This document shows positions 1-64,000 of a stretch of 64,000 nucleotides of DNA, one piece after another. This DNA comes from a bacterium (GTDB lineage: Bacteria > Myxococcota_A > Bradymonadia > UBA7976 > UBA1532). Within the stretch, counting starts at the first letter, position 1, and every line of letters starts with the position of its first letter. A program made the translations under genes and the position numbers. Under the pieces are notes generated by a model. That model searched no databases. It was not told the origin of the DNA and saw only the letters and a program-made list of their open reading frames with translations. The stretch lies in contig JAUHYW010000061.1 in assembly GCA_030426085.1 (NCBI GenBank), positions 1-64,000 on the forward strand, read 5' to 3'.

Positions 1-211
1 CCACCGAAGCCCCGCGCGGCCGGCGCCCGGGGTGGTACGGGCGACATGTTCGGCACCACGAAGGAGCCCGTAACACCCCGGGACCCCGCCGGCCGCGCCG
101 ACGCGATACCCACCAGCCCCATCACACCCACGCCCTCCCCCACCAAAGCCCACGAGGCCGGCCGTTGCGCCACCCACCACCATCGTACCCCCGCCGAACC
201 CCGAAGCCCGC
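1..211. other. Left-edge intergenic stretch, no gene recognised
   Basis: I see no convincing gene here. A short plus-strand open frame from about position 46 is rich in Pro, Thr and Arg, continues antisense into the neighbouring lipoprotein gene, and has no ribosome binding site. Several runs of C and GCCGG occur, but no hairpin with a T-run. It probably holds the 3' flank of the lipoprotein gene that ends at 212. Confidence 0.4.
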
Positions 212-1867
212 CTACTCCCGGCGCACCGCGAACTGCGAACACCGCCGCTGCGGGATCGCGAACGCGTGGGCCGCGACGCTGTCCCCGCCGATCACCGAGA
301 ACTCCGGCCCGAACGTGCCGTTGCCCGCCCCCCGATACAGGCGGGTCTGGCCCGGCGCGCCATAGTCGGTGTGGTTGTAGCCCACGATCAGATCCATGTG
401 CCCGTCGAAGTCGAAGTCGAACGTGCGCCCGCTCGACGTGCGCCCCAGGGTCTCGCCTCCGGCCTGCTCGCGGGCGTCGCCCGGGTTGAGATCCACCGCG
501 CTGATCGGGTTGGGGAAGAACGTACCGTCCCCCACCCCGAACCAGGTCCAGCCCTCGCCGGCGCGGCCGTCGTCGTCGAAGCCGAGGCAGACGTCTCCCA
601 CCCCGTCGCCGTCGAAGTCCGCGAACATCACCGTGTTGGCCGGCGCATGCTGCCGGCCCTCGTTGTGCACGAAGCCGAGCTGCGGATCGCCGAACGTGCC
701 GTCGCCCCGGCCGAAGAGGGTGTAGACCCGGGTGGCGGCGTTGCCCCCCGAGGCGTAGGTCGTGAGGGTCAGGTCGACGTGGCCGCCCTCGTCGGGGTCG
801 AGATCCACCGCCTGAAAGGCCCCGCGGGCGATCCACTGGCCGCCGACGGTCGGCGTCAGATCGTGCGGCGGCAGCGCGGTGAAGAAGCAGCCGTCCTCGG
901 GGGCCGCGCCGACGGCGCACTGGGCGTCGCGGCGCCCGTTGTTGAGGTAGACCCGCAGCGCGCCCGAGGCCACGTTGCCGTCGCGCACGATCTCGAAGCG
1001 GGCGAGGTCGAAGTCGAAGTCGCCGTCGAGGTCGCCCACCACGCCCTCGAGCCGCGCGTCGGTGGGGCCCATGGCCCGCTGCACGAACTCGTCTTCCTTG
1101 TCGTCGCGCACGAACAGCCACGTCTGCCGCTGGCCGGCCATGTCGGGGGACGACTGGGCGAGGAAGTCCATGATGCCGTCCCCGTCGAAGTCACCCACCG
1201 AGAAGCTGCCATAGGTCGAGGGCGCGCCGTCGACCTCGACCACCCGGCCCACCGGCACCGGCGCCCGGAAGGTGCCGTCGCGCTCGCTGAGGAAGAGGTC
1301 GATGGTGTTCTGCGCGTTGCGGCGCACCATGAACTCGGGGAAGGGATCGCGGGGGTAGGGATCGGCGCCGTCGTCGACGCCGTCGCCGTCGGTGTCGGCC
1401 ACCGCCGGGTCGGAGAGCGCGCAGTCCTCGCCGTAGGCCAGCTCCTCGTCGTCGGGGATGCCGTCGGCGTCGTCGTCGGTGTCTTCGTTGTCGCCGATGC
1501 CGTCGAAGTCCCGGTCCTGCCACTCGGTGGGATCGTTGGGGAAGGGATCGCGGTTGTCGCCGAAGCCGTCGCCGTCCCGGTCGGACCACTCCATCGGGTC
1601 GTCGGGGAAGGCGTCGTCGGCGTCGGGCACGCCGTCGCCGTCCCGGTCGGGCGGCGGGGGCGCCGCGTCGGGCTCGAGCGCGTCGGGGGCCGCGTCGACC
1701 GATGGGTCGCGGTCGGGGGCGGCGTCGACGATGGCGTCGGGCGGCGCGGCGTCGATGAGCACGCTCTCGACGTCGGGGGCCGCGTCGACGGCGGCGGCCG
1801 GCTCGGTCTGGTCACACGCCGCCAGCGCGGCGCACAGCAGGGGCAGGAGCAGTCGGGCGAAGCGCAT
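212..1867 (-). CDS. Surface lipoprotein with thrombospondin-type-3 and FG-GAP/VCBS repeats
   Basis: The 551-residue protein starts at the ATG at 1867, where a hydrophobic signal ends in a lipobox (LAAC, Cys18). Upstream in-frame codons are rejected because they precede the signal peptide. Residues about 20-75 are an Ala/Asp/Pro linker. About 78-190 carry Asp-rich calcium-binding repeats of the DxDGDGxxD thrombospondin type 3 kind. The rest is a series of FG-GAP/VCBS-like repeats (DFDGDG, DLDGD, DFDFDGHMD), probably a beta-propeller. It is inferred to be an outer-membrane-anchored, calcium-stabilised surface protein. The ligand is unknown. The gene stands alone, and the 302 bp upstream hold an unusual element. 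Confidence 0.75.
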   Translation of the reverse strand: MRFARLLLPLLCAALAACDQTEPAAAVDAAPDVESVLIDAAPPDAIVDAAPDRDPSVDAAPDALEPDAAPPPPDRDGDGVPDADDAFPDDPMEWSDRDGDGFGDNRDPFPNDPTEWQDRDFDGIGDNEDTDDDADGIPDDEELAYGEDCALSDPAVADTDGDGVDDGADPYPRDPFPEFMVRRNAQNTIDLFLSERDGTFRAPVPVGRVVEVDGAPSTYGSFSVGDFDGDGIMDFLAQSSPDMAGQRQTWLFVRDDKEDEFVQRAMGPTDARLEGVVGDLDGDFDFDLARFEIVRDGNVASGALRVYLNNGRRDAQCAVGAAPEDGCFFTALPPHDLTPTVGGQWIARGAFQAVDLDPDEGGHVDLTLTTYASGGNAATRVYTLFGRGDGTFGDPQLGFVHNEGRQHAPANTVMFADFDGDGVGDVCLGFDDDGRAGEGWTWFGVGDGTFFPNPISAVDLNPGDAREQAGGETLGRTSSGRTFDFDFDGHMDLIVGYNHTDYGAPGQTRLYRGAGNGTFGPEFSVIGGDSVAAHAFAIPQRRCSQFAVRRE

Positions 1868-2169
1868 GGTGGGCCTCCTCGGGCAGAGGCTACCCCAAGG
1901 GCTTGGAAGGAAATAGCTCGGAGCGCCGAGGGCCCGAGATCGGAGCGCCGGCGGCAGCGCGCCCGCAGACCGCGAGGAAGGGGGCCAAGCCCGCGACCTG
2001 ACGGGGTGTAGGCCCGGCGCGCAGCCCGGAGGGCGAGCGCACCCGAGGTGCGTCGACGAAGTGGTCGAGGACGAAAGCGCCGCAGGCGGTTCGAGGTCGG
2101 GTCCGCAGGCCCGAGATATTTTCTGACAAGCCCCAAGCCCGGCATCGGCGCACGGGGCAGAGCCCCCGA
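1868..2169. other. Intergenic region of about 300 bp, non-coding apart from a putative repeat element
   Basis: No gene is seen. The stretch separates the lipoprotein start (1867) from the malate synthase stop (2170), both on the minus strand. It contains two AT-rich islands, near 1909-1916 and 2114-2129, which are the inner parts of an inverted repeat. Promoter elements for the lipoprotein gene are probably in or next to the left island. Confidence 0.5.
1899..2133. repeat. Putative MITE-like element with 23-bp imperfect terminal inverted repeats
   Basis: The 23 bases at 1899-1921, read on the plus strand, match the minus-strand reading of 2111-2133 at 19 of 23 positions (GGGCTTG, AAATA and CTCGG are shared). 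They enclose about 190 bp with no plausible gene. A further GGGCTTG lies just outside the right end, and the palindrome-like CCAAGGGCTTGG spans the left end. This arrangement resembles a small non-autonomous element or a dispersed intergenic repeat. I see no second copy in this window and no clear target-site duplication. Confidence 0.4.
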
Positions 2170-4224
2170 TCAGCCGGCGTAGCGCCCCGGGCACAGCCGA
2201 CGCGCGGCGGCCCACGGGTCATCCGCCTCGCGCACCGCGGGGAAGGTGAACGGCAGCAGCAGCTCGGGCACGCTCTCGACCGGGTCGGGGTCGAGCACGA
2301 GCTGACGCAGGATGCGCACCGCGATGGGATACCACCGGGCGATGGATCCGGCCCACTTCACATGCACCCGGCGGGTGCCATCGCCGCTGGGATCGGCGCC
2401 GCCCCGGATGAAGGCCACCTCGTCGGCCAGGATGGTCTCGAAGAGATCGCGCGAGACCCGGCCGTGCTGCACCTCGGCCCACAGCTCCCAGCGGGAGCGC
2501 TCGGTGGTCGCCAGGTCGTCCATGATGCGCACCGGGACCCGCTCGCCGGACGCTGTGCGCAGGGCCGCGGGCAGGGCCACGCAGCCGGTGCCGTCGAGCC
2601 ACGCGGCGAGGTATTGCAGCGCCTGGAAGACGTTGTAGCGCACCTCGTCCGGGTCGTGGTTGGCGATGACGTCCGAGACGGCGATGTCGGCGGCCAGCAG
2701 CCGCCGGGCGTAGGCCGGGTCGTCGGGCGCGAGGCCGGGCACGTCGGGGCCGCGCACGAAGTCGAGCAGCGGGGTGTGGGCCTCGGGGTCGGGCACCAGC
2801 GCCCGGATCAGATCGGCGAGGATCTGCCCGTCGCCCCGCTCGGTGCGCCGCCAGGCCTCGACCAGCGCGACGCCGATACGCACGAAGTCGGGGTGGGCCA
2901 CCCAGAAGCCATCCAGGCCGCGCTTCATCTGGGTGATCACATCCCGCACGTAGCCCACCATGCTCGCGGTGTACGAGGCGGGGTCGCCCTCTTCGAAGAG
3001 CACCCCGTACATGCCGCCGATGGCCAGCCCGCCGATGGCATGCATGGCTTCGGCCAGCACGACGTGGGACGCCTTGATGTGGTTGACGACGATGTCGGGG
3101 TCGGCCTTGACCGGGATGCGATAGCCCGGGTCGTGGCGGAAGATCCGGGCGGTCGAGGCCAGGAAGTCGTGCCAGCCGAGGCTGCCGCCGAGGAAGTGCG
3201 GGCCCAGCGCGGCGGCCATCTCGCGGATGCGGAAGATGGCCCGGGGGGTCTCGAAGACGCACAGCACCTGCACGGTCCACGGGGGGCAGCCGGGGTCGCG
3301 GGCCCGCACCGCGGCGGTGGTGACCCCGATGAGCCGGCGCAGGTAGCCCGCCTCGGCCTCGTCTTCGAGCTTGGGCACGTAGAACACCATCGCCCGGGGG
3401 TGGTGGCGGTTGTGCCAGACGTGGGTCACGAAGTCGTACAGATGCAGCGGCAGCGGGTGGCCGTCGAGCAGGTGGTTGCCGTCGGGCAGCCACAGCCCGG
3501 GGATGCGCTTGACGGGCAGCGATCGGCCTTCGTCGGCCAGCCGGTAGGCCTTGCCCGGCATGTCATGCGACAGGGTGCCGTCGTAGCACCCCATCAGGTT
3601 GCGGCAGCCGTCGAGGAAGCGGCGCATGATCGGGGTCTGGGAGTCTTCGTCGTCGGCGCCCCACCGGGGCACCTGGCCCGACGCCTCGACCAGCGCGGCG
3701 ACGATGGGCGGCTCGTCGGGGCGGATCCGGTGCAGGGCGTTCATGGCGTTGATGGCCATGCGGGCGCTGTCCGGCGGGCCGAAGAGGGTGATCTGCTCGC
3801 CCTTCAACCACCCGGGCACCTCGACCGGGGGGCGGTCGGGCGGCGGCGCGCCGGTGGGGCCGACGATCACCCGCCCGCCCGGGTCGCGGCGGCCGATGAC
3901 GGTGGCGTAGTCCGGGTCGTCGACGGCCTTGCCCGCGTTCTTCGCCGCCAGGGCCCGGGTCTCGCGGTCGATGAAGGCCCGCGCCGCCCGCCGCCGCTCG
4001 AGCGCCGCCGACAGCGCGCCGCAGACCGCCCGGTGCACTTCGACGACCAGGGCCAGCGCGGCGTCGGTCTCGATCGCGGGGAAGGCCTCGCGCAAGCCGG
4101 GCGCGACGGCGAGGCCGGGCACGGCGGGGATCGGCTCGGCGGCGTCGGCCAGCGCCCGGCGCAGCGGCTCGGGGATGAAGGCGGCGTAGTCGGCGACGCG
4201 GGTCGCGGGGGTCTCGGTCTTCAC
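2170..4224 (-). CDS. Malate synthase-like enzyme
   Basis: This 684-residue protein should condense glyoxylate with acetyl-CoA to give malate. The sequence shows the family landmarks: VPKLEDEAEA, then FETP with Glu near residue 324 and GSLGWHDF with Asp near 351 (magnesium ligands), then GLDGFWVAHPD, and a C-terminal IMDDLATTERSRW whose Asp near 569 matches the catalytic base motif (MEDxAT). The start is taken as GTG at 4224 because GGGAGA lies just upstream and the upstream codons look non-coding. It diverges from allantoinase. Ureidoglycolate breakdown yields glyoxylate, so the pairing suggests that it consumes ureide-derived glyoxylate. It is divergent from textbook malate synthase A and G. 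Confidence 0.75.
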   Translation of the reverse strand: MKTETPATRVADYAAFIPEPLRRALADAAEPIPAVPGLAVAPGLREAFPAIETDAALALVVEVHRAVCGALSAALERRRAARAFIDRETRALAAKNAGKAVDDPDYATVIGRRDPGGRVIVGPTGAPPPDRPPVEVPGWLKGEQITLFGPPDSARMAINAMNALHRIRPDEPPIVAALVEASGQVPRWGADDEDSQTPIMRRFLDGCRNLMGCYDGTLSHDMPGKAYRLADEGRSLPVKRIPGLWLPDGNHLLDGHPLPLHLYDFVTHVWHNRHHPRAMVFYVPKLEDEAEAGYLRRLIGVTTAAVRARDPGCPPWTVQVLCVFETPRAIFRIREMAAALGPHFLGGSLGWHDFLASTARIFRHDPGYRIPVKADPDIVVNHIKASHVVLAEAMHAIGGLAIGGMYGVLFEEGDPASYTASMVGYVRDVITQMKRGLDGFWVAHPDFVRIGVALVEAWRRTERGDGQILADLIRALVPDPEAHTPLLDFVRGPDVPGLAPDDPAYARRLLAADIAVSDVIANHDPDEVRYNVFQALQYLAAWLDGTGCVALPAALRTASGERVPVRIMDDLATTERSRWELWAEVQHGRVSRDLFETILADEVAFIRGGADPSGDGTRRVHVKWAGSIARWYPIAVRILRQLVLDPDPVESVPELLLPFTFPAVREADDPWAAARRLCPGRYAG

Positions 4225-4356
4225 GGGCGTCTCCCGGCGCGGCGGGTCGGCGTGGGGTCTGGGCGGCGGCGCATCGGCGGCACGGTAGTGCGGCGATCGA
4301 TCGGCGGCAAGCACAACCGGGCCCGCGCGACCGGCGCCCTCGGGCGGGAATCCTGT

Positions 4357-4379
4357 TACCGTCGCGTGTCACGACGGGA
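4357..4379 (+). promoter_or_regulatory. Candidate -10 hexamer, small dyad and RBS before allantoinase
   Basis: A TACCGT hexamer at 4357-4362 overlaps a CCGTCG/CGACGG inverted repeat (4359-4364 and 4372-4377) and is followed by GGGAG at 4375-4379, six bases before the ATG. On the opposite strand a second TACCGT lies about 65 bases upstream of the malate synthase start, so the 160-bp gap may hold divergent promoters. The dyad is short and could be chance. Confidence 0.3.
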
Positions 4380-4385
4380 GCAGAC

Positions 4386-5747
4386 ATGGATCGACTCCGC
4401 CTCTACAGCCGCCGGGTGCTCGGCCCGAAGGGGCCCGCGCCGGGGCGGGTGGTCGTCGAGGGGGCGCGCATCGCCCGGGTCGAGGCGGCCGACGGGCCGG
4501 GGCCCGACGACGCCGATCTGGGCGGGCTGTGGCTGATGCCGGGGGTCGTCGACACCCATGTGCACGTCAACGAGCCGGGCCGCACCGCGTGGGAGGGCTT
4601 CGCCACCGCGACCGCCGCCGCGGCGCTGGGCGGGGTGACGACGCTGGCCGACATGCCGCTCAACAGTGATCCGGTGACGACGAGCCTCGCCGCGCTCGAG
4701 GCCAAGATCGCCGCCGCCGCGGGCAAGCTGCGGGTCGACTGCGCGCTGTGGGGCGGGGTCGTGCCGGGCAATACGCCCGCGCTGAAGCCGATGGTCGAGC
4801 GGGGGGTGCGGGGCTTCAAGTGCTTCTTGTGCCACTCGGGCATCGACGACTTCCCGGCGGTCGAAGAGGGCGATCTGCTCTCGGCCATGCCCGCGCTGCG
4901 GGCCCTCGACCGCCCGCTGCTGGTGCACGCCGAGCTGGAGCAGCCGCTGCGCGCGGCGGCGGCCGGCGATGTGCGCGACTACCAGACCTACCTGCACAGC
5001 CGCCCGCCCGAGTGGGAGGACGCGGCCGTGGCGATGATGATCGACCTGTGTCGGCGCACGGGCTGCCGGGTCCACATCGTGCATCTGTCGAGCGCGGGCG
5101 CCCTGCCCCTGCTGCGGGCGGCGCGGGCCGAGGGGCTGCCGATCACCGCCGAGACCTGCCCCCACTACCTGTGCCTCACCGCCGAGGACGTCCCGCCGGG
5201 CGCGACCGAGTTCAAGTGCGCCCCGCCGATCCGCGAGGGGGCCAACCGGGACGCGCTGTGGGCCGCGCTGGCCGAGGGGGTCATCGACTTCGTGGTGACC
5301 GATCACAGCCCGTGCATCCCGTCGCTGAAGCTGCCCGAGACCGGCGACTTCATGCAGGCGTGGGGTGGCGTCGCCTCGCTTCAGCTCGGGCTGGCGAGCG
5401 TGGCCACCGAGGCCCGGAAGCGGGGCTTCTCGCTGGGGCAGGTGTCCCGCTGGATGACCGCCGGGCCGGCCCGGCTGCTGGGGTGGGATCACGGCGCGCT
5501 GGCGCCGGGGCAGCGGGCCGATCTGGTCGCCTGGGATCCGGACGATGCCTTCGAAGTCATCGGCGCGAAGCTGGCCCACCGCCACCCGACGACGCCCTAC
5601 GCCGGGCGCACGCTGCGGGGGCGGGTGCATCACGTCTGGCTGCGGGGGCAGGCCATCGTGGCCGACGGCGCGCTGGTGGGTGATCCCATCGGGCGGCTGC
5701 TGGTGCGCCCCACCGAGAGCAGGAGCGAGAGCGAGAGGATGTCATGA
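4386..5747 (+). CDS. allB: Allantoinase
   Basis: This 453-residue cytosolic amidohydrolase hydrolyses allantoin to allantoate. The dihydroorotase-like metal centre is visible: DTHVHVNEPGR (residues about 56-66), the carboxylated Lys in GFKCFLCHSG (about 145), HAE (about 181), HIVHLSS (about 230) and VTDHSPC (about 303). The length is that of bacterial AllB. The ATG follows a GGGAG ribosome binding site. The stop overlaps the start of the allantoicase fusion gene by four bases (ATGA), so the two are translationally coupled in one ureide-degradation operon. A hydantoinase is a less likely alternative, given the neighbours. Confidence 0.92.
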   Translation: MDRLRLYSRRVLGPKGPAPGRVVVEGARIARVEAADGPGPDDADLGGLWLMPGVVDTHVHVNEPGRTAWEGFATATAAAALGGVTTLADMPLNSDPVTTSLAALEAKIAAAAGKLRVDCALWGGVVPGNTPALKPMVERGVRGFKCFLCHSGIDDFPAVEEGDLLSAMPALRALDRPLLVHAELEQPLRAAAAGDVRDYQTYLHSRPPEWEDAAVAMMIDLCRRTGCRVHIVHLSSAGALPLLRAARAEGLPITAETCPHYLCLTAEDVPPGATEFKCAPPIREGANRDALWAALAEGVIDFVVTDHSPCIPSLKLPETGDFMQAWGGVASLQLGLASVATEARKRGFSLGQVSRWMTAGPARLLGWDHGALAPGQRADLVAWDPDDAFEVIGAKLAHRHPTTPYAGRTLRGRVHHVWLRGQAIVADGALVGDPIGRLLVRPTESRSESERMS

Positions 5748-7303
5748 GTGATCTGCCCGCGGCCCCCACGTCGACCGCCGTCTTCACCGGCCTGCCCGAT
5801 CTGGCGGGGGCCATCATGGGCGGCGAGGCCCTGCTGTCGTCGGATGCCTTCTTCGCCGGCCACGAGAACCTGCTGCTGCCCCACGAGCCGGTGTGGGACG
5901 CGGCCCGCTACACCGAGCGCGGCAAGTGGATGGACGGCTGGGAGCCCCGCCGACGGCGGCACCCGGGGCACGACTGGGCCATCGTGCGGCTGGGCCGCCC
6001 CGGTGATCTGGTGGGGGTCGACGTCGACACCCGGCACTTCATGGGCAACCACGCGCCGTTCGCCGCGCTGGACGCCACCGTGGCCCCGGCCGACGCCACC
6101 GGCGAGTGGCTGCGGGATCACGCCGAGTGGACCCCGGTGCTCGATCAGACCCCGATGGGGCGCGGGGGGCACAACGTCTTCGCGCTGCGGCCGTTCGCCG
6201 GGGCGACCCACGTGCGGCTGAACATCTACCCCGCGGGCGGGGTGGCCCGGCTGCGGGTGTACGGGCGGCCGCGGCCCGCCGGGCGCGAGGGGCCGATCGA
6301 CCTCGTGGGGGCCGCCAACGGCGGCCGGGCGCTGGCCTGCTCGGACATGTTCTTCTCCCGCATGGACAACCTCATCCGCCCCGACGAGGCGGCCCACATG
6401 GGCGACGGCTGGGAGACGAAGCGCAGCCCCATCCCCCACCGGGACTGGGTCATCCTGGCGCTGGGGCAGCCGGGGGACGTCGAGTCGATCCGGGTGCACA
6501 CCCGCCACTTCAAGGGCAACCACCCGACCGGCGTCCGGGTCGAGGCCCTGCACTGGCCCGGCGCGCCGCCCCACGCCCTGTGCGGGTGGCCCGAGTGGAC
6601 GGTGGTCGTGCCCGACACCCCGCTGGGGCCCGACCGGGCGCACGACATGCCGGTGGGGTCGTCGGGGCCGTGGACCCACTTGAGGGTGATCATGCTGTCG
6701 GACGGAGGCATCAGCCGCCTGCGGGCCTTCGGGCGGCCGGCGCGGCGCACTCCGGCCGAGGCCGATCCCGGGCTGCGGGCGCTCAACGGGCTGCCCGAGG
6801 CCGACGCCCGGGGTGCCTTCGGGCGCTGCTGCGGGGCGACCCGGTGGGTGGATGCCATGCTCGCCGGGCGGCCGTATGCCTCCCGAACCCACCTGCACGG
6901 GCACGCCCGGCATGTGTGGTGGCACCTGGGTGATGGCGACTGGCGGGCGGCGTTCGAGCATCACCCGCGCATCGGGGCCGATCCGGCGGCGCTGCGGGCG
7001 AAGTTCGCCGCGACGGCCGCCTGGTCGGCGGGCGAGCAGTCGGGGGTGCAGGGGGCGTCGGAGGATGTCATCGAGGCCCTGGCCGATGGCAACCGGCGCT
7101 ACGAGGACCGCTTCGGTCACATCTTCATCGTCTGCGCCTCGGGGCTGTCGGCGGGCGAGATGCTGGCGCGGCTCGAGGCCCGCATCGACGACCCGCCCGA
7201 GGCCGAGCTGCGGGTCGCCGCCGAGGAGCAGGCCCGCATCACCGCGCTGCGCTTGGAGCGGTGGCTCGACGCGGCTGGCACCTCGGGGCGCGGTGGGGCA
7301 TAG
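5744..7303 (+). CDS. Bifunctional allantoicase / OHCU decarboxylase
   Basis: This 519-residue protein has two enzymes in one chain. Residues about 12-335 are allantoicase, built of two similar halves (each with a HFKGNH or HFMGNH-like stretch and a GWE motif), which converts allantoate to ureidoglycolate and urea. Residues about 345-515 are 2-oxo-4-hydroxy-4-carboxy-5-ureidoimidazoline decarboxylase, with the catalytic His in HPRIG (about 407), EQSG (about 430) and RFGHIFIVCASG. The decarboxylase acts in urate breakdown just before allantoin, so the fusion joins non-adjacent steps that flank allantoinase. No urate oxidase or HIU hydrolase gene is in the window. Confidence 0.88.
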   Translation: MSDLPAAPTSTAVFTGLPDLAGAIMGGEALLSSDAFFAGHENLLLPHEPVWDAARYTERGKWMDGWEPRRRRHPGHDWAIVRLGRPGDLVGVDVDTRHFMGNHAPFAALDATVAPADATGEWLRDHAEWTPVLDQTPMGRGGHNVFALRPFAGATHVRLNIYPAGGVARLRVYGRPRPAGREGPIDLVGAANGGRALACSDMFFSRMDNLIRPDEAAHMGDGWETKRSPIPHRDWVILALGQPGDVESIRVHTRHFKGNHPTGVRVEALHWPGAPPHALCGWPEWTVVVPDTPLGPDRAHDMPVGSSGPWTHLRVIMLSDGGISRLRAFGRPARRTPAEADPGLRALNGLPEADARGAFGRCCGATRWVDAMLAGRPYASRTHLHGHARHVWWHLGDGDWRAAFEHHPRIGADPAALRAKFAATAAWSAGEQSGVQGASEDVIEALADGNRRYEDRFGHIFIVCASGLSAGEMLARLEARIDDPPEAELRVAAEEQARITALRLERWLDAAGTSGRGGA

Positions 7304-7332
7304 TCCCCGCTCGATCGAACGGGAGGTCCGCC

Positions 7333-8118
7333 ATGGCCATCGTCCTTCTGACCGGCGCCTCGTCGGGGCTCGGCGCCGCGCTGGCGCCGCTGCTGGCCGC
7401 CGACGGCGACCGGGTCGCGCTCGCCGCCCGCCGGGCGGACGCGCTCGAAGCGGTCGTCGAACAGATCCGATCGGCGGGCGGCGAGGCGCTGGCGGTGCCG
7501 CTCGACGTGACCGATCGGGACGCGGTGCAGGCCGCGGTGGCGCAGGTGGCCGAGGTCTGGGGGCCGGTCGAGACGCTGGTGGCCAACGCCGGGGTCGGCT
7601 TCGCGGTGAGCGCCGAGGCCTATGACTCGGGCACCGTCGAGCGCATCTTCGCGGTCAACGTGCTGGGGCTGAGCCACTGCGTCGAGGCGGTGCTGCCCGG
7701 CATGCTGGCGGCGGGCGCGGGGCACATCGTGGGGGTCGGCAGCCTCGCCGGCTACCGGGGGCTGCCCGGGTCGGCGCCCTACTGCGCGAGCAAGGCCGCG
7801 GTGCGGTTGCTGCTCGAGGGGCTGCGGGTCGAGCTGCGGTCGAAGGGGGTCGCGGTGACCCACATCGCGCCGGGCTTCGTCGAGACCCCGCTGACCGCGC
7901 GCAATGACTTCGAGATGCCCTTCCTGCTGCCGGTCGAAGAGGGCGCCCGCCACCTGTACACCGCCATCCGCAAGCGGCCGGCGGAGTATGCCTTCCCGTG
8001 GCAGCTCAAGACCGCGATGGGTCTGGGGCGCATGCTGCCCGCCGGGCTGTGGGATCGGGCGATGTCGGGGCGCAAGGCCGAGAAGAGCGAAGCGATCGAC
8101 GGGCCGGGCGATGGCTGA
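7333..8118 (+). CDS. Short-chain dehydrogenase/reductase
   Basis: This 261-residue classical SDR oxidoreductase starts at the ATG at 7333, preceded by GGGAGG. It has the NAD(P)-binding TGASSGLG motif at residues about 7-14, a NAGVGF motif, and the catalytic YxxxK as Tyr150/Lys154 (YCASK). Ser is present upstream in the GSLAGYRG loop. A C-terminal IRKRPAEYAFPW stretch resembles the tail of the DltE/YdfG-like SDR group. The substrate cannot be read from sequence. A CATAGT hexamer about 28 bases upstream may be its own -10 element, so it need not belong to the ureide operon. Confidence 0.8.
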   Translation: MAIVLLTGASSGLGAALAPLLAADGDRVALAARRADALEAVVEQIRSAGGEALAVPLDVTDRDAVQAAVAQVAEVWGPVETLVANAGVGFAVSAEAYDSGTVERIFAVNVLGLSHCVEAVLPGMLAAGAGHIVGVGSLAGYRGLPGSAPYCASKAAVRLLLEGLRVELRSKGVAVTHIAPGFVETPLTARNDFEMPFLLPVEEGARHLYTAIRKRPAEYAFPWQLKTAMGLGRMLPAGLWDRAMSGRKAEKSEAIDGPGDG

Positions 8119-8157
8119 TCGGCCGGCCCGGCGCGCGCAACCACACAGGAGGCTCCG

Positions 8158-9387
8158 ATGTCATCGATCGACGTGACCCGCGCCCGAGGGCACTGGCTCC
8201 GCACTCAGGGGCTCGTCCGTCCGGCGCCGATCGATCCGGCCGTCGCCATCGCCCGCACCGGCTGGCTGCGCACCATCGGCGGGGTCGACGTCTACCTCGC
8301 GCTGCGCAGCCGGATCGCCGGGCTGACCCGGGTGCAGGTCGACGCGGCGGTCGCCCGGGGGTCGCTGCGGGTGGGGCCGGCGGTGCGGGGCTGCATCTAC
8401 CTGGTGCCCGAGGCCGATCTGCCCCTGGCGCTGCGCACCGCCGAGCTGCTGTCGGCCCGGCGCACGGCCCGTGATCTGGAGAAGGTCGGGGTCGAGCAGG
8501 CCGAGCTCGACGCGGTGGGCGAGGCGGTGCTCGAGGCGGTCGAGAGCGGGCCGCTGACCACCCGCCGCATCGCGGGCGCGCTGCCCGAGGGCGCGGTGCG
8601 CAGCCTGGGCGAGATCGGCAAGAAGGTGGGCCTGACGACGACCCTGCCCAGCGCGCTGCGGGCCCTGGAGTTCGCCGGTCGGCTGGAGCGGCTGCCGGTG
8701 GACGACCGCCTGGATCACGAGCGCTATGTCTGGCAGCGGCCGAAGGTGGCCCCCGATCTGGATGGGCAGCCGCGCGATCTGAAAGGCATCGCCCGGCCGC
8801 TCGCCGAGCGCTTCTTCCGCTTCGCCGGGCCGGCCACGCTGGCCGAGTTCTGCAAGTGGAGCGGGCTCAACAAGGGGCAGGCCAAGGCGGGCATCGCGGC
8901 GGCCGATCTGGCTCGGGTGCGGATCGAGGGCTACGCCGACGAGGCGTGGATCGACCCCGAGGCGCTCGACGCGCTGACCGCGGCCGAGCCGGTCGAGAGC
9001 GGGGTGCGGCTGCTCAACTTCGCCGACAACTACCTGAGCCTGCGGTCGACGCCGAGCGCGTTCGTCGATCCGGCGCACACCGGGCGCACGGCCAACTCGT
9101 GGGGCCGGGGGGTCAAGCCCATCGGCGAGTCGCAGTATCTGCACACCCGGGCGCTGCTGCACGGCGACCGGCTGGCCGGCTCGTGGGCGTGGGATCCCGA
9201 CGCCGAGGCGGTGGCGGCGGTGCCCTTCGGCCCGCTGCCGGCCGACGACGCCGCGCGGCTCGAGGCGGCGGCGGCCGAGCTGACCCGGTTCTTGAGCGAA
9301 GAGATGGGTCACGCCCGGTCGACGAGCATCGACAGCGACGCCAAGCTGCGCGAGCGGGCGGCGCTGGTGCGGGCCCAGGCCGGCTGA
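8158..9387 (+). CDS. Winged-helix DNA-binding protein of the HTH_42/AlkZ-related family
   Basis: This 409-residue protein has a strong AGGAGG ribosome binding site. The pattern of short blocks fits the HTH_42 (DUF1006) family: an N-terminal TQGL/TIGGVDVYLALRSRIAG segment, RGCIYLVPEADLPLAL, a central RFAGPATLAEFCKWSGL, and VRLLNFADNYL near residue 285. AlkZ/YcaQ members of this family unhook DNA crosslinks. Other members have no assigned role, and the AlkZ catalytic QxQ or QxD motif is not evident. I therefore assign the fold rather than the activity. Confidence 0.55.
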   Translation: MSSIDVTRARGHWLRTQGLVRPAPIDPAVAIARTGWLRTIGGVDVYLALRSRIAGLTRVQVDAAVARGSLRVGPAVRGCIYLVPEADLPLALRTAELLSARRTARDLEKVGVEQAELDAVGEAVLEAVESGPLTTRRIAGALPEGAVRSLGEIGKKVGLTTTLPSALRALEFAGRLERLPVDDRLDHERYVWQRPKVAPDLDGQPRDLKGIARPLAERFFRFAGPATLAEFCKWSGLNKGQAKAGIAAADLARVRIEGYADEAWIDPEALDALTAAEPVESGVRLLNFADNYLSLRSTPSAFVDPAHTGRTANSWGRGVKPIGESQYLHTRALLHGDRLAGSWAWDPDAEAVAAVPFGPLPADDAARLEAAAAELTRFLSEEMGHARSTSIDSDAKLRERAALVRAQAG

Positions 9388-9494
9388 GGGGCGCCCGCTG
9401 ATGGGATGAGATGGGTCGGGCGGGCCCGCTCGGGCGACTGGCGCGGGATCGACTTCCGATCTACTCTGCCCGAGTTGAAACGGCAGGCGCGGCG

Positions 9495-11522
9495 ATGGCA
9501 CACCTCCCCTCTTCATGTCCGGTCTGTGGGACCGCAGGGCCCGCGGCGGCCCCCTGCCCCACGCCCCGGTGCCAGCGGGGGGGCTATCACTGCGTGCCGG
9601 ATGCCTGGCTGGACGATCGCAGCGGGGTGCTCGACGGTCTCATCGGGCAGAAGTGGCAGGACGTGCTGCTCGTCCGGCGCCTGGGCTCGGGCGGCGTGGG
9701 GGCGATCTACCTCGCGCTGCAGATGCCGCTGATGATGAAGGTGGCGGTGAAGTTCCTCACCGACGGCGCGCCCGCGGCGCTCGCCGCCAAGCTGCGGGAC
9801 GAGGCGCTGGCCCTCTCGCGGCTGCATCACCACCACATCGTGCGGCTGCTCAAGTACGGCGAGATCCACCAGCGCACCTTCCTGGTGATGGAGTTCGTCG
9901 ACGGGGGGCGCACCCTGGCCGACGCCATGGAGCGCGGCGAGCTGGATCGCCCGGCCCGGGTCGGGGTGCTGCGGCAGCTCATCGAGGCGCTCGAGGCGGC
10001 CCACGCCTTCGACGTGGTGCACCGCGACGTCAAGCCGGAGAACATCATGCTTCAGCGGGCCCCCCGGGATCCGCACTTCGTCAAGCTGGTCGACTTCGGG
10101 CTGGCCAAGTTCATCGACGGTGGCCGGGAGAGCACCCAGATCGCGGCCGGCACCCCGACCTACATGGCCCCCGAGCAGATCACCCGGCGCAACATCGGCC
10201 CGTGGACCGACTGGTACGCCGTCGCGATGATCGCGCTCGAGCTGCTGCTCGACCACCGGCCCTACGCCCACATGAGCACCGACGAGGTCGTGCGGGCCAA
10301 GATGAGCGCGGTGTGTGATCCGACCCGGGGGCTGGCCGAGCGGGGGCTGCCGCCGGCGGTCTCCCGCTTCTTCCATCTGGCGCTGGCCACCGACCCCCAC
10401 AACCGGCTGCGCTCGGCGCCGGTCTTTCGGGACGCGTTCAACGCGATGGTCGACAACCTGCCGGCGCCCGAGCCGGTGCTCGAGCCGACGATGGCCGGGC
10501 GCGATCTGCCCGAGCTGCGGGCGCTGCTCGCCGGCATGCCCGACCCCGAGGCCCGCCCGCTGCGCAGCGAGCCGCCCGAGCCCGTCCGGCCGGCGTTCCG
10601 CGAGGCGCACACGATGCGGGAGCGGGAGCCGGAGCCGACCCGGGAGCACGGCGGGCGCCACGAGGTGCCGACCCAGCCGGGGCGGGACAGCGGGCCGGTG
10701 ATCGATCCCGACGGGTCGCTGGACGACGGCGAGGTCACCGCCCAGTCCATCTCGCTGCCGGCCGCCATCCGGGACGTGCCGTCGATCGGCGACGACGAGC
10801 CGACGCTGGAGCCCGAGGATCCCCTTGGCCTGGGCCCGCCGGGGCGCCCGGCCTCGCCCTACGCCGCCTCGCCGACCATCAAGCGGGTCGCCCGGGGGCC
10901 GACGGTGCACGTCGAGACCCGGGTGTCGGCGGCGCCGGCCCGCCCGCAGGAGGAGCCGACCCGTCCTCGGGCGCAGGCCCCCCGCCCGGGCGGCCGGCGC
11001 CACCCGCCCGAGCCGCCGCCGACGCTGCTGTCTTCGGCCGGGCGCTTGTCTCCCGGGCGAGCCGCCCGCCGGCCAGGGCCCCCGCCGAGCCCGCCGCCGA
11101 GCCCCCCGAGTCTGCCGCCGAGCCCGCCCCCCGCCAGCCGCCGGCCGCCTCCGCCGCCCACCGCCCGGCTCGACGACCCCTCGGGCTCGGGCGAGGTCCA
11201 AGCGCCGCGCATGACGCTGCGCGACCCGGGCCGGCCGCTGGCGCCCGCGCGCCAGACCCGCGCCGATCAGCCGGCGCTGGGGCCGCGTATGGACCACGCG
11301 CCGACCAACAACCGCCGGCCGCCGGCCCCGCCGGCTCGCCCGGTCCGGCAGCAGACCCACCTCGTCGATCCCTTCGCGTCGTCCGACGGCACCCACATCG
11401 TGGATCAGACCGAGCGCAAGGGGTGGCACACCCTGATGCTGGTGCTGCTGTTGATCGGGGTGGGGGTCCTGATGGCCGTGATCTGGCTGCTGCTCAACCC
11501 GCCGCTGGCGACGGGCGGCTGA
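9495..11522 (+). CDS. Membrane-anchored Ser/Thr protein kinase with N-terminal Cys motif
   Basis: The 675-residue protein begins at the ATG at 9495. A putative zinc-binding segment (CPVCG, then three more Cys within about 25 residues) precedes a complete Hanks-type kinase domain: LGSGGVGAIY (about 63-72), Lys in VAVKFL (about 85), HRDVKPEN (about 175), DFGLA (about 200) and GTPTYMAPEQ. Residues about 330-640 are a Pro-rich, low-complexity linker, and a single membrane helix lies at about 645-668 with almost nothing after it. The kinase is therefore a tail-anchored cytoplasmic enzyme. Its targets are unknown. A TACTCT hexamer at 9462-9467 may be its -10 element. Confidence 0.87.
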   Translation: MAHLPSSCPVCGTAGPAAAPCPTPRCQRGGYHCVPDAWLDDRSGVLDGLIGQKWQDVLLVRRLGSGGVGAIYLALQMPLMMKVAVKFLTDGAPAALAAKLRDEALALSRLHHHHIVRLLKYGEIHQRTFLVMEFVDGGRTLADAMERGELDRPARVGVLRQLIEALEAAHAFDVVHRDVKPENIMLQRAPRDPHFVKLVDFGLAKFIDGGRESTQIAAGTPTYMAPEQITRRNIGPWTDWYAVAMIALELLLDHRPYAHMSTDEVVRAKMSAVCDPTRGLAERGLPPAVSRFFHLALATDPHNRLRSAPVFRDAFNAMVDNLPAPEPVLEPTMAGRDLPELRALLAGMPDPEARPLRSEPPEPVRPAFREAHTMREREPEPTREHGGRHEVPTQPGRDSGPVIDPDGSLDDGEVTAQSISLPAAIRDVPSIGDDEPTLEPEDPLGLGPPGRPASPYAASPTIKRVARGPTVHVETRVSAAPARPQEEPTRPRAQAPRPGGRRHPPEPPPTLLSSAGRLSPGRAARRPGPPPSPPPSPPSLPPSPPPASRRPPPPPTARLDDPSGSGEVQAPRMTLRDPGRPLAPARQTRADQPALGPRMDHAPTNNRRPPAPPARPVRQQTHLVDPFASSDGTHIVDQTERKGWHTLMLVLLLIGVGVLMAVIWLLLNPPLATGG

Positions 11523-11523
11523 G

Positions 11524-11898
11524 TCAGCGCCGGCGGGCGGCGAGCAGCACGAGCGCGATCCCGATCACGGCGGGCACCGTCTGGATGTAGAGGATGCTGA
11601 GCTTGGCGGTGGCGGCGCCGTAGACCCCGGCGACGGCCACACACCCCAGGAAGAACAGCCGCAGTTGCACGGCGAACGCCGGGTTGCGGTGGAGGGCCCC
11701 CCACAGCAGCCCGGCGGCGAGGAACCCGTTGTACAGCCCCTGGTTGGCCGCGAGCACCGCGGTCATCTCGGCGTACTCGGGGGTCATGCCGAAGGCGGCC
11801 AGGCCCCGCTCGGTCTGCCACAGGAACATCTCGAGCACGAGGATGTAGACGTGCAGCAGGCCGATGAGCGCGGTGAAGACGCGGGCGGCGAGCGCCAT
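11524..11898 (-). CDS. DUF1304 family small membrane protein
   Basis: The 124-residue protein with four predicted membrane helices matches DUF1304: HVYILVLEMFLW near the N terminus, then NQGLYNGFLAAGLLWG in the middle, and a YGAATAK loop before the last helix. The start ATG at 11898 follows AGGAGG. It is convergent with the kinase gene, with one base between the stop codons. A TATGCT hexamer about 40 bases upstream of the start is a possible -10 element. The function of the family is not established. Confidence 0.85.
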   Translation of the reverse strand: MALAARVFTALIGLLHVYILVLEMFLWQTERGLAAFGMTPEYAEMTAVLAANQGLYNGFLAAGLLWGALHRNPAFAVQLRLFFLGCVAVAGVYGAATAKLSILYIQTVPAVIGIALVLLAARRR

Positions 11899-12126
11899 GG
11901 GGACCTCCTCGGGGTGGATCGGCGATGGCTCCGCGGCAGTGGAGCATACTCGGGCCGGCGGCGCGAGCGTCACGGGTGACGCCGGCCCGTCCGTCGGGAC
12001 GCGTCGGGGGTGGCGGGGGTCGGCGCCGGAGGCGGCGCGGGGTGGCATGCCCCTTGCGGATGACCGGGGTGGACGCACCGAACACCTGATCCATCGGCGA
12101 CACCCGACCCCACCCGGAGGAGCCCC

Positions 12127-13227
12127 ATGGCCGCCCACCTGCCCACAGACGCCCGCACCCACGCGCTGGTCCGCGAGCTGTACCGCCTGACATCCCTCGA
12201 TCTGCTGCTGTCGCGCCGCGACTCGGCCCGCGGCCCGCGCATGGAGCGGCGGGCGGCGGTGGTCGAGCAGCTCTGGGCCCGCGCGCCATTCGGACACCAG
12301 GACCCCTGTCCGGTGTCCGGGTTGTCCGCGGACGAGGCCGACTTCGCCCGCTTCTTCGATCTGTCCGCCGGCTACCGGCGCCCGGTCGTCATCCGCGGCT
12401 TCGGCCGCGACACCGAGGCGGTGAAGCGCTGGTCGGCCGAGCACCTCGTCGAGCGGCTCGGCTCGACGCCGTGCACCGTCGTCGAGATGGACGACGCGGC
12501 GATGGCCCGGCCCCACGACAGCAAGCGGGTGCTGCACCGCCTGCCGTTCGATGAGTTCGTGCGCCGCATGCGCGAGGAGCCGCTGTACCTGCACAACAGC
12601 AGCGAGTTCGCCGAGGTGTCCGGCCTGCTCGACGGGCTGGGCATCGAGCGCATCAACTCCCGGCTGTGCGACCCCGAGAGCACCTGGGACGAGATCTTCG
12701 CCTCGAACCTCTTCGTCGGCACCGAGCGGGTCTACAGCAACCTGCACTGCGCGCCGGGGGGCAACTTCTTCCTCCAGATCGCCGGCCGCAAGACCTGGAC
12801 CCTCGTCGACCCCGCCCTGTCGCCCTACCTCTGCCCGCTGACCGCCCGCCCGTTCAATCACTGCCTGTCGATCTATGGCAGCTACCACGCCCAGAGCGAT
12901 GACTGTCCCATCTGGCGGCTGCCCCGGCAGACGGTGACCCTCGAGCCGGGCGATCTGCTCTACAACCCGCCGTGGTGGTGGCACGAGGTGATCAACCACG
13001 GGGACACCATCGGCTGCGCGCTGCGCCACGTCCCCCGCCCGTTCGACCGCTCGCCGACCTGGGCCAACCACCCGCTGTTCTCGGCGCTGTCGATCTTCCC
13101 CCGGCTGTGGGCGCTCTCGGCGGTGGACTACGCCCGGCATCGGCTCGGCGGGCGGGGGTCGATGCGGGCGATCGTCAACCCGATGCTGGCGGCGACCCTC
13201 AACCGGGCCCGGGGGCGCACCCGATGA
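12127..13227 (+). CDS. JmjC-like cupin protein lacking one metal ligand
   Basis: This 366-residue protein belongs to the cupin_8/JmjC group, which includes Fe(II)/2-oxoglutarate hydroxylases. The core is seen as RVYSNLHCAPGGNFFLQI with GRKTW following, then PGDLLYNPPWWWHEV. The proximal metal motif is usually HxD or HxE; here it is His207-Cys208-Ala209, so the acid is missing, while the distal His286 is kept. The enzyme may be inactive, may use Cys or another residue, or may have halogenase-like chemistry (some halogenases also have Ala there). The start has GGAGGAG upstream. The stop overlaps the next gene's start (ATGA). Confidence 0.7.
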   Translation: MAAHLPTDARTHALVRELYRLTSLDLLLSRRDSARGPRMERRAAVVEQLWARAPFGHQDPCPVSGLSADEADFARFFDLSAGYRRPVVIRGFGRDTEAVKRWSAEHLVERLGSTPCTVVEMDDAAMARPHDSKRVLHRLPFDEFVRRMREEPLYLHNSSEFAEVSGLLDGLGIERINSRLCDPESTWDEIFASNLFVGTERVYSNLHCAPGGNFFLQIAGRKTWTLVDPALSPYLCPLTARPFNHCLSIYGSYHAQSDDCPIWRLPRQTVTLEPGDLLYNPPWWWHEVINHGDTIGCALRHVPRPFDRSPTWANHPLFSALSIFPRLWALSAVDYARHRLGGRGSMRAIVNPMLAATLNRARGRTR

Positions 13228-14060
13228 GCGCCCGGACCCACACCACGCTGCACCGCCCCCGCTGGATGACCGCCGCCGCCCGCGCCGCGCTGGCCGACGC
13301 GCTGTACGCCACCCACCGCGAGGTCTTCGACGGCCTCGATCGGGACGGCTTCGCGCAGTACGTCGTCGAGTCGCCGGCCGACGACACCCGCATCCTGGTG
13401 CTGCGGGACGCCGAGGGCCGGCCGCGGGGCTACTGCGCCTCGCACGTCTTCGACCAGGTGCACCTCGGCCGGCGTACGCTCGTCGTGCGCATGGAGATCG
13501 CCGCCGAGCCCGCCTTCCGCAAGCAGCGGTTCGCCGCGAAGTTCATCTGCCTCGAGGCGCTGCGGCTCGCCGCCCGCTACCCGGGCGTGCCCCGCTACTT
13601 CCTCGCCTGCTTCGTGCACCCCTCGGCCTACGTCTCGCTGGTGCGCCACGTCTCCGCGGTCTGGCCCAACCCCGACGGGCCCACCCCGCCCCGTATCGAG
13701 GCGCTGATGCACAGCCTCGACCGGGCGTTCGACCTGAAGGTGCGGGACGGCATCGCCCGGGTCGGCTGGATCGCGCGCGGCGACCGGCGCCCGAAGACGC
13801 TCAGCCGGGAGGCGGCGTTCTACCTCGAGCGCAACCCGGGCTACGGCCGGGGCGAGGGGCTCATGACGGTCATCAGCTTCCGCACGCCGGACGTCGTGCA
13901 GGGGGTGGTCGACTGCGCCCGCTTGTGCATCCGCCGCCGGGGCGAGGTGGCGGCCGGGATCAGCGCAGCGCCCGGCGGGCGTTCGCTCGGCTCCGCAGTT
14001 CGAAGTCCCGCACCGCCTCCCCGCCCGCCCGGGCCAGCAGCGCCTGCTCCCGCGCTTTGA
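13224..14060 (+). CDS. Putative GNAT-like acyltransferase, unassigned
   Basis: I do not recognise the exact family of this 278-residue protein. A central stretch (GYCASHVFDQVHLGRRTLVVRMEIAAEP, continued by FRKQRFAAKFICLEALRLAARYPG) has the strand-strand-helix rhythm of GNAT acyltransferases. It is coupled to the JmjC-like gene by an ATGA overlap, so both probably act on one substrate. The last 34 codons overlap the convergent VWA gene by 101 bases and read as Pro/Ala-rich sequence, so the natural C terminus may owe its makeup to the opposite gene. Confidence 0.45.
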   Translation: MSARTHTTLHRPRWMTAAARAALADALYATHREVFDGLDRDGFAQYVVESPADDTRILVLRDAEGRPRGYCASHVFDQVHLGRRTLVVRMEIAAEPAFRKQRFAAKFICLEALRLAARYPGVPRYFLACFVHPSAYVSLVRHVSAVWPNPDGPTPPRIEALMHSLDRAFDLKVRDGIARVGWIARGDRRPKTLSREAAFYLERNPGYGRGEGLMTVISFRTPDVVQGVVDCARLCIRRRGEVAAGISAAPGGRSLGSAVRSPAPPPRPPGPAAPAPAL

Positions 14061-15984
14061 TGCGGCGCACGTTCTGCCCGTCGGCCGCGGTCAGGCGGGC
14101 CGGGGCGTAGGCCGGATCGGCAGCGTACCAGTCGGTGGCGGCGAAGAAGGCCTGCAAGTCGGTCGAGCGGAAGGCGTAGCCGTGGCGGGCGTAGGCGGTG
14201 TTGCGCAGGCGGCGCAGCGCGCCCAGGTCGAGGCCGGCCAGCGCGCCGTCGTCCACCTCTTCGCCGCTCCGGATCGCCTCGAAGAGCGGGTCGAAGCCGG
14301 GCCCGCCGGGGGCGACCGCCGGGGCCGCCGCCGCGATCGACGCCCCGCCCTCGTGCTGCTTGATGCGGGCGACGTTGTCCACGTCGGCCTTCGTCAGCCG
14401 GGCGGGGTCGAAGCCGGCGTCCTCGGCGTACCACCCGGTCGACCCGAAGAAGCGCCGCAGCTCGGCGGACTTGAAGCGGTACCCGTGGCGGGCGTAGGCC
14501 GCGTTGCGCAGGATGCGCAGCCGCTCGGCGTCGATGCCGGCCAGCGCGGCGTCGTCCACCGCGCGGCCCTGCCGCACGGCGTCGAGGGCGGCCGTGAAGC
14601 GGGCGTCGACGTCGGGGGCGGCGGGCGCGGCGTCCCCGTCGAGCTGCGCGTCGACGTAGGGATCGGCCAGCAGCGCGATCAGGGCGTCCAGCTCGGCCTG
14701 CGCGTCCCCGGCGGTGCGGCCGCGGCGGCTCTTCAACCGGGCCCGCTCGTCGCGCAGGATGGCCTGGGCTTCGAGCAGGTCGCCCGCCCGCAGCAGCGCC
14801 GCGGCGTCCACCAGCACATGGGACACCCGCATGCGATCGGCGGCGACCATCCAGGCCGGCTCCTGCCCCGCCCGGACCTTGTCCAGCGACGGCGTCAGCA
14901 CGTAGTGGGCCTCGGCGCTCCGGGTGACGGGCTCGCCCTCGACCGGGGTGTAGGCCAGCGCCACCGCGCCGACCGGCCGGTGCACGTCGACGAGCGGCAT
15001 CGACGGCAGCCGGGCCCCGGTGGGCACCCGCAGCTTCACCGTCAGGCTGCGGGTCTCGTCGGCGTACAGCTCGCCGACCGCCAGCCGCCAGCCGCCGTCG
15101 GCTCGGGGCTCGGCCTCGATGCCGGCCACCCCGAGCAGCTCGACGCCGGGCGCGGGGCGCAGCTCGATGACCGCGTCGCGGGCGATCACCGCCCGGGCCG
15201 ACTTCAGCTCGGCGTCGAGGATCTCGGCGAGCTGGATGGGATCGGCCAGGTGGTGGAAGCCGCCCCGGCCGTGGTCGGCGACGGCGAGCATCATCGCCTC
15301 GTCGTAGCCGGTGCCGACGCCGATGGTCGACAGGGTCACCCCCGCCGGGTCGAGGGCGGCGACGACCGCCTCGGGGGTGTCGGGCCCGACGTTGGCCTGC
15401 CCGTCCGAGACGAGGATGAGCCGCCGGGTGGCGTCGGTGGCCGGGGCGAGGGCGGCGAGGCCGGCGGCGACGCCCCCGTAGAGCGCGGTGGAGCCATCGG
15501 CCCGCATGGCGTCGATGGCGGCGATGATCGGCGCCCGCTCGGACCCCGCCGCGGTCAGCGGCACCGGCGTCGTGGCGTCGTCGTCGAAGTCGATCACCGC
15601 CACCCGGTCGCCGGGCCCCAGCCGCTCGACGACGGTGCGGGCGGCGAAGCGGGCGTGATCCATCGCCAGCCCGTCCATCGAGCCCGACGAGTCGATCACC
15701 AGGGCCAGGGCCACCGGGGCCCGCGCGGTGATGCCATCGCCCGGCGGGGTGATGCGCACCCCGAGGTGCACGACGCCGTCGCCCGCGTCGTGCACGAACG
15801 GGCTCTCGAGGCCGATGCGCAGGACGCCGTCCCGGGGCGCGGCCGGGGGCTCGGGGGTCGGGGGCGCGGCGTCGGCCACCGGGGCCGGGCGCCAGGGGCC
15901 GAAGTAGAGCGCGGCGCCGAGGGCCGCGAGGCAGACGAGCAGCATCGACGCACCGGTGGCGGGCGCCCGGAGTTGGACGAACAT
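13960..15984 (-). CDS. VWA-domain protein with two C-terminal YARHG domains
   Basis: The 674-residue protein has a membrane anchor or signal at residues about 14-32 and a Pro-rich spacer. A von Willebrand A domain follows with the MIDAS motif DSSGS at about 96 and VSDGQ further on, then a beta-rich region typical of VWA/VIT-like secreted proteins. Two YARHG domains end it, each with the same pattern: RNxAYARHGYxF (about 497 and 598), FF, WYA, and LTxAD.NV.RIK. It is probably periplasmic or surface exposed and metal-dependent in ligand binding. AGGAGA precedes the ATG. The ligand is unknown. Confidence 0.82.
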   Translation of the reverse strand: MFVQLRAPATGASMLLVCLAALGAALYFGPWRPAPVADAAPPTPEPPAAPRDGVLRIGLESPFVHDAGDGVVHLGVRITPPGDGITARAPVALALVIDSSGSMDGLAMDHARFAARTVVERLGPGDRVAVIDFDDDATTPVPLTAAGSERAPIIAAIDAMRADGSTALYGGVAAGLAALAPATDATRRLILVSDGQANVGPDTPEAVVAALDPAGVTLSTIGVGTGYDEAMMLAVADHGRGGFHHLADPIQLAEILDAELKSARAVIARDAVIELRPAPGVELLGVAGIEAEPRADGGWRLAVGELYADETRSLTVKLRVPTGARLPSMPLVDVHRPVGAVALAYTPVEGEPVTRSAEAHYVLTPSLDKVRAGQEPAWMVAADRMRVSHVLVDAAALLRAGDLLEAQAILRDERARLKSRRGRTAGDAQAELDALIALLADPYVDAQLDGDAAPAAPDVDARFTAALDAVRQGRAVDDAALAGIDAERLRILRNAAYARHGYRFKSAELRRFFGSTGWYAEDAGFDPARLTKADVDNVARIKQHEGGASIAAAAPAVAPGGPGFDPLFEAIRSGEEVDDGALAGLDLGALRRLRNTAYARHGYAFRSTDLQAFFAATDWYAADPAYAPARLTAADGQNVRRIKAREQALLARAGGEAVRDFELRSRANARRALR

Positions 15985-16041
15985 GGGTCTCTCCTATGGG
16001 TGTGGGGTGGGCCCGATGGGCATCATCGGACGCTCATGGCA

Positions 16042-16842
16042 TCACTCGCGGCGTTCGACACACCGGGGGTGCAGCAGCTCGGGGCGATACTCGAAGTGCA
16101 TGGTGTCGTAGTGATGCCACTTGCCGCCCCAGATGAAGCCATGGCGCTCGAACACTTCGACGATCTCGAGGGGGATGCGATTGCGCCACGGCAGGTCGGG
16201 CTCGCGCTTGAGCGACCACCGCCAGTAGTGGGTGTACTTGACGTTGATGTCGATGGCGATGGCGTGGCTGTGCGCGCTGAGTCGCTCGGTGCCGGCGATG
16301 TGGCGCCAGACGAAGGTGCCGGCGGTCACGGTGACGTACTTGTGGAACTTCGCCGGCAGCGCGTCCAGATCGGCGCTGACCCGGCGCAGGGCGGCGGCGG
16401 CCCCGTGGTGCTTGTTGAAGTACAGGGTCTTGCCCGGCCCGTGCTTCGGCATCCAGACCACCTTCTCCAGCGCGCCGCGCACCGCCTGCTCCGAGGCGCC
16501 CCACAACGCGCCCATCAGCGCGGTGTGCCGGGTGCGGCCGGGGTCTTCTCTGCCCTTGGGCGGGGTCGAGCCGGGCCCCATGGGGTAGGGCTCGGCGAGG
16601 GTGTCCTGCACGTCGGGGTCGTTGAGCCGCTCGTCGGCGGTCTTGGTGCGCTTGTCGTCCCAGACGAGCCGGCGGCCGTCGGCCAGCACCACCGCGGCGG
16701 GCTCGGCGGCGGCGTCGAGGGCGGAGATCGTCTGGGGGAAGGTCGCCCGCAGGCATTCGAACCGGTCGGCGTCGACCGGCGGGGCGAGCAGCGCCGAGAG
16801 CGGCGCGGAGAGGTTGAGGACGAGCACGAGCCAGGGGTTCAT
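16042..16842 (-). CDS. M15-family peptidase, probably D-Ala-D-Ala carboxypeptidase-like
   Basis: The 266-residue protein has a short hydrophobic N-terminal signal (MNPWLVLVLNLSAP) and a C-terminal VanY/M15 domain. The zinc motif reads SAHSHAIAIDI (His and Asp ligands), followed by IPLEIVEVFERHGFIWGG and the terminal HHYDTMHFEYR with catalytic Glu/His. The family cuts peptidoglycan stem peptides in the periplasm, and the same role is inferred here. The ATG at 16842 is chosen because AGGAGT sits at proper spacing and the signal peptide follows. The long stretch between signal and catalytic domain (about residues 30-150) is unassigned. Confidence 0.75.
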   Translation of the reverse strand: MNPWLVLVLNLSAPLSALLAPPVDADRFECLRATFPQTISALDAAAEPAAVVLADGRRLVWDDKRTKTADERLNDPDVQDTLAEPYPMGPGSTPPKGREDPGRTRHTALMGALWGASEQAVRGALEKVVWMPKHGPGKTLYFNKHHGAAAALRRVSADLDALPAKFHKYVTVTAGTFVWRHIAGTERLSAHSHAIAIDINVKYTHYWRWSLKREPDLPWRNRIPLEIVEVFERHGFIWGGKWHHYDTMHFEYRPELLHPRCVERRE

Positions 16843-16872
16843 GGCGGACTCCTGAATGGCATCACAGGCATG

Positions 16873-16895
16873 CATGGCACACTTCGCGTGCCATG
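16873..16895. promoter_or_regulatory. 8-bp inverted repeat upstream of the M15 gene
   Basis: CATGGCAC at 16873-16880 and GTGCCATG at 16888-16895 form a perfect dyad with a 7-base spacer, about 30 bases upstream of the M15 peptidase start. It could be an operator. No matching regulator is evident. Confidence 0.3.
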
Positions 16896-16953
16896 GCCAG
16901 GGCGCCGTTCGATCGGGGGTTTCGCGGTCGTTCGCGTCGTGGACTACACCGGG

Positions 16954-16990
16954 TCAATCGGCGACATACCGCCGATTGAAGACTTTTTTC
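16954..16990 (+). promoter_or_regulatory. Hairpin followed by a T-run in the leader of the sigma-like/SUMF1 operon
   Basis: TCAATCGGCG (16954-16963) and CGCCGATTGA (16970-16979) are a perfect 10-bp inverted repeat with a 6-base loop, followed after a few bases by six T. This is the form of an intrinsic terminator on the plus strand. No plus-strand gene ends nearby; the region lies between divergent genes, about 80 bases before the downstream start. It may be an attenuator, an operator, or a terminator for a small RNA. Confidence 0.45.
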
Positions 16991-17058
16991 GGATTTTCTC
17001 CGCCGAGCCTGCTCGGGGCCGCGCGGCGCGCATCTTCGCCTTGAATTCGAAAGATGGC

Positions 17059-18801
17059 ATGGGCATCATCCGAGGCATGCCCTTCGATGACTCCCCCACC
17101 CTCGCCCCGGCCGTCCGGGCCCAGCTGCGCCTGCGCCTGCGCCGCTGGCTGGGCCTGCTCGCGCCCGACGCCCCCCGCCGCAGCCCGCTGCGCAGCGAGA
17201 CGTTGCAGGTCGCCGCATCCGGCCTGAGCGTCGCGCCGGCCGACGGCCGGGGCCTGCGGCGGGCGCTGACCGGGGCGCTGTTCGCGGCGCTGCATCGGGC
17301 GGCCCGGTCGAGCGCCGACGACCCGTTCGCCAGGGCCGCCCGCGGGTGGGCCGAGGGCGCGCCCGAACCGCTGACGGCCGACGCGCTCGGCGCGTGGGAC
17401 GCGGTGCTGACCGCGGTCGAGCTGCGCCCGTCGACGATCGAGCCGGCCGACGTGCCCCGGCTGCTCGAGCGGGCGAAGGCCGCCCAGGCCGATCACTTCG
17501 CCCGGACCCGCTGGAGCCAGGCCGCCCGGGCGATCGTCGAGGGCCGGGGGCTCGGGCCGTGGCTGCGCCGGCGGGGCGTGGTCGACGCCGACGAGGCGGT
17601 GGGCCACCTGTGGGCGGTGCTCGAGCCGTCGCTGATCGAGGTCGCCCCGCCGGCCGAGCGGCAAGCGCGCGTCGAGCAGGCGATGACGAACCTCGTCGAG
17701 TGGGACGCCCGGGTGGCCCACATCGCCGACGAGGTGACCCGGGCCCGGGGGGCCGACGCCGGGCAGAGCGTCGCCGCCCGGCTGCTGGAGCCGCGCATCA
17801 TGAGCGCGTGGCTCACGCTGGATCCGGTCTCGCTCCTGAAGCTGGGCCTCACCTGCGGCCGCAACCTCGCGCTGGCCACGCTCACCGGGCCCGACACCGC
17901 CCGCGATGAGTGGGGCTCGGTGATGCAGCCCACCGGCCGACCGCCGGACGACCCCGAGGCGGTCCTGGGCGGGCGCGAGCGGTGGCGGGCGTTCTTCGGG
18001 GGGCTGAGCGCGGCCATCACGGGCGGGCGGCTCGACCCCCGGGGCGCGGTCTTCCTGTGGCTGTCGGCGGGGGTCGGCGCCGGCGAGGCGTGGCGGGCGA
18101 CCGGCGGGGCGCCGGGGCGGGTGGGCAGCGCCAACTACGCCCGCAACAAGGCCCTCGAGGCGCTGCGATCGGCGGTCGGCGGGGCCCCGCAGCGGCTGGC
18201 CAACCCCGAGGCGCCCGATCCGCGGACCCGCACGCTGCTGGGGCTGCTGGCGATGCGCGAGGCGCCCGATCCGTCGGTCGAGGCCGAGGCCGGCGTGCCG
18301 GACGACGCCCGGAGGGCGACCCCGCCGCTGAGCGACGCCGATCTGCTGGCGCTGATGTATGTCGTCAACCTGGGCCCCGAGGGGCTGGCGCTGCTGCCCG
18401 ACGGCTGGGCCCGGCCCGATCCGGCGGCGCTGCTCACCCGGGCGCTGCGCCACGGGGCCTGGGCCCGCGATCGGCGGGCGGTGGTCGAGGCCCGGCTGCG
18501 GTCGGCGGGGGACGCGCCCGGCTGGCCCGAGACGGCCGATCTGCTGCTGCTGTTGGGCGCGCCGACCGCCGGCTCGAGCGTGGACGCCGCCGGGTGGTCG
18601 AGCGATCGGGCCGGCGGTGACAGGCGGGTGGCCGAGCGCTGGCTTGCGGCGACGGGGCCGGCCCACGAGGCCATCGAGCGGCTGCGGGGCGTCGATCGCA
18701 CCGCGCTCCATCCGCCGGACGATCCCCTGCCCCGCCGGCCGGTGGAGCGCGAGGCGAAGCTGCGGCTGCATCTGCGGGCGCTGACCGGGGGGGCGCCGTG
18801 A
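17059..18801 (+). CDS. Divergent sigma-70/ECF-like protein paired with a SUMF1 membrane protein
   Basis: I do not recognise the family with certainty. The 580-residue protein is Ala/Arg/Leu-rich and has no membrane segment. Residues about 305-375 (ERWRAFFGGLSAAITGG, then AVFLWLSAGVGAGEAWRATGG and NYARNKALEALRSAV) resemble sigma region 4. Around 150-200, DADEAVGHLWAVLEPSL is vaguely like region 2. Its stop overlaps the start of a SUMF1-domain membrane protein (GTGA). A sigma-like factor coupled to a membrane partner would suit envelope signalling. The start could also be the ATG at 17077; neither has a strong ribosome binding site. Confidence 0.4.
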   Translation: MGIIRGMPFDDSPTLAPAVRAQLRLRLRRWLGLLAPDAPRRSPLRSETLQVAASGLSVAPADGRGLRRALTGALFAALHRAARSSADDPFARAARGWAEGAPEPLTADALGAWDAVLTAVELRPSTIEPADVPRLLERAKAAQADHFARTRWSQAARAIVEGRGLGPWLRRRGVVDADEAVGHLWAVLEPSLIEVAPPAERQARVEQAMTNLVEWDARVAHIADEVTRARGADAGQSVAARLLEPRIMSAWLTLDPVSLLKLGLTCGRNLALATLTGPDTARDEWGSVMQPTGRPPDDPEAVLGGRERWRAFFGGLSAAITGGRLDPRGAVFLWLSAGVGAGEAWRATGGAPGRVGSANYARNKALEALRSAVGGAPQRLANPEAPDPRTRTLLGLLAMREAPDPSVEAEAGVPDDARRATPPLSDADLLALMYVVNLGPEGLALLPDGWARPDPAALLTRALRHGAWARDRRAVVEARLRSAGDAPGWPETADLLLLLGAPTAGSSVDAAGWSSDRAGGDRRVAERWLAATGPAHEAIERLRGVDRTALHPPDDPLPRRPVEREAKLRLHLRALTGGAP

Positions 18802-20495
18802 GCGACGCCCGGATCGCCCGCTGGCTGGTCGGCGAAGAGACGCCCTCGATGACGGCGCTGGCTCGGGATCCGGCGCTGCTCCGGGCGGCGCTGGGGGCCT
18901 TGGATACGGTCGAGGCGCTGGCGCCGGACGACGCCGACGGCGCGCTGGATCTGCTCGAAGGGCTGGTCGAGGACGGCCTGCGGGCGATGGATCCCCAGGC
19001 CCGCGCGGCGCTGGTCGAGCGGCTCGCCCGATCGGCCGCGCCCCGGGCGGCGGCGCTGCTCGCGCCATACCTCGTGGCATCCGCGGGGCCGGTCGATCCC
19101 CGGGTCGCGGCGCTGCTGGACGGGCGGCCGACGCTCGCGACCGGGGACGGCCCGTGGGCTGCGGACGCGGTCGAGACGCTGAGCGGGCTGATCGCCGAGC
19201 TGGCGATCGACGGCGACGCCGCGCTGGCGGCCGAGGCCCGGCTGCTCGACCCGCTGCTGGCCGCGCTGGACGCGCTGGGCGGGGTCGAGCCGAGGGGTCC
19301 GACGCTGGCGGCGATGCAGCGCTTCGGCCCGCCGGTCGCGATCGGCGAGGGGTCCGAGGTCGAGCCGCCGCTGCCGAACCCGATCCCGGTCGAGGGGCCG
19401 CCGGGCCTGCCGCCGGTGGAGTGGCCCCCGAAGACGAAGCGCAGCCGGGCGCCGTGGATTGTCGGCGTCGCCCTGGCCGCGGCGGCCGCCGCCGTCATCG
19501 GGTTCCTCGCCCTGCGCGGCGGCCCCGTCGATCGGCCGGGCCCCACCGCGATCCCCGTGGGCGCGCGCTCGATGGTGCCCCCGTGGGTCGGCGCGCTGCT
19601 GCCGCCCGATCCCGTGCGGCCGGCGACCGCCGAGCGCCCGGCGCTGGTCCCGATCCCTGCCGGCACCGCGTGGCTCGGCAGCCCGCCCGACGAGCCAGGG
19701 CGTCAGCCGGACGAGGTCCGCCGGGCGGTGACCCTGACCCGGCCGCTGTGGATGGCTCGCACCGAGATCACCCAGGGCCAGTGGCAGGCGCTGATGGGCA
19801 CCGCGCCGGCGAAGTTCGACCCGGCGCTGGGCGGCGGCGAGTCCCACCCGGTCGAGCGGGTGAGCTGGTACGACGCGGCGGCCTACGCCAACGCGCTGTC
19901 GGTCAGCGAGGGCCTGCCGCGGTGCTATGCCCTGCACGACTGCGAGGGCGCCCCGGGCGACGGCCGCTTCACCTGCCGGGCGGCGACCTTCTCCGGCGCG
20001 GGCTGCCCCGGCTATCGCCTGCCGACCGAGGCCGAGTGGGAGTACGCGGCGCGGGCCGGCACGTCGACCGCGACCTACGCCGGGCCGTTCGACGCGCAGG
20101 GTGAGCGCCACGCGCCGGTGCTGGACGCCATCGCGTGGTACAGCGGAAACGCGGCGGTCGAGCGGGGCGGGCTGGCCTGCGGCGACTGGACGGGGCGCCC
20201 GCCGGGGGTGACGGCGACCCGCTGCGGGACCCACCCGGTCGCGACGAAGGCGCCCAACCCGTGGGGGCTGCACGACATGCTGGGCAACGTCTGGGAGTGG
20301 ACCACCGACGGGCACGGCGACCTGTCGCCCGAGCCGGCCACCGATCCGACGGTGCCGCCGGGCGCGCGCATGGTGACCAAGGGCTGCGGCTGGTTCCGCG
20401 AGGCGCGGTTCTGCCGGGCGGCGAATCGCTATCGCCCGAAGGCGGGCTATCGCACGTTCTCGGTGGGCTTCCGGGTGGTGCGCACGGCCCGTTGA
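18798..20495 (+). CDS. Single-pass membrane protein with SUMF1/formylglycine-generating-enzyme domain
   Basis: The 565-residue protein starts with GTG overlapping the previous stop. Residues 1-210 are a helical, Ala/Leu-rich cytoplasmic part, a membrane helix lies at about 217-240, and about 283-560 form a SUMF1/FGE-sulfatase domain outside. This carries EITQGQWQALMG, a VSWYDAAAYANALS stretch, YRLPTEAEWEYAARAG, NPWGLHDMLGNVWEWT and a C-terminal RFCRAANRYRP. Such domains oxidise Cys to formylglycine or act as binding modules. Several Cys (CYALHDCEGAPG, KGCGW, FCRAAN) may form disulfides. The topology, with a cytosolic arm beside a sigma-like partner, is anti-sigma-like. This is inference. Confidence 0.8.
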   Translation: MSDARIARWLVGEETPSMTALARDPALLRAALGALDTVEALAPDDADGALDLLEGLVEDGLRAMDPQARAALVERLARSAAPRAAALLAPYLVASAGPVDPRVAALLDGRPTLATGDGPWAADAVETLSGLIAELAIDGDAALAAEARLLDPLLAALDALGGVEPRGPTLAAMQRFGPPVAIGEGSEVEPPLPNPIPVEGPPGLPPVEWPPKTKRSRAPWIVGVALAAAAAAVIGFLALRGGPVDRPGPTAIPVGARSMVPPWVGALLPPDPVRPATAERPALVPIPAGTAWLGSPPDEPGRQPDEVRRAVTLTRPLWMARTEITQGQWQALMGTAPAKFDPALGGGESHPVERVSWYDAAAYANALSVSEGLPRCYALHDCEGAPGDGRFTCRAATFSGAGCPGYRLPTEAEWEYAARAGTSTATYAGPFDAQGERHAPVLDAIAWYSGNAAVERGGLACGDWTGRPPGVTATRCGTHPVATKAPNPWGLHDMLGNVWEWTTDGHGDLSPEPATDPTVPPGARMVTKGCGWFREARFCRAANRYRPKAGYRTFSVGFRVVRTAR

Positions 20496-20572
20496 GCGCG
20501 CCGCCCGCCGCGCGATCGGCACCCGCCGACTTCACCGATCGGGTATCATGCCTGCGCTGTGCGGGAGGTGCC

Positions 20573-22408
20573 GTGAAGACCCCACGATGGATGACTGCGC
20601 TGCTCGTCGGCGTCGCGCTCGCGCTCGCGGCGTGCACCGGCGAGATGAGCGCCGGCTACGCCCCCGACGAGGCCGACGCCGACGGCGGGCCCGACGGGCG
20701 AGTCGGCGAGCCCGAGCCCGGTGAGCCCGAGCCCGCGCCTGGGGAACCCGAGCCCGGTGAGCCCGAGCCTGGGGAGCCCGAGCCCGATCCCGGCGAGCCG
20801 GAGCCCGATCCCGACGATCCGCTGGCCGGCCTGCCCCCGTTCGCGCCGGCCGCCCCCACCCTGCACCGGCTCACCGAGGCCCAATACCACAACGCCATCG
20901 CCGCCCTCTTCGGGCCGGGGATCGAGATCCCGCCGCTGGAGCCCGACACCCCGCTGCACGGCTTCGCCTCGGTCGGTGCCGCCGAGCTGACCGTCTCGGC
21001 GCTGGCCGCCGAGCAGTACGAGGCCGCGGCGCAGGCGGTGATCGATCAGGTCTTCGGCGACCGCGAGAGGCGCATGGCGCTGGTGGGCTGCGAGCCGGCC
21101 GATCCCGGCTGCCGGGCGGGCTTCGTCGCCGACTTCGGGCGCCGGGTCTGGCGCCGACCGCTGACGGCGGGCGAGGTGATGGCGATCGATGGCGTCGCCG
21201 CCGACCTCGGGGTGCGGCTGAACGATGTCTGGCGGGGCCTGGGCTTCGCGGTCTCGGCGCTCTTGCAGAGCCCCGACTTCCTGTTCCGGGTGGAGCGCGG
21301 CGAGGACGCGCCGGGCGGGCGGCGCTACACCGATTTCGAGATGGCGAGCCGGCTGTCGTTCCTCATCTGGAATTCGATCCCCGACGACGCGCTGCTCGAC
21401 GCGGCGGCCGAGGGGCGGCTGACGGACGACGCCGGGCTGGCAGTCGAGGTCGACCGCCTGCTCGCCGACCCCCGCGCGTGGGACGGCATCGGCGGCTTCT
21501 TCGCCGAGTACCTCGGGCTGCCGGCGCTGGATCGGCTCGACAAGGATCCCGAGGCCTTCCCCCAGATGAGCGCGACGCTCGGCCCGGCGATGCGGGCCGA
21601 GATCGAGGCGGCCATCCGGCGGCTGGTGTTCGAGGAGGACGCCGATCTGCGGCGCCTGCTGACGACCCGCACGACCGAGATCGACGGCGAGCTGGCGGCG
21701 CTGTATCAGCTCGCGCCGGTGGAGGGGCCGACCCGGGTCGAGCTGCCCCCGGAGAGCCCTCGGGGCGGGCTGTTCGGCATGGCCGGCGTGCTGGCGCTCA
21801 ACGCCCACCGCACGGTCTCGTCGCCGACCCACCGGGGCAAGTACGTGCAGAACAAGGTGATGTGCTTCGACATCCCGCCGCCGCCGCCGGGGGTCGCCAC
21901 CTCGCTGGACGGGGTCGGCGAGGACCAGGGGCCGCTGACGACCCGCCAGAAGCTGGAGCAGCATCGGGCCGATCCCACCTGCGCGGCGTGTCACCGCCAC
22001 ATGGATCCCATCGGGCTGGGGCTGGAGCACTTCGACGCGATCGGGGCCTATCGCACGACCGAGGACGGGCTGCCGATCGACGCCCGCTCGGCGCTGGACG
22101 GCGACGCCTTCGAGGGGCCGCGGCAGCTCGGCGTGCTGCTGGCCGAGCGGCCCGAGTTCGCCGCCTGCGTGGCCCGGCAGATATTCCGCCACGGCACCGG
22201 GCACCTCGAGGCCCGAGCCGAGGAGCGGGCGGTGCGGCTGCTGGGCGATCGCTTCGCCCGGGAGGGGCACCGGGTGCAGGCGCTGGTGCGGGCGCTGGCG
22301 CTCGACGACGCCTTCCGCCGGGCGGGGCCGCCGGACGATACGCTGCCCGATGGCATGGGCGATGGCATGGGCGACGACATGGGCGAGATGCCCGGGGAGG
22401 GCGGCTGA
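20573..22408 (+). CDS. DUF1592/DUF1588/DUF1585-domain lipoprotein
   Basis: The 611-residue protein begins at GTG 20573 with GGGAGG before it. A signal with lipobox (ALAAC) is followed by GEPEP repeats (residues about 44-82). The rest has the ordered blocks of this cytochrome-like family: LHRLTEAQYHNAIAALFG (DUF1587), YTDFEMASRLSFLIWNS (DUF1592), THRGKYVQNKVMC with IPPPPPGV (DUF1588), and CAACHRHMDPIGLGLEHFD (DUF1585). CAACH is a CxxCH haem-attachment motif. Members usually pair with a DUF1552 protein, as here with a one-base overlap (TGATG). The biochemical role is unknown; they may process or export extracellular material. Confidence 0.85.
   Translation: MKTPRWMTALLVGVALALAACTGEMSAGYAPDEADADGGPDGRVGEPEPGEPEPAPGEPEPGEPEPGEPEPDPGEPEPDPDDPLAGLPPFAPAAPTLHRLTEAQYHNAIAALFGPGIEIPPLEPDTPLHGFASVGAAELTVSALAAEQYEAAAQAVIDQVFGDRERRMALVGCEPADPGCRAGFVADFGRRVWRRPLTAGEVMAIDGVAADLGVRLNDVWRGLGFAVSALLQSPDFLFRVERGEDAPGGRRYTDFEMASRLSFLIWNSIPDDALLDAAAEGRLTDDAGLAVEVDRLLADPRAWDGIGGFFAEYLGLPALDRLDKDPEAFPQMSATLGPAMRAEIEAAIRRLVFEEDADLRRLLTTRTTEIDGELAALYQLAPVEGPTRVELPPESPRGGLFGMAGVLALNAHRTVSSPTHRGKYVQNKVMCFDIPPPPPGVATSLDGVGEDQGPLTTRQKLEQHRADPTCAACHRHMDPIGLGLEHFDAIGAYRTTEDGLPIDARSALDGDAFEGPRQLGVLLAERPEFAACVARQIFRHGTGHLEARAEERAVRLLGDRFAREGHRVQALVRALALDDAFRRAGPPDDTLPDGMGDGMGDDMGEMPGEGG
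20703..20820 (+). repeat. GEPEP-encoding imperfect tandem repeat
   Basis: Twelve- to eighteen-base units coding Gly-Glu-Pro-Glu-Pro with Ala or Asp insertions run in tandem just after the lipobox Cys. They give a stiff acidic stalk. Unit number could vary among strains. Confidence 0.75.
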
Positions 22409-23760
22409 TGGCATTCCTCATCCCCCGCAGAGGCATGCGCCGGCGTACGGTGCTGCGCGGCCTGGTCGGCGGCGCGGCGGCCACGATCGGGCTGCCGGTG
22501 CTCGACGCGATGCTCGACGGCAACGGCGCGGCGCTGGCCCAGGGCGGCCCGCTGCCGACCCGCTTCGGGCTGTGGTTCTGGGGCAACGGCATCCGCCGGG
22601 AGCACTGGACCCCGGACGGGGTGGGTGCGGGCTGGCAGCCCCGGGCCGAGCTGGCCCCGCTGGTGGAGGCCGGGCTGCGCGACTGGCTGTCGGTGGTGAC
22701 CGGGCTCGAGATCAAGACCGCCAGCCACCCCCACCACTCGGGCATGACCGGCATCCTGACCGGCGCCCGCTATCATCAGGTCGGCGAGACCCGGGACACC
22801 ATCGTCTCGACCTTCGCCCATCAGTCGGTGGATCAGATCGCGGCCGATCATGTCGCGCAGCAGGCGCCGGGCCTGCCCTATCGCTCGCTGGAGGCGGCGG
22901 TCTGCCGGTTCCGGGGCACCGACGAGGGCACGACCTTCCAGCACCTGAGCCACAACGGGCCCAACGACGTGAACCCGTCGGAGTACTCGCCCCGCCGGAT
23001 GTACGACCGGCTCTTCGGCCAGGGGCCGGGCGGGCCGCAGCTCGATCTGGCCCGGCGCAGCGTGCTCGACGCGGTGACCGGCCGCATCCGCGCGCTGCAG
23101 CAGACGGTCGGCGCCCGGGACGCCCGGCGGCTGGATCGGCACTTCGAGAGCGTGCGGGCCATCGAGCGGCGGCTGTCGGCGGCGCCGGCCGAGTGCCGGG
23201 TGCCCGATCGACCGGGGGACTACCCCGACGTCGAGGGCCGGGAGCAGATCGCCGAGAAGAACGCGGCCCACAGCGCGCTGATGGCCTACGCCCTGGCCTG
23301 CGACTTCACCCGGGTCTTCTCGGTGATGTTCTCCTGCGCCGGCTCGGGGGTGGTGGTCTGGCCGGCCGGCGCCCGCAACAGCCTGCACCAGATCTGCCAC
23401 GACGAGGCGGTGCCCCAGCCCACGGTGCACGCGGCGGTCGTCTACATCATGCAGCAGCTCGCCGTCTTCCTGCGCACGCTGCGCGAGACGCCCGAGGGCG
23501 ACGGCAACCTGCTCGATCGCTGCGCCATCCTGTGCACCACCGAGCTGAGCGAGGGCAACACCCACACCAACGACGAGTTCCCGGTGCTCATCGCCGGGCG
23601 GGGCGGCGGGCGGCTGCGGGGCGGCCGGCACGTCCGGGTGGACCGGGCCAACGCCAGCCTCGCCGGGCTGTCGGCGCTGCGCGGCGCGGGGCTGCCGGTC
23701 GAGCACTTCGGCCACGGGCCGGGCGAGGTGCGGGACGTGCTCGGCGAGCTGTTCGTGTAG
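22408..23760 (+). CDS. DUF1552 family protein with Tat-type signal
   Basis: The 450-residue protein has a twin-arginine-like signal (MRRRTVLRG, then a hydrophobic stretch to about residue 40). The body is DUF1552: RFGLWFWGNGI, HHSGMTGILTG, SVDQIAADHVAQ, then ACDFTRVFSVMFSCAGSG and a C-terminal GRGGGRLRGGRHV. The fold is probably related to the DUF1501/alkaline-phosphatase-like group of secreted proteins. It is translationally coupled to the DUF1592 lipoprotein, and the pair is common in Myxococcota and Planctomycetota. Export through Tat suggests folding with a cofactor before secretion. Confidence 0.85.
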   Translation: MAFLIPRRGMRRRTVLRGLVGGAAATIGLPVLDAMLDGNGAALAQGGPLPTRFGLWFWGNGIRREHWTPDGVGAGWQPRAELAPLVEAGLRDWLSVVTGLEIKTASHPHHSGMTGILTGARYHQVGETRDTIVSTFAHQSVDQIAADHVAQQAPGLPYRSLEAAVCRFRGTDEGTTFQHLSHNGPNDVNPSEYSPRRMYDRLFGQGPGGPQLDLARRSVLDAVTGRIRALQQTVGARDARRLDRHFESVRAIERRLSAAPAECRVPDRPGDYPDVEGREQIAEKNAAHSALMAYALACDFTRVFSVMFSCAGSGVVVWPAGARNSLHQICHDEAVPQPTVHAAVVYIMQQLAVFLRTLRETPEGDGNLLDRCAILCTTELSEGNTHTNDEFPVLIAGRGGGRLRGGRHVRVDRANASLAGLSALRGAGLPVEHFGHGPGEVRDVLGELFV

Positions 23761-23783
23761 CGGCCGGGTCGGACGGCAGCGGC

Positions 23784-25052
23784 TCAGCGGCGCAGGCAGG
23801 TCACCGTCGCGTCGCCGCCGAAGTTCTCGACCGGGCCGAAGCCGCTCTCGAAGCCCTGGGCCCGGCACCACCGGTGGATCGCCGCGTTGCAGTCCGGCCC
23901 GATGCGCTGCCAGTTCCCGTCGCACGGCTGATGATGCCCGGCGAGCGCGGCGTAGGTCGTGCCCCGGGCCTCGGCGCCCTCCCCCACGCAGGCGACGTGC
24001 ACCGCGTCGGGGCCGCTCTCCCGGGGGCCGAAGCCGCTGACGAAGCCCTGGGCCCGGCACCACCGGTGGATCGCCGCGTTGCAGTCCGGTCCGATGCGCT
24101 GATTCTGCCCGTCGCACGGCCCGTGGTGGGCCGCGAGGTCGGCGAACGGGACCACCCGGGCCTCGACCGAGGCCACGCAGGTCACCACCGCGGTGTCGCC
24201 CGAGTTCTCGACCGGCCCGAACCCGGTGGTCGCGCAGCCCTGCCCCCCGCAGAAGCGGTTGATCGCCGCGCTACAGCCCGAGCCGATGCGCTGGTTGCCC
24301 CCGTCGCAGGTGTCGTGGTGCCCGACGAGGGTGCTGTAGGCGGTCACCACGACCGCGGCGAGGTGGCCCTCGTCGGTGCGGCCGTCGCAGTCGTCGTCGG
24401 CCCGGTTGCAGATCTCGTCGGCCGGCGGCGCGGGGGCGCAGGGCGCTTCGACGCCGTCGACGCAGGCGGCGATCCGCCGGCAGGCGCCCTGCCCGCAGAC
24501 GGCGGTGGCCGCGTCCTCGTCGGCGGCCCCGTCGCAGTCGTCGTCGACGCCGTTGCAGATCTCGTCGGTCGGCGCGCCCGGCTGGCAGCGGGTGGGGCGA
24601 CCCTCGATGCAGTTGAGGACCTCCCGCCGGCAGGCGCCGACGCCGCAGACGGCCGCCTGCAAGCCCTCGTCGATCACGCCGTCGCAGTCCTCGTCGAGCC
24701 CGTTGCACGCCTCGGGCGCCCCCGGGCGCACCGCGCGGTTGGCCTCGTCGCAGTCGGGGGTCGGGCAGTCGGGGTGCTGACCGTAGCCGTCGCCGTCGAC
24801 GTCGCCCCGGGCGCAGATCGGCGGCGGGGGCGCCATGTCGGGCGGCAGGTCGAGATCGGGCGGTCGGGCGAGGTCGACGGGATCGAGGTCGAGGGCCTCG
24901 TCGGGTGACGCGTCGAGCGCGGCGTCGACGCCGACGTCGCCCGCGGCGGGCCACAGGCGGGCGTCGAGCGCGCCCGGGGGCAGCTCCTCGCAGGCCACGA
25001 GCGCGCAGGCGAGCAGGGCGACGGACGCGATGGGGCCGGGCGGGCGGTGCAT
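23784..25052 (-). CDS. MopE-like lipoprotein with three tandem 64-residue Cys-rich repeats
   Basis: The 422-residue protein has a signal with lipobox (ALVAC) and an Asp/Pro linker. A MopE-type metal-binding stretch follows: DVDGDGYG, then CNGLDEDCDGVIDEG, CNGVDDDCDGAADED and CNRADDDCDGRTDEG (residues about 80-230). The C-terminal 190 residues are three repeats of HH..CDG..QRIG..C.AAI.R.C..QG...GFGP.E....VTC. Four Cys per repeat suggest disulfides and a periplasmic or surface location. Parts of repeats two and three are almost identical in DNA, indicating recent duplication or conversion. The start has no ribosome binding site but has a promoter 7 bases away. Confidence 0.82.
   Translation of the reverse strand: MHRPPGPIASVALLACALVACEELPPGALDARLWPAAGDVGVDAALDASPDEALDLDPVDLARPPDLDLPPDMAPPPPICARGDVDGDGYGQHPDCPTPDCDEANRAVRPGAPEACNGLDEDCDGVIDEGLQAAVCGVGACRREVLNCIEGRPTRCQPGAPTDEICNGVDDDCDGAADEDAATAVCGQGACRRIAACVDGVEAPCAPAPPADEICNRADDDCDGRTDEGHLAAVVVTAYSTLVGHHDTCDGGNQRIGSGCSAAINRFCGGQGCATTGFGPVENSGDTAVVTCVASVEARVVPFADLAAHHGPCDGQNQRIGPDCNAAIHRWCRAQGFVSGFGPRESGPDAVHVACVGEGAEARGTTYAALAGHHQPCDGNWQRIGPDCNAAIHRWCRAQGFESGFGPVENFGGDATVTCLRR
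23851..24091 (-). repeat. Near-identical 47-base direct repeat within the MopE-like gene
   Basis: About 47 bases starting at 23851 recur at 24043, an offset of 192 bases (64 codons), with no or one mismatch. Flanking parts of the units have diverged more. This is stronger than protein conservation alone demands. Confidence 0.8.
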
Positions 25053-25059
25053 GGCGCCG

Positions 25060-25088
25060 AGTGTATCAGGAACGCCCCGGCGGGGAAC
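25060..25088 (-). promoter_or_regulatory. Candidate leaderless promoter of the MopE-like gene
   Basis: On the minus strand TTCCCC (25083-25088) and TACACT (25060-25065) are 17 bases apart. TACACT ends 7 bases before the ATG at 25052. No Shine-Dalgarno sequence is present, so transcription probably starts at or near the ATG. Confidence 0.45.
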
Positions 25089-25091
25089 CGC

Positions 25092-25382
25092 TCAGCGGAT
25101 GGGGAAGCGGATGGGCTCGCGGTACAGGCCGGCGTCGCGCCGGCGGCCGAGCAGGATGCGCCGGTTGCCGATGAGCCCGGCCTGCTCGGCGACGTGCGGC
25201 GCCCGCTCCATCACCATGCGCCCGAAGGGGTCCCGCCGCCCGCGGACGTGGGTCCGGGCGCGCTCCATCCGATCGAGGGCCGCCGAGCCGGCGGTGACCG
25301 TCGAGGTGAAGCGGAAGCGGTCCTCGACCAGATCGACGCTGAGGATGGGCAGCGTGTGGTTCAGGGCGGGTTTGCGGCTCAT
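25092..25382 (-). CDS. Hypothetical protein of 96 residues
   Basis: I do not recognise this small basic protein. It starts MSRKPALNHTLPIL, has no signal or membrane helix, and contains a helical RMERARTH segment and an Arg-rich middle part. GGAG precedes the ATG at 25382 with 9-base spacing. It is transcribed away from corA. The 200-bp gap upstream contains an AT-rich island. Confidence 0.5.
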   Translation of the reverse strand: MSRKPALNHTLPILSVDLVEDRFRFTSTVTAGSAALDRMERARTHVRGRRDPFGRMVMERAPHVAEQAGLIGNRRILLGRRRDAGLYREPIRFPIR

Positions 25383-25429
25383 CGAGGCGGCTCCGGGGGT
25401 GGGGATCGGTGGGATCCGAGTCGTCTTGG

Positions 25430-25496
25430 TACGATCGTAACGAGCCGACCTTGCGTACAGTAACAGGAAATTTTGCCGCCCTGGATAAAAACTGTA
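25430..25496. promoter_or_regulatory. AT-rich divergent regulatory region with TACGATCGTA palindrome
   Basis: A 10-bp palindrome, TACGATCGTA, lies at 25430-25439. It is followed by about 50 bp of unusually low GC (GTACAGTAACAGG, AAATTTTG, GATAAAAACTG) between the divergent 96-residue protein gene and corA. It probably contains promoters and an operator. I could not settle on -35/-10 pairs. Confidence 0.4.
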
Positions 25497-25579
25497 TGCC
25501 CGACGATGCGCGGCGCGCGCAACCGCCCGGGAGTCGCTGATCATCTCTTCGTCGACGTCCTCCTGCCCCCGAGGTGACC

Positions 25580-26710
25580 ATGCCCCGCCTGCCCCGTCGC
25601 GCCCGCCGGCCGCGCGTGCAACCCGGCGCCGCCCCCGGCACCGTCCAGCGCCCGCAGTCCGAGTCCCCGGTCGAGATGCGGGTCATCGTCTACGACGGTG
25701 AGCGCTTCATCGACGAGCGGGTCCATGACCTCCAGCGGGCCTTCGAACTGCACGAGCAGCCGGGGATCACCTGGATCGACGTGGTCTCGCCCGACGTGAC
25801 GACGCTCAACGCGCTCGGCGCCCGCTTCGAACTGCACCCGCTGACCCTCGAAGACATCGCCGACGGGCGCCAGCGGTCGAAGCTCGAGGCGTACCGCGAT
25901 CACCTCTTCATCGTCGTGCGGGCGGTGCGCCCCGATCCCGACGTGCTCTTCCGCAACCATCAGGTGGCGCTGTTCGTGGGCAAGGGCTTCGTCATCTCGG
26001 TGCGCGACGAGCGCCACGGGCAGTTCGAGCCGGTGCGCGAGCGCTTGCAAGTGGCCCGGGGGCGCATCCGCGAGCGGGGGGCGGACTATCTGGGCTACGC
26101 GCTGCTCGACTCGGTGGTCGATCACTACCTGCCGGTGGTCGACGTGGTCACCGAGCAGATCGAGACGCTCGCCGACGACCTGCTCGGGCCGTCCACCGAG
26201 TCGCTCGTGGCCCAGGTGCAGGACGCCCGGCGGGCGCTCGGGCGGCTGCGGCGGCTGTCGATGCCGCTCAAGGACGTCGTCGAGTCGATGCACCGCGAGC
26301 CGGTGGTGTTGGCCGACGAGACCCGGCTCTTCCTGCGGGACTGCATCGACAACGCGGTGACCATCCTCGACTCGGTCGAGCAGCTCCGGGAGATGGCGAC
26401 CCATGTGATGGACGCCCACATGGCGCTGGTCAACCACCGGATGAACGAGGTGATGAAGGTGCTGACGGTGATGTCGGCGGTGTTCATCCCGCTGAGCTTC
26501 ATCGCCGGGCTGTACGGCATGAACTTCGACGGCGGCGTGTCGCCGTACAACATGCCCGAGCTGCGCTGGACCTACGGCTACCCGTTCGCCCTGAGCCTCA
26601 TGACGCTGCTGGCCGGCACGCTGGTGTTCTACTTCTACCGACGGGGGTGGCTGGGGCGGAGCGCGGCGGCCGACGTCACGCCGATCGCGGCCCGGGACGA
26701 CAAGGCCTGA
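25580..26710 (+). CDS. corA: CorA-type magnesium/cobalt transporter
   Basis: The 376-residue inner-membrane channel protein has the CorA layout. A soluble alpha/beta funnel comes first (WIDVVSP, HPLTLEDI), then a long helix with LGRLRRLSMPLKDV, then two C-terminal membrane helices. The first ends in the selectivity motif YGMN (about 311-314). The tail is short and basic (YRRGWLGR). The start is taken as ATG 25580 because GAGG lies 5 bases upstream; a GTG at 25574 is possible. It stands alone downstream of an AT-rich regulatory gap. Confidence 0.9.
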   Translation: MPRLPRRARRPRVQPGAAPGTVQRPQSESPVEMRVIVYDGERFIDERVHDLQRAFELHEQPGITWIDVVSPDVTTLNALGARFELHPLTLEDIADGRQRSKLEAYRDHLFIVVRAVRPDPDVLFRNHQVALFVGKGFVISVRDERHGQFEPVRERLQVARGRIRERGADYLGYALLDSVVDHYLPVVDVVTEQIETLADDLLGPSTESLVAQVQDARRALGRLRRLSMPLKDVVESMHREPVVLADETRLFLRDCIDNAVTILDSVEQLREMATHVMDAHMALVNHRMNEVMKVLTVMSAVFIPLSFIAGLYGMNFDGGVSPYNMPELRWTYGYPFALSLMTLLAGTLVFYFYRRGWLGRSAAADVTPIAARDDKA

Positions 26711-26731
26711 CGCCGACATCGCGCAGCGGGT

Positions 26732-26760
26732 TTGCCCGCGGTCCTGCGTTCGGGCATGAT
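26732..26760 (+). promoter_or_regulatory. Candidate sigma-70 promoter for the PilZ-like gene
   Basis: TTGCCC (26732-26737) and CATGAT (26755-26760) are separated by 17 bases. They sit just before an AGGAGG ribosome binding site and the start at 26778, implying a leader of about 10 bases. The -35 also lies in a GCGGG/CCCGC hairpin that may terminate corA. Confidence 0.4.
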
Positions 26761-26777
26761 CCGCACAGGAGGTGCGT

Positions 26778-27161
26778 ATGGACCGGCGGGACGAGGGAGA
26801 CGGCCTCGACGCGAGGCTGTGGGCCGCCGAGACCATGCCGCTCCCCCAGGTGAGCGACGACGCCCGCCCGGCGGCCGGCGGGCAGGCTCGGGCGGTCGTG
26901 ATGCACCTCGAGAAGCCGGCCGATGTCGCCCGGGTCTTCAACCGCAACGCCACCGTGTTCGTGCTGATGCCCGACCCGCCGCGGCTGGGCACCGCCGTCG
27001 AGTGCGTGCTGGTGCACCCCACCGATCACCGCGAGGTCAAGGTGATGGCCGAGGTGACCCGGGTCGGTGAGACGCTGGCCGGCACCGGGGTCGAGCTGCG
27101 CTTCGAGACGCCGGGCCCCGCGCTGCGGGAGACGCTGCTGGCGTTCGTCCGCGCCCGCTGA
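26778..27161 (+). CDS. Small PilZ-like domain protein
   Basis: The 127-residue protein starts at ATG 26778 after AGGAGG. Residues about 40-125 have the beta-barrel rhythm of the PilZ/TIGR02266 family (VFNRNATVFVLMP, PPRLGTAVECVL, VMAEVTRVG, then GTGVELRF). The c-di-GMP-binding RxxxR motif is not visible, and D/NxSxxG is reduced, so it may be a non-binding adaptor of the myxobacterial type. No partner is adjacent. Confidence 0.5.
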   Translation: MDRRDEGDGLDARLWAAETMPLPQVSDDARPAAGGQARAVVMHLEKPADVARVFNRNATVFVLMPDPPRLGTAVECVLVHPTDHREVKVMAEVTRVGETLAGTGVELRFETPGPALRETLLAFVRAR

Positions 27162-27164
27162 GCC

Positions 27165-27944
27165 TCACCCCGCCATGCCCGCGCCGCCGGCTTCGGCCCG
27201 CTCGGCGAGGGCGATCAAAGACGTCAGGATGTCTTCGACCGCCTCTGCGGTCAGCGGGGGTTCGGTGTCGAGCGGCCCGTCCCATCCGACCCCGTCCGGC
27301 TGAAGATCGAGCACCGCCGCCCGGGGCAGCATGCGGGTCGTCAGCGCCTCGGCGCGGCGCGCCAGCTCGGGATCGGCGGCCCACAGCGCAGCGGCGGTCG
27401 GCGGATCGGGGCTGAGGCCGAGCAGGCCCGGCGGCAGATCGGGCACGTCTCGATGGTGATGCTTCGTCCGCAGGCGGCTCATCCAGCGGTGGGGCGGGTC
27501 GTCGGCGTCCGCCGGCACCAGCCGCAGGCTGGCCTCGAGCCGGGCGTCGACGGTCAGGCCCAGGCGCAGCCGCTCCCCGCCATGCCACTCGACGTGTACC
27601 GTGAACGGGCGGTCGTCGCGCACGCCGCCGATCCAGGGCAACCCCCGGTGGTGGCCGAGATCCGTCGCCGAGAGGCGGCGCACGCAGTCGGCGAGCAGCT
27701 CCAGGACCGGGGCCAGCGGCGCCCGGCTGCGGCGCTGCACGCCGATCTCGAGCACGGCGAAGAGGCCGGTCGCCGCCGCGCAGTACGGGATCCACGCCCG
27801 GGGCAGCCCGAGCCAGCCGGCGACGACCCAGGCGAGGCTGCCCAGGATCAGGCCCCCGGCGAGCACGCCGAAGGCGACGCCGGGCCACGAGCGGCGGCCG
27901 AGGCGAGCGATCAGGGCCGAGCGGTCGAGTTCAATAGCAGACAT
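27165..27944 (-). CDS. Two-helix membrane protein of unknown function
   Basis: The 259-residue protein is not recognised. Two membrane helices lie at about residues 21-45 and 50-68 (GVAFGVLAGGLILGSLAWVV; WIPYCAAATGLFAVLEI), followed by a soluble cytoplasmic or periplasmic part with no known motif. The ATG lies inside the last codons of the upstream lipoprotein gene (14-base overlap), so its translation is probably coupled. It is the third gene of a minus-strand operon with two paralogous lipoproteins and could be their membrane partner. Confidence 0.55.
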   Translation of the reverse strand: MSAIELDRSALIARLGRRSWPGVAFGVLAGGLILGSLAWVVAGWLGLPRAWIPYCAAATGLFAVLEIGVQRRSRAPLAPVLELLADCVRRLSATDLGHHRGLPWIGGVRDDRPFTVHVEWHGGERLRLGLTVDARLEASLRLVPADADDPPHRWMSRLRTKHHHRDVPDLPPGLLGLSPDPPTAAALWAADPELARRAEALTTRMLPRAAVLDLQPDGVGWDGPLDTEPPLTAEAVEDILTSLIALAERAEAGGAGMAG

Positions 27945-29481
27945 GGCGTCCGTAGAGGATGCGTGCCTCCCCCGCCGCCGCTTCGCGCAGGATCGCGATC
28001 TCGACGGTCGAAGGGTCGGGCTGGAAGGCGGCGGCTGCGCGCACGTTCGCCGGGGCGCCCGGCAGGCTGCCGTCGAACGCCCGGTCGGGCCGCGCCGGAT
28101 CGGGCAGGGTCAGGTGGAGGCGCCCGCCGGCCCGGTAGATCGCGCCGACGCCCCCCGGCAGGGCGAGCGCCTGGGAGTCGTCGGGGGTCGCCTGCCAGGG
28201 GGCCCCGACGACCCCGTCCAGGAGCTGGCTGCCATCGGCGGACAGCGTGCGCCACTCGAGCACGCCGGTCTCTCCGAGGGCGGTCAGGATGACCAGGCCG
28301 CCCGCGCCCCGGGCGACGGTGATGCGGTCGACGAGCGGGCCGTCGATCGCCGCCGAGGTGCTCCCGACCAGCGTCAGGGCCGGGTCGAATCGATCCACCC
28401 GCAGCGCGTGGGCCGGGGGGTCGTCCCCGGTGGTCACATCCCCCACGAGCACCGCGTCCCCGTTGGCGAGGACCGCCGCAGCGTTCTGCAGCGGGCCCGC
28501 GGGCCGGGTCTCGCCGGTCAGCGGCGGCGGCCACAGCTCAGCGTCGGCCCCGGCACCATCCCACGCGTCGACCACCAGCTCGCCCAGCGGCGGGTCGGCG
28601 CGCTCGATGTGGCTCTCGACGAAGGTCAGCAGCGCGGGCACCTCCCCCGGTCGCGCGGCGATCGCCGGCGGCTGCGGCCAGTCGACCCACATGCCCCGGA
28701 CGCGCACCCCGTCGTCGCCACGGGCGATGAGCTGGACCTGATCTTCGGCGTCCACCGCGACCCGGCGCCACGCGGCGAGGACGAACCTCTCGCCGACCGC
28801 GGCCGAGGTCAGCCCCACGAGCACGCCCGGGTTGGCCTCCCGGGGGTCGCCCAGGCGCTGCTCGTCGGCGTCGGCCGGGGCGGTCTGGTCGAAGATGAAG
28901 CTGCGCACGACCGGCTCGGCGCCCTCGGCGCGCAGGTCGTAGGCGGCGACGAACCGGCGCGCGCCGCGCCCGGCGAGGGTCACCTGCTGAGCGTCGTCGT
29001 CGCTGTCGGAGAAGCCGGTGGCGACGGTGACCCAGCCCGCGGCGTCGATGGCGCAGCCCCGGCGGCAGCCCTCCTCGATGGACGCGCCGATCGGGGTGGC
29101 GCCGGTCATGCAGCGGTACTCGCAGGCGCCCAGCACGCACAGCGGGACGGCCCCTTGGATGGCCACGCAGCCTTCGAGCGCCTCCGACCCCTCGTCGACC
29201 CGACCGTCGCAGTCGTCATCCGACCGGTTGCACGCCGAGGGCCGGGGCGCGCAGGCGGCGTCGGGCGGGCGCGCGTCGAGGGCGGCGTCGGGCGCGGGCC
29301 CCGTATCGGGTGGGGGGCCGAGGGGGTCGACGTCCGGATCGGCGACATCGAGGGTCGCGTCGGGCACCCCCCGGGCTTCGGCGAGCCGGTCGGGCAGCGT
29401 CGGGAAGCACGCCCCGAGGGCGAGCCCGCTGAGCAGCGCGGCGCCGCGCAGGCCGACGCCGACGACGTCAGTAGCAGACAT
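27931..29481 (-). CDS. Asp-rich lipoprotein, paralogue of its upstream neighbour
   Basis: The 516-residue protein has a signal with lipobox (LALGAC, Cys about 25), an Asp/Pro linker, one CNRSDDDCDGRVDEG metal-binding motif and a Cys-rich segment. A long beta-rich domain follows with FVAAYDLRAEGAEPVVRSFIF, VGLTSAAVGERFV, GGVGAIYRAG and a final LYGRHVCY. The same blocks occur in the gene upstream, so the two arose by tandem duplication. The start ATG lies within the upstream gene's end (14-base overlap). It is inferred to be on the outer membrane or surface. No enzyme motif is seen. Confidence 0.7.
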   Translation of the reverse strand: MSATDVVGVGLRGAALLSGLALGACFPTLPDRLAEARGVPDATLDVADPDVDPLGPPPDTGPAPDAALDARPPDAACAPRPSACNRSDDDCDGRVDEGSEALEGCVAIQGAVPLCVLGACEYRCMTGATPIGASIEEGCRRGCAIDAAGWVTVATGFSDSDDDAQQVTLAGRGARRFVAAYDLRAEGAEPVVRSFIFDQTAPADADEQRLGDPREANPGVLVGLTSAAVGERFVLAAWRRVAVDAEDQVQLIARGDDGVRVRGMWVDWPQPPAIAARPGEVPALLTFVESHIERADPPLGELVVDAWDGAGADAELWPPPLTGETRPAGPLQNAAAVLANGDAVLVGDVTTGDDPPAHALRVDRFDPALTLVGSTSAAIDGPLVDRITVARGAGGLVILTALGETGVLEWRTLSADGSQLLDGVVGAPWQATPDDSQALALPGGVGAIYRAGGRLHLTLPDPARPDRAFDGSLPGAPANVRAAAAFQPDPSTVEIAILREAAAGEARILYGRHVCY

Positions 29482-31198
29482 AGCGCCCGAAGATGACCTC
29501 GCCGTCGACCATGCGCCCGCCGTCGCGCAGGACGACGACCTCGACGACGTTCTGCGCCGGCTGGTAGGCGGCGACGGCGCGCACCTTGTTCTGGGAGTCG
29601 GGCAGGTGGCCTTCGAACTCGAACGCCGGGTAGTCGACGTCGGGCAGCGACAGGCGGACCCGCTCGCCGTCGCGGAAGATCGCGCCCACGCCGCCGGGCA
29701 GGGCCAGGGCCTGGGGCGCGATGGCCGCCCGCCAACGCATCGAGACCGGGTCGCCGGCGAAGCCGTTGCCGTTGAAGCGCAGACTCCGCCACTGGAGCGC
29801 GACGTCTTCGATCGCGGTGAACACCACGAACCCGGTGTTGCTGCGCGCGATGGAGATCCGGCCGACGATCGGGCCCGGCAGCGCCACGATGAAGCTGTTC
29901 TGCGGCACCAGCTCGGCGCTGAGCCGGTCGACCCGCACGCCGTACTGCGGGTCGCCGGCCTCGTCCTCGCTGACGACATCCCCCACGAGCGCCACTTCGC
30001 CGCTGGGCAGCGCCACCGCCGCGTTCTGCGCCGGCCCGGTCGGACGCGGGCCGCCGGCCAGCGGCATGGGCCGCTCCTCGGCGGCGCCGTCGGCGATGGA
30101 CCAGCGATAGGCCGTCAGCTCGCCCATCGGCGGCTCGTCGCGGTCGATGTGGCTCTCGACCAGCGCGACGACCGCCGGGGGTTCCCCGTCCAGCACCGCC
30201 AGGGCCGGGGGCTGGGGCCACTCCATCCAGAAGTCGCGCTGAGGCGAGCCCGCGCCGCCCCGGGCCATGAGCTGGATCTGGTCGTCGGCGTCCCCGTCGA
30301 CCTCGCGCCACGCGGCGGCCACGAAGTCTTCGCCGACCGCCGCCGAAGTCAGCCCGATCAGCACCCCGTCGTGCGCGTTGCGCGGGTCGCCGATCCGCTG
30401 CTCGACCGCCTCGGCCGGCGCGTTCGCCGAGAAGACGAAGCTGCGCACGAGCGGCTCGGCGTCCTCGGCGAGCAGATCGTAGGCCGCCACGAAGCGCCGA
30501 TCGCCGTCGGCCGCGAGGGTGATCTGCTGCGCGTCGTCGTCGCCCTTCTCGAAGTCCTGCGCGATGCGGATCCACTCGCCGACGAGCTCACAGCCCCGCG
30601 GCTGCCGGCAACGCCCGAGGGGGTCGTCCGGGATCGGCTCCGCGCCCTCCACGCAGTCGTAGACGCAGGCCTCCTCGACGCACGACTGGATCGTGCCGAG
30701 CACGCCGGGGCAGGCCTCGATGGCCTCGAGCTGCTCGTCGATCAAGCCGTTGCAGTTGTCGTCGACGCCGTTGCACCCCGCCCCCTGTGATGTGCAGCCG
30801 GCGTCGACCTCGGGGCCCAGATCGGGCGGGAGATCCATATCGACCCGCGGCCCCGCGTCGATGGGCGGGCCGAGGTCGGGCAGACCGACGTCCTCTTCGG
30901 GCGGGGCGACGTCGGGCAGCGCCCGGTCGAGCGGGCGCATGTCGCGGGCCAGGTCGAGCCCGCCCGTATCCACCGGGCCGCGATCCACGATCGGCGACGG
31001 CCCGTCGAGCCCCTGATCGTTCGCGCCGTCCGTCGCCGCCCGGGGTACGCAGACCCCGCCCACGCAGCGCCGGTCGGGGTCGCACTCCTCGTCGACCGCG
31101 CAGGCGTCTTCCAACGCCGGCAGGCAGCCGGTGAACAGCAGCGCGGCGAGCCCGAGGGCGCGCCAGGGGCGGAAGGCTTCGGCAGTCCCGGATCGCAT
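29468..31198 (-). CDS. Asp-rich lipoprotein with EGF-like and CNG metal-binding motifs
   Basis: The 576-residue protein begins MRSGTAEAF and has a lipobox (LFTGC). A small Cys-rich segment follows (CAVDEECDPDRRCVGGVC), then a long Asp/Pro linker and CNGVDDNCNGLIDE. The beta-rich domain is shared with the downstream paralogue: FVAAYDLLAEDAEPLVRSFVF, LIGLTSAAVGEDFV, GGVGAIFRDG and terminal FGRYVCY. No Shine-Dalgarno sequence precedes the ATG; a TAGATT hexamer on the minus strand ends 6 bases before it. It heads a three-gene unit. The function is unknown; a calcium-dependent surface structure is plausible. Confidence 0.72.
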   Translation of the reverse strand: MRSGTAEAFRPWRALGLAALLFTGCLPALEDACAVDEECDPDRRCVGGVCVPRAATDGANDQGLDGPSPIVDRGPVDTGGLDLARDMRPLDRALPDVAPPEEDVGLPDLGPPIDAGPRVDMDLPPDLGPEVDAGCTSQGAGCNGVDDNCNGLIDEQLEAIEACPGVLGTIQSCVEEACVYDCVEGAEPIPDDPLGRCRQPRGCELVGEWIRIAQDFEKGDDDAQQITLAADGDRRFVAAYDLLAEDAEPLVRSFVFSANAPAEAVEQRIGDPRNAHDGVLIGLTSAAVGEDFVAAAWREVDGDADDQIQLMARGGAGSPQRDFWMEWPQPPALAVLDGEPPAVVALVESHIDRDEPPMGELTAYRWSIADGAAEERPMPLAGGPRPTGPAQNAAVALPSGEVALVGDVVSEDEAGDPQYGVRVDRLSAELVPQNSFIVALPGPIVGRISIARSNTGFVVFTAIEDVALQWRSLRFNGNGFAGDPVSMRWRAAIAPQALALPGGVGAIFRDGERVRLSLPDVDYPAFEFEGHLPDSQNKVRAVAAYQPAQNVVEVVVLRDGGRMVDGEVIFGRYVCY

Positions 31199-31204
31199 GC
31201 GACC

Positions 31205-31210
31205 AATCTA
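31205..31210 (-). promoter_or_regulatory. Candidate -10 hexamer for the upstream lipoprotein gene
   Basis: TAGATT on the minus strand, preceded by TGG, ends 6 bases before the ATG at 31198, which lacks an SD sequence. This suggests leaderless mRNA. A convincing -35 is not seen. Confidence 0.35.
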
Positions 31211-31261
31211 CCAGAAGCCCCGGGAGATCGACCCACCCGATGCGGCGGGGCGCGCCACGCC

Positions 31262-31290
31262 TTGCGCGCCCCGCCGCGCGGCGGTAGCGT
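31262..31290 (+). promoter_or_regulatory. Leaderless promoter of the DUF1415 gene
   Basis: TTGCGC (31262-31267) and TAGCGT (31285-31290) are 17 bases apart. The -10 is preceded by GCGG and ends 6 bases before the ATG at 31297. No ribosome binding site is present. Confidence 0.5.
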
Positions 31291-31296
31291 CCGCCG

Positions 31297-31875
31297 ATGC
31301 GTGAACCCGAGCCCCCCGATCCGCCCCGGCCCTCGACCGAGGCGGTACGCCGCGCGGTGCGCCGGTGGGTCGAAGAGATCGTCGTCGGCGAGGGCCTGTG
31401 CCCGTTCGCCCGGCCCGTATTGCACCGGATGCGGATCACCGTCAGCGAGGCGACGGCGCTCGAGCCGCTGCTGACCGACCTCGGGCGGGAGCTGGAGCGG
31501 CTGGTCGAGACCCCCAGCGGGCTGCTGCCGACGACGCTCGTGGCCGCGCCGCGCATGCTCGACGACTTCGAGGACTACCTCGACGCGCTCGAGATCGCCC
31601 AGGCGCTGCTGTCGGGCGCCGGGCTCGACGGCGTGATCCAGCTCGCCTCGTTCCACCCCGACTATCGCTTCGCCGACGCGGCGCCCGACGACCCGGCCAA
31701 CGGCACCAACCAGAGCCCGGTCCCGCTGTTCCACCTGCTCCGGGAGGACGACGTCGCCCACGCGATCGACACCCACCCCGATCCAGACGGCATCCCCTTC
31801 CGCAATCAGGCGCGCTTCCGCCGGCTCGGCGCCGAGGGCGTGCGGGCGCTGCTGGCCCGGATCCACGTCGATTGA
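31297..31875 (+). CDS. DUF1415 family protein
   Basis: The 192-residue cytosolic protein has the family signature in order: WVEEIVVGEGLCPFARPV, TTLVAAPRMLDDFEDYLD, QLASFHPDYRFADA, GTNQSPVPLFHLLRED and the final IPFRNQARFRRLG. Its length is normal. The biochemical role of DUF1415 is not known; the conserved Cys in LCPFA and the His in SFHPDY are candidate functional residues. It is preceded by a clear promoter that leaves essentially no leader. Confidence 0.88.
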   Translation: MREPEPPDPPRPSTEAVRRAVRRWVEEIVVGEGLCPFARPVLHRMRITVSEATALEPLLTDLGRELERLVETPSGLLPTTLVAAPRMLDDFEDYLDALEIAQALLSGAGLDGVIQLASFHPDYRFADAAPDDPANGTNQSPVPLFHLLREDDVAHAIDTHPDPDGIPFRNQARFRRLGAEGVRALLARIHVD

Positions 31876-31881
31876 CCGGCG

Positions 31882-32274
31882 TCAGTCGGGCAGCGTCGGC
31901 CGTCGGCGGATCTGCCACGCCCCGTAGGCCAGCCGCACCGTCATGAGAGCCACCCCGGCGCCCCCGAGGCCCAGCGCGACATCGGGCAAGGCGGCGACGA
32001 GCTTGCCGTGGGCCAGCCGGGTGCGGATCTGCTCGACGAGCGCCTTGCGGGCCGGCTGATCGAGCGCCGACCAGTCGTGGGGGGCCCCGTCGAGCCAGGC
32101 CGCGCGGGCCACCGCCAGCGCCGGATCCACCGCCAGGTGCACCAGCCACGGGCCGAGGGCGAGCAGCCCGGCGGCCAGCAGCAGCCCCAGCAGAGCCTGC
32201 CCCCGGCGGATCGCCAGCCACAGCGCCAGCGGCGGCGCACCGGCGGCCAGCGCGGCGACCAGGAGGGGGATCAC
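31882..32274 (-). CDS. Small membrane protein, last gene of a minus-strand group
   Basis: The 130-residue protein has two hydrophobic helices at the N terminus, another near residue 95-115, and a basic tail (QIRRRPTLPD). The GTG start overlaps the stop of the ATC-hydrolase-like gene (GTGA). I do not recognise the family. Coupling suggests that it serves or anchors the upstream enzyme. Confidence 0.5.
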   Translation of the reverse strand: MIPLLVAALAAGAPPLALWLAIRRGQALLGLLLAAGLLALGPWLVHLAVDPALAVARAAWLDGAPHDWSALDQPARKALVEQIRTRLAHGKLVAALPDVALGLGGAGVALMTVRLAYGAWQIRRRPTLPD

Positions 32275-32894
32275 CGCCCGTCGGCCGGATCGGCGTAGCG
32301 CAGCACGAACGGGCAGCGGTCGCCGCCCACCGCCAGCGTCGTCTCGCGGATGAGCACGACGTCCGGCTCGACCTCGCCGAAGAAGCGGGCGTCGCCGGCG
32401 CAGAACAGCGGGGCCAGCTCGGGGCAGCCGGCGGCGTGGCACAGCGCGACGAAGCGGCAGGCGGTGACCGTGAACCGGACCTCGTCGGCGCCGATGTGAT
32501 CGAAGCGCACGTCGGCGTTGGGGAAGCGGGCCATGCGCTCGCGCACGAAGCGATCCCGCTCATCGGGGGACATGGAGGCGAGGGTCTCCCGGCGCAGCGG
32601 GCCGACGGTCTGCCCCAGGAAGGCCAGCGCGGCGGCCTCGACGACCGCGGCGGTGGCCGCGATGGCCGTCGAGTCGTCGTAGCGCTCGACGAGCACCCCG
32701 AACAGCACGATGGCCGGCCCGATCTGGGCCCGGCTCCGGGCGTCCTTCTCGTCCCGGGGCGGAGGCAGGTGGCCGAACGGGCGACCGGCGGACCGGCGGC
32801 GCTCGATGGCCAGCCCGAGGGCGAGCGCCCGCCACCAGCCGAAGCGGCGGCGCAGCACGCCGAACGCGGCGCGGGTCGGGGCGTCGAGCTTCAT
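32271..32894 (-). CDS. L-2-amino-thiazoline-4-carboxylic acid hydrolase-like protein
   Basis: The 207-residue protein resembles the ATC-hydrolase-like family (PF14196). A C-terminal block with VTACRFVALCHAAGCPEL, PLFCAGDARFF and a final LAVGGDRCPFVLRY has the spaced Cys, Asp and His of that family. Members are often part of natural-product or unknown pathways, and most are not proven ATC hydrolases. The start ATG overlaps the crotonase stop (ATGA), and its own stop overlaps the next gene. The role is inferred only at family level. Confidence 0.6.
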   Translation of the reverse strand: MKLDAPTRAAFGVLRRRFGWWRALALGLAIERRRSAGRPFGHLPPPRDEKDARSRAQIGPAIVLFGVLVERYDDSTAIAATAAVVEAAALAFLGQTVGPLRRETLASMSPDERDRFVRERMARFPNADVRFDHIGADEVRFTVTACRFVALCHAAGCPELAPLFCAGDARFFGEVEPDVVLIRETTLAVGGDRCPFVLRYADPADGR

Positions 32895-33736
32895 CGCTCC
32901 GTGTCGGCAGGCGGGTCGGACGAGGTGGACGGATCGAAGGGCTCGAGCGGCCCCCACGGCGCCGGCTCGCCGCCGAGGATGGCCTTGAAGTGCGCCCGCC
33001 CGACGGCCGCCTCGCCGCCGAACAGGCAGTGTTCATAGGCCCGGGCCTCGATCTCGGCCCGCTCGGCGGCCGGGATCCCCACCGCGGCGAGCGCGGCCGC
33101 CTTGAACGCGGCGACGGCCGTCGGGCTGCGGCGGGCGACGCGCCCGGCCAGCGCCCGGGCCCGCTGCATGGCCCGGTCGTGATCGGCGCAGACCTCCTGG
33201 ATCAACCCGATGCGCAGCGCCTCGTCGGCGCCGATCTGCTCGCCGGTCATGCCCAGCCGCAGCGCCTGGGGCAGCCCGACGAGGGCCCACAGCTCGGACG
33301 ATCCGCCGGCCCCGGGGATGATGCCCAGCCCGGTCTCGGGCAGCCCGAAGCGGGCCGTCGGCAGCGCGACGCGGTAGTCGGCGGTGATGAGGAACTCGGT
33401 GCCCCAGCCCAGCGCGACGCCGTTGACGAGGGTGACGTGGAACAGCGGCAGCCGCCGCAGCCGGGCGAGGACCTCCCGCTGACGCCGGACGTGGGCCGCG
33501 ACCTGGGCGTCGGTCCAGCCGACCCGCTCGGTCACGTCGGCCCCCGCGATGTAGATCGGGGTGCCCTTGCGCGAGGCCCGTCGGGAGAAGCTGATCAGCA
33601 CCCGGGTGCCCCGCTCGACGAGGCCCCGGCCGAGGGCGTCGAGCTCGTCGAGGCGGGCCGAGCCCATCTCGTTGGCCTTGCCGTGGTCGAACTCCAGGAG
33701 GGTCAGCGCGCCGTCGTGGGTGATCGAGAGGCTCAT
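32891..33736 (-). CDS. Enoyl-CoA hydratase/isomerase (crotonase) family protein
   Basis: The 281-residue protein has the crotonase fold: GTPIYIAGADVTE forms one half of the oxyanion hole and GVALGWGTEFLITADYRVA the second; GLPETGLGIIPGAGGS and GLIQEV follow. The usual pair of catalytic Glu is represented by LPETGLGI and the GTEF segment; the specific reaction cannot be fixed. GGAG precedes the ATG at 33736. It is translationally coupled to the ATC-hydrolase-like gene downstream. Confidence 0.82.
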   Translation of the reverse strand: MSLSITHDGALTLLEFDHGKANEMGSARLDELDALGRGLVERGTRVLISFSRRASRKGTPIYIAGADVTERVGWTDAQVAAHVRRQREVLARLRRLPLFHVTLVNGVALGWGTEFLITADYRVALPTARFGLPETGLGIIPGAGGSSELWALVGLPQALRLGMTGEQIGADEALRIGLIQEVCADHDRAMQRARALAGRVARRSPTAVAAFKAAALAAVGIPAAERAEIEARAYEHCLFGGEAAVGRAHFKAILGGEPAPWGPLEPFDPSTSSDPPADTER

Positions 33737-33795
33737 CGGTGCTCCGCTTGCCGTGGTCGCCGCGTCATACGCGCTCCGGGTCGGGCTCGCCAGCC

Positions 33796-34947
33796 TCAGC
33801 GCAGATCGCGGGCGGGCAGGCCGCCGGCCATGGCGACGACGAAGTAGCGGCCCTCGACCGCGACCCCGACGTGGGTCAGGCCGGGCAGCATCAGGTTGCG
33901 CTTGTGCCCCGGGCTGTCGAGGAAGACCTGCAACGCGGCGTCGGCGGTGGCCGCTTCGGCCAGGTTCTCGGCGACCCGGGTGAAGGCCAGCCCCCGAGCC
34001 CGCAGGCGGGTGATCAGGGTGCCGGTCTCGGGCGAGGCGTGCAGCAGCGAGCGGCGGGCGGCGACCTCCCGGGCGTGCTCGGCGGCGACCGCCTCCAGCG
34101 TGGGCTCCGCCTTCAGCGGCGCCTGGCCCCGCGCCCGGCGCCAGTCGTTGATCGCGGTCACCAGCGCCGCCGCCCGGTCGCCGCCGGCCGGCGCGGGGCG
34201 CAGCGCCACGGTCGCCCGGTCGGGCGGCTCGACGCCGACGTGGATCCGGTGGTTGTCGAGCACGACGGGCCCGTACTGCGAGTCGGCGACGATCTCGACC
34301 CCGTAGACCCCGGGCCCGGCGTCGAAGTACAGCCCCACCTCGACCTTGCGATCGGCCGACCACGCCGGCCGCTCCCGGACCGGCGCGTCGTCCGGCGGGG
34401 CCACCAGCACCCGCGGGCGGAAGTAGCCCCGGCGCAGGCGGCCGGACAGCGGCACGATCGCCCCCGGCTCGGCCCGCTGCGGCAGGGGGGCGGCGAACTC
34501 GACGCCCCGATGCACCAGCACGACGGTCGTGGTCACGGTGTTGCCCACCCCGTGGCTGCCGATGCCGTAATGGGTGGGCGGCAGGCGCCGGTCGAGCCGC
34601 CCGAGCAGGCCGGGCAGCTCGCCGGCGAGCCCCTCCGAGGCCCGATAGCGCACGGTGAACGGGTAGACCTGGGCGTCGCTGACCCCGTGGCGGGCGAGGA
34701 CGTGGGTCAGGTGGGCGTCGAGCGCGTCGGGCACCGGGCCATCGACCGGCCCCGACAGGCGCCACGCCAGCTCGGCGGCGGCGGCGTCGATCCGCGGATC
34801 GCGCAGCGGCGCGCCCCAGCCGTGGGCTTCGAGCAGCCGCTCGACGGTCATCGACGGCGCGCGCAGCACCGCCACCGGCGCCGGGCAGACGGCGGGCGCG
34901 CCGAAGAGGCCCGCCGCGAGGCCCCATATGAGGGGGAGTGCCACCAC
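33796..34947 (-). CDS. Secreted CAP-domain (SCP/PR1-like) protein
   Basis: The protein of about 383 residues starts at a GTG (34947, or 34944) followed by a hydrophobic signal (ALPLIWGLAAGLFG). Residues about 40-260 are a unique beta-rich part. The C-terminal 120 residues are a CAP domain: INDWRRARGQAPL, EHAREVAARRSLLHAS, RVAENLAEA and FLDSPGHKRNLMLPGLTHVGVAV, with the paired His and Glu of the CAP cavity. Bacterial CAP proteins are secreted and often of unknown ligand. A TACACT hexamer ends 6 bases before the GTG and no SD is seen, so it is probably leaderless. Confidence 0.78.
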   Translation of the reverse strand: MVALPLIWGLAAGLFGAPAVCPAPVAVLRAPSMTVERLLEAHGWGAPLRDPRIDAAAAELAWRLSGPVDGPVPDALDAHLTHVLARHGVSDAQVYPFTVRYRASEGLAGELPGLLGRLDRRLPPTHYGIGSHGVGNTVTTTVVLVHRGVEFAAPLPQRAEPGAIVPLSGRLRRGYFRPRVLVAPPDDAPVRERPAWSADRKVEVGLYFDAGPGVYGVEIVADSQYGPVVLDNHRIHVGVEPPDRATVALRPAPAGGDRAAALVTAINDWRRARGQAPLKAEPTLEAVAAEHAREVAARRSLLHASPETGTLITRLRARGLAFTRVAENLAEAATADAALQVFLDSPGHKRNLMLPGLTHVGVAVEGRYFVVAMAGGLPARDLR

Positions 34948-34953
34948 GACGGC

Positions 34954-34987
34954 AGTGTACCGCGGTCGGGGCTTCACGTCGTATACT
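34954..34987. promoter_or_regulatory. Divergent -10 hexamers: leaderless for the CAP gene, and TATACT for ald
   Basis: TACACT on the minus strand (34954-34959), preceded by GCGG, ends 6 bases before the CAP-gene GTG. On the plus strand TATACT (34982-34987) would give alanine dehydrogenase a leader of about 45 bases with a GAGGAGG ribosome binding site. The two elements are only 22 bases apart. Recognisable -35 boxes are absent. Confidence 0.45.
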
Positions 34988-35040
34988 CCCCCGTCCGCCG
35001 CCCGGAACCGGCGGATCAACGAGTTCGAGGAGGTCGCACG

Positions 35041-36147
35041 GTGATCATCGGGGTTCCCACTGAAGTCAAGAACCAGGAGTACCGGGTCGGCATGGTGCCG
35101 GGCACCGCGCGCACCCTGGTCGAGCGCGGGCACACCGTGCTCGTGCAGCAGGGCGCGGGCCTGGGCAGCGGGCTGCCCGACCAGCGCTACGTCGAGGCCG
35201 GCGCGCAGATCGTCGAGAAGGCCGACGAGGTCTGGGGCCGGGCCGAGATGGTGGTCAAGGTGAAGGAGCCGGTCGCCATCGAGTACGACCGCATCCGCCC
35301 CGAGCAGATCATCTACACCTACTTCCATCTGGCCGCGGTGCCCGCGCTGGCCCGGGTGCTGATCGACAAGCGGGTCGCGGCGGTGGCCTACGAGACCATC
35401 CAGCTCGCCGACGGATCGCTGCCGCTGCTCGAGCCGATGAGCGAGGTCGCCGGCAAGATGGCGACCCAGGTCGGGGCCCACTGCCTCGAGAAGGCGCAGG
35501 GCGGCAAGGGGCTGCTGCTCGGCGGGGTGCCCGGCGTCGGCAAGGGCCGGGTGCTGGTCATCGGCGGGGGCACGGTCGGCATCAACGCCGCCAAGATCGC
35601 GGTGGGCTTCGGGGCCAAGGTCACCGTGCTCGACATCGACGTGAGGCGGCTCAACTACATCGAGGACGTCTTCTTCGGCCGGGTCGACACGCTCTACAGC
35701 GACGCCGAGACGCTCGCCCGGCTGCTGCCCGAGACCGATCTGGTCATCGGGGCGGTGCTCGTCGCCGGGGCCCGGGCGCCCAAGCTCGTCACCCGGGAGC
35801 ACCTCAAGCTGATGGGCGACGGCTCGGTGGTGGTCGACGTGGCGGTCGATCAGGGCGGCTGCATCGAGACCTGCCGGCCGACCACCCACGACGATCCGAC
35901 GTTCGTCGTCGAGGGCGTCGTGCACTACTGCGTGGCCAACATGCCCGGCGCGGTGGCCCAGACCAGCACCTTCGCGCTCAACAACGTGACCCGGCGCTAC
36001 GCGCTCGACATCGCGACGAAGGGCCTGCGCCCGGCGTGCAAGGCCGATCCGGCCCTCGCGCTGGGGCTCAATACGCTCGACGGGGCCTGCACCCACCCCG
36101 CCGTCGCCGAGTCCCTGGGCTACGAGTACAGCGCGCCCCGGCTGTGA
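35041..36147 (+). CDS. ald: Alanine dehydrogenase
   Basis: The 368-residue enzyme interconverts L-alanine and pyruvate plus ammonia with NAD. It starts at GTG 35041 after GAGGAGG. Visible landmarks are IIGVPTEVKNQEYRVGMVP at the N terminus (Arg15 and Lys for substrate), VKVKEP, YFHLA, EPMSEVAGKMA, the NAD-binding GGGTVGINAAKIA and VDVAVDQGGC, then HYCVANMPGAV. Length and order are those of typical Ald hexamers. It stands alone between a TATACT promoter and the ECF sigma gene. Confidence 0.95.
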   Translation: MIIGVPTEVKNQEYRVGMVPGTARTLVERGHTVLVQQGAGLGSGLPDQRYVEAGAQIVEKADEVWGRAEMVVKVKEPVAIEYDRIRPEQIIYTYFHLAAVPALARVLIDKRVAAVAYETIQLADGSLPLLEPMSEVAGKMATQVGAHCLEKAQGGKGLLLGGVPGVGKGRVLVIGGGTVGINAAKIAVGFGAKVTVLDIDVRRLNYIEDVFFGRVDTLYSDAETLARLLPETDLVIGAVLVAGARAPKLVTREHLKLMGDGSVVVDVAVDQGGCIETCRPTTHDDPTFVVEGVVHYCVANMPGAVAQTSTFALNNVTRRYALDIATKGLRPACKADPALALGLNTLDGACTHPAVAESLGYEYSAPRL

Positions 36148-36203
36148 GGCGACCGGCCCCCGGCTCTCGAGACCCGTATTCCGCGCTCAGGGTCGATTCG
36201 TGC

Positions 36204-36255
36204 GAAATTTCTGCCGAATGAAATGAATCTTCCGGTGGGCCCGGTTCGTACCGGG
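36204..36255 (+). promoter_or_regulatory. Leader of the ECF sigma gene: GAAATTTC palindrome and a CCCGGT/ACCGGG hairpin
   Basis: GAAATTTC at 36204-36211 lies in an AT-rich stretch to about 36232. Then CCCGGT (36240-36245) and ACCGGG (36250-36255) form a 4-base-loop hairpin 30 bases before the ATG at 36285. The region is a likely autoregulated sigma promoter. Confidence 0.4.
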
Positions 36256-36284
36256 GGACACACCATCTTCGCTGGGGACCTGCA

Positions 36285-36944
36285 ATGTTCAATCGACTCT
36301 TCGGCCGGGGCAGCAAGAAGCCCGAGCACCTCGAATTCGAGGAGGTGGCCATGCCACAGGCCGACGCCCTCTACGGCGCGGCGCTGCGCATGACCCGCGA
36401 CCCCACCCAAGCCGAAGACCTCGTGCAGGAGACCCTGCTGAGGGCCTACCGCTTCTGGCACAAGTTCCAGCAGGGCACCAACATCAAGGCCTGGCTGTTC
36501 CGCATCCAGACCAACATCTTCATCAACAAATATCGGAAGAAGCAGACCGAGCAGAAGGTCATCGATGACCGCCCCTCGGACGACTTCATCCAGCGCGCGG
36601 CGGCCGAGGACTCCACCTGGCTGCCGCCCGAGACCCGCGAAGAGTTCCTCAAGCACCTGCTGGGGGACGAGGTCATGCGGGCGCTCGACGATCTGCCCTT
36701 CGAATTCAAGATGACCGTCCTGCTCGCCGACATGCACGATCTCTCGTACAAGGAGATCGCCGACGTGCTCGACTGCCCGGTGGGCACGGTGATGAGCCGC
36801 CTGCACCGGGCGCGCAAGCAGCTTCAGGTCAACCTGTTCCAGTACGCGGTCGAGCGGGGGGTCATCCACCCGCCCGAGGGGGTCGACGCCGACAACGTCG
36901 CCGATCTGGACCTCTTCCGACGCCGCAAGAAGAAGGCGAGTTGA
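36285..36944 (+). CDS. ECF-type RNA polymerase sigma factor
   Basis: The 219-residue protein has sigma region 2 ([36 protein letters not shown] at about 27-62, then [20 protein letters not shown]) and region 4 ([46 protein letters not shown] at about 150-185). A basic tail, FRRRKKKAS, follows. The stop overlaps the start of a zinc-finger anti-sigma gene by one base. The pair should control an envelope or stress regulon and probably its own promoter. Confidence 0.93.
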
Positions 36945-37720
36945 TGCGAGACACCGTCGATTGTGCCGACTTCCGGCAGTTCATCGATCCCTACCTCGAC
37001 GGCGAGTTCGACCTCGCCGAGCGGGCCGCGTTCGACGCCCACCTCGCCTCGTGCGCCGGGTGCCGCCGCCACTTCGAGCAGCAGGCGTGGATGAAGAGCG
37101 CCCTGCGCCCGGCGCTCAAGCGCCCCTGCCGGCTGCCGGCCGCCGCCCGCGACCGCTTGCACATGAAGCTGCGCGCCGCCGAGCGCCCGGCCCGCATCCG
37201 CCGGGCGGCCCGCCGGGTCGCCGCGCCGCTGTCGACGCTGGCCGCGATGGGCGCGATCCTGCTCTTCGTGACCCCGCTGACCGGCTTCAAGCCCACGGTG
37301 ATGGCCGACGCGGTCGACCAGCACACCCGCGAGCTGCCGGTCGAGATGCCATCGCCCATGGAGCTCGAGGTCGAGCAGTGGTTCGAGGGCAAGGTGCCCT
37401 TCGAGATGGCCGCTCCCCGGTTCAGCGACGACCGGGTCATGCTGCTCGGTGGGCGGCTGAGCTGGCTGGGTGGCGAACCGAGCCGCCCGGCGGCCTACCT
37501 CGTCTATGGGGTCGGGGGGCACAAGATGACCGTGCTGGTCTTCGATGGGTCGGGCATCGAGTTCGACGCCCCGGCCACCGAGGTCGCCGGCAAGCGGGTC
37601 TACCTGCACGACGACCGCGGGGTGCAGGTGGCGCTCTTCCAGCGCGGCTCGCTGGCCTACGCGGTGACGTCCGATCTGCCGCAGGAGAAGATGCTGGAGT
37701 TGATCGGCAAGACGCTCTGA
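36944..37720 (+). CDS. Zinc-finger (ZAS/HC2) membrane anti-sigma factor
   Basis: The 258-residue protein starts with an HC2/ZAS domain: CADFRQFIDPYLDGEF, then HLASCAGCRRHF, which has the His-x3-Cys-x2-Cys metal ligands at residues about 32-39. A membrane helix follows at about 95-113 (STLAAMGAILLFVTPLTGF). The C-terminal half is a periplasmic beta-rich domain with no known motif. It is coupled to the sigma gene by overlap (TGATG), and the orientation puts the sensor outside and the sigma-binding arm in the cytoplasm. Confidence 0.9.
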   Translation: MRDTVDCADFRQFIDPYLDGEFDLAERAAFDAHLASCAGCRRHFEQQAWMKSALRPALKRPCRLPAAARDRLHMKLRAAERPARIRRAARRVAAPLSTLAAMGAILLFVTPLTGFKPTVMADAVDQHTRELPVEMPSPMELEVEQWFEGKVPFEMAAPRFSDDRVMLLGGRLSWLGGEPSRPAAYLVYGVGGHKMTVLVFDGSGIEFDAPATEVAGKRVYLHDDRGVQVALFQRGSLAYAVTSDLPQEKMLELIGKTL

Positions 37721-37742
37721 TCACCCGGGCGTCGCCAGACGC

Positions 37743-37780
37743 AGCGAAGGCCGCCGGACACCCGGCGGCCTTCTGCGTTT
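37743..37780. terminator. Intrinsic-type hairpin between convergent genes
   Basis: AAGGCCGCCGG (37747-37757) and CCGGCGGCCTT (37762-37772) make a perfect 11-bp stem with a 4-base loop, followed by TCTGCGTTTCG. It lies between the anti-sigma stop (37720) and the aminomutase stop (37812) and could end transcripts from both sides. The T-run is weak. Confidence 0.7.
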
Positions 37781-37811
37781 CGAAGCCCGGACGTCGAGCC
37801 GGGCGCGGGGC

Positions 37812-39194
37812 TCAGGCGGGGTTGTTGCGGGCCTGCTCGAGCGCGGCGTCGATCATCGCCTGGTGCTGCGCCGGATCGGCCCAGCGGGCCTGCGCCGCCT
37901 CGGACAGCCGGTCGATGGGGTCGAAGTACGCGAAGTACTGCCCCGGCTTGACCGACGGCGCGGTGTAGACCGAGATGCCGGTCTCGCGGTCGTAGTGCTC
38001 GTAGCTGTGCGCGTTGCGCTTGCCGCCGCCGCCGGGGGCGTCGACCACGAAGGTCGGCGTATTGAAGCCGGCCGTCGTACCCCGGACCCACTTCTCGAGA
38101 TCCAGCGCCGTCTGCACCGTCGTGCGCATGTCCTCGGCGCCCTTCACCATGTCGTGCACGTACACGTAGTACGGGTGCACGTTGATGTGCCCCAGCCGCT
38201 TGACGAGCAGGCCCATCGAGTCGGTCGTGTCGTTGACCCCCCGCAGCAACACCGACTGATTGCGCACGGTGATGCCCTCGGAGAACATGCGCGCCACCGC
38301 CCGCTGGCTGATGGCCGTGATCTCGTTGGGGTGGTTGAAGTGGGTGTGCAGCGCGACCTCCTTGCCGGTGTGCCGCCCCAGCGCGTGCACCTCGACCAGC
38401 GCCGAGAACCAGTCGTCGTCGCTGAGGATCTTCTGGGGCATCACCGCCAGCCCCTTCGTCGCGAAGCGGATGCGGCGGATGTTGGGCATCTCGAGCAGGC
38501 GGGTCCCGATCTCACGGATCCAGTCGGCGCGCAGGTTGAACGCGTCGCCGCCGCTGATCACGATGTCCTCCAGCTCGGGGCGGGAGGCGATGTAGGCGAA
38601 CGCCTGCGACCAGCGATCTTTCTTGGGCTTGAGCTGCACCTTCTCGACCGTGTCGGTGTCGAGGCCCACCGCGTACGACCGGGTGCAGAAGCGGCAGTAG
38701 ACCGGGCAGGTGTCGATGACCAGGAACAGCGCCTTGTCGGGGTAGCGGTGGGTCAGCCCGGGGGTCGGCGCGTCGGCCTGCTCGCCGAGGCTGTCCAGGC
38801 CGAGCTTGGGGTGGTCGGGCAGGAACCGCGACGCCAGCGGGATGAACTGGATGCGCAGCGGGTCGACCTCGGGGGCCTTCCAGTCGATCAGGCTCAGCAG
38901 ATAGGGGCTCACCCGCACCGCCATCGGCGCCCGGGCGAAGCCGGCGGCGGCGTCGTCGACGAAGCCCTGGGGCGCGATGCCCTCGATCGCCCGCAGCAGC
39001 TTGTCGGGGCGGGTGATCGTGTACTTCGACTGCCAGCGGTGGTCGAGGAAGGTGGCCTCGTCCACGTCGGCGTAGGCTGGGATGCGGCGCCAGAAGTCCC
39101 CGTCGAGGAGCTGTCCGTGGGCCAGCTCGGCGGGGTCGACGGGGGGCTTGAGGGCGGGGGGTACGTCCAGAACGGGCAGCGTATCGTCGGTCAT
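37812..39194 (-). CDS. kamA: Lysine 2,3-aminomutase family radical SAM enzyme
   Basis: The 460-residue enzyme is predicted to make beta-lysine from L-lysine with a 4Fe-4S cluster, SAM and PLP. The cluster motif CPVYCRFC is at about residues 162-169, and VISGGDAFN follows. The PLP Lys lies in DAPGGGGK near 391. The two Asp that bind the lysine amino group in the clostridial enzyme are conserved (VHDMVKG and FVVDAPGG), which favours lysine over glutamate as substrate. GGAG precedes ATG 39194. No beta-lysine acetyltransferase (AblB) is adjacent. The leader is about 190 bases and holds a small ORF. Confidence 0.88.
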   Translation of the reverse strand: MTDDTLPVLDVPPALKPPVDPAELAHGQLLDGDFWRRIPAYADVDEATFLDHRWQSKYTITRPDKLLRAIEGIAPQGFVDDAAAGFARAPMAVRVSPYLLSLIDWKAPEVDPLRIQFIPLASRFLPDHPKLGLDSLGEQADAPTPGLTHRYPDKALFLVIDTCPVYCRFCTRSYAVGLDTDTVEKVQLKPKKDRWSQAFAYIASRPELEDIVISGGDAFNLRADWIREIGTRLLEMPNIRRIRFATKGLAVMPQKILSDDDWFSALVEVHALGRHTGKEVALHTHFNHPNEITAISQRAVARMFSEGITVRNQSVLLRGVNDTTDSMGLLVKRLGHINVHPYYVYVHDMVKGAEDMRTTVQTALDLEKWVRGTTAGFNTPTFVVDAPGGGGKRNAHSYEHYDRETGISVYTAPSVKPGQYFAYFDPIDRLSEAAQARWADPAQHQAMIDAALEQARNNPA

Positions 39195-39257
39195 GGTGGG
39201 TCTCCGGGGTCGATGGGTTCGAAGTGCAACGGGCGCGCGTGCGGCGCGTCGGGGGAT

Positions 39258-39271
39258 CGCTCGATCGAGCG
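39258..39271. promoter_or_regulatory. 14-bp perfect palindrome in the kamA leader
   Basis: CGCTCGATCGAGCG lies 64 bases upstream of the kamA start and downstream of the small leaderless ORF. It could be an operator or form a hairpin in the leader. Confidence 0.3.
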
Positions 39272-39336
39272 GCGGCGCGAGCGCGTGCCAGCCACGGCTT
39301 CTCGCTCGGCTCGCGACGGCGACTTCCCGGTCTCTG

Positions 39337-39387
39337 CTAGTCGTGCGCGACGTCGGGCTGGTGCAGGACGTTCTGGTCGAACCACAT
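39337..39387 (-). CDS. Possible 16-residue leaderless peptide gene upstream of kamA
   Basis: A minus-strand ATG at 39387 opens 16 codons (MWFDQNVLHQPDVAHD) ended by TAG. Every codon after the ATG ends in G or C, as in the real genes here. A promoter with TTGATC, a 17-base spacer and TATCGT ends 7 bases before the ATG, so the transcript should start at it. The stop is about 140 bases before kamA. It may be a regulatory leader peptide or a small functional peptide. It contains no Lys, so simple lysine attenuation is unlikely. I do not recognise the sequence, and chance is not excluded. Confidence 0.4.
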   Translation of the reverse strand: MWFDQNVLHQPDVAHD

Positions 39388-39394
39388 ACCGGAC

Positions 39395-39423
39395 ACGATA
39401 GCCGCCCGGCCGGGGCGGATCAA
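39395..39423 (-). promoter_or_regulatory. Strong candidate promoter of the kamA transcript
   Basis: On the minus strand TTGATC (39418-39423) and TATCGT (39395-39400) have a 17-base spacer, the best match to a housekeeping promoter in the window. The -35 overlaps the stop codon of the upstream protease-like gene. Transcription should begin at about 39387. Confidence 0.55.
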
Positions 39424-41579
39424 TCGCTCGGCGCGCCGTCCGGGGGGGGCGCGGCGGGCGCCGGCTCGCGCAGCGGGATGCGATCGACGTAGCCCTCGCC
39501 TTCGTCGAGCAGGACCCCCCCGGGGCCGACGAGCGCAAACACCGGGCGCCGCTCGACGGCGAGCAGCCGGGCCGCCTCGCCGGCGGGATCGAGCGCCACC
39601 GGGAAGCCGAAGCGCGAACCCTGACGGCGCACGAAGCGGCGCACGCTCGCCGCCGGGGCGTCGGTGATCGCCACGACCGGGGTGTCGTAGGCCTCGGACC
39701 ACACCGCGAGCGCGGGCAGCGCCTCCGCGCAGGGCTTGCACGCCGGCTCCCAGAAGAAGAGCAGCGCCGGGCGCCCCTCCCCCACCGCCGGCAGCGGGCC
39801 GTCGTCCAGGGGCTCGAGGCGCATCACCGGCACCGGCTGACCGACGACCGGCGGTCGGGGCGGCAGCGGCATCGGGGCCACCGTCAGCGGGATCTCCTCG
39901 GTGCCCTTGCGCCGCCGCTTCGCCCGCCGCACCCGCAGCGCCGCCCGGGCCCCGGGGATGGCCAGCAGCGCCGCCTCGCGGAAGCCGCCCGGCCGGCGCA
40001 GCGTCCAGCCGTCCACCTCGAGGATGCGATCGCCGACCGCCAGCGACGAGGCCAGCGCCGGGCTGCCCGGCTCGAAGCGATCGACGACCGCCCCCCGGTG
40101 GCGGGGCGCGTCGCGATAGGTGACGCCCAGCCAGCCCGGGCGCAGCGCCTCGACCTCACCCTCGATCCGGCTGGCGGGCGGGAGCTGGGCCGGGGCCAGG
40201 ACCGGGGACGGCTCGGCCGCCGGAGGCCACAGGGGCGCCGACTCGCAAGCCCGCAGATCGGCGTAGCGCTCGCGCTCACCGGCCGACAGCGGCCCCGGAC
40301 CGACCAGCCGGGTGAACAGATAGGCCGCCCGGATGGCTGCGGCCTCTTGCACGTCGATGCGGGTCAGCAGCGCGGCGGCCCGGTCGACCGGCGCCCGCAC
40401 CCGGGCGATGCGGACCTGCACCTCGGGCTCGGCGGCGATCAGCTCGCCCATCGCCGCGATCGCCCGCGCCTGCTGCTTGCGTCGCTCGCCCCGATCGCGG
40501 GCCGGGCGCAGGACCCTCAGCAGCGGCTCGGCCAGCCGGCGGCGGGCGTTGAGGTCGGCCGCGCGCCACGCCTCGCCCCAGACGCCCAGCGCATAGCGGG
40601 CCCGGTCGAGCCGGTCGATCAGCGCCAGGGCGTCGCCATAGCTGCGGGGGGCGCCCAGGCCGTAGCGGGCCGACAGCCGGGCGAGCAGGCGCCAGCCGCC
40701 AGCGTCCACCGCGGTCGGCAGCCGGGCGTCGAGCAGCCGGCTCACCTCGGCGCCCCGGGCCGCCGCCAGCCCGTCGAGCGCCTCGAACAGCATCACGTCG
40801 CTGGTCAGGTGGGGCGTGTCGGGGGTGTCGTCGGTCAGCAGCACCTCGTCGTGGGCCGCCGCCAGCGTGCCGTGGCGATCGAGGGCGTCGACCATGCGCC
40901 GGAAGTGACCCACGTCGCTGCGGGCGGCCAGCTCGGGGTAGCAGCCGAAGGCCGGCCGGTCGGGGTGGGCGGCGAAGGCCCCGCACAGGTTGGGCCGGGT
41001 GCGGTGCAGATCGGCGAAGCCGCCCGAGAAGCACTGCGACATCCACAGGACCACCCGGGCGCTCTGGGGCACCGGCGCCAGATCGGCCGCCATCTCGCTG
41101 ACCGTCCACTGCTCGCCCCACAGCGAGATCGAGGTCTCGTTGCCGCCGGTCGGATCGGGCTCGCCGTGATCGGTCACCGCCACCAGCAGCGTATCGTCGG
41201 GGCCCAGGGTCGGCCCGACCTCGGTCAGCCACGCCTGCAACGACGCGCGCTTCGCCGGGCGCACCGGATCGGCGAAGCGGCCCGCCTCGAAGGTGGTGTT
41301 CTCCAGCAGCGGCTCGGGGGACAGGTCGCTGTCGAGCCGGGTGCCCTCGACCCGCCACAGATCGGTCAGCGGATCGTCGGGCAGCACCGCCCGGTCGGGC
41401 GCCGGATCGGCCCCGTCGGCCCAGAACAGCGCAACGTCCGCCGCCGGCACGCCCCGATCGGCGAGCAGGGCCAGCAGCGCGTCGACGTGCGCCTTGTGGC
41501 TGTGGTGGTTGTCCTCGGCCGATCCGCCTCCGGCGAGGATCAGCACCTTGAGGGCAGCGAGCAGCAGGGTCGACGGCAT
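39420..41579 (-). CDS. Caspase-like peptidase, PDZ and TlpA-like thioredoxin fusion
   Basis: The 719-residue protein joins three parts. First comes a clan CD (C13/C14-like) cysteine peptidase: KVLILAGGGSAEDN near the start, the catalytic His in TDHGE (about 137), and Cys in SQCFSGGF (about 182). A helical middle region follows. Next is a PDZ domain (GWLGVTYRD, GSPALASSLAVGDRILEVDG, about 480-570). Last is a thioredoxin-like domain with FFWEPACKPCAE (CxxC, about 613-616). The N terminus has only ten residues before the peptidase fold, so secretion is uncertain. TATAGT ends 6 bases before the ATG. Confidence 0.75.
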   Translation of the reverse strand: MPSTLLLAALKVLILAGGGSAEDNHHSHKAHVDALLALLADRGVPAADVALFWADGADPAPDRAVLPDDPLTDLWRVEGTRLDSDLSPEPLLENTTFEAGRFADPVRPAKRASLQAWLTEVGPTLGPDDTLLVAVTDHGEPDPTGGNETSISLWGEQWTVSEMAADLAPVPQSARVVLWMSQCFSGGFADLHRTRPNLCGAFAAHPDRPAFGCYPELAARSDVGHFRRMVDALDRHGTLAAAHDEVLLTDDTPDTPHLTSDVMLFEALDGLAAARGAEVSRLLDARLPTAVDAGGWRLLARLSARYGLGAPRSYGDALALIDRLDRARYALGVWGEAWRAADLNARRRLAEPLLRVLRPARDRGERRKQQARAIAAMGELIAAEPEVQVRIARVRAPVDRAAALLTRIDVQEAAAIRAAYLFTRLVGPGPLSAGERERYADLRACESAPLWPPAAEPSPVLAPAQLPPASRIEGEVEALRPGWLGVTYRDAPRHRGAVVDRFEPGSPALASSLAVGDRILEVDGWTLRRPGGFREAALLAIPGARAALRVRRAKRRRKGTEEIPLTVAPMPLPPRPPVVGQPVPVMRLEPLDDGPLPAVGEGRPALLFFWEPACKPCAEALPALAVWSEAYDTPVVAITDAPAASVRRFVRRQGSRFGFPVALDPAGEAARLLAVERRPVFALVGPGGVLLDEGEGYVDRIPLREPAPAAPPPDGAPSD

Positions 41580-41585
41580 CGGCGC

Positions 41586-41591
41586 ACTATA
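41586..41591 (-). promoter_or_regulatory. -10 hexamer for the peptidase-PDZ-thioredoxin gene
   Basis: TATAGT on the minus strand, preceded by GCGG, ends 6 bases before the ATG at 41579. The absence of an SD sequence suggests a leaderless mRNA. Confidence 0.45.
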
Positions 41592-41749
41592 CCGCAACCG
41601 CGCGCCCGAGGCTGCCCGGCGCTGCCGCCCCCGGGGCGCCGCCCGGACGGGTTCGTGGATTGCCGGGTCGGAATCGGAGTGCCCGCCCCGAGGCCCGCGG
41701 GCAGGCTGACCCCGCGGCGAACCCCCGCCGCCCACGCCCCGGAGCCCGC

Positions 41750-42541
41750 ATGTCGCCCCACGCCACCTCGGCCCCGCCCGTCGCCCCGGTCCTCGACGGC
41801 CGGGTCGCCATCATCACCGGCGCCAGCGCCGGCATCGGCCGGGCCGCCGCCCACCTCTTCGCCGCGGCCGGCGCCCGCCTCGTGCTCGGCGCCCGCCGCC
41901 GGGAACCACTGGAGGCCCTCGTCGACGCGCTCGGCCCCGCGCGGGCCGCCTGCGTGCCCGGCGACGCCGCCGATCCGGCCTGGGCCGGCGCGCTCGTCGA
42001 ACAGGCGCTGACCCGCTTCGGCGGCCTCGACGTCGGCTTCGTCAACGCCGGCACCCTCGGCCCGATGGGCCCCACCCCCGAGATCGACCCCGCCGACTGG
42101 CGGGGGGCGATGGCGGTCAACCTCGACGGATCCTTCTTCGCCGCCCGGGCCATGCTGCCGGCGATGGTCGGCCGCGGCGGCGGATCGCTGATCTTCACCT
42201 CGACCTTCGTCGGGCACACCGTCGGCTTCCCCGGCATGGCGACCTACGCCGCGGGCAAGGCGGGGCTGCTCGGCCTCACCCGGGCGCTCGCCGCCGAGTA
42301 CGGAGGCCGCGGGGTGCGGGTCAACGCGCTGCTGCCCGGGGGCACCGACACCGCGATGGGCCGGGCCGTGGCCGACAGCCCCGAGGCGCTGGCCCACGTC
42401 CGGGGGCTGCACGCGCTCCAGCGCATCGCCCGTCCCGAAGAGATCGCCCACTCGGCGCTGTACCTGGCCAGCCCGGCGAGCAGCTTCACCACCGGCGCCG
42501 CCCTGCTGGTGGACGGCGGGGTCTCCATCCACCGATCGTGA
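41750..42541 (+). CDS. SDR-family oxidoreductase
   Basis: The 263-residue classical SDR has TGASAGIG for the cofactor (about residues 23-30), NAGTLGPMG, a Ser in FTSTFVGH, and YAAGK with catalytic Tyr166/Lys170. The C-terminal pattern (VRVNALLPGGTDTAMG, RIARPEEIAHSALYLASPASSFTTG, LVDGG) is typical of FabG-like enzymes. GGAG precedes ATG 41750. The substrate is unknown. It lies 16 bases before ada and could be cotranscribed with it. Confidence 0.82.
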   Translation: MSPHATSAPPVAPVLDGRVAIITGASAGIGRAAAHLFAAAGARLVLGARRREPLEALVDALGPARAACVPGDAADPAWAGALVEQALTRFGGLDVGFVNAGTLGPMGPTPEIDPADWRGAMAVNLDGSFFAARAMLPAMVGRGGGSLIFTSTFVGHTVGFPGMATYAAGKAGLLGLTRALAAEYGGRGVRVNALLPGGTDTAMGRAVADSPEALAHVRGLHALQRIARPEEIAHSALYLASPASSFTTGAALLVDGGVSIHRS

Positions 42542-42557
42542 TCGCCGGAGGCCCGCG

Positions 42558-43619
42558 ATGACCGACACCCTGCCCGACGACGCGCGCTGGCGTGCGGTCC
42601 GCACCCGCGATCCCGAGGCCGACGGGCGCTTCGTCTACGCCGTGCTGACCACCGGCGTCTACTGCCGCCCCTCGTGCAGCGCGCGCACGCCGCGGGTGGA
42701 GAATGTCGTCTTCCACCCCGACCCCGCCGCCGCCGAGCGGGCCGGGTTCCGCGCCTGCAAGCGGTGCACGCCCGACGGCCCGTCGCCCGCGGCGAAGCGG
42801 TCGGCGCTGGTCGAGGCCGCCTGCCGCCACATCGACGCCTGCGAGGAGCCCCCCACCCTCGCGGCGCTGGCGGCGCACCTCGGCCACAGCCCGTCCCACG
42901 TCCGCCGGGTGTTCAAGGCGGTCACCGGCGTCACCCCCCGGGCCTGGGCCAGCGCCCGCCGGGCGGCGCGGGTCCGGCGGGCGCTCGACGCGCGGGCGAC
43001 CGTGACCGAGGCCATCCTCGAGGCCGGCTACGGGGCGGTCTCCCGATTCTACGAGGCCGCCGACGACGTGCTCGGCATGACCCCCACCGCGTGGCGCGAC
43101 GGCGGCGCCGGCGAGACCGTGCGCGTCTGCACCCGCCCCTGCGCGCTGGGCCACGCCCTGATCGCGGCCACCGCGCGCGGCATCTGCGCCGTCGCGCTCG
43201 GATCGGACCCCGCCGCGCTGCGGGCCGACTTCGACGCCCGCCTGCCGCGGGTCACCGTCGTCGAGGGCGACCCCCCGTTCGAGGCCCTGGTGGCCGCTGT
43301 GCTCGCCCGCATCGACGACCCCGTCGCCGGCCGGGCGCTGCCGCTCGACATCCGGGGCACCGCCTTCCAGCACCGGGTCTGGCAGGCCCTGCGCCGGATC
43401 CCCGCCGGGCGGACCGCCAGCTACGGCGAGGTCGCCCGACGCCTGGGGCAGCCCGACGCGGCGCGGGCGGTCGCCGGGGCCTGCGCGGCGAACACCGTCG
43501 CCGTGCTCGTGCCCTGCCACCGGGTCGTGCGGGGCGACGGCGCGCCGGGCGGCTACCGGTGGGGCGTCGAGCGCAAGCGGGCCCTGCTCGCGCGGGAGGC
43601 CGAGCCCGACCGCGGCTGA
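42558..43619 (+). CDS. ada: Ada: methylphosphotriester sensor and O6-methylguanine-DNA methyltransferase
   Basis: The 353-residue protein has the full E. coli Ada architecture. The N-terminal zinc domain has Cys36 and Cys40 (GVYCRPSC) and CKRC (about 68-71), with one Cys accepting methyl from phosphotriesters. An AraC-type HTH (LAAHLGHSPSHVRRVFKAVTGVTPRAW) follows. The C-terminal MGMT domain has FQHRVWQAL, GRTASYGEVA and the active PCHRV (Cys about 320). It should repair alkylated DNA and activate its own promoter when methylated. GGAGG lies before the ATG. Confidence 0.94.
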   Translation: MTDTLPDDARWRAVRTRDPEADGRFVYAVLTTGVYCRPSCSARTPRVENVVFHPDPAAAERAGFRACKRCTPDGPSPAAKRSALVEAACRHIDACEEPPTLAALAAHLGHSPSHVRRVFKAVTGVTPRAWASARRAARVRRALDARATVTEAILEAGYGAVSRFYEAADDVLGMTPTAWRDGGAGETVRVCTRPCALGHALIAATARGICAVALGSDPAALRADFDARLPRVTVVEGDPPFEALVAAVLARIDDPVAGRALPLDIRGTAFQHRVWQALRRIPAGRTASYGEVARRLGQPDAARAVAGACAANTVAVLVPCHRVVRGDGAPGGYRWGVERKRALLAREAEPDRG

Positions 43620-43645
43620 CCCCGGCTGGCGCCCGGACCGGGGCG

Positions 43646-45205
43646 ATGTCACTCTGCGGCATGGCCTCATCACCGCCCCTGCGCCGCTGGCTGCCGCTGG
43701 CCGTCGGCCTCGTCCTGCTCACCCACGCCACCTCGCTGGGCCACGGCTTCGTGGACTTCGACGACCCGGCGATCTTCCTCGACAAGCCGCTGCTCAACCG
43801 GGCCGACTGGGGCGTGATCCCCGCCGTCTTCGACCTCGACCGCCCCGACGACTGGCGCCCGCTGCGCGACCTGAGCCACTGGGTCGACTTCCGCCTGCAC
43901 CGCCATGACCCGCTCTACAGCCACGTCCATCACCTGGCGCTGCTCGGGGGGCTGGTCGCGCTCGTCGGCCTCCTCTTCCAGCGCCTCGGCTACGGCGGGT
44001 GGCTCGGCTGCGCCGCCCTGATCCTGGCCTTCGTGCACCCGGTGCAGGTCGAAGTGATCGCCTGGATCAGCGGCCGCAAGGACCTGCTCGCCGGGCTGGC
44101 CTTCTTCGGCGCGCTGCTGGCCTTCCTGCGCTTCCTGCGAGCGGACCGCCCCCCCCGGATCGTGCTCGGCTGGGGGCTGCTCACCGCGCTCGGCGTCGCG
44201 CTGGGCATCATGGCCAAGGGCCACGTCATCGTCGCCCCCGGCGTGCTGGCGATGCTCTGGCTGCACACCCGCTGGCGGCCCGAGGTCCCCATCCGCCGGC
44301 GCCCGCTGGCCATCGCCGGGCTCGTCGGGGCCGTCTTGATCGGGTGCCTCGCGATCATGCCCCGCATCGCCGCGGGCAACGTCGTCCTGCCCGACAGCTA
44401 CGCCGGCGACCTGCGCCTCTCGCTCACCCTCGGCGACCGGATCCAGCTCCCGCTGCGCTATGTCATCAACCTCGTGCGCCCCACCGAGCTGAATCACATC
44501 TACCTCACCGCGCCGCTGGACGGGACGCACACCGCCATGACCCTCGCCTCGGCCGGGCTGGTGCTGGCACTGCTCGCGCTCGCCGGTCTCTGGCTGCGCC
44601 GCCGCGACCCCCGGCTGGCCCTGCTGGCCATCATCGGCGGGCTGATGCTGCCCTACCTGCACTTCCGGGCGGGGGTGGTGTACATGGCCGACCGCTATCT
44701 CTTCCTCGGGATGCCATTCATCGCGCTGCTCACCCTCGACGGGGCCCGCCGGCTCGCCGATCGCCTCGACCTCGCCCCCCGGTTGTGGGCCACCGCGCTG
44801 GGGCTGGGGCTGGCGGTGCTGGCCGTCGCCGCCGTCGGCGAGCACGCCGCGTGGCGGGACTCCACCTCGCTGTGGACCCGGATGACCGCGGTCTACCCCC
44901 AAAGCGACTGGGGCTTCGATCGGCTGGGGCAGGCCTACTACCGGGCCGGGCGCTACGCGGAGGCCGGCGGGGCCTTCCTCGAGGCCGCCGCCCGCGACCC
45001 GCGGGACGCCAAGCACCTCAACAACGCCGCCGTCGCCGCCATGGCGCTGGGCCGCAACGACGCCGCGGCGGGCCTCTTGAAGCGGGCGCTCGCGCTCGAC
45101 CCCCGCGATCGGCGGGCCCGGGGCAACCTGCGGCGCCTGGGGATCGAGGCCCCGCCGGCGCCCGCCGAGCGACCACGGAGTCATCCGCCGCCGAGCCAGC
45201 CATGA
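43646..45205 (+). CDS. Multi-pass membrane protein with C-terminal TPRs (TMTC/glycosyltransferase-like)
   Basis: The 519-residue protein has about ten hydrophobic helices and then two to three TPR motifs (residues about 420-500: WGFDRLGQAYYRAGRYAEA, LNNAAVAAMALGRNDAAAGLLKRALALDP). The N-terminal GFVDFDDPAIFLDKPLLN, with RPL and LYSHVHHLALL loops, matches the DUF1736/TMTC-like group of lipid-linked sugar transferases of GT-C fold, where an Asp-Asp motif in the first loop is catalytic. It is probably a protein or lipid mannosyl or glycosyl transferase. The start could be ATG 43646 or 43661. Confidence 0.7.
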   Translation: MSLCGMASSPPLRRWLPLAVGLVLLTHATSLGHGFVDFDDPAIFLDKPLLNRADWGVIPAVFDLDRPDDWRPLRDLSHWVDFRLHRHDPLYSHVHHLALLGGLVALVGLLFQRLGYGGWLGCAALILAFVHPVQVEVIAWISGRKDLLAGLAFFGALLAFLRFLRADRPPRIVLGWGLLTALGVALGIMAKGHVIVAPGVLAMLWLHTRWRPEVPIRRRPLAIAGLVGAVLIGCLAIMPRIAAGNVVLPDSYAGDLRLSLTLGDRIQLPLRYVINLVRPTELNHIYLTAPLDGTHTAMTLASAGLVLALLALAGLWLRRRDPRLALLAIIGGLMLPYLHFRAGVVYMADRYLFLGMPFIALLTLDGARRLADRLDLAPRLWATALGLGLAVLAVAAVGEHAAWRDSTSLWTRMTAVYPQSDWGFDRLGQAYYRAGRYAEAGGAFLEAAARDPRDAKHLNNAAVAAMALGRNDAAAGLLKRALALDPRDRRARGNLRRLGIEAPPAPAERPRSHPPPSQP

Positions 45206-45216
45206 CACCCCGGACC

Positions 45217-45248
45217 CATGACATGCCCGGGCATGGCAGCATGTCATG
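45217..45248. repeat. 10-bp inverted repeat enclosing a 12-bp palindrome
   Basis: CATGACATGC (45217-45226) and GCATGTCATG (45239-45248) are perfect inverted copies with a 12-base spacer. ATGCCCGGGCAT (45223-45234) is itself palindromic. It lies just after the TPR gene stop and about 170 bases before the kinase start. It could be an operator or a transcription end structure without a T-run. Confidence 0.45.
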
Positions 45249-45360
45249 AGCCGGGCTCCGGGCCCGAGGATCGGGCTCGGATGACCGCACCGTTCCAACG
45301 TTCCCGGCCCCCCGGCGCCCAGCGTTCTCATGTCAGCGGGTGTTTTCGCTATCACCTGCG

Positions 45361-45412
45361 TTGCGCGCGGGCGCCCGACGTGGCACCTTCGATCACAGGA
45401 GGCGCAGGGAGG
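45361..45412 (+). promoter_or_regulatory. Candidate promoter and purine-rich RBS region for the kinase-AAA gene
   Basis: TTGCGC (45361-45366), a 17-base spacer and CACCTT (45384-45389) resemble the promoter at 31262. AGGAGG at 45397-45402 and AGGGAGG at 45406-45412 precede a TTG codon at 45421. Confidence 0.3.
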
Positions 45413-45420
45413 CCCGGAGC

Positions 45421-48400
45421 TTGGGCGACGATGGCAACAGCGAGGGCGGGCGCAGCCCGTCCCCCGAGAGCGACGGGATCGAGCCGACGCGCACCGCGAG
45501 CGGCACGCTCTCGCCCCCCCACTCGGGCTGCGGGCTCGGGCCGCCGGGTCACAGCCGGAAGGCGGGCCCCGGCTCGCGCCTGGACGGCGGCCGCTATCGC
45601 CTCATCAGCACCCTCGCCGCCGGTGGCATGGGCACCGTCTATCTGGCCGACGACACCCGGCTCGACCGGCAGGTCGCGGTCAAGCTCGTCGATCGCGGCA
45701 CCTGGCCCGGCCCCGCGCCCGGCGCCTCCGACGAGGCGCTGATCACGGCCAGCGTCGAGCACGAGAACGTCGTCACCGTCTTCGACACCGGCCAGATCCA
45801 CGGCATGCCGTGGATCGCGATGGAGTACGTGCCCGGCCCCACGCTGCGGGCGATGCTCGACGCGTCGCAGCGCGATCCGCAGAGGACGCCGCCCCCCACC
45901 CCGCGGGAGGCCCTGGAGTACGCCCGGCAGACCGCCCGGGCGCTCGCCGCGGCCCACGCCAGCACGATCGTGCACCACGACCTCAAGCCCAGCAACATCC
46001 TGCTGCCCCACGATCGCCCGCTGAAGGTGGTCGACTTCGGCCTGTCGGTGAAGCTCAAGACCCAGGACCGGCCGTGCGGCGGGGGCACCCGGGGCTACCG
46101 GGCCCCCGAGCAGCGGCGGCGGGGGTCGCCGACGCCGGCCATCGACATCTGGGCCCTGGGGCTGCTCATCCCCGAGATGCTCGGCGCCGGCCGGCCCCGC
46201 GAGGCGCACATCGACGACCACCGGCGGGCCCCGGCGCTCGACCGGCTGCCCCCGAGCGTGGGCCGGCTGGTGCGCGACGCCCTGCGCACCGACCCCGCCC
46301 GGCGGCCGACCGCGGAGGCGGCGGTGCGGGTCCTCGAGGAGGCCCTCGAGCTGCTCACCGTGGCCGAGCAGTCGGGCCAGCTCGAGGCCCACCGCGCGCT
46401 GTGGACGATGACCAACACCCTGCTGACCCGCCGGCGGGGCGGCGTCGTCGTCGTCGAGGGGCAGCCCGACTCGGGCAAGTCGGCGCTGCTGCGGGCCCTG
46501 TGCCGGCAGGCCACCGCCGCCCGGGCGGGGCTGCTGCTGGGGCGGGGGCGCATGGAGGGCCGCCACGGCTCGTTCGGCCCGTGGCGCGAGATCCTGCGCG
46601 ACGCCATCGCCCGAGCCACCGACGGCACCGCCGAGGACCTCGCCGCGCGCCTGCCCGAGCGCCTGCGCCACCGGCTGCCCCTGATCCAGCCGGTCGTGCC
46701 GCTCGACGGGGGGCTGGCCGAGCAGCCGACGCTCGACGAGCCGGTGCGGGCCGGGGCGACCCGCGAGCTGCTGCACGGGGTGCTCACCGCCTGCACCGAC
46801 CGGCCGACGCTGATCCTCATCGAAGACGCGCAGTGGATGGACTCCGCCTCGTGGCACCTCGTCGAGCAGTTCGCCGCGGCAGAGCCGCCGCAGCCGCACC
46901 TCGTCGTGGTCTTCACCCAGGTCATGACCCCCCGCCCGGCGGGCTACGAGCGCCTGCTGCGCAGCGCCCGGCTGGTGAAGATGGCCCCCGTCGCCGCCCG
47001 CCACGTCAGCCGCCCGGTCGAGGTCCCCTCGGGCTTCACCCCGCTGGCGGGCATCGAGCTGACTCCGTCGATGACCCGCACCCTGGGGCGGCTGGCGGTG
47101 GCCGGCCTGCGGGTGCCGCCGGGGCTCGTCGACGCGCTGGGCATCGACGAGGCGGCGGTCCAGCCGCTGATCGACCTCGGCGGCCTGGGGCAGGTCGACG
47201 GCGACCTGATCTTCCGGGACAAGGCGCTGCACGACGAGCTGCGCCAGGGGCTCGCGCCGACGACGCGGGCGCGGGCCCACACCCTCGTCGCCGACTGGCT
47301 CGCCGGGCGCAGCGCGCGCACCGCGCCCGAGCTGGCCGAGATCGCCCACCACCGGCTGAAGGCGTTCCGGCTGCACCTGGGCGCCGAGCAGGAGGCCGCC
47401 CGCGAGGCGCTGCTGACCGCCGCCGCCGCCGCCGGGCTGGCCACCCTGCGGGCCGGGGCGTGGCCCGAGGCGATCCTGTGGCTCGAGGTCTGCGTGCGCA
47501 ACAAGCCGGTGCGCCGGTCGTGGTCGGCCCCGCCCATCGAGATCCTGGAGTGGTACCGCCATCTGGCCGACGCGGCCCACGGCCGGGGCGACGTCGGCGC
47601 CCGGGCGGGCTACGGCACCCGGGCCCTGGCGCTGCTCGGGCGCGAGCCGCCCGCCGGCCGGGTCGGGCTCGCCCTCCACGTCGCGTTCGGGGTGCTGCGC
47701 CTGCTCGTGCCCCCGCTGCGCATGCGCAACGCCATCCAGCGGCGGGCGGCGCGGCTGGCCTCGCTGGCCCTCGGCGACCGGGCGGTGCGCCACTGGTTCG
47801 ACAACGACCGGCTGGCGATGGGCCACGCGCTCATCTGGGGTCTGCTCGAAGCGCGCTACGCCGGCCCGTCGCCCGAGCTGGCCCGGGCCCGGCTCGAGAT
47901 GGGCGCCGCGATCGGGTTCGCCGGCCGCCCCCGGCTGGCCCGGCGCTTCATCGCGCCGGCCCTGCGCTGGGCCGAGGGGGCCGACGCCCCGTCGATCGAG
48001 GCCTACGGGCACCTCATCGACGCCCTGATCCACGTCGGGCGGTGCGGCTGGTCGACCGTCGAGCAGCGGGCCCTCGCGTGCCAGCGCGTCAGCGACCGCA
48101 TCAACGACGCCCGGGGCTGGTGCTCGGCCCAGGTGGTGCGCTTCTGGGCGGCCCACTACCGAGGACGGGTCGAGACGGCCCGGGCGCTGGCCGACGCGCT
48201 GCTCCAGCGGGCCGCGCGCAACGGCCACGAGCAGCATCAGGCGTGGGGCCACCACTCGCTGTCGATCGTCTCGCTGCGTACGGGGCGCCCGGCCGATGCC
48301 CGGGAGGGCCTGACCCGGGCGCTGGAGCTGGTCGGCGAGAACGGCCCCCGGGTGCAGCGGTTCCAGCTCTACGGCACCCGGGCGCTGGCCTGCTGCCGCA

Positions 48401-48918
48401 TGGGCGACACCCGCCGGGCCGGCGAGGACGTCGCCCGGGCGCTCGAGCTGGCCGACACCCTCGGGCCCCCGGCAGCCCACGCGCTGCTCGAGAGCTACGC
48501 CGCCCTCGTCGAGGTGCTGCTCGAGGCGCTCGCCGCCGACTGGAGCCGGCGCACCCGGCGCGGCTGGCAGCGCGACCTGCGGCGGGCGCTGCGGCTGCTG
48601 CGGCGCTACGCCCGGGCCTTCCCGGTGGGGCAGGCCCGCTACGCGCTGCTGCGGGGCCGGGCGCTGCTCCAGCGGGGGCGGCGACGGGCCGCGGCGCGCA
48701 GCTTCGAGCGGGCCCGGCACGCCGCCCATCGGCGGGGGCAGCGCTTCGAGGAGCGCCAGGCGCAGGCCGCGCTGAAGCGGCCCGAGGGCGACCCGGTCGA
48801 CGCCCACGCGCCGACCCTCGAGGTGCGGGCCCCGAAGCCGGCCCTGCCGACGCCCCGGATCAGCCTGAACGTGCTGACCGCGTCAGCGCCCCACAGCTCG
48901 GGCCACATGGATGGGTGA
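45421..48918 (+). CDS. Ser/Thr protein kinase fused to an AAA ATPase and TPR-like region
   Basis: The protein of about 1165 residues starts at TTG 45421 or another nearby codon. An intact kinase domain has AAGGMGTVYLA (about 65), VAVKLV, HHDLKPSNILL (about 185; HHD instead of HRD) and DFGLS (about 204). An AAA/STAND-type ATPase follows with P-loop GQPDSGKSALL (about 346) and Walker B LILIEDAQW. The remaining 550 residues are helical repeats of TPR character. Such myxobacterial kinases are cytosolic signal integrators. It is directly followed by a GMC oxidoreductase and a hydrolase, so it may control them. No membrane helix is seen. Confidence 0.85.
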   Translation: MGDDGNSEGGRSPSPESDGIEPTRTASGTLSPPHSGCGLGPPGHSRKAGPGSRLDGGRYRLISTLAAGGMGTVYLADDTRLDRQVAVKLVDRGTWPGPAPGASDEALITASVEHENVVTVFDTGQIHGMPWIAMEYVPGPTLRAMLDASQRDPQRTPPPTPREALEYARQTARALAAAHASTIVHHDLKPSNILLPHDRPLKVVDFGLSVKLKTQDRPCGGGTRGYRAPEQRRRGSPTPAIDIWALGLLIPEMLGAGRPREAHIDDHRRAPALDRLPPSVGRLVRDALRTDPARRPTAEAAVRVLEEALELLTVAEQSGQLEAHRALWTMTNTLLTRRRGGVVVVEGQPDSGKSALLRALCRQATAARAGLLLGRGRMEGRHGSFGPWREILRDAIARATDGTAEDLAARLPERLRHRLPLIQPVVPLDGGLAEQPTLDEPVRAGATRELLHGVLTACTDRPTLILIEDAQWMDSASWHLVEQFAAAEPPQPHLVVVFTQVMTPRPAGYERLLRSARLVKMAPVAARHVSRPVEVPSGFTPLAGIELTPSMTRTLGRLAVAGLRVPPGLVDALGIDEAAVQPLIDLGGLGQVDGDLIFRDKALHDELRQGLAPTTRARAHTLVADWLAGRSARTAPELAEIAHHRLKAFRLHLGAEQEAAREALLTAAAAAGLATLRAGAWPEAILWLEVCVRNKPVRRSWSAPPIEILEWYRHLADAAHGRGDVGARAGYGTRALALLGREPPAGRVGLALHVAFGVLRLLVPPLRMRNAIQRRAARLASLALGDRAVRHWFDNDRLAMGHALIWGLLEARYAGPSPELARARLEMGAAIGFAGRPRLARRFIAPALRWAEGADAPSIEAYGHLIDALIHVGRCGWSTVEQRALACQRVSDRINDARGWCSAQVVRFWAAHYRGRVETARALADALLQRAARNGHEQHQAWGHHSLSIVSLRTGRPADAREGLTRALELVGENGPRVQRFQLYGTRALACCRMGDTRRAGEDVARALELADTLGPPAAHALLESYAALVEVLLEALAADWSRRTRRGWQRDLRRALRLLRRYARAFPVGQARYALLRGRALLQRGRRRAAARSFERARHAAHRRGQRFEERQAQAALKRPEGDPVDAHAPTLEVRAPKPALPTPRISLNVLTASAPHSSGHMDG

Positions 48919-48925
48919 ACACCAG

Positions 48926-51757
48926 ATGAAGACCGTCGACGCCGTCGTCATCGGCAGCGGGTTCGGCGGATCGGTCGCCGCCTGCCGGCTGGCCCAGGCC
49001 GGGTTCGACGTGTGCCTGCTCGAGCGGGGCCGGCGCTACGCCGCGGCCGACTTCCCCCGCCCGCCGGTGCCCGGCTACCCCGCCGAGCGCAGCACCGCCA
49101 ACCTCTCGTGGGAGACCGACGGCGGCCTCTTCGAGACCCGCGACCTCGGCGGGATGCAGGTGGTGCAGGCCGCGGGCTACGGCGGCGGGTCACTCATCTA
49201 CGCCAACGTGCACATGCGGGCCCCGGCCCGGGCCTTCGGGTCCGACGGCCCGTGGCCCGCCGACGGCCCCGATCCGATCGACCATCGCACGCTCGACCCC
49301 TACTACCGCCTCGCCGCCAGCATGCTCGAGGTGAGCCCGGCCCCCGAAGACGGCCCCCGGGCGGCCTACATGGCCGAGCAGGCCCGCCGGCTGGGGCGCG
49401 ACACCCGCCACCTGCGGCCCAACCTCGCGATCAACTTCACCGGCGACACCCCGCTGCCCGAGATCATCGACCCCCGCGAGGCGCCGCCTGACGACCCCGA
49501 TCAGCCGGCTCCGACGCGGCAGCCTCTGCGGCCGGCGCGGGGCCGATACAACCGCTTCGGGCGGGCTCAGGGGCGGTGCGTGCAGTGCGCCCACTGCGAC
49601 CTCGGCTGCCGCTACCACGCCAAGAACACCCTCGACCTCAACTACCTGACCGTCGCCGCCGGTCACGGGGCCACCGTGCGCACCGAGGCCGAGGTGCGGA
49701 CCATCACCCGGACCGACTGCGGCTACCGGGTCGACTACTGGGACCGCCGCTTCGGCGCCGAGCGGTCGATCGACGCGGCCCACGTCTTCGTGTGCGCCGG
49801 CGCGGTCAACACCACCGAGCTGCTGCTGCGCAATTGGGAGGGCATCACCGACGCCCCCCGCCCCGACGCGCTCGGGCGCCGGTTCAGCGGCAACGGGGAC
49901 TCGATCGGCATCGTCTTCGGCACCTCGGAGCGGGCCCACGCCGAGCGGGGCCCGGTCATCACCAGCACCCTGGTCTACGACCGCCGGGCGGGCGACGCCG
50001 ACGACGGCTTCTGCCTCATCCAGGACGCCGGCCTGCCCGGCGCGCTGCTGCCCCTGCTCGACGTGCTGGGCTACACCCCGCCCCACCGCGGCCCGCAGAA
50101 GCGCTCGGCGAAGCGGGGCCTGGGCTGGCTGCTGGCGCTCGCCGAAGACCCCGACGCCCCGCCGCCCGACCCCCGGGCCGCCCGGCGCCCGCCGATCCTG
50201 CCCCCGCTCGTCGGCCGCCTCGCCGACCGCCTGCGGCTGCTGCGCCGGGACGGGGTGATCCGCTCGGCCGACATGATCGGGGGGCTCGTCACCGACAGCC
50301 GGCTGGTGCGCGCCCTCGGCGGGCGGCTCATCGGCGACGCCACCCGGCGGACGCTGACCGGGCTGACCGATCCCGCCCGGCTCATCGAGATGATCGGGCA
50401 CTTCGTCGGCGACTTCGACGGATCGACCGACCGCCGGGCGCTGCTGCTCGGCATGGGCCTCGACCCGGTCTTCGGCCGGCTGCGCCTCGACGAAGACGGC
50501 GGCCTGTGGGCCACCCGGGGGGCCGCCGGCGCCCACCGGATCTACCAACTCCAGGAGCGGCTGATGTACGACTTCGCCCGGACCGCCGGGGGCCGGCTGC
50601 GGGTCAACCCGTTCTGGGGCGTGCTGCGGCGCCCGATCACCGTGCACCCCATGGGGGGATGCCCCATGGGCAAGGCCATCCGGGGCGAGGGCGAGCCCGA
50701 CGGCGTCGTCGACCGCTACGGCGAAGCCTACGCCGCGCCCGGGCTGTACGTGCTCGACGCCGCCGCCTTCCCGGGGGCGGTCGGGGCCAACCCGTCGGCC
50801 ACCATCCTGGCCGTCGCCGAGCGCAACATCGAGCGCTTCATCCGCCGGCGGGGCGCCGAGCGGGGCGACGACCGGGCCCGGTGGAGCGCGCCCGAGCGGG
50901 CCGACTGCGCCGCGCCGCCGGAGCCGCTCTACGCCATCACCGAGGCCCCCGGCGACCCGTGCCCCGCCCCGCGCACCGCCGCGGTGGGCATCGAGTTCCG
51001 CGAGCGGCTCGAGGGCTACCTCGACACCACCTCGACCCCCGACGTGGCGGTGCCCTTCGCCGGCGACGGCCCCACCCTCGACTGCCTCGACGGCGAGCGG
51101 CGGGGACTGGCGTTCGGCAGCGCCCGGCGGATCATCCTCGACCTGACCTGCCGCACCGCCGACCTCGACGGCTTCCTCGGCTCGCCCGACCACCCGCTGA
51201 CGGTCAGCGGCACCGCCAGCATCGGGGACGAGCCCGACGACTGCCCGGTCGACGGCGTGCTCAAGCTGATGGCCCCCGGCGGCCCGAAGACCCGCTACCT
51301 GGAGTACGACCTGACGCTGCGCGGGCGCCGGGTGCGGCGGCTCTTCGGGCGCAAGCCGGTGCGGGACGACCCCGGGTTCGACCTCATCCGCGACCTGACC
51401 ACCGTCTACTGCGCGCTGGCCGACTTCGACGCCGCGCCGACCGACCCCGGCCCCGACGACCCGCCGCCGGGGCCGCCCATCGGCCCGGTGTGGCCGGCCC
51501 GGCTGGGCGTGCTGCGGGTGCACCTCGCCGACTTCGCCCACACCCAGCTCCCTTCGATCCGGATCATCGGCGGCCCCTACGCCGACGCCCCCGAGGACTC
51601 CGACGAGCGGCTGCTGGTCGAGACCTGGTACACCGCCCGCTTCGGCCGGTTCTTCTTCGGCGAGACCCTGCGCATCTACGGCGAGCGCCTGTTCGCGCTC
51701 GTCGACCCCGGCACCCGGCGGCCGTTCGGCCCCCGCCGCCCGGAGCGCCGCCGGTGA
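48926..51757 (+). CDS. GMC-family (cholesterol oxidase-like) oxidoreductase with extra C-terminal domain
   Basis: The 943-residue flavoprotein begins MKTVDAVVIGSGFGGSVAA (FAD-binding GxGxxG). Further landmarks are GGGSLIYANVHMRAP, a Cys-rich CVQCAHCDLGCRYHAKNTLD, and PMGGCPMG (about 575) with DAAAFPGAVGANPSATILAVAERNIERF. These fit the cholesterol-oxidase branch of GMC, so an alcohol or sterol substrate is likely. Residues about 680-940 are an additional beta-rich domain (GFLGSPDHPLTVSGTASIG, YLEYDLTLRG, DDPGFDLIRDLTTVY). That domain also occurs in large mycobacterial GMC fusions. Its stop overlaps the hydrolase start (GTGA). An ATG at 48911 is an alternative start. Confidence 0.85.
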   Translation: MKTVDAVVIGSGFGGSVAACRLAQAGFDVCLLERGRRYAAADFPRPPVPGYPAERSTANLSWETDGGLFETRDLGGMQVVQAAGYGGGSLIYANVHMRAPARAFGSDGPWPADGPDPIDHRTLDPYYRLAASMLEVSPAPEDGPRAAYMAEQARRLGRDTRHLRPNLAINFTGDTPLPEIIDPREAPPDDPDQPAPTRQPLRPARGRYNRFGRAQGRCVQCAHCDLGCRYHAKNTLDLNYLTVAAGHGATVRTEAEVRTITRTDCGYRVDYWDRRFGAERSIDAAHVFVCAGAVNTTELLLRNWEGITDAPRPDALGRRFSGNGDSIGIVFGTSERAHAERGPVITSTLVYDRRAGDADDGFCLIQDAGLPGALLPLLDVLGYTPPHRGPQKRSAKRGLGWLLALAEDPDAPPPDPRAARRPPILPPLVGRLADRLRLLRRDGVIRSADMIGGLVTDSRLVRALGGRLIGDATRRTLTGLTDPARLIEMIGHFVGDFDGSTDRRALLLGMGLDPVFGRLRLDEDGGLWATRGAAGAHRIYQLQERLMYDFARTAGGRLRVNPFWGVLRRPITVHPMGGCPMGKAIRGEGEPDGVVDRYGEAYAAPGLYVLDAAAFPGAVGANPSATILAVAERNIERFIRRRGAERGDDRARWSAPERADCAAPPEPLYAITEAPGDPCPAPRTAAVGIEFRERLEGYLDTTSTPDVAVPFAGDGPTLDCLDGERRGLAFGSARRIILDLTCRTADLDGFLGSPDHPLTVSGTASIGDEPDDCPVDGVLKLMAPGGPKTRYLEYDLTLRGRRVRRLFGRKPVRDDPGFDLIRDLTTVYCALADFDAAPTDPGPDDPPPGPPIGPVWPARLGVLRVHLADFAHTQLPSIRIIGGPYADAPEDSDERLLVETWYTARFGRFFFGETLRIYGERLFALVDPGTRRPFGPRRPERRR

Positions 51758-53040
51758 CGAACAACCCCCCGACCCCGATCCCGCTGCACACCAGCGGCGG
51801 CCCGGTGGGGCCCGTCCCGAGCGACGCGGCCACCTGGGAGACGCCGGCCGATCTCGGCCGCCCGACGCTGCTGATGCGCCGCTGGGGGCCGCTGAGCGGG
51901 CCGCCGGTGCTGCTGCTGCACGGCCTGTCGGCGCAGAGCAACACCTTCGAGACCAACGAGCGTCGGGGGCACCACCTCGCCGCCTGGCTGCGGACCGCGG
52001 GCTACACCGTGTGGCTGGTGGACTACCGGGGCAGCGGGCGGCCCTCGGTCATCGAGAAGCTCGAGGCGCTGGCCGCCGACGAACCCCAGCGGGCCACCGC
52101 CGGCTTCCGGTTCGGGGCCACCGCCCGCCACGACGTCGGCGGCGCCATCCGCCACGTCTCGGCCGCGCACGGCGACCGCCCGGTGCACGTCGTCGCCCAC
52201 TGCGTCGGCGGCGGGCTCACCGCGCTGGCGCTGGCGCTCGAGCCCGAGCTGCCGGTGGGCAACCTCGTGCTGAGCACGCTGGGCCTGTTCTACCGGGTCC
52301 CGTTCGTGCGCGAGGTCAAGATCTGGAGCATGATCGGGGAGTACTTCCGGGCCGAGGCGGGCCAGCACTGGCTGGACCCGTGGGACGCCGCCGCCTGGGG
52401 CGACCCCGACTCGGCCTACCACTACCTCGCCGAAGCCGAGCAGGCGTGGCGGCGGGTGCGCTGGGGCCGGCTGGGCCTCGCCCCGCGGGGCTGCGAGACC
52501 TTCGTGCGGCTGTCGTTCCTCTTCGGCGAGCCGTACGACCCCGAGCGGCTGCCCGAGCTGCACCGCGAGGCGCAGGCCTACGACGCCGACCGCGGTCGGC
52601 TCCCGCCCGCGCTGCGCAGCACCTTCGGCCGGCTCAACCTCGGCCTGATGATCGACGTCGCCGAGAACCTGCGCGCCGGCCGCCCGACCGCCGAGTGCCT
52701 GCCCCGGAGCGACGCCGACCCCCCGCCCGATCCGGCGCGCGAGACCGGCCAGCTCGCCGACGACCCCAGCGTCACCTGCCCGATCGACGGCGAGGGCGAC
52801 CGCTTCTGCCCCGAGGCGTTCCTCGAGCGCCACGTCCTGCTGCTGACCGGGCGCCACAACCGGCTGTGGCACCCCAACTCCATGGCGACGATGCACGGCT
52901 GGCTGCTCGACCGCGGCGCCGATCCCACCCGCCTGCGTCGGCGCACGCTGCCCGGCTACGCCCATCAGGACCTGCTGTGGGCCGCGACGGCGTGGGACGA
53001 GGTCTACCCCCTGATCGGCGCGACGCTCGCCGGCCGCTGA
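51754..53040 (+). CDS. Alpha/beta hydrolase with Cys nucleophile
   Basis: The 428-residue protein has an alpha/beta hydrolase core: PPVLLLHGLSAQSNTF, then VDYRGSGRPS, and the nucleophile elbow AHCVGGG at about 148-153, where Cys replaces the usual Ser of GxSxG. A late His is in PGYAHQDLLW (about 404). HCxGG also appears in the hydrolase part of large actinobacterial cholesterol-oxidase-like fusions, so this and the GMC gene look like the split form of that fusion. The GTG start overlaps the GMC stop. The substrate, an ester or lactone made by the oxidase, is inferred. Confidence 0.82.
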   Translation: MTNNPPTPIPLHTSGGPVGPVPSDAATWETPADLGRPTLLMRRWGPLSGPPVLLLHGLSAQSNTFETNERRGHHLAAWLRTAGYTVWLVDYRGSGRPSVIEKLEALAADEPQRATAGFRFGATARHDVGGAIRHVSAAHGDRPVHVVAHCVGGGLTALALALEPELPVGNLVLSTLGLFYRVPFVREVKIWSMIGEYFRAEAGQHWLDPWDAAAWGDPDSAYHYLAEAEQAWRRVRWGRLGLAPRGCETFVRLSFLFGEPYDPERLPELHREAQAYDADRGRLPPALRSTFGRLNLGLMIDVAENLRAGRPTAECLPRSDADPPPDPARETGQLADDPSVTCPIDGEGDRFCPEAFLERHVLLLTGRHNRLWHPNSMATMHGWLLDRGADPTRLRRRTLPGYAHQDLLWAATAWDEVYPLIGATLAGR

Positions 53041-53060
53041 GCCCGCGCGTCGGGCCTCGG

Positions 53061-53732
53061 CTACAGCCGGCGGATCGTCAGCGAGTAAGGCCCGGCCTGG
53101 GCGTCGGACCAGTAGGCGCAGCCGACGAAGATCACAACCTCCTGGCCGGCGGTCCACGCGTGGGGGTACTCGACCCCCGACGAGTAGAAGCCGTCGGGGT
53201 CGACGGTGGCGCCCTCGGCGGGGCACAGCGCGGCGGTGTGGAAGACCCGATCGGCGTTGTGGGCCGACGCCCCGCAGCCGCCGCTGGTGGACGCGTCGCC
53301 CTCGAAGATCACGGCGTATTCGCCATCCTCGGGCGCGGTGAAGGCGATCGCGTGGTCCGGGCCCTCGCCGAACTCGAGGCGGCTGTCCTGCACCAGATCG
53401 TCGCCCCCGGTCAGATCGAGCGCGCAGGTGATGTCGAGGCCGCTCGCCTCGTGGGTCGGGCAGCGGGCCCCGGTGGTCCGACACGGCCCTTCGCCCTCAC
53501 CCTCACCTTCGCCTTCACCCTCGCCCTCACCTTCGCCTTCACCCTCGCCCTCGCCCTCGCCTTCGCCTTCGCCCTCACCTTCGCCCTCACCTTCGCCTTC
53601 GCCTTCGCCCTCGCCCTCAGCGCCCATATCAGCGTCGTCGTCGCCGCCGTCCGAGCCGCCGGGCACGCAGCCGGGTGAGACGATACACAGCGCGGCGAGC
53701 GCGCAGGCGATGAGCAGTGGCTGGACGTGCAT
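53061..53732 (-). CDS. Lipoprotein with a long Glu-Gly repeat
   Basis: The 223-residue protein starts at ATG 53732 after AGGAGG. It has a signal with lipobox (VSPGC), a short Asp-rich part, and about twenty Glu-Gly pairs. A small beta-rich domain with several Cys follows (CRTTGARCPTHE, DITCALDL, GGCGASA, FVGCAYW), resembling the PPC/C-terminal-type secreted beta-sandwich (AIAFTAPEDGEYAVIFEGD and PYSLTIRR). It is probably surface exposed, with the repeat acting as a flexible stalk. Confidence 0.75.
   Translation of the reverse strand: MHVQPLLIACALAALCIVSPGCVPGGSDGGDDDADMGAEGEGEGEGEGEGEGEGEGEGEGEGEGEGEGEGEGEGEGEGEGEGPCRTTGARCPTHEASGLDITCALDLTGGDDLVQDSRLEFGEGPDHAIAFTAPEDGEYAVIFEGDASTSGGCGASAHNADRVFHTAALCPAEGATVDPDGFYSSGVEYPHAWTAGQEVVIFVGCAYWSDAQAGPYSLTIRRL
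53488..53618 (-). repeat. Hexanucleotide-like tandem repeat encoding Glu-Gly
   Basis: GGCGAG/GGCGAA units, with the complementary CTCGCC/TTCGCC visible on the plus strand, run for about 130 bases. Slippage in multiples of six would change only the stalk length. Confidence 0.85.
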
Positions 53733-53838
53733 GGGGCCTCCTGAAGCCGGGCGGGGGTGATCACGCGGCCGGCGCCCGCCCGCGCCGGCCGTGGACACGA
53801 TGTCGGCTCACCGGTCGCCCGATCAACCGTCGCCCGCT

Positions 53839-56583
53839 CTACCCCAGCAGGCTGGGCCAGTGGCGCGAGACCCAGGTGCGGCGGGCGGCCGTCGCCTGCC
53901 AGCGGGGGTCGGCGTCGATCGGATCGGCCGCGGCGAGCAGGGCGTCGAGCCGGGCGTCGAGCCGGGCGGTGCGCCGGGCGTCGTCGACGATCAGCAGCGC
54001 CTCGCTCTCCCAGTAGCCGGCGGTGATGTCGAGGTTGGCGCTGCCGATGGCGAAGCGGCGGCCGTCGACGCTCATCAGCTTGGCGTGCACATGGGGCCTC
54101 AGCGGGGTGAGCTCCGGGGCGTGGGGGGTCGCCAGGGTGAAGCCCCGGGCCTCGGCGCCGGCGGCGATGAGCGTATCGAGGCGCCCGTGGATGACCTCGG
54201 TGGCCAGGCTGCGGATGGCGCCGCCCCGGAACGGGGTCCGCTCGGGGCCGTAGAGCGGGCGGACGTGGCCCACGAGGAACCGCACGGCCACCCCCCGCGC
54301 GAGCGCGGCCCGCAGGGCCTGCTGCAGTTCGAATTGCAGGGGGAAGGTGTTGACGACGGTGATCCGCCGCTCGGCCCGGTCGATGAGGTGGCGATAAGCG
54401 TCGAGGGTCCGGGTGTCGCGCATGCTCTCGTGCTGCACCAGCCAGACCGGGATGCCCCCGGTGAACGGCTCCGGCTCGCGCGCGGGGAACCCGGCCTCGC
54501 CCCCGGCGGCCCACCAGTGGCGGTCGAAGGCGGCAACGATCTCGCGCACGACGGGGCCCTGCAGCTCGGCGCCGGCGTCGAGCCAGGGCACGTCCCGGTA
54601 GAGGCTGTCGGGGGTCAGCTTCACCTCGTCGAACCCGGTGTAGTACGGCGCGCCGACGTTGCGCCCGGTGATCCGGGCGAGGCGGCGGTCGACGATGAAG
54701 AGCTTGCGGTGGTCCCGCCGCTTGAGGTCGTCGAGGCCGGGCACGGTGAACGGGCGGATGACGCGCAGGCAGCCCCGGGCTTCGAGCGGCACGAGCGCGG
54801 GGTTGCTGCGGCCCATGGCGCCGTGTCCGCTGAAGAGGGGGTCGACGAGCACCCGCACGACCACGCCCCGGTCGCGGGCCCGCTGCAAGGCGTCGGAGAC
54901 GGCGAGGCCCACCGGGTCGGGTTCGAAGATGTAGGTCTGGAGGTCGATCCGGGCGACGGCCCCGTCGATGCGAGCGAGCAGGCTGCGGCGGGCGGCGCCG
55001 TTGTCGAACTCGACCCGCACCCGATGGGCGGCGCTGGGGCGGGCGTCGGTGAGCGCGCGCAGGGCCCCGTCGGGATCGTCGGCGGCAGGGGGTTCGATCC
55101 AGCCGGTGACGACCCGGGCCCGGCGGGCGGCGGGGGTGAGATCGTTCCACCGGGCGAGCGGGCAGTGGGCGGCGCCGCCGACCGGAGCCGGGCCGATGAT
55201 CAGATCCACCGGGTGGCCCGCGGCCCGCAAGTGGCGCGCGACCCGGGCGAGGCGCAGCGGCCGGGCGGCGGCGGGCAGGTCGTCGGGGTCGCCGTCTTCG
55301 AGCACGGCCCCGGCGTCGATCAGCGCGGCGACGGGGTGCGGGTCGAGGCGGGCCCGCAGGTCGCGGCAGGGGGCGGCGGGGTCGAGGCGCACGGCGACCC
55401 ACAGCCGGCGGGCGCCGTCGGGCTGGGCGAAGCGGGCGAAGGTGGTGGGGTCGACCGGGGCCTCGGCGTCGAAGAGCGCGATCCGGGTGTGGGGGTCGCG
55501 GCGGAGGATGCGCACCGCGGCGAGCAGCCCGTCGAGCGCGGCCCCGGGCGCGGCGAAGCCGACGACGGCCGCCCTGCGCAATGCGGGGTGGTCGGGCAGC
55601 GGAGCGAGGCCGTCGTCGAGGGCGCAGGTCCCGATGGCCTCGCCGGCGGCGACGACGGCCAGGGGGCGATCGGGGGCCCGCCGGGCGGCGCCGAGCGCGT
55701 CGAGGGTGTCGAGCCGGGCGATGAGCGGGCGGCCCCGGCGGATGATCAGATCGGGGCCGTCGAGCGGCGCGGGCTCGGCGTCGGCGTCGGGCGCGGGCAC
55801 GATGAGCGTGGGCAGCGGGCGCAGCACGGCCCCGAGCGCCCGCAGCAGCAGCGCCCGCCCGAGGCCAGCCGGCGGGGCGAGCAAGGCGAGCACGTGGGCC
55901 CGGTGGTCGGCCAGCCACCGGTCGAGGTCGCCGACGGCGCTCAGCCCGCCGGGCAGGCGGTCGAGGGTGATCGGGCCGGGCCAGCCGATCAGATCGCCGA
56001 GTTCGTCGGGCGCGGCGGTGGGGGCCTCGCCCCGGGTGTCGCCGATCTCGATGTGCAGCAGGGTCAGCCGCTCGCCGCCGAGCGCGAGGCGGCGCAGGGC
56101 GGCGACGGCGGGCAGCGCCCGGCGGGCGGGGCCGACGTAGGCCACGACGGCGTGGGGCCGGTCGTCGGCGTCGGGGGCCCGCAGCGGCGGCGCGTCGCCC
56201 CGGGCCCAGGCGATGGTCCGCCCCGCGTCGAGCAGGCGCTCGGTCCACCGGCGGCCGCCATCGACGAGCGGCTCGGCGGGCAAGACGACGAGGTCGGCGT
56301 CGGCCGGCACGGCGTCGATCGGGGCGTCGTCGGCGAGGTGCAGCGCGGCGTCGGCCCGGTAGCCCTCGGCCCGCAGCGCGGCGGCGTGGGCCTCGAGCGC
56401 CCGCTCCTCGTCGGCCACCCGCCCGTCGAGCGCGGACCACATGTCGCCCAGGTGCCAGAAGCGGGGGCGGTGCCAGCCGACGAGCGCGACGTGCCCCCCC
56501 GGCGCGACGACCGCCCGGGCCGCCGCGAGCCCGACCCCGGCGTCGGCGCCGTCGGGCATCAGCAGGGCGCAGCGGTCGAACAT
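53839..56583 (-). CDS. Phospholipase D/cardiolipin synthase-like protein with a large N-terminal extension
   Basis: The 914-residue protein has two HKD motifs in its C-terminal half: RDHRKLFIVD near 621 and HAKLMSVD near 829, with GSANLD after the second. This is the cardiolipin synthase/PLD pattern. Residues 1-480 contain no known catalytic motif but have repeated alternating strands and helices with features of universal-stress-like or response-regulator-like folds (HAVVAYVGPARRALPAVAALRRLA, RPLAVVAAGEAIG). No membrane helix is present, unlike typical cardiolipin synthase. It is part of the operon with the J-like/HTH and MinD-like genes, 13 bases apart. Confidence 0.8.
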   Translation of the reverse strand: MFDRCALLMPDGADAGVGLAAARAVVAPGGHVALVGWHRPRFWHLGDMWSALDGRVADEERALEAHAAALRAEGYRADAALHLADDAPIDAVPADADLVVLPAEPLVDGGRRWTERLLDAGRTIAWARGDAPPLRAPDADDRPHAVVAYVGPARRALPAVAALRRLALGGERLTLLHIEIGDTRGEAPTAAPDELGDLIGWPGPITLDRLPGGLSAVGDLDRWLADHRAHVLALLAPPAGLGRALLLRALGAVLRPLPTLIVPAPDADAEPAPLDGPDLIIRRGRPLIARLDTLDALGAARRAPDRPLAVVAAGEAIGTCALDDGLAPLPDHPALRRAAVVGFAAPGAALDGLLAAVRILRRDPHTRIALFDAEAPVDPTTFARFAQPDGARRLWVAVRLDPAAPCRDLRARLDPHPVAALIDAGAVLEDGDPDDLPAAARPLRLARVARHLRAAGHPVDLIIGPAPVGGAAHCPLARWNDLTPAARRARVVTGWIEPPAADDPDGALRALTDARPSAAHRVRVEFDNGAARRSLLARIDGAVARIDLQTYIFEPDPVGLAVSDALQRARDRGVVVRVLVDPLFSGHGAMGRSNPALVPLEARGCLRVIRPFTVPGLDDLKRRDHRKLFIVDRRLARITGRNVGAPYYTGFDEVKLTPDSLYRDVPWLDAGAELQGPVVREIVAAFDRHWWAAGGEAGFPAREPEPFTGGIPVWLVQHESMRDTRTLDAYRHLIDRAERRITVVNTFPLQFELQQALRAALARGVAVRFLVGHVRPLYGPERTPFRGGAIRSLATEVIHGRLDTLIAAGAEARGFTLATPHAPELTPLRPHVHAKLMSVDGRRFAIGSANLDITAGYWESEALLIVDDARRTARLDARLDALLAAADPIDADPRWQATAARRTWVSRHWPSLLG

Positions 56584-56596
56584 GCGGCCTCGGGGG

Positions 56597-57166
56597 TCAG
56601 CGGCGGTTGGAGCGGATCCAGGCCTCGTAGGCCGAGAGGTAGTCCCGGCAGAGGCGCTCGGCGTCGAGCCGCAGCATCTGGGCGATCTGTTTGAGGAATC
56701 CCTTGAGGTAGACCTTGGCCGGCAGGTCGCCGAAGGCCTCCCGCTCGATGCTGCGCAGGGTGAACATGCCGATCTTGGTGCGCTCGGCGATGTCTTCGAG
56801 GCGGATGCCGAGCAGCTTGCGCACCCGGCCGATGGTGACCCCGGTCAGCGGGGCGTCGGGGGCGATCTCGAGCGCGGTGAGCGGGTCGGCGATGACCGGG
56901 GTGAGCACGGTGCTCGGGGGGCCACTGGGGCTGCCGTCGGCGTCGAGCGGGCGGCGGCGGGCGCCGTCGAGCGTGCGCCAGGCGGCCTCGATGCGGGCGA
57001 CGAGCGCGGCGGCCTCGTCCCGGGTGTAGAGGCCGTAGACGACCGGGCCCTCGGGGTCGAAGAGGTGCACCAGCCGCTTGTAGGCCCGGCGGACCTGGTC
57101 TTCGGGGGTGCCGGGGTCGACCTCGAGGGTGGCGTAGGCCGCGAGGATGTCGGGCGGCAGGCTCAT
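56597..57166 (-). CDS. J-like domain fused to a RodZ-type helix-turn-helix
   Basis: The 189-residue protein has an N-terminal DnaJ-like stretch (LAAYATLEVDPGTPEDQVRRAYKRLVHLFDPEG; the catalytic HPD is not intact). After a linker, the HTH_25 block (IGRVRKLLGIRLEDIAERTKIGMFTLRSIEREAFGDLPAKVYLKGFLKQIAQMLRLD) resembles RodZ/cell-shape regulators. The start overlaps the MinD-like stop (ATGA). It has no membrane helix. A regulatory or scaffold role beside MinD-like and PLD proteins is likely. Confidence 0.7.
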   Translation of the reverse strand: MSLPPDILAAYATLEVDPGTPEDQVRRAYKRLVHLFDPEGPVVYGLYTRDEAAALVARIEAAWRTLDGARRRPLDADGSPSGPPSTVLTPVIADPLTALEIAPDAPLTGVTIGRVRKLLGIRLEDIAERTKIGMFTLRSIEREAFGDLPAKVYLKGFLKQIAQMLRLDAERLCRDYLSAYEAWIRSNRR

Positions 57167-58746
57167 CGGGCGCCCCGCAGGCCGGATCGGGCTTCGGCGA
57201 GGGCGACGAGCCGGCGGGCGATCTTCTCGATGGCCTGGCTGTAGCCGGCGCCGGGGTAGGCCAGCAGCAGCGGGCGCCGGCGGCGGGCGGCCTCGCGCAC
57301 GGCCTCGTCGAAGTCGATGGCCCCCAGGAAGTCGGCGGTGACCCCCCACCGGCGGCGCAGCGCGCTGACCATGGCCGGCCCCATCTCGCGGTCGATGCGA
57401 GTGCGGGTGCGGTTCATCAGCAGCCGGGGGGTGAAGGTGAGCACCCGGGCCCGGATGGCCCGGGCGGCGTCGGCGTCGACGTCGGCGAGGGCCTCGACGA
57501 GCGCCTGGGGGCTGTCGATGTCGGGGCGCTCGGCGATGAGCTCGCGGGCCACCTCGGCCGGGTCGTCGGCCCGCCCCCCGTGCAGCAGCCGGCGCCACAG
57601 CGCGGCCCGCAAGAACCCGTAGGCCCGCTCGATGGCGGCCGGCAGCGGCTCGGCGACGACGACCGACACGTCGGCCTCGAGCCACGCGTCGAGGGTGAAC
57701 GGGTCGGCCTGGGCCCCGAGGTCGAGCAGCAGCGCGTCGTCGTCCCGCTCAAGGGCGGCGGCGTAGCACTCGGCCCGCAGCGGGTCGGCCGGGCCGGCGA
57801 GCGCGGGGCGGCCGGGGCGCAGCAGGTGCAGCGGCACGCCGGGCACGGGCTCGGGCGCGATCGGCGGGGGGTCGGCGAGGGTCGAGGGGCCGGGCAACAG
57901 CGGGTCGAGGCCGAGCGCGGTGTGCAGCCCGGCCCCGACCGGGTCGAGGTCGACGACGGCGCAGCGGCGGCCGAGGCGGGCGAGCACGAGCGCGGCGTTG
58001 GCGACGAGCAGCGTGCGCCCGGCGCCGCCCCGACCTCCGGCGATGGCGATGCGCAGCGGCCCGGGGGCGCCGTCGTCGTCCCACGGGATGGCCCCGACGA
58101 GCGAGTCGGGCGGCCGGCTGGGGGCCTCCCCGGCGTGGGGGTCGTCGTCGGCGTCTTCGAGGTCGACGGTCTCGGTCTCCCGCCCGCTGAGCAGCTCGGC
58201 CCGGGCCCGGGCGGGCTCGAGGCCGTCGTCGGGGGCGTCCTCGAGGGCATCGGGCGGGTCGGATGGCTCGGGAGCGTCCGGCTCGGGGACCTCCGACGGG
58301 GGCGCGTCCGGCGCGAGCGGCTCGGGATCGGACGGCGCCGGCGCGTCGGTGTCCCGGCCGCCGCCCCCGCTGGCCCGCATCGCGTCGAGCGAGGCCCGGA
58401 GCACGCTGCGCGAGTCGCGCAGCATCTGCGAGGTGCCGTCGAGGGCCTGATTCGAGGCCGAGATCTGGGCCGCGGCGAGCTGGGCCGCCTGCTCGCCGGT
58501 GGGCTCGGGGTCGAAGGTCTCTTCGAAGGCGTCGTCGAGCGCCGCCGAGAGCGCGGTGAGCTCGTCCTCGTCGAGGTCGAAGTCGGGCGGCGGCTGCGGC
58601 GGCTCGGACGACAGCTCCGACGACGGCTCGGACCGGCTGTCGACGCCCGCCGGCTCCGGCCCGTCGGGCCCCGCGTCGCGCGTGTCCGCGGCGCCGTCCG
58701 GCAGGTGGCCGGGCGGCGGCGCGTCGTGTCCGTCGTCATCCCGCAT
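57163..58746 (-). CDS. MinD/ParA-like protein with atypical P-loop and acidic N terminus
   Basis: The 527-residue protein has a disordered, acidic, Pro-rich N-terminal third (to about 220). A ParA/MinD-type domain follows with GGRGGAGRTLLVANAALVLARLG (about 235-257), VVDLDPVGAGLH, DALLLDLG and LLMNRTRT. The usual Lys of both the signature (KGG) and Walker A (GKT) positions is absent; here it is AGGRGGAGRT, so ATP hydrolysis may be lost or changed. It is the first gene of a minus-strand operon. A TAGATC hexamer on the minus strand lies about 8 bases before the start. Confidence 0.8.
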   Translation of the reverse strand: MRDDDGHDAPPPGHLPDGAADTRDAGPDGPEPAGVDSRSEPSSELSSEPPQPPPDFDLDEDELTALSAALDDAFEETFDPEPTGEQAAQLAAAQISASNQALDGTSQMLRDSRSVLRASLDAMRASGGGGRDTDAPAPSDPEPLAPDAPPSEVPEPDAPEPSDPPDALEDAPDDGLEPARARAELLSGRETETVDLEDADDDPHAGEAPSRPPDSLVGAIPWDDDGAPGPLRIAIAGGRGGAGRTLLVANAALVLARLGRRCAVVDLDPVGAGLHTALGLDPLLPGPSTLADPPPIAPEPVPGVPLHLLRPGRPALAGPADPLRAECYAAALERDDDALLLDLGAQADPFTLDAWLEADVSVVVAEPLPAAIERAYGFLRAALWRRLLHGGRADDPAEVARELIAERPDIDSPQALVEALADVDADAARAIRARVLTFTPRLLMNRTRTRIDREMGPAMVSALRRRWGVTADFLGAIDFDEAVREAARRRRPLLLAYPGAGYSQAIEKIARRLVALAEARSGLRGAR

Positions 58747-58858
58747 GTCCGTTGGATCTACCCGACCCCCGCCCCGAACGCGAGCCCGTTGCCCCGCCCC
58801 CGCTCCTGCCATCGCCGAGCCCGTTGCAGTCCGCGCGCCATGAGCGCAGGGTAGCGCC

Positions 58859-60982
58859 ATGGGCGTCCAGTCCCAGAGCGCGCTGATCGCGGCGCTGTTG
58901 CTGCTCGCGCTGGCGATCAACGTCGCCTTCTCCGAGCGCCGGGTCGAGCACCGGGCGGCCTTCACCGGGCTGCTGGTGGCGTTCCTGATCTACAACGTCA
59001 CCTGGTTCCTCTACTCGGTCACCGACAGCATCTTCTGGATGCGGCTGCTGCTGCTGTCGGGGGTCGGGGTGGCCCAGGCCTGCCTGTGGTTCTTCGGGCG
59101 CATGCTGGCCGGCGCCTTCGGCCCCACCGAGCGGACCCTGGTGCACGCCGGCTCGCTGGCGGGGGTGATCCTGACAGCGACCGATCTGGTGCACGGGCCG
59201 TGGCTGCGCCTGGGGGTGGCCGGGCTGGCCCTGGGCACCTACGCCCGCTGCATCTGGCATCTGTATCGCCGCTACCGGGCCGCCGAGGGCCCGGTGGACG
59301 CCACCCGCATGGGCTATCTGGTGCTGGGCGGCGCGATCTCGGTGGGCGCGAGCGGGGCCGACCTGCTGCCGGCGGCGGGCATCCCCTTCCCGTCGATGGG
59401 CCACCTGTGGACGACGGTCTACATGTATTTCTGGATGCAGGTCATCCAGCGCTCGCGGCTGCTCGACCTCAAGGAGCTGATCGGGCGGGGCCTGGGGCTC
59501 ATCATCCTGTCGGTGCTCATCTCGCTGATCTACATCGCGCTGCTGGTGTGGGTCAGCGGGCCGGGGCTGTTCTTCTTCAACGCCCTGGCGGCGAGCGTGG
59601 TGCTGTTCTTCGTCTTCGAGCCGCTCAAGCGGGTCATCGACGTGTGGGTCGGGCGGCTGCTGTTCCACGAGACCTACCTGCTGCAAGCCGAGCTGCGCCG
59701 CCTGCGGCGGGCGCTGGCCAACGTCATCGACATCACCGAGCTGGCCGAGCTGGTCACCGAGCGGCTGCGCGCCTCGCGGCGGGTGACCCACGCCCAGGTG
59801 TTCTTCCTCGAGAGCGGCGGCCGGGGCTACGTGCAGCCGGGGGTGACCCGCGGCCCGCGGCTGGACGTGGTGCGCGACCGGGCGCTGATCGACGCCCTCA
59901 CCCGGGAGCGCTTCGTGGTCGTCGAGCAGGTCGAGCGGGAGATCATCGACCTCGACGCGGCCGACGAGAGCCCCGAGCGGGCCCGGCTGGGCGCGATGCG
60001 CAAGACGATGGACCGCATCCACGCCGGGGTCGCCTTCGCCCTGCTCAGCGAAGATCGACTGGTGGGCGTGCTCGGGGTGCGCGACGACCGCACCCGGGAG
60101 GCGTTCTCGACCTTCGAGCTGGGGCTGTTCGCCGATCTGGCGGCCCAGATGGCCATCGCGGTCGAGAACTCGGAGATCGTGCAGCGGCTCAAGGAGCGGG
60201 ACCGGCTGTCGGCGGTGGGCGAGATGGCGACCGGCATGGCCCACGAGATCCGCAACCCGCTGGGGGCCATCAAGTCGGCGGCGCAGCTCCTCGGGCCGAC
60301 CGACGTCGACCCCGAGAGCCGGGAGTTCGTCGAGGTCATCGTCGAGGAGGCCGACCGCCTGGACCACGTCCTGCGGCAGTTCCTCGACTTCGCCCGGCCC
60401 TACCGGGGCGAGCTGGCGCCGATGAAGGTGCAGCGGGTGGTCGAGCGGGTGGCGACGCTGATCCGGGCCGAGGAGCACGCCGGCGCGGTCGAGGTCGAGG
60501 TCGAGCTGGCGCCCGATCTGCCGGCGGTCATCGGCGACGCCGATCAGTTGCACCAGGTGTGCCTCAACCTGGCCCGCAACGCGGCGCAGGCGATGACCGA
60601 GGGCAGCGCCGACGCGGGGGGCACGCTGACCCTGGGCGCCCGGCTGGTGGACGAGGACATGCCGGGGCGGCCCGGCGCGCAGCGACAGCGGGTGGAGGTC
60701 TTCGTGCGCGACACCGGGCCGGGCATCGCCGATGCGGTGCGGGCCAACCTGTTCATCCCGTTCTTCACGACCAAGGGCCGGGGCACCGGGCTGGGGCTGC
60801 CCATCAGCCAGCGGCTGTTGCAGCACCACGGCAGCGAGGTCCGGGTCGAGACCGCGCTCGGGCTGGGCACCACGATGAGCTTCCGGCTGTTCCTCGAGCA
60901 GGAGGCCGATCAGCTCACCGCCGAGCAGCGGCGGCTGCTGGCCGCACCCCGGCCCTCGATCGACGTCACGGGAGGCTGGTGA
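58859..60982 (+). CDS. Multi-pass membrane sensor histidine kinase with GAF domain
   Basis: The 707-residue protein has about seven membrane helices (1-260), a GAF-like domain (about 280-440), and a HisKA/HATPase core: the phosphorylated His in MAHEIRNPLGAIKSAAQ (about 462), DADQLHQVCLNLARNAAQA (N box), DTGPGI and GTGLGLPI. The HEIRNPL form is shared by NtrB/AtoS-type kinases that act with sigma-54 activators; no response regulator is adjacent. Its stop overlaps rsmD by one base. The N-terminal helices resemble seven-helix 7TM/His-kinase sensors; the ligand is unknown. Confidence 0.92.
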   Translation: MGVQSQSALIAALLLLALAINVAFSERRVEHRAAFTGLLVAFLIYNVTWFLYSVTDSIFWMRLLLLSGVGVAQACLWFFGRMLAGAFGPTERTLVHAGSLAGVILTATDLVHGPWLRLGVAGLALGTYARCIWHLYRRYRAAEGPVDATRMGYLVLGGAISVGASGADLLPAAGIPFPSMGHLWTTVYMYFWMQVIQRSRLLDLKELIGRGLGLIILSVLISLIYIALLVWVSGPGLFFFNALAASVVLFFVFEPLKRVIDVWVGRLLFHETYLLQAELRRLRRALANVIDITELAELVTERLRASRRVTHAQVFFLESGGRGYVQPGVTRGPRLDVVRDRALIDALTRERFVVVEQVEREIIDLDAADESPERARLGAMRKTMDRIHAGVAFALLSEDRLVGVLGVRDDRTREAFSTFELGLFADLAAQMAIAVENSEIVQRLKERDRLSAVGEMATGMAHEIRNPLGAIKSAAQLLGPTDVDPESREFVEVIVEEADRLDHVLRQFLDFARPYRGELAPMKVQRVVERVATLIRAEEHAGAVEVEVELAPDLPAVIGDADQLHQVCLNLARNAAQAMTEGSADAGGTLTLGARLVDEDMPGRPGAQRQRVEVFVRDTGPGIADAVRANLFIPFFTTKGRGTGLGLPISQRLLQHHGSEVRVETALGLGTTMSFRLFLEQEADQLTAEQRRLLAAPRPSIDVTGGW

Positions 60983-61542
60983 TGCCCCGGGTGGTGGGCG
61001 GCGCGGCCCGCGGGCGGCGACTGGCGGTGCCCCGGGGCGACCGGGTGCGGCCGACGAGCGACAAGGTGCGCGAGGCCCTGTTCAACGTGCTGCGGCACCG
61101 CTTCGGCGATCCGCTGCCCGGGGCCCGGGTGCTCGATCTGTACGCCGGGGCCGGCACGCTGGGCATCGAGGCCCTGAGCCGGGGCGCGGCCGAGGCGGTG
61201 TTCGTCGAGGCCGACCGGCGGCACGGGGCGGTGCTGAAGCAGAACCTCGCCGCGGTGGCCGGGGCGGTGGACGGGCGGGGTGCGCTGGTGAGCCGGCGGG
61301 TCGAGGCGTTCCTGGCCGGCGAGGCCCGGCCGTTCGACGTGGTCTTCCTCGACCCGCCCTACGCCGCCGGCGCGCTGCCGGGGGCGCTGGCCCGGCTGGT
61401 CGGGGGTTGGCTCGGGGCGGCGGCCCTGGTATGCGTCGAGCACCCGGTCCGGCAGCCGCTCGACGCGCCCGCCGGCCTCGAGACCGCGTTCGAGCGGGCG
61501 TGGGGGTCGACCGCGATCACCGTGCTCACGCCCGGCGCGTGA
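60982..61542 (+). CDS. rsmD: 16S rRNA (guanine966-N2)-methyltransferase
   Basis: The 186-residue SAM-dependent methyltransferase has the family features: RVVGGAARGRRL and RPTSDKVREALFNVL at the N terminus, the SAM motif DLYAGAGTLGIEALSRGA (about 52-69) and the catalytic DPPY (about 124-127). It modifies G966 of 16S rRNA in the small subunit. The start overlaps the kinase stop (TGATG), and coaD follows 19 bases after its stop, an arrangement common in bacteria. Confidence 0.93.
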   Translation: MPRVVGGAARGRRLAVPRGDRVRPTSDKVREALFNVLRHRFGDPLPGARVLDLYAGAGTLGIEALSRGAAEAVFVEADRRHGAVLKQNLAAVAGAVDGRGALVSRRVEAFLAGEARPFDVVFLDPPYAAGALPGALARLVGGWLGAAALVCVEHPVRQPLDAPAGLETAFERAWGSTAITVLTPGA

Positions 61543-61561
61543 AACCACCGAGGAGCCTTCG

Positions 61562-62050
61562 ATGCGCATCGCCCTCTACCCCGGTTCGTTCGACCCGATC
61601 ACCAGCGGCCACGTGGACATCATCCACCGCGGGCTGTCGATCTTCGACCGCATCGAGGTGGCCATCGCGGTCAACATCCGCAAGACGCCCACCTTCCCCG
61701 ACGACGAGCGGATGGCGATGATCCGGGAGATCTTCGCCGACGAGCCCCGGGTCGAGGTGGCACAGTTCAGCGGGCTGCTCATCGACTACGCCCGCAAGCG
61801 GGGCATCACGTCGGTGCTGCGCGGGCTGCGGGCGATCAGCGACTTCGAGTTCGAGTTCCAGATGGCCAGCATGAACCGCCGGCTGACCGACGAGGTGGAC
61901 TTCGTCTTCCTGATGACCAGCGAGGAGCACTACTTCGTCTCGTCGAGCCTCATCCGCGAGGTGGCCCTCAACGGGGGCGACGTGACCGGCCTGGTGCCCG
62001 AGCCGGTGCTGCGCCGCTTGCAAGCCCGGTTCCCCCAGCCCGGCGCCTGA
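61562..62050 (+). CDS. coaD: Phosphopantetheine adenylyltransferase
   Basis: The 162-residue enzyme makes dephospho-CoA from 4'-phosphopantetheine and ATP, the fourth step of CoA synthesis. It shows the nucleotidyltransferase motifs: GSFDPITSGHVD (the usual TxGH is TSGH, residues 14-17), VLRGLRAISDFEFEFQMA and VSSSLIREVA. The length is canonical. A weak GGAG lies upstream of the ATG. It follows rsmD closely and is probably in the same transcript. Confidence 0.97.
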   Translation: MRIALYPGSFDPITSGHVDIIHRGLSIFDRIEVAIAVNIRKTPTFPDDERMAMIREIFADEPRVEVAQFSGLLIDYARKRGITSVLRGLRAISDFEFEFQMASMNRRLTDEVDFVFLMTSEEHYFVSSSLIREVALNGGDVTGLVPEPVLRRLQARFPQPGA

Positions 62051-62059
62051 CGCGCTGTT

Positions 62060-62088
62060 TTCGCCGCGCGGGTCGGTTGCGGTACCCT
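62060..62088 (+). promoter_or_regulatory. Leaderless promoter for the 176-residue lipoprotein
   Basis: TTCGCC (62060-62065), a 17-base spacer and TACCCT (62083-62088, preceded by GCGG) end 7 bases before the ATG at 62096. No Shine-Dalgarno sequence is present. Confidence 0.5.
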
Positions 62089-62095
62089 CGCGCCG

Positions 62096-62626
62096 ATGCG
62101 ACCCGCGCTCCCCCTGCTGCTCGCCGCGCTCGCGACGCTGCCCGTCGGCTGCGTGGTGCCGATGCCCATCGAGCCCGAGCCCATCGAGCAGAACCTGCCG
62201 CCGTTCTACTTCATCGACGCGGTCACCCCGCCGTTCAACCTGCTCGTGGAGTTCAACCCCGAGCTGGACCAGTCGATCGAGTTCCGCACCGGCCCCATCG
62301 GCGATCCCAACCCCGAGGACCGCATCTTCTACCGGTGGTTCGTCAACTATCAGCCCAGCGGGCGGCCGCCGATCACCGATCCCGGCCCGCCGGAGGGGCT
62401 GCCGCTCAGCGAGCTGACCGCCGGCTCGATCGACCTGCGGCTGGAGCCCTGCGCGGGCAACACCTTCAACGACGGCGACCTGCACACCATCGAGGTGGTC
62501 ATCGCCGATCGGCCGTTCGTCGCCGACGACGACGAGAGCCCCACCCCCAACCAGACCGTGCCGTCGGGGGCTTACAAGCGGCGGCTGGTGTGGTTCATGC
62601 GCTTCGACCGGAGCGACTGCCCGTGA
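62096..62626 (+). CDS. Putative lipoprotein of unknown function
   Basis: The 176-residue protein has a signal with lipobox (LPVGC, Cys19), a short Pro/Glu linker and a compact beta-rich domain with two Cys (EPCAGN, RSDCP) that may pair. I do not recognise the family. It is preceded by a leaderless promoter and coupled by a GTGA overlap to a larger lipoprotein, so the two may work as a secreted pair. Confidence 0.65.
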   Translation: MRPALPLLLAALATLPVGCVVPMPIEPEPIEQNLPPFYFIDAVTPPFNLLVEFNPELDQSIEFRTGPIGDPNPEDRIFYRWFVNYQPSGRPPITDPGPPEGLPLSELTAGSIDLRLEPCAGNTFNDGDLHTIEVVIADRPFVADDDESPTPNQTVPSGAYKRRLVWFMRFDRSDCP

Positions 62627-64000
62627 GGTGGATCGTGCCCGCCGCGGTCGCGCTGCTGCTCGGGGCGTGCGACGCCGGGCTGCCGGTCGAGGTCGACGCC
62701 GGCCGGGCGGGCTGCGCCGATCGGTGCCCCGCCGCGCTCGAGTGCCGTCAGGGGGCCTGCGTCGGGGCCGAGGCCCCCCGGTGGCCGGTCGCCCTGCGGC
62801 TGCGGCCCCGGGGCGACGACGCGCTCGCCGCGGTCGAGGTGCCCCGCTTCGAGCCCGACGGGCCGGTGACCACCCTGCCCGATCTGCCGATGTCGACCCG
62901 GACCACGCTGTCGGGGCGGGCGCTGCTGCCGGGGCCCGACGGGCCGCTCGCGATCGCGGTCCGGGCCATCGCCCGCGCCGAGCAGGGCATCGCCGAGCAG
63001 CCGCTGACCGCCACCGCCGACAGCGTCGACCGGGCCGACGGCCCCCGCTTCGTGCTCCAGCTCGCGCCCTTCTGGCCCACCGCCGAGGGCGGCCGCCAGC
63101 GAGCGGTCTACCGCCTGACCCTGCGCCCGGTCGAGGCCGAGCGCTACCCCCCGTGGGTGGTCGACGACGTGCGGGTCGAGGTCGAAGGCAGCCAGCTCGA
63201 CGTGCCGCTGCCCGCCTTCGACGGGCTGCCGACGGTCGAGGGCGAGGTGCGCATCAGCCAGGACAACCCCACGCCCATCGCCGGGCTGCGGGTGTTCGCG
63301 GTCGACGACGACAACCGCCGCATCAGCACCGAAACCCACACCGACGCCGAGGGCCGCTTCGCGCTGCGCTTCTGGCCCGACGCCGCCGGGCAGGCCACGC
63401 TGCGGGTGCGCCGGGCGGGCGACGTGGGGCCGCTGCCCGAGATCGACCGCCCGATCGCGGTGCCGGCGGCGGGCGAGGCGGCGGCGTTCAGCCGGATCTA
63501 CCTCGGCGCGCTGCCCAGCACCTTCGCCCTGTCGGGGCGCATCGTCGACGAGGACGAGGCCCCGGTGGGCGGGGTCGAGGTCCGCATGAGCGGGGCGGTG
63601 GGCGAGGGCGTGTTCAGCGTCGACGCCGGGCCCACCGACGCCGACGGCGCCTTCACCGTGACGGTCTACCCCGGGCGCTACCGGGTCGACCTGGAGCCGC
63701 CGCCCGACGCGGGGGCCCGGCTTGCCCGGCTGGAGGCGGTGATCGAGCCCGAGAGCGCGCCCCGGTGGACCCTGGTGGCCGGCCCGACCATCCGGGGCAC
63801 GGTCCTCGATCCGGCCGGCGACCCCCTGCCCCGGGCCCGGCTCGAGGTGCGGCTGCTCAGCGCGCGCTACGCCGATCCGTCGCTCATCGTGCCCGGCGAG
63901 GCCCCCCCGGCCCGCACCCGACAGACCGAGGCCGACGCCGACGGGCGGTTCGCGATCCAGCTCGATCCGGGGGAGCACACGGTGCGGGTGGTCCCGCCGG
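62623..64000 (+). CDS. Lipoprotein with carboxypeptidase-regulatory-like repeats, cut by the window edge
   Basis: The gene starts with GTG at 62623 and stays open for 459 codons to the window end, so the C terminus is missing. It has a signal with lipobox (LLLGAC, Cys16) and a small Cys cluster (CADRCPAALECRQGAC). Repeated beta-sandwich modules follow with the pattern VEGEVR, GRIVDEDEAPVGGVEVRM, TDADGAFTVTVYPGRYRVDL and GTVLDPAGDPLPRARLEV, typical of CarboxypepD_reg/Ig-like surface proteins. Its role is probably in adhesion or in carrying an undetected C-terminal domain. Confidence 0.75.
   Translation, partial: MRWIVPAAVALLLGACDAGLPVEVDAGRAGCADRCPAALECRQGACVGAEAPRWPVALRLRPRGDDALAAVEVPRFEPDGPVTTLPDLPMSTRTTLSGRALLPGPDGPLAIAVRAIARAEQGIAEQPLTATADSVDRADGPRFVLQLAPFWPTAEGGRQRAVYRLTLRPVEAERYPPWVVDDVRVEVEGSQLDVPLPAFDGLPTVEGEVRISQDNPTPIAGLRVFAVDDDNRRISTETHTDAEGRFALRFWPDAAGQATLRVRRAGDVGPLPEIDRPIAVPAAGEAAAFSRIYLGALPSTFALSGRIVDEDEAPVGGVEVRMSGAVGEGVFSVDAGPTDADGAFTVTVYPGRYRVDLEPPPDAGARLARLEAVIEPESAPRWTLVAGPTIRGTVLDPAGDPLPRARLEVRLLSARYADPSLIVPGEAPPARTRQTEADADGRFAIQLDPGEHTVRVVPP

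Follow-up and report, generated by a model that had tools for sequence, protein, structure and literature searches.

Legumain uses the catalytic triad Cys189-His148-Asn42, and in caspases and metacaspases a backbone carbonyl is found at the position of Asn42 (PMC9604545). The specificity of legumain for Asn is given by a zwitterionic S1 pocket consisting of Arg44, His45, Ser216, and Asp231 (PMC4357240). Neither PDZ nor thioredoxin domains are mentioned in a survey of prokaryotic caspase homologs (PMC3501461). Here we analyzed a stretch of bacterial DNA of 64,000 nt (the window), in which an original prediction had placed a peptidase, a PDZ domain, and a thioredoxin domain in one chain. The claim that no described protein shows this order was borne out within the open-access papers searched, where we found no description of the fused combination.

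Domain Layout of the 719 aa Protein

The gene at 39,420–41,579 on the minus strand is a single uninterrupted frame that starts with ATG at 41,579. Reading frame, Pfam, and profiles of the individual parts agree on a complete protein of 719 aa with a C13-like peptidase, a helical segment, a PDZ domain, and a TlpA-like thioredoxin domain. By Pfam, the order from the N to the C terminus is peptidase, PDZ, thioredoxin. The legumain-like peptidase domain covers residues 11–300 (40,680–41,549; all parts of the gene are on the minus strand) and was assigned by a PF01650 match and by aligning a profile with legumain and with a clan CD protein from Geobacter. The PDZ domain (approximately residues 480–557; 39,909–40,142) was recognized in the Pfam scan by PF00595 (E-value 4.5e-6, 27.4 bits with a cut-off of 23.2) and PF13180 (E-value 3e-5). 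The TlpA/AhpC-type thioredoxin domain (residues 575–700; 39,480–39,857), which contains a CxxC motif and cis-Pro679, was supported by alignment, by solved relatives, of which CcmG/CycY, DsbE-like chains, ResA, and StoA were closest, and by an AhpC-TSA/TlpA match above cut-off at residues 580–680 (PF00578, E-value 1.6e-8).

The residues that are catalytic by alignment are His138 (41,166–41,168) in TDHG at residues 136–139 and Cys183 (41,031–41,033) in SQCFSGG at residues 181–187. The redox motif CKPC with Cys614 and Cys617 lies at 39,729–39,740. The intact His and Cys of clan CD, the PDZ domain, and the CxxC motif were thus all present in one chain, with His, Cys, and CxxC where the original prediction had seen them.

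The domain list of that prediction lacked a conserved segment of about 165 residues between peptidase and PDZ domain (residues 301–465; 40,185–40,679). It is kept together with the peptidase in the long-type members of the family and closes the protease unit with an invariant Cys445-Glu446 pair, and the same C-terminal Cys-Glu is found in stand-alone relatives. The segment is predicted to be helical by a low-confidence model only; structure prediction from two sequences reached a mean pLDDT of 39.9 and a pTM of 0.28. A search of solved chains found no significant relative of the segment, LSAM included. One member, L014/L043 in genome G010, has a single in-frame TAG inside the helical segment.

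Relation of the Peptidase Domain to Legumain and Caspases

The peptidase had been described as caspase-like, and this assignment had to be corrected to legumain-like (C13). In hmmscan, PF01650 (Peptidase_C13) matched the window protein with an E-value of 1.4e-4 and 21.9 bits, just below the cut-off of 22.8. A genome search with the same model gave 22.7 bits (25.2 with neighbors) for the window gene and matched no other gene of that genome. The model also reached 8 of 13 orthologs at E < 0.01, the best with 7.6e-6. The caspase model PF00656 showed no match to the window protein at E ≤ 1 in the Pfam scan, and the ten loci found by it in a search of the genome (G000) did not include the window gene. 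Besides the window gene, this genome harbors ten C14 caspase-like genes.

When the peptidase domains of 14 orthologs were combined in a profile and compared to human legumain, N24, H28, H138, C183, and C213 corresponded to Asn42, His45, His148, Cys189, and the YACYYD cysteine. The single matches were weak (whole-chain E-value 0.02), and the strength of the comparison lies in the occurrence of all landmarks in order. The complete catalytic set of legumain (C189-H148-N42) thereby has aligned and conserved counterparts in C183, H138, and N24. Asn24 (41,508–41,510), aligned by profile with the third catalytic residue of legumain (PMC9604545), was invariant in all long-type members whose N terminus is covered. 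Since legumain uses Asn42 and C14 enzymes use a backbone carbonyl, N24 is a C13-like trait. These comparisons suggest that the window peptidase is related to C13 and stands at the edge of that family.

The S1 pocket differed from that of legumain. In an alignment of low identity only H28 had a counterpart (His45), the position of Arg44 varied, and the position of Asp231 was occupied by His225; this pocket is more a hallmark of legumain than of C13 peptidases in general. Because of these differences, cleavage after Asn is not expected.

The Domain Order Is Conserved in Relatives

A first survey comprised 96 genomes, i.e., the genome of the window and relatives, and revealed 16 long-match loci, one of them that of the window. 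In each tested neighborhood of these loci, the profiles of the four parts matched in the same order. Within the window's own family, the full protein was present in 8 of 13 genomes with one copy each. In a second survey, 379 genomes of the phylum were searched with a profile, which brought in eleven more long-type members from other families. Six of them (L092, L094–L098) had all four parts by profile. No PDZ domain was recognizable in L093, and L101 showed a weak thioredoxin match with CPSC kept. L091 and L099 stop after the PDZ domain, while profiles recognized no tail in L100, which by our own reading may carry a degenerate PDZ-like stretch. Altogether, a thioredoxin-type tail was found in 24 relatives from about ten families of the phylum.

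The combination could be an artefact if motifs matched by chance or if separate genes were misassembled. We give this explanation practically no weight, since both surveys showed the same order, the first in 16 loci and the second in further ones, with full-length E-values down to 0. The order was also identical in independent assemblies from other genera, families, and orders, and these refuted the artefact reading. Because the order recurs in about ten related families, we concluded that the fused protein represents a real, apparently undescribed, protease family.

A scan of genome contigs for relatives revealed the congener only, viral contigs and plasmids contained no relative of the whole protein, and none of the defense-system models matched.

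Stand-Alone Peptidases and Free PDZ-TlpA Proteins

The second survey also revealed a set of stand-alone relatives (L102–L110, in genomes G178, G230, G276, G176, G137, G246, G344, G096, and G356) without PDZ or thioredoxin domain. Their frames of 526–859 codons showed a peptidase match only and end directly after Cys-Glu. The HG and the Cys of the active site are present in them, but positions 28 and 31 are occupied by different residues. When a maximum-likelihood tree was built from the peptidase domain, the long type and this stand-alone sister group separated with full support. Mapping of the label "with thioredoxin" onto the tree required 4 changes compared to 10.2 in shuffles, and one gain and three losses would suffice to explain its history.

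All four parts of the protein are under purifying selection, with dN below dS between congeners; a comparison of two f2 genomes gave a dN of 0.2–0.4 with saturated dS. A pseudogene reading was rejected in view of this selection and of the frame without stops.

The same class, and other parts of the phylum, also contain free PDZ-TlpA proteins of about 300 residues (L053–L058, L059, and L034), most of which have an evident signal peptide. Since such a free protein aligned with the fused tail across both domains, the tail corresponds to a two-domain unit that also exists alone. No stand-alone peptidase of the family was found within 6–8 kb of the free f6 PDZ-TlpA genes, and these genes therefore do not represent the operon in split form. 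The protein appears to be a C13-type endopeptidase with a helical extension, fused to a PDZ-TlpA module that also exists free in the class.

Invariant Cysteines and a Possible Thiol Reductase in cis

Residue conservation was counted in 36 sequences, comprising 27 long-type members and the stand-alone relatives; 24 sequences have the thioredoxin domain. C183, C199, G200, C213, C445, and E446 were invariant (36/36), and the catalytic Cys was accordingly kept in all 27 long-type members. H138 was kept in 26 of the 27 (35/36 overall). There are exactly six cysteines in the window protein, and all of them are conserved: the catalytic one, the CxxC pair, and three extra cysteines, namely the non-catalytic Cys199 (40,983–40,985), Cys213 (40,941–40,943), which by profile alignment corresponds to a Cys of legumain, and Cys445 (40,245–40,247) of the Cys-Glu pair. 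Because stand-alone relatives that end after C445 keep C199, C213, and C445, these three are part of the protease unit rather than of the tail.

Thioredoxins of the TlpA/ResA/CcmG type are reductants of disulfides outside the cytoplasm and are fed by DsbD/CcdA. The reading we favor, with a rough probability of 0.35, is a clan CD protease of the C13 type (activity predicted) that would be kept competent by the TlpA-like domain in cis, with the PDZ domain as docking site. The TlpA-like domain would act as thiol reductase and keep the protease thiols reduced, its targets being oxidized Cys183, a disulfide between two of C199, C213, and C445, or both. The PDZ domain would dock substrates or a partner and, going by its fold, may recognize C termini. 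As C213 aligns with a legumain cysteine, C199-C445 would by elimination be the likely special disulfide and would anchor the helical segment by its end to the peptidase, next to the S1 loop. That this bond forms a cysteine latch, opened in cis by the TlpA-type reductase that the PDZ domain aims, and so provides a built-in activation switch, is a quite improbable extension. The genome of the window contains two genes of the DsbD/CcdA family, which could serve as electron source for the tail.

The extra cysteines may cut both ways: they are possible targets of a reductase, yet they are kept without a fused reductase. Against a reductase in cis would also speak that it appears dispensable for some members. 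C614 and C617 were kept in 23 of the 24 thioredoxin tails. The sole exception, L023 (genome G054), has SGKG instead of CxxC with an intact protease dyad and is a natural redox-dead version. L019 (genome G002) alone differs at His138, which is replaced by Gln, and is a candidate for a natural pseudo-peptidase, since the catalytic Cys and CxxC are retained. The expectation that dyad and thioredoxin cysteines are conserved in orthologs therefore held, except for these two proteins. L091, L099, and L100 are long-type members without thioredoxin domain, in which the dyad is intact, as are all three extra cysteines. From three relatives without the domain and one without CxxC it follows that the thioredoxin domain is not obligatory for the protease; together with the loss of His in L019, this indicates that the two predicted activities are separable. 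The redox-controlled protease of the original prediction hence found no support.

The independent losses of His, of CxxC, and of the whole thioredoxin domain would also fit an arrangement in which the PDZ-TlpA part mainly serves for targeting or as a scaffold, or works as an oxidoreductase in its own right, uncoupled from the peptidase. We regard this as unlikely, because order and CxxC were kept in nearly all of the 24 divergent members and the 4 changes on the tree amount to few losses.

Localization, Gene Start, and Neighborhood

Export signals were read by eye and from hydropathy. Evident signal peptides were seen in L020, L023, and L024, and an N-terminal membrane helix in L021/L022. No classical signal peptide was seen in the window's family, where the first strand begins about 10 residues after the Met. 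Export thus appears clear in distant relatives only and not in the window's order. As no standard signal peptide precedes the first strand, a periplasmic redox role is uncertain in that order.

The localization also bears on the possibility that the three invariant non-catalytic cysteines bind a metal, e.g., zinc together with His or Glu446, instead of forming disulfides, and that the thioredoxin domain does not act on them; this would apply above all to a cytoplasmic window protein. Their odd number, the invariance of E446, and the fact that the window's order shows no clear signal peptide are compatible with a metal site. We nevertheless consider it very unlikely, because the distant members L020, L023, and L024 have the same cysteines together with clear signal peptides, and disulfides are usual where such proteins are exported.

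Another explanation for the joint presence of the domains is that the PDZ domain captures exposed C termini, the CxxC motif breaks disulfides of the substrate, and the peptidase then cuts the loosened substrate, as in quality control or in digestion of foreign protein. The free exported PDZ-TlpA protein implies that this pair has a job of its own, and the natural separation of protease and redox parts would make sense if only a subset of substrates needed the redox part. However, nothing ties the protein to any substrate, the window protein has no evident export signal, and its S1-pocket residues are unlike those of legumain, so that we rate this explanation as rather unlikely.

Just upstream of the ATG, inspection revealed a −10-like hexamer, TATAGT (41,586–41,591, minus strand), that is also present in the congener. 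This suggests a leaderless start at the ATG at 41,579; no full promoter consensus was found. The downstream neighbor on the same strand (37,812–39,194) is a radical SAM gene of the KamA family, identified by TIGR00238 above cut-off and by synteny. Models for lysine aminomutase and EpmB were both below cut-off for this gene. It lies downstream of the peptidase gene in 8 genomes of two families (that of the window and seven others), in which KamA is 72–92% identical compared to 32–73% for the peptidase. Near the peptidase genes of G005, G006, G002, and more distant families it was absent. We treat it as part of a shared locus with no mechanistic link seen. The window also harbors, at 45,340–48,918, a Ser/Thr kinase fused to an AAA_16 ATPase.

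Discussion

If the coupling of reductase and peptidase is real, the protein would be a protease that contains its own redox switch, and a bacterial equivalent of legumain whose regulator sits in the same chain; its sulfur chemistry may be tied to its predicted cutting activity. Even without coupling, the members delineate a C13-like family in bacteria with large genomes that is coherent and, like its tail, apparently undescribed. Since natural knock-outs without the His, without CxxC, without the tail, or with the peptidase alone already exist, the domain roles can be tested directly.

Of the known systems, legumain (MEROPS C13, clan CD) is the best family match. Asn42-His148-Cys189 correspond to N24-H138-C183 and His45 to H28, a Cys near the S1 loop is aligned with C213, and a helical C-terminal extension follows the peptidase (PMC4357240; PMC9604545). 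In contrast, the PDZ-TlpA tail and the invariant C199 and C445 have no place in legumain. With caspases, metacaspases, and orthocaspases (C14) the protein shares the clan CD dyad HG...C-S-G and a weak profile match to Geobacter 3bij, but PF00656 misses the gene and Asn24, at whose position C14 enzymes have a backbone carbonyl (PMC9604545), is invariant in the long type where the N terminus is covered. The tail resembles TlpA, ResA, and CcmG (DsbE) in its AhpC-TSA fold, CxxC, and cis-Pro; unlike these, it is located behind a protease and a PDZ domain and, in the window protein, lacks the usual Trp directly before CxxC (EPACKPC). As in proteases of the HtrA/DegP type, the protease precedes the PDZ domain, and the PDZ domain of the window protein scores against the DegP model; the window protein, however, is a cysteine and not a serine protease and has an additional thioredoxin domain.
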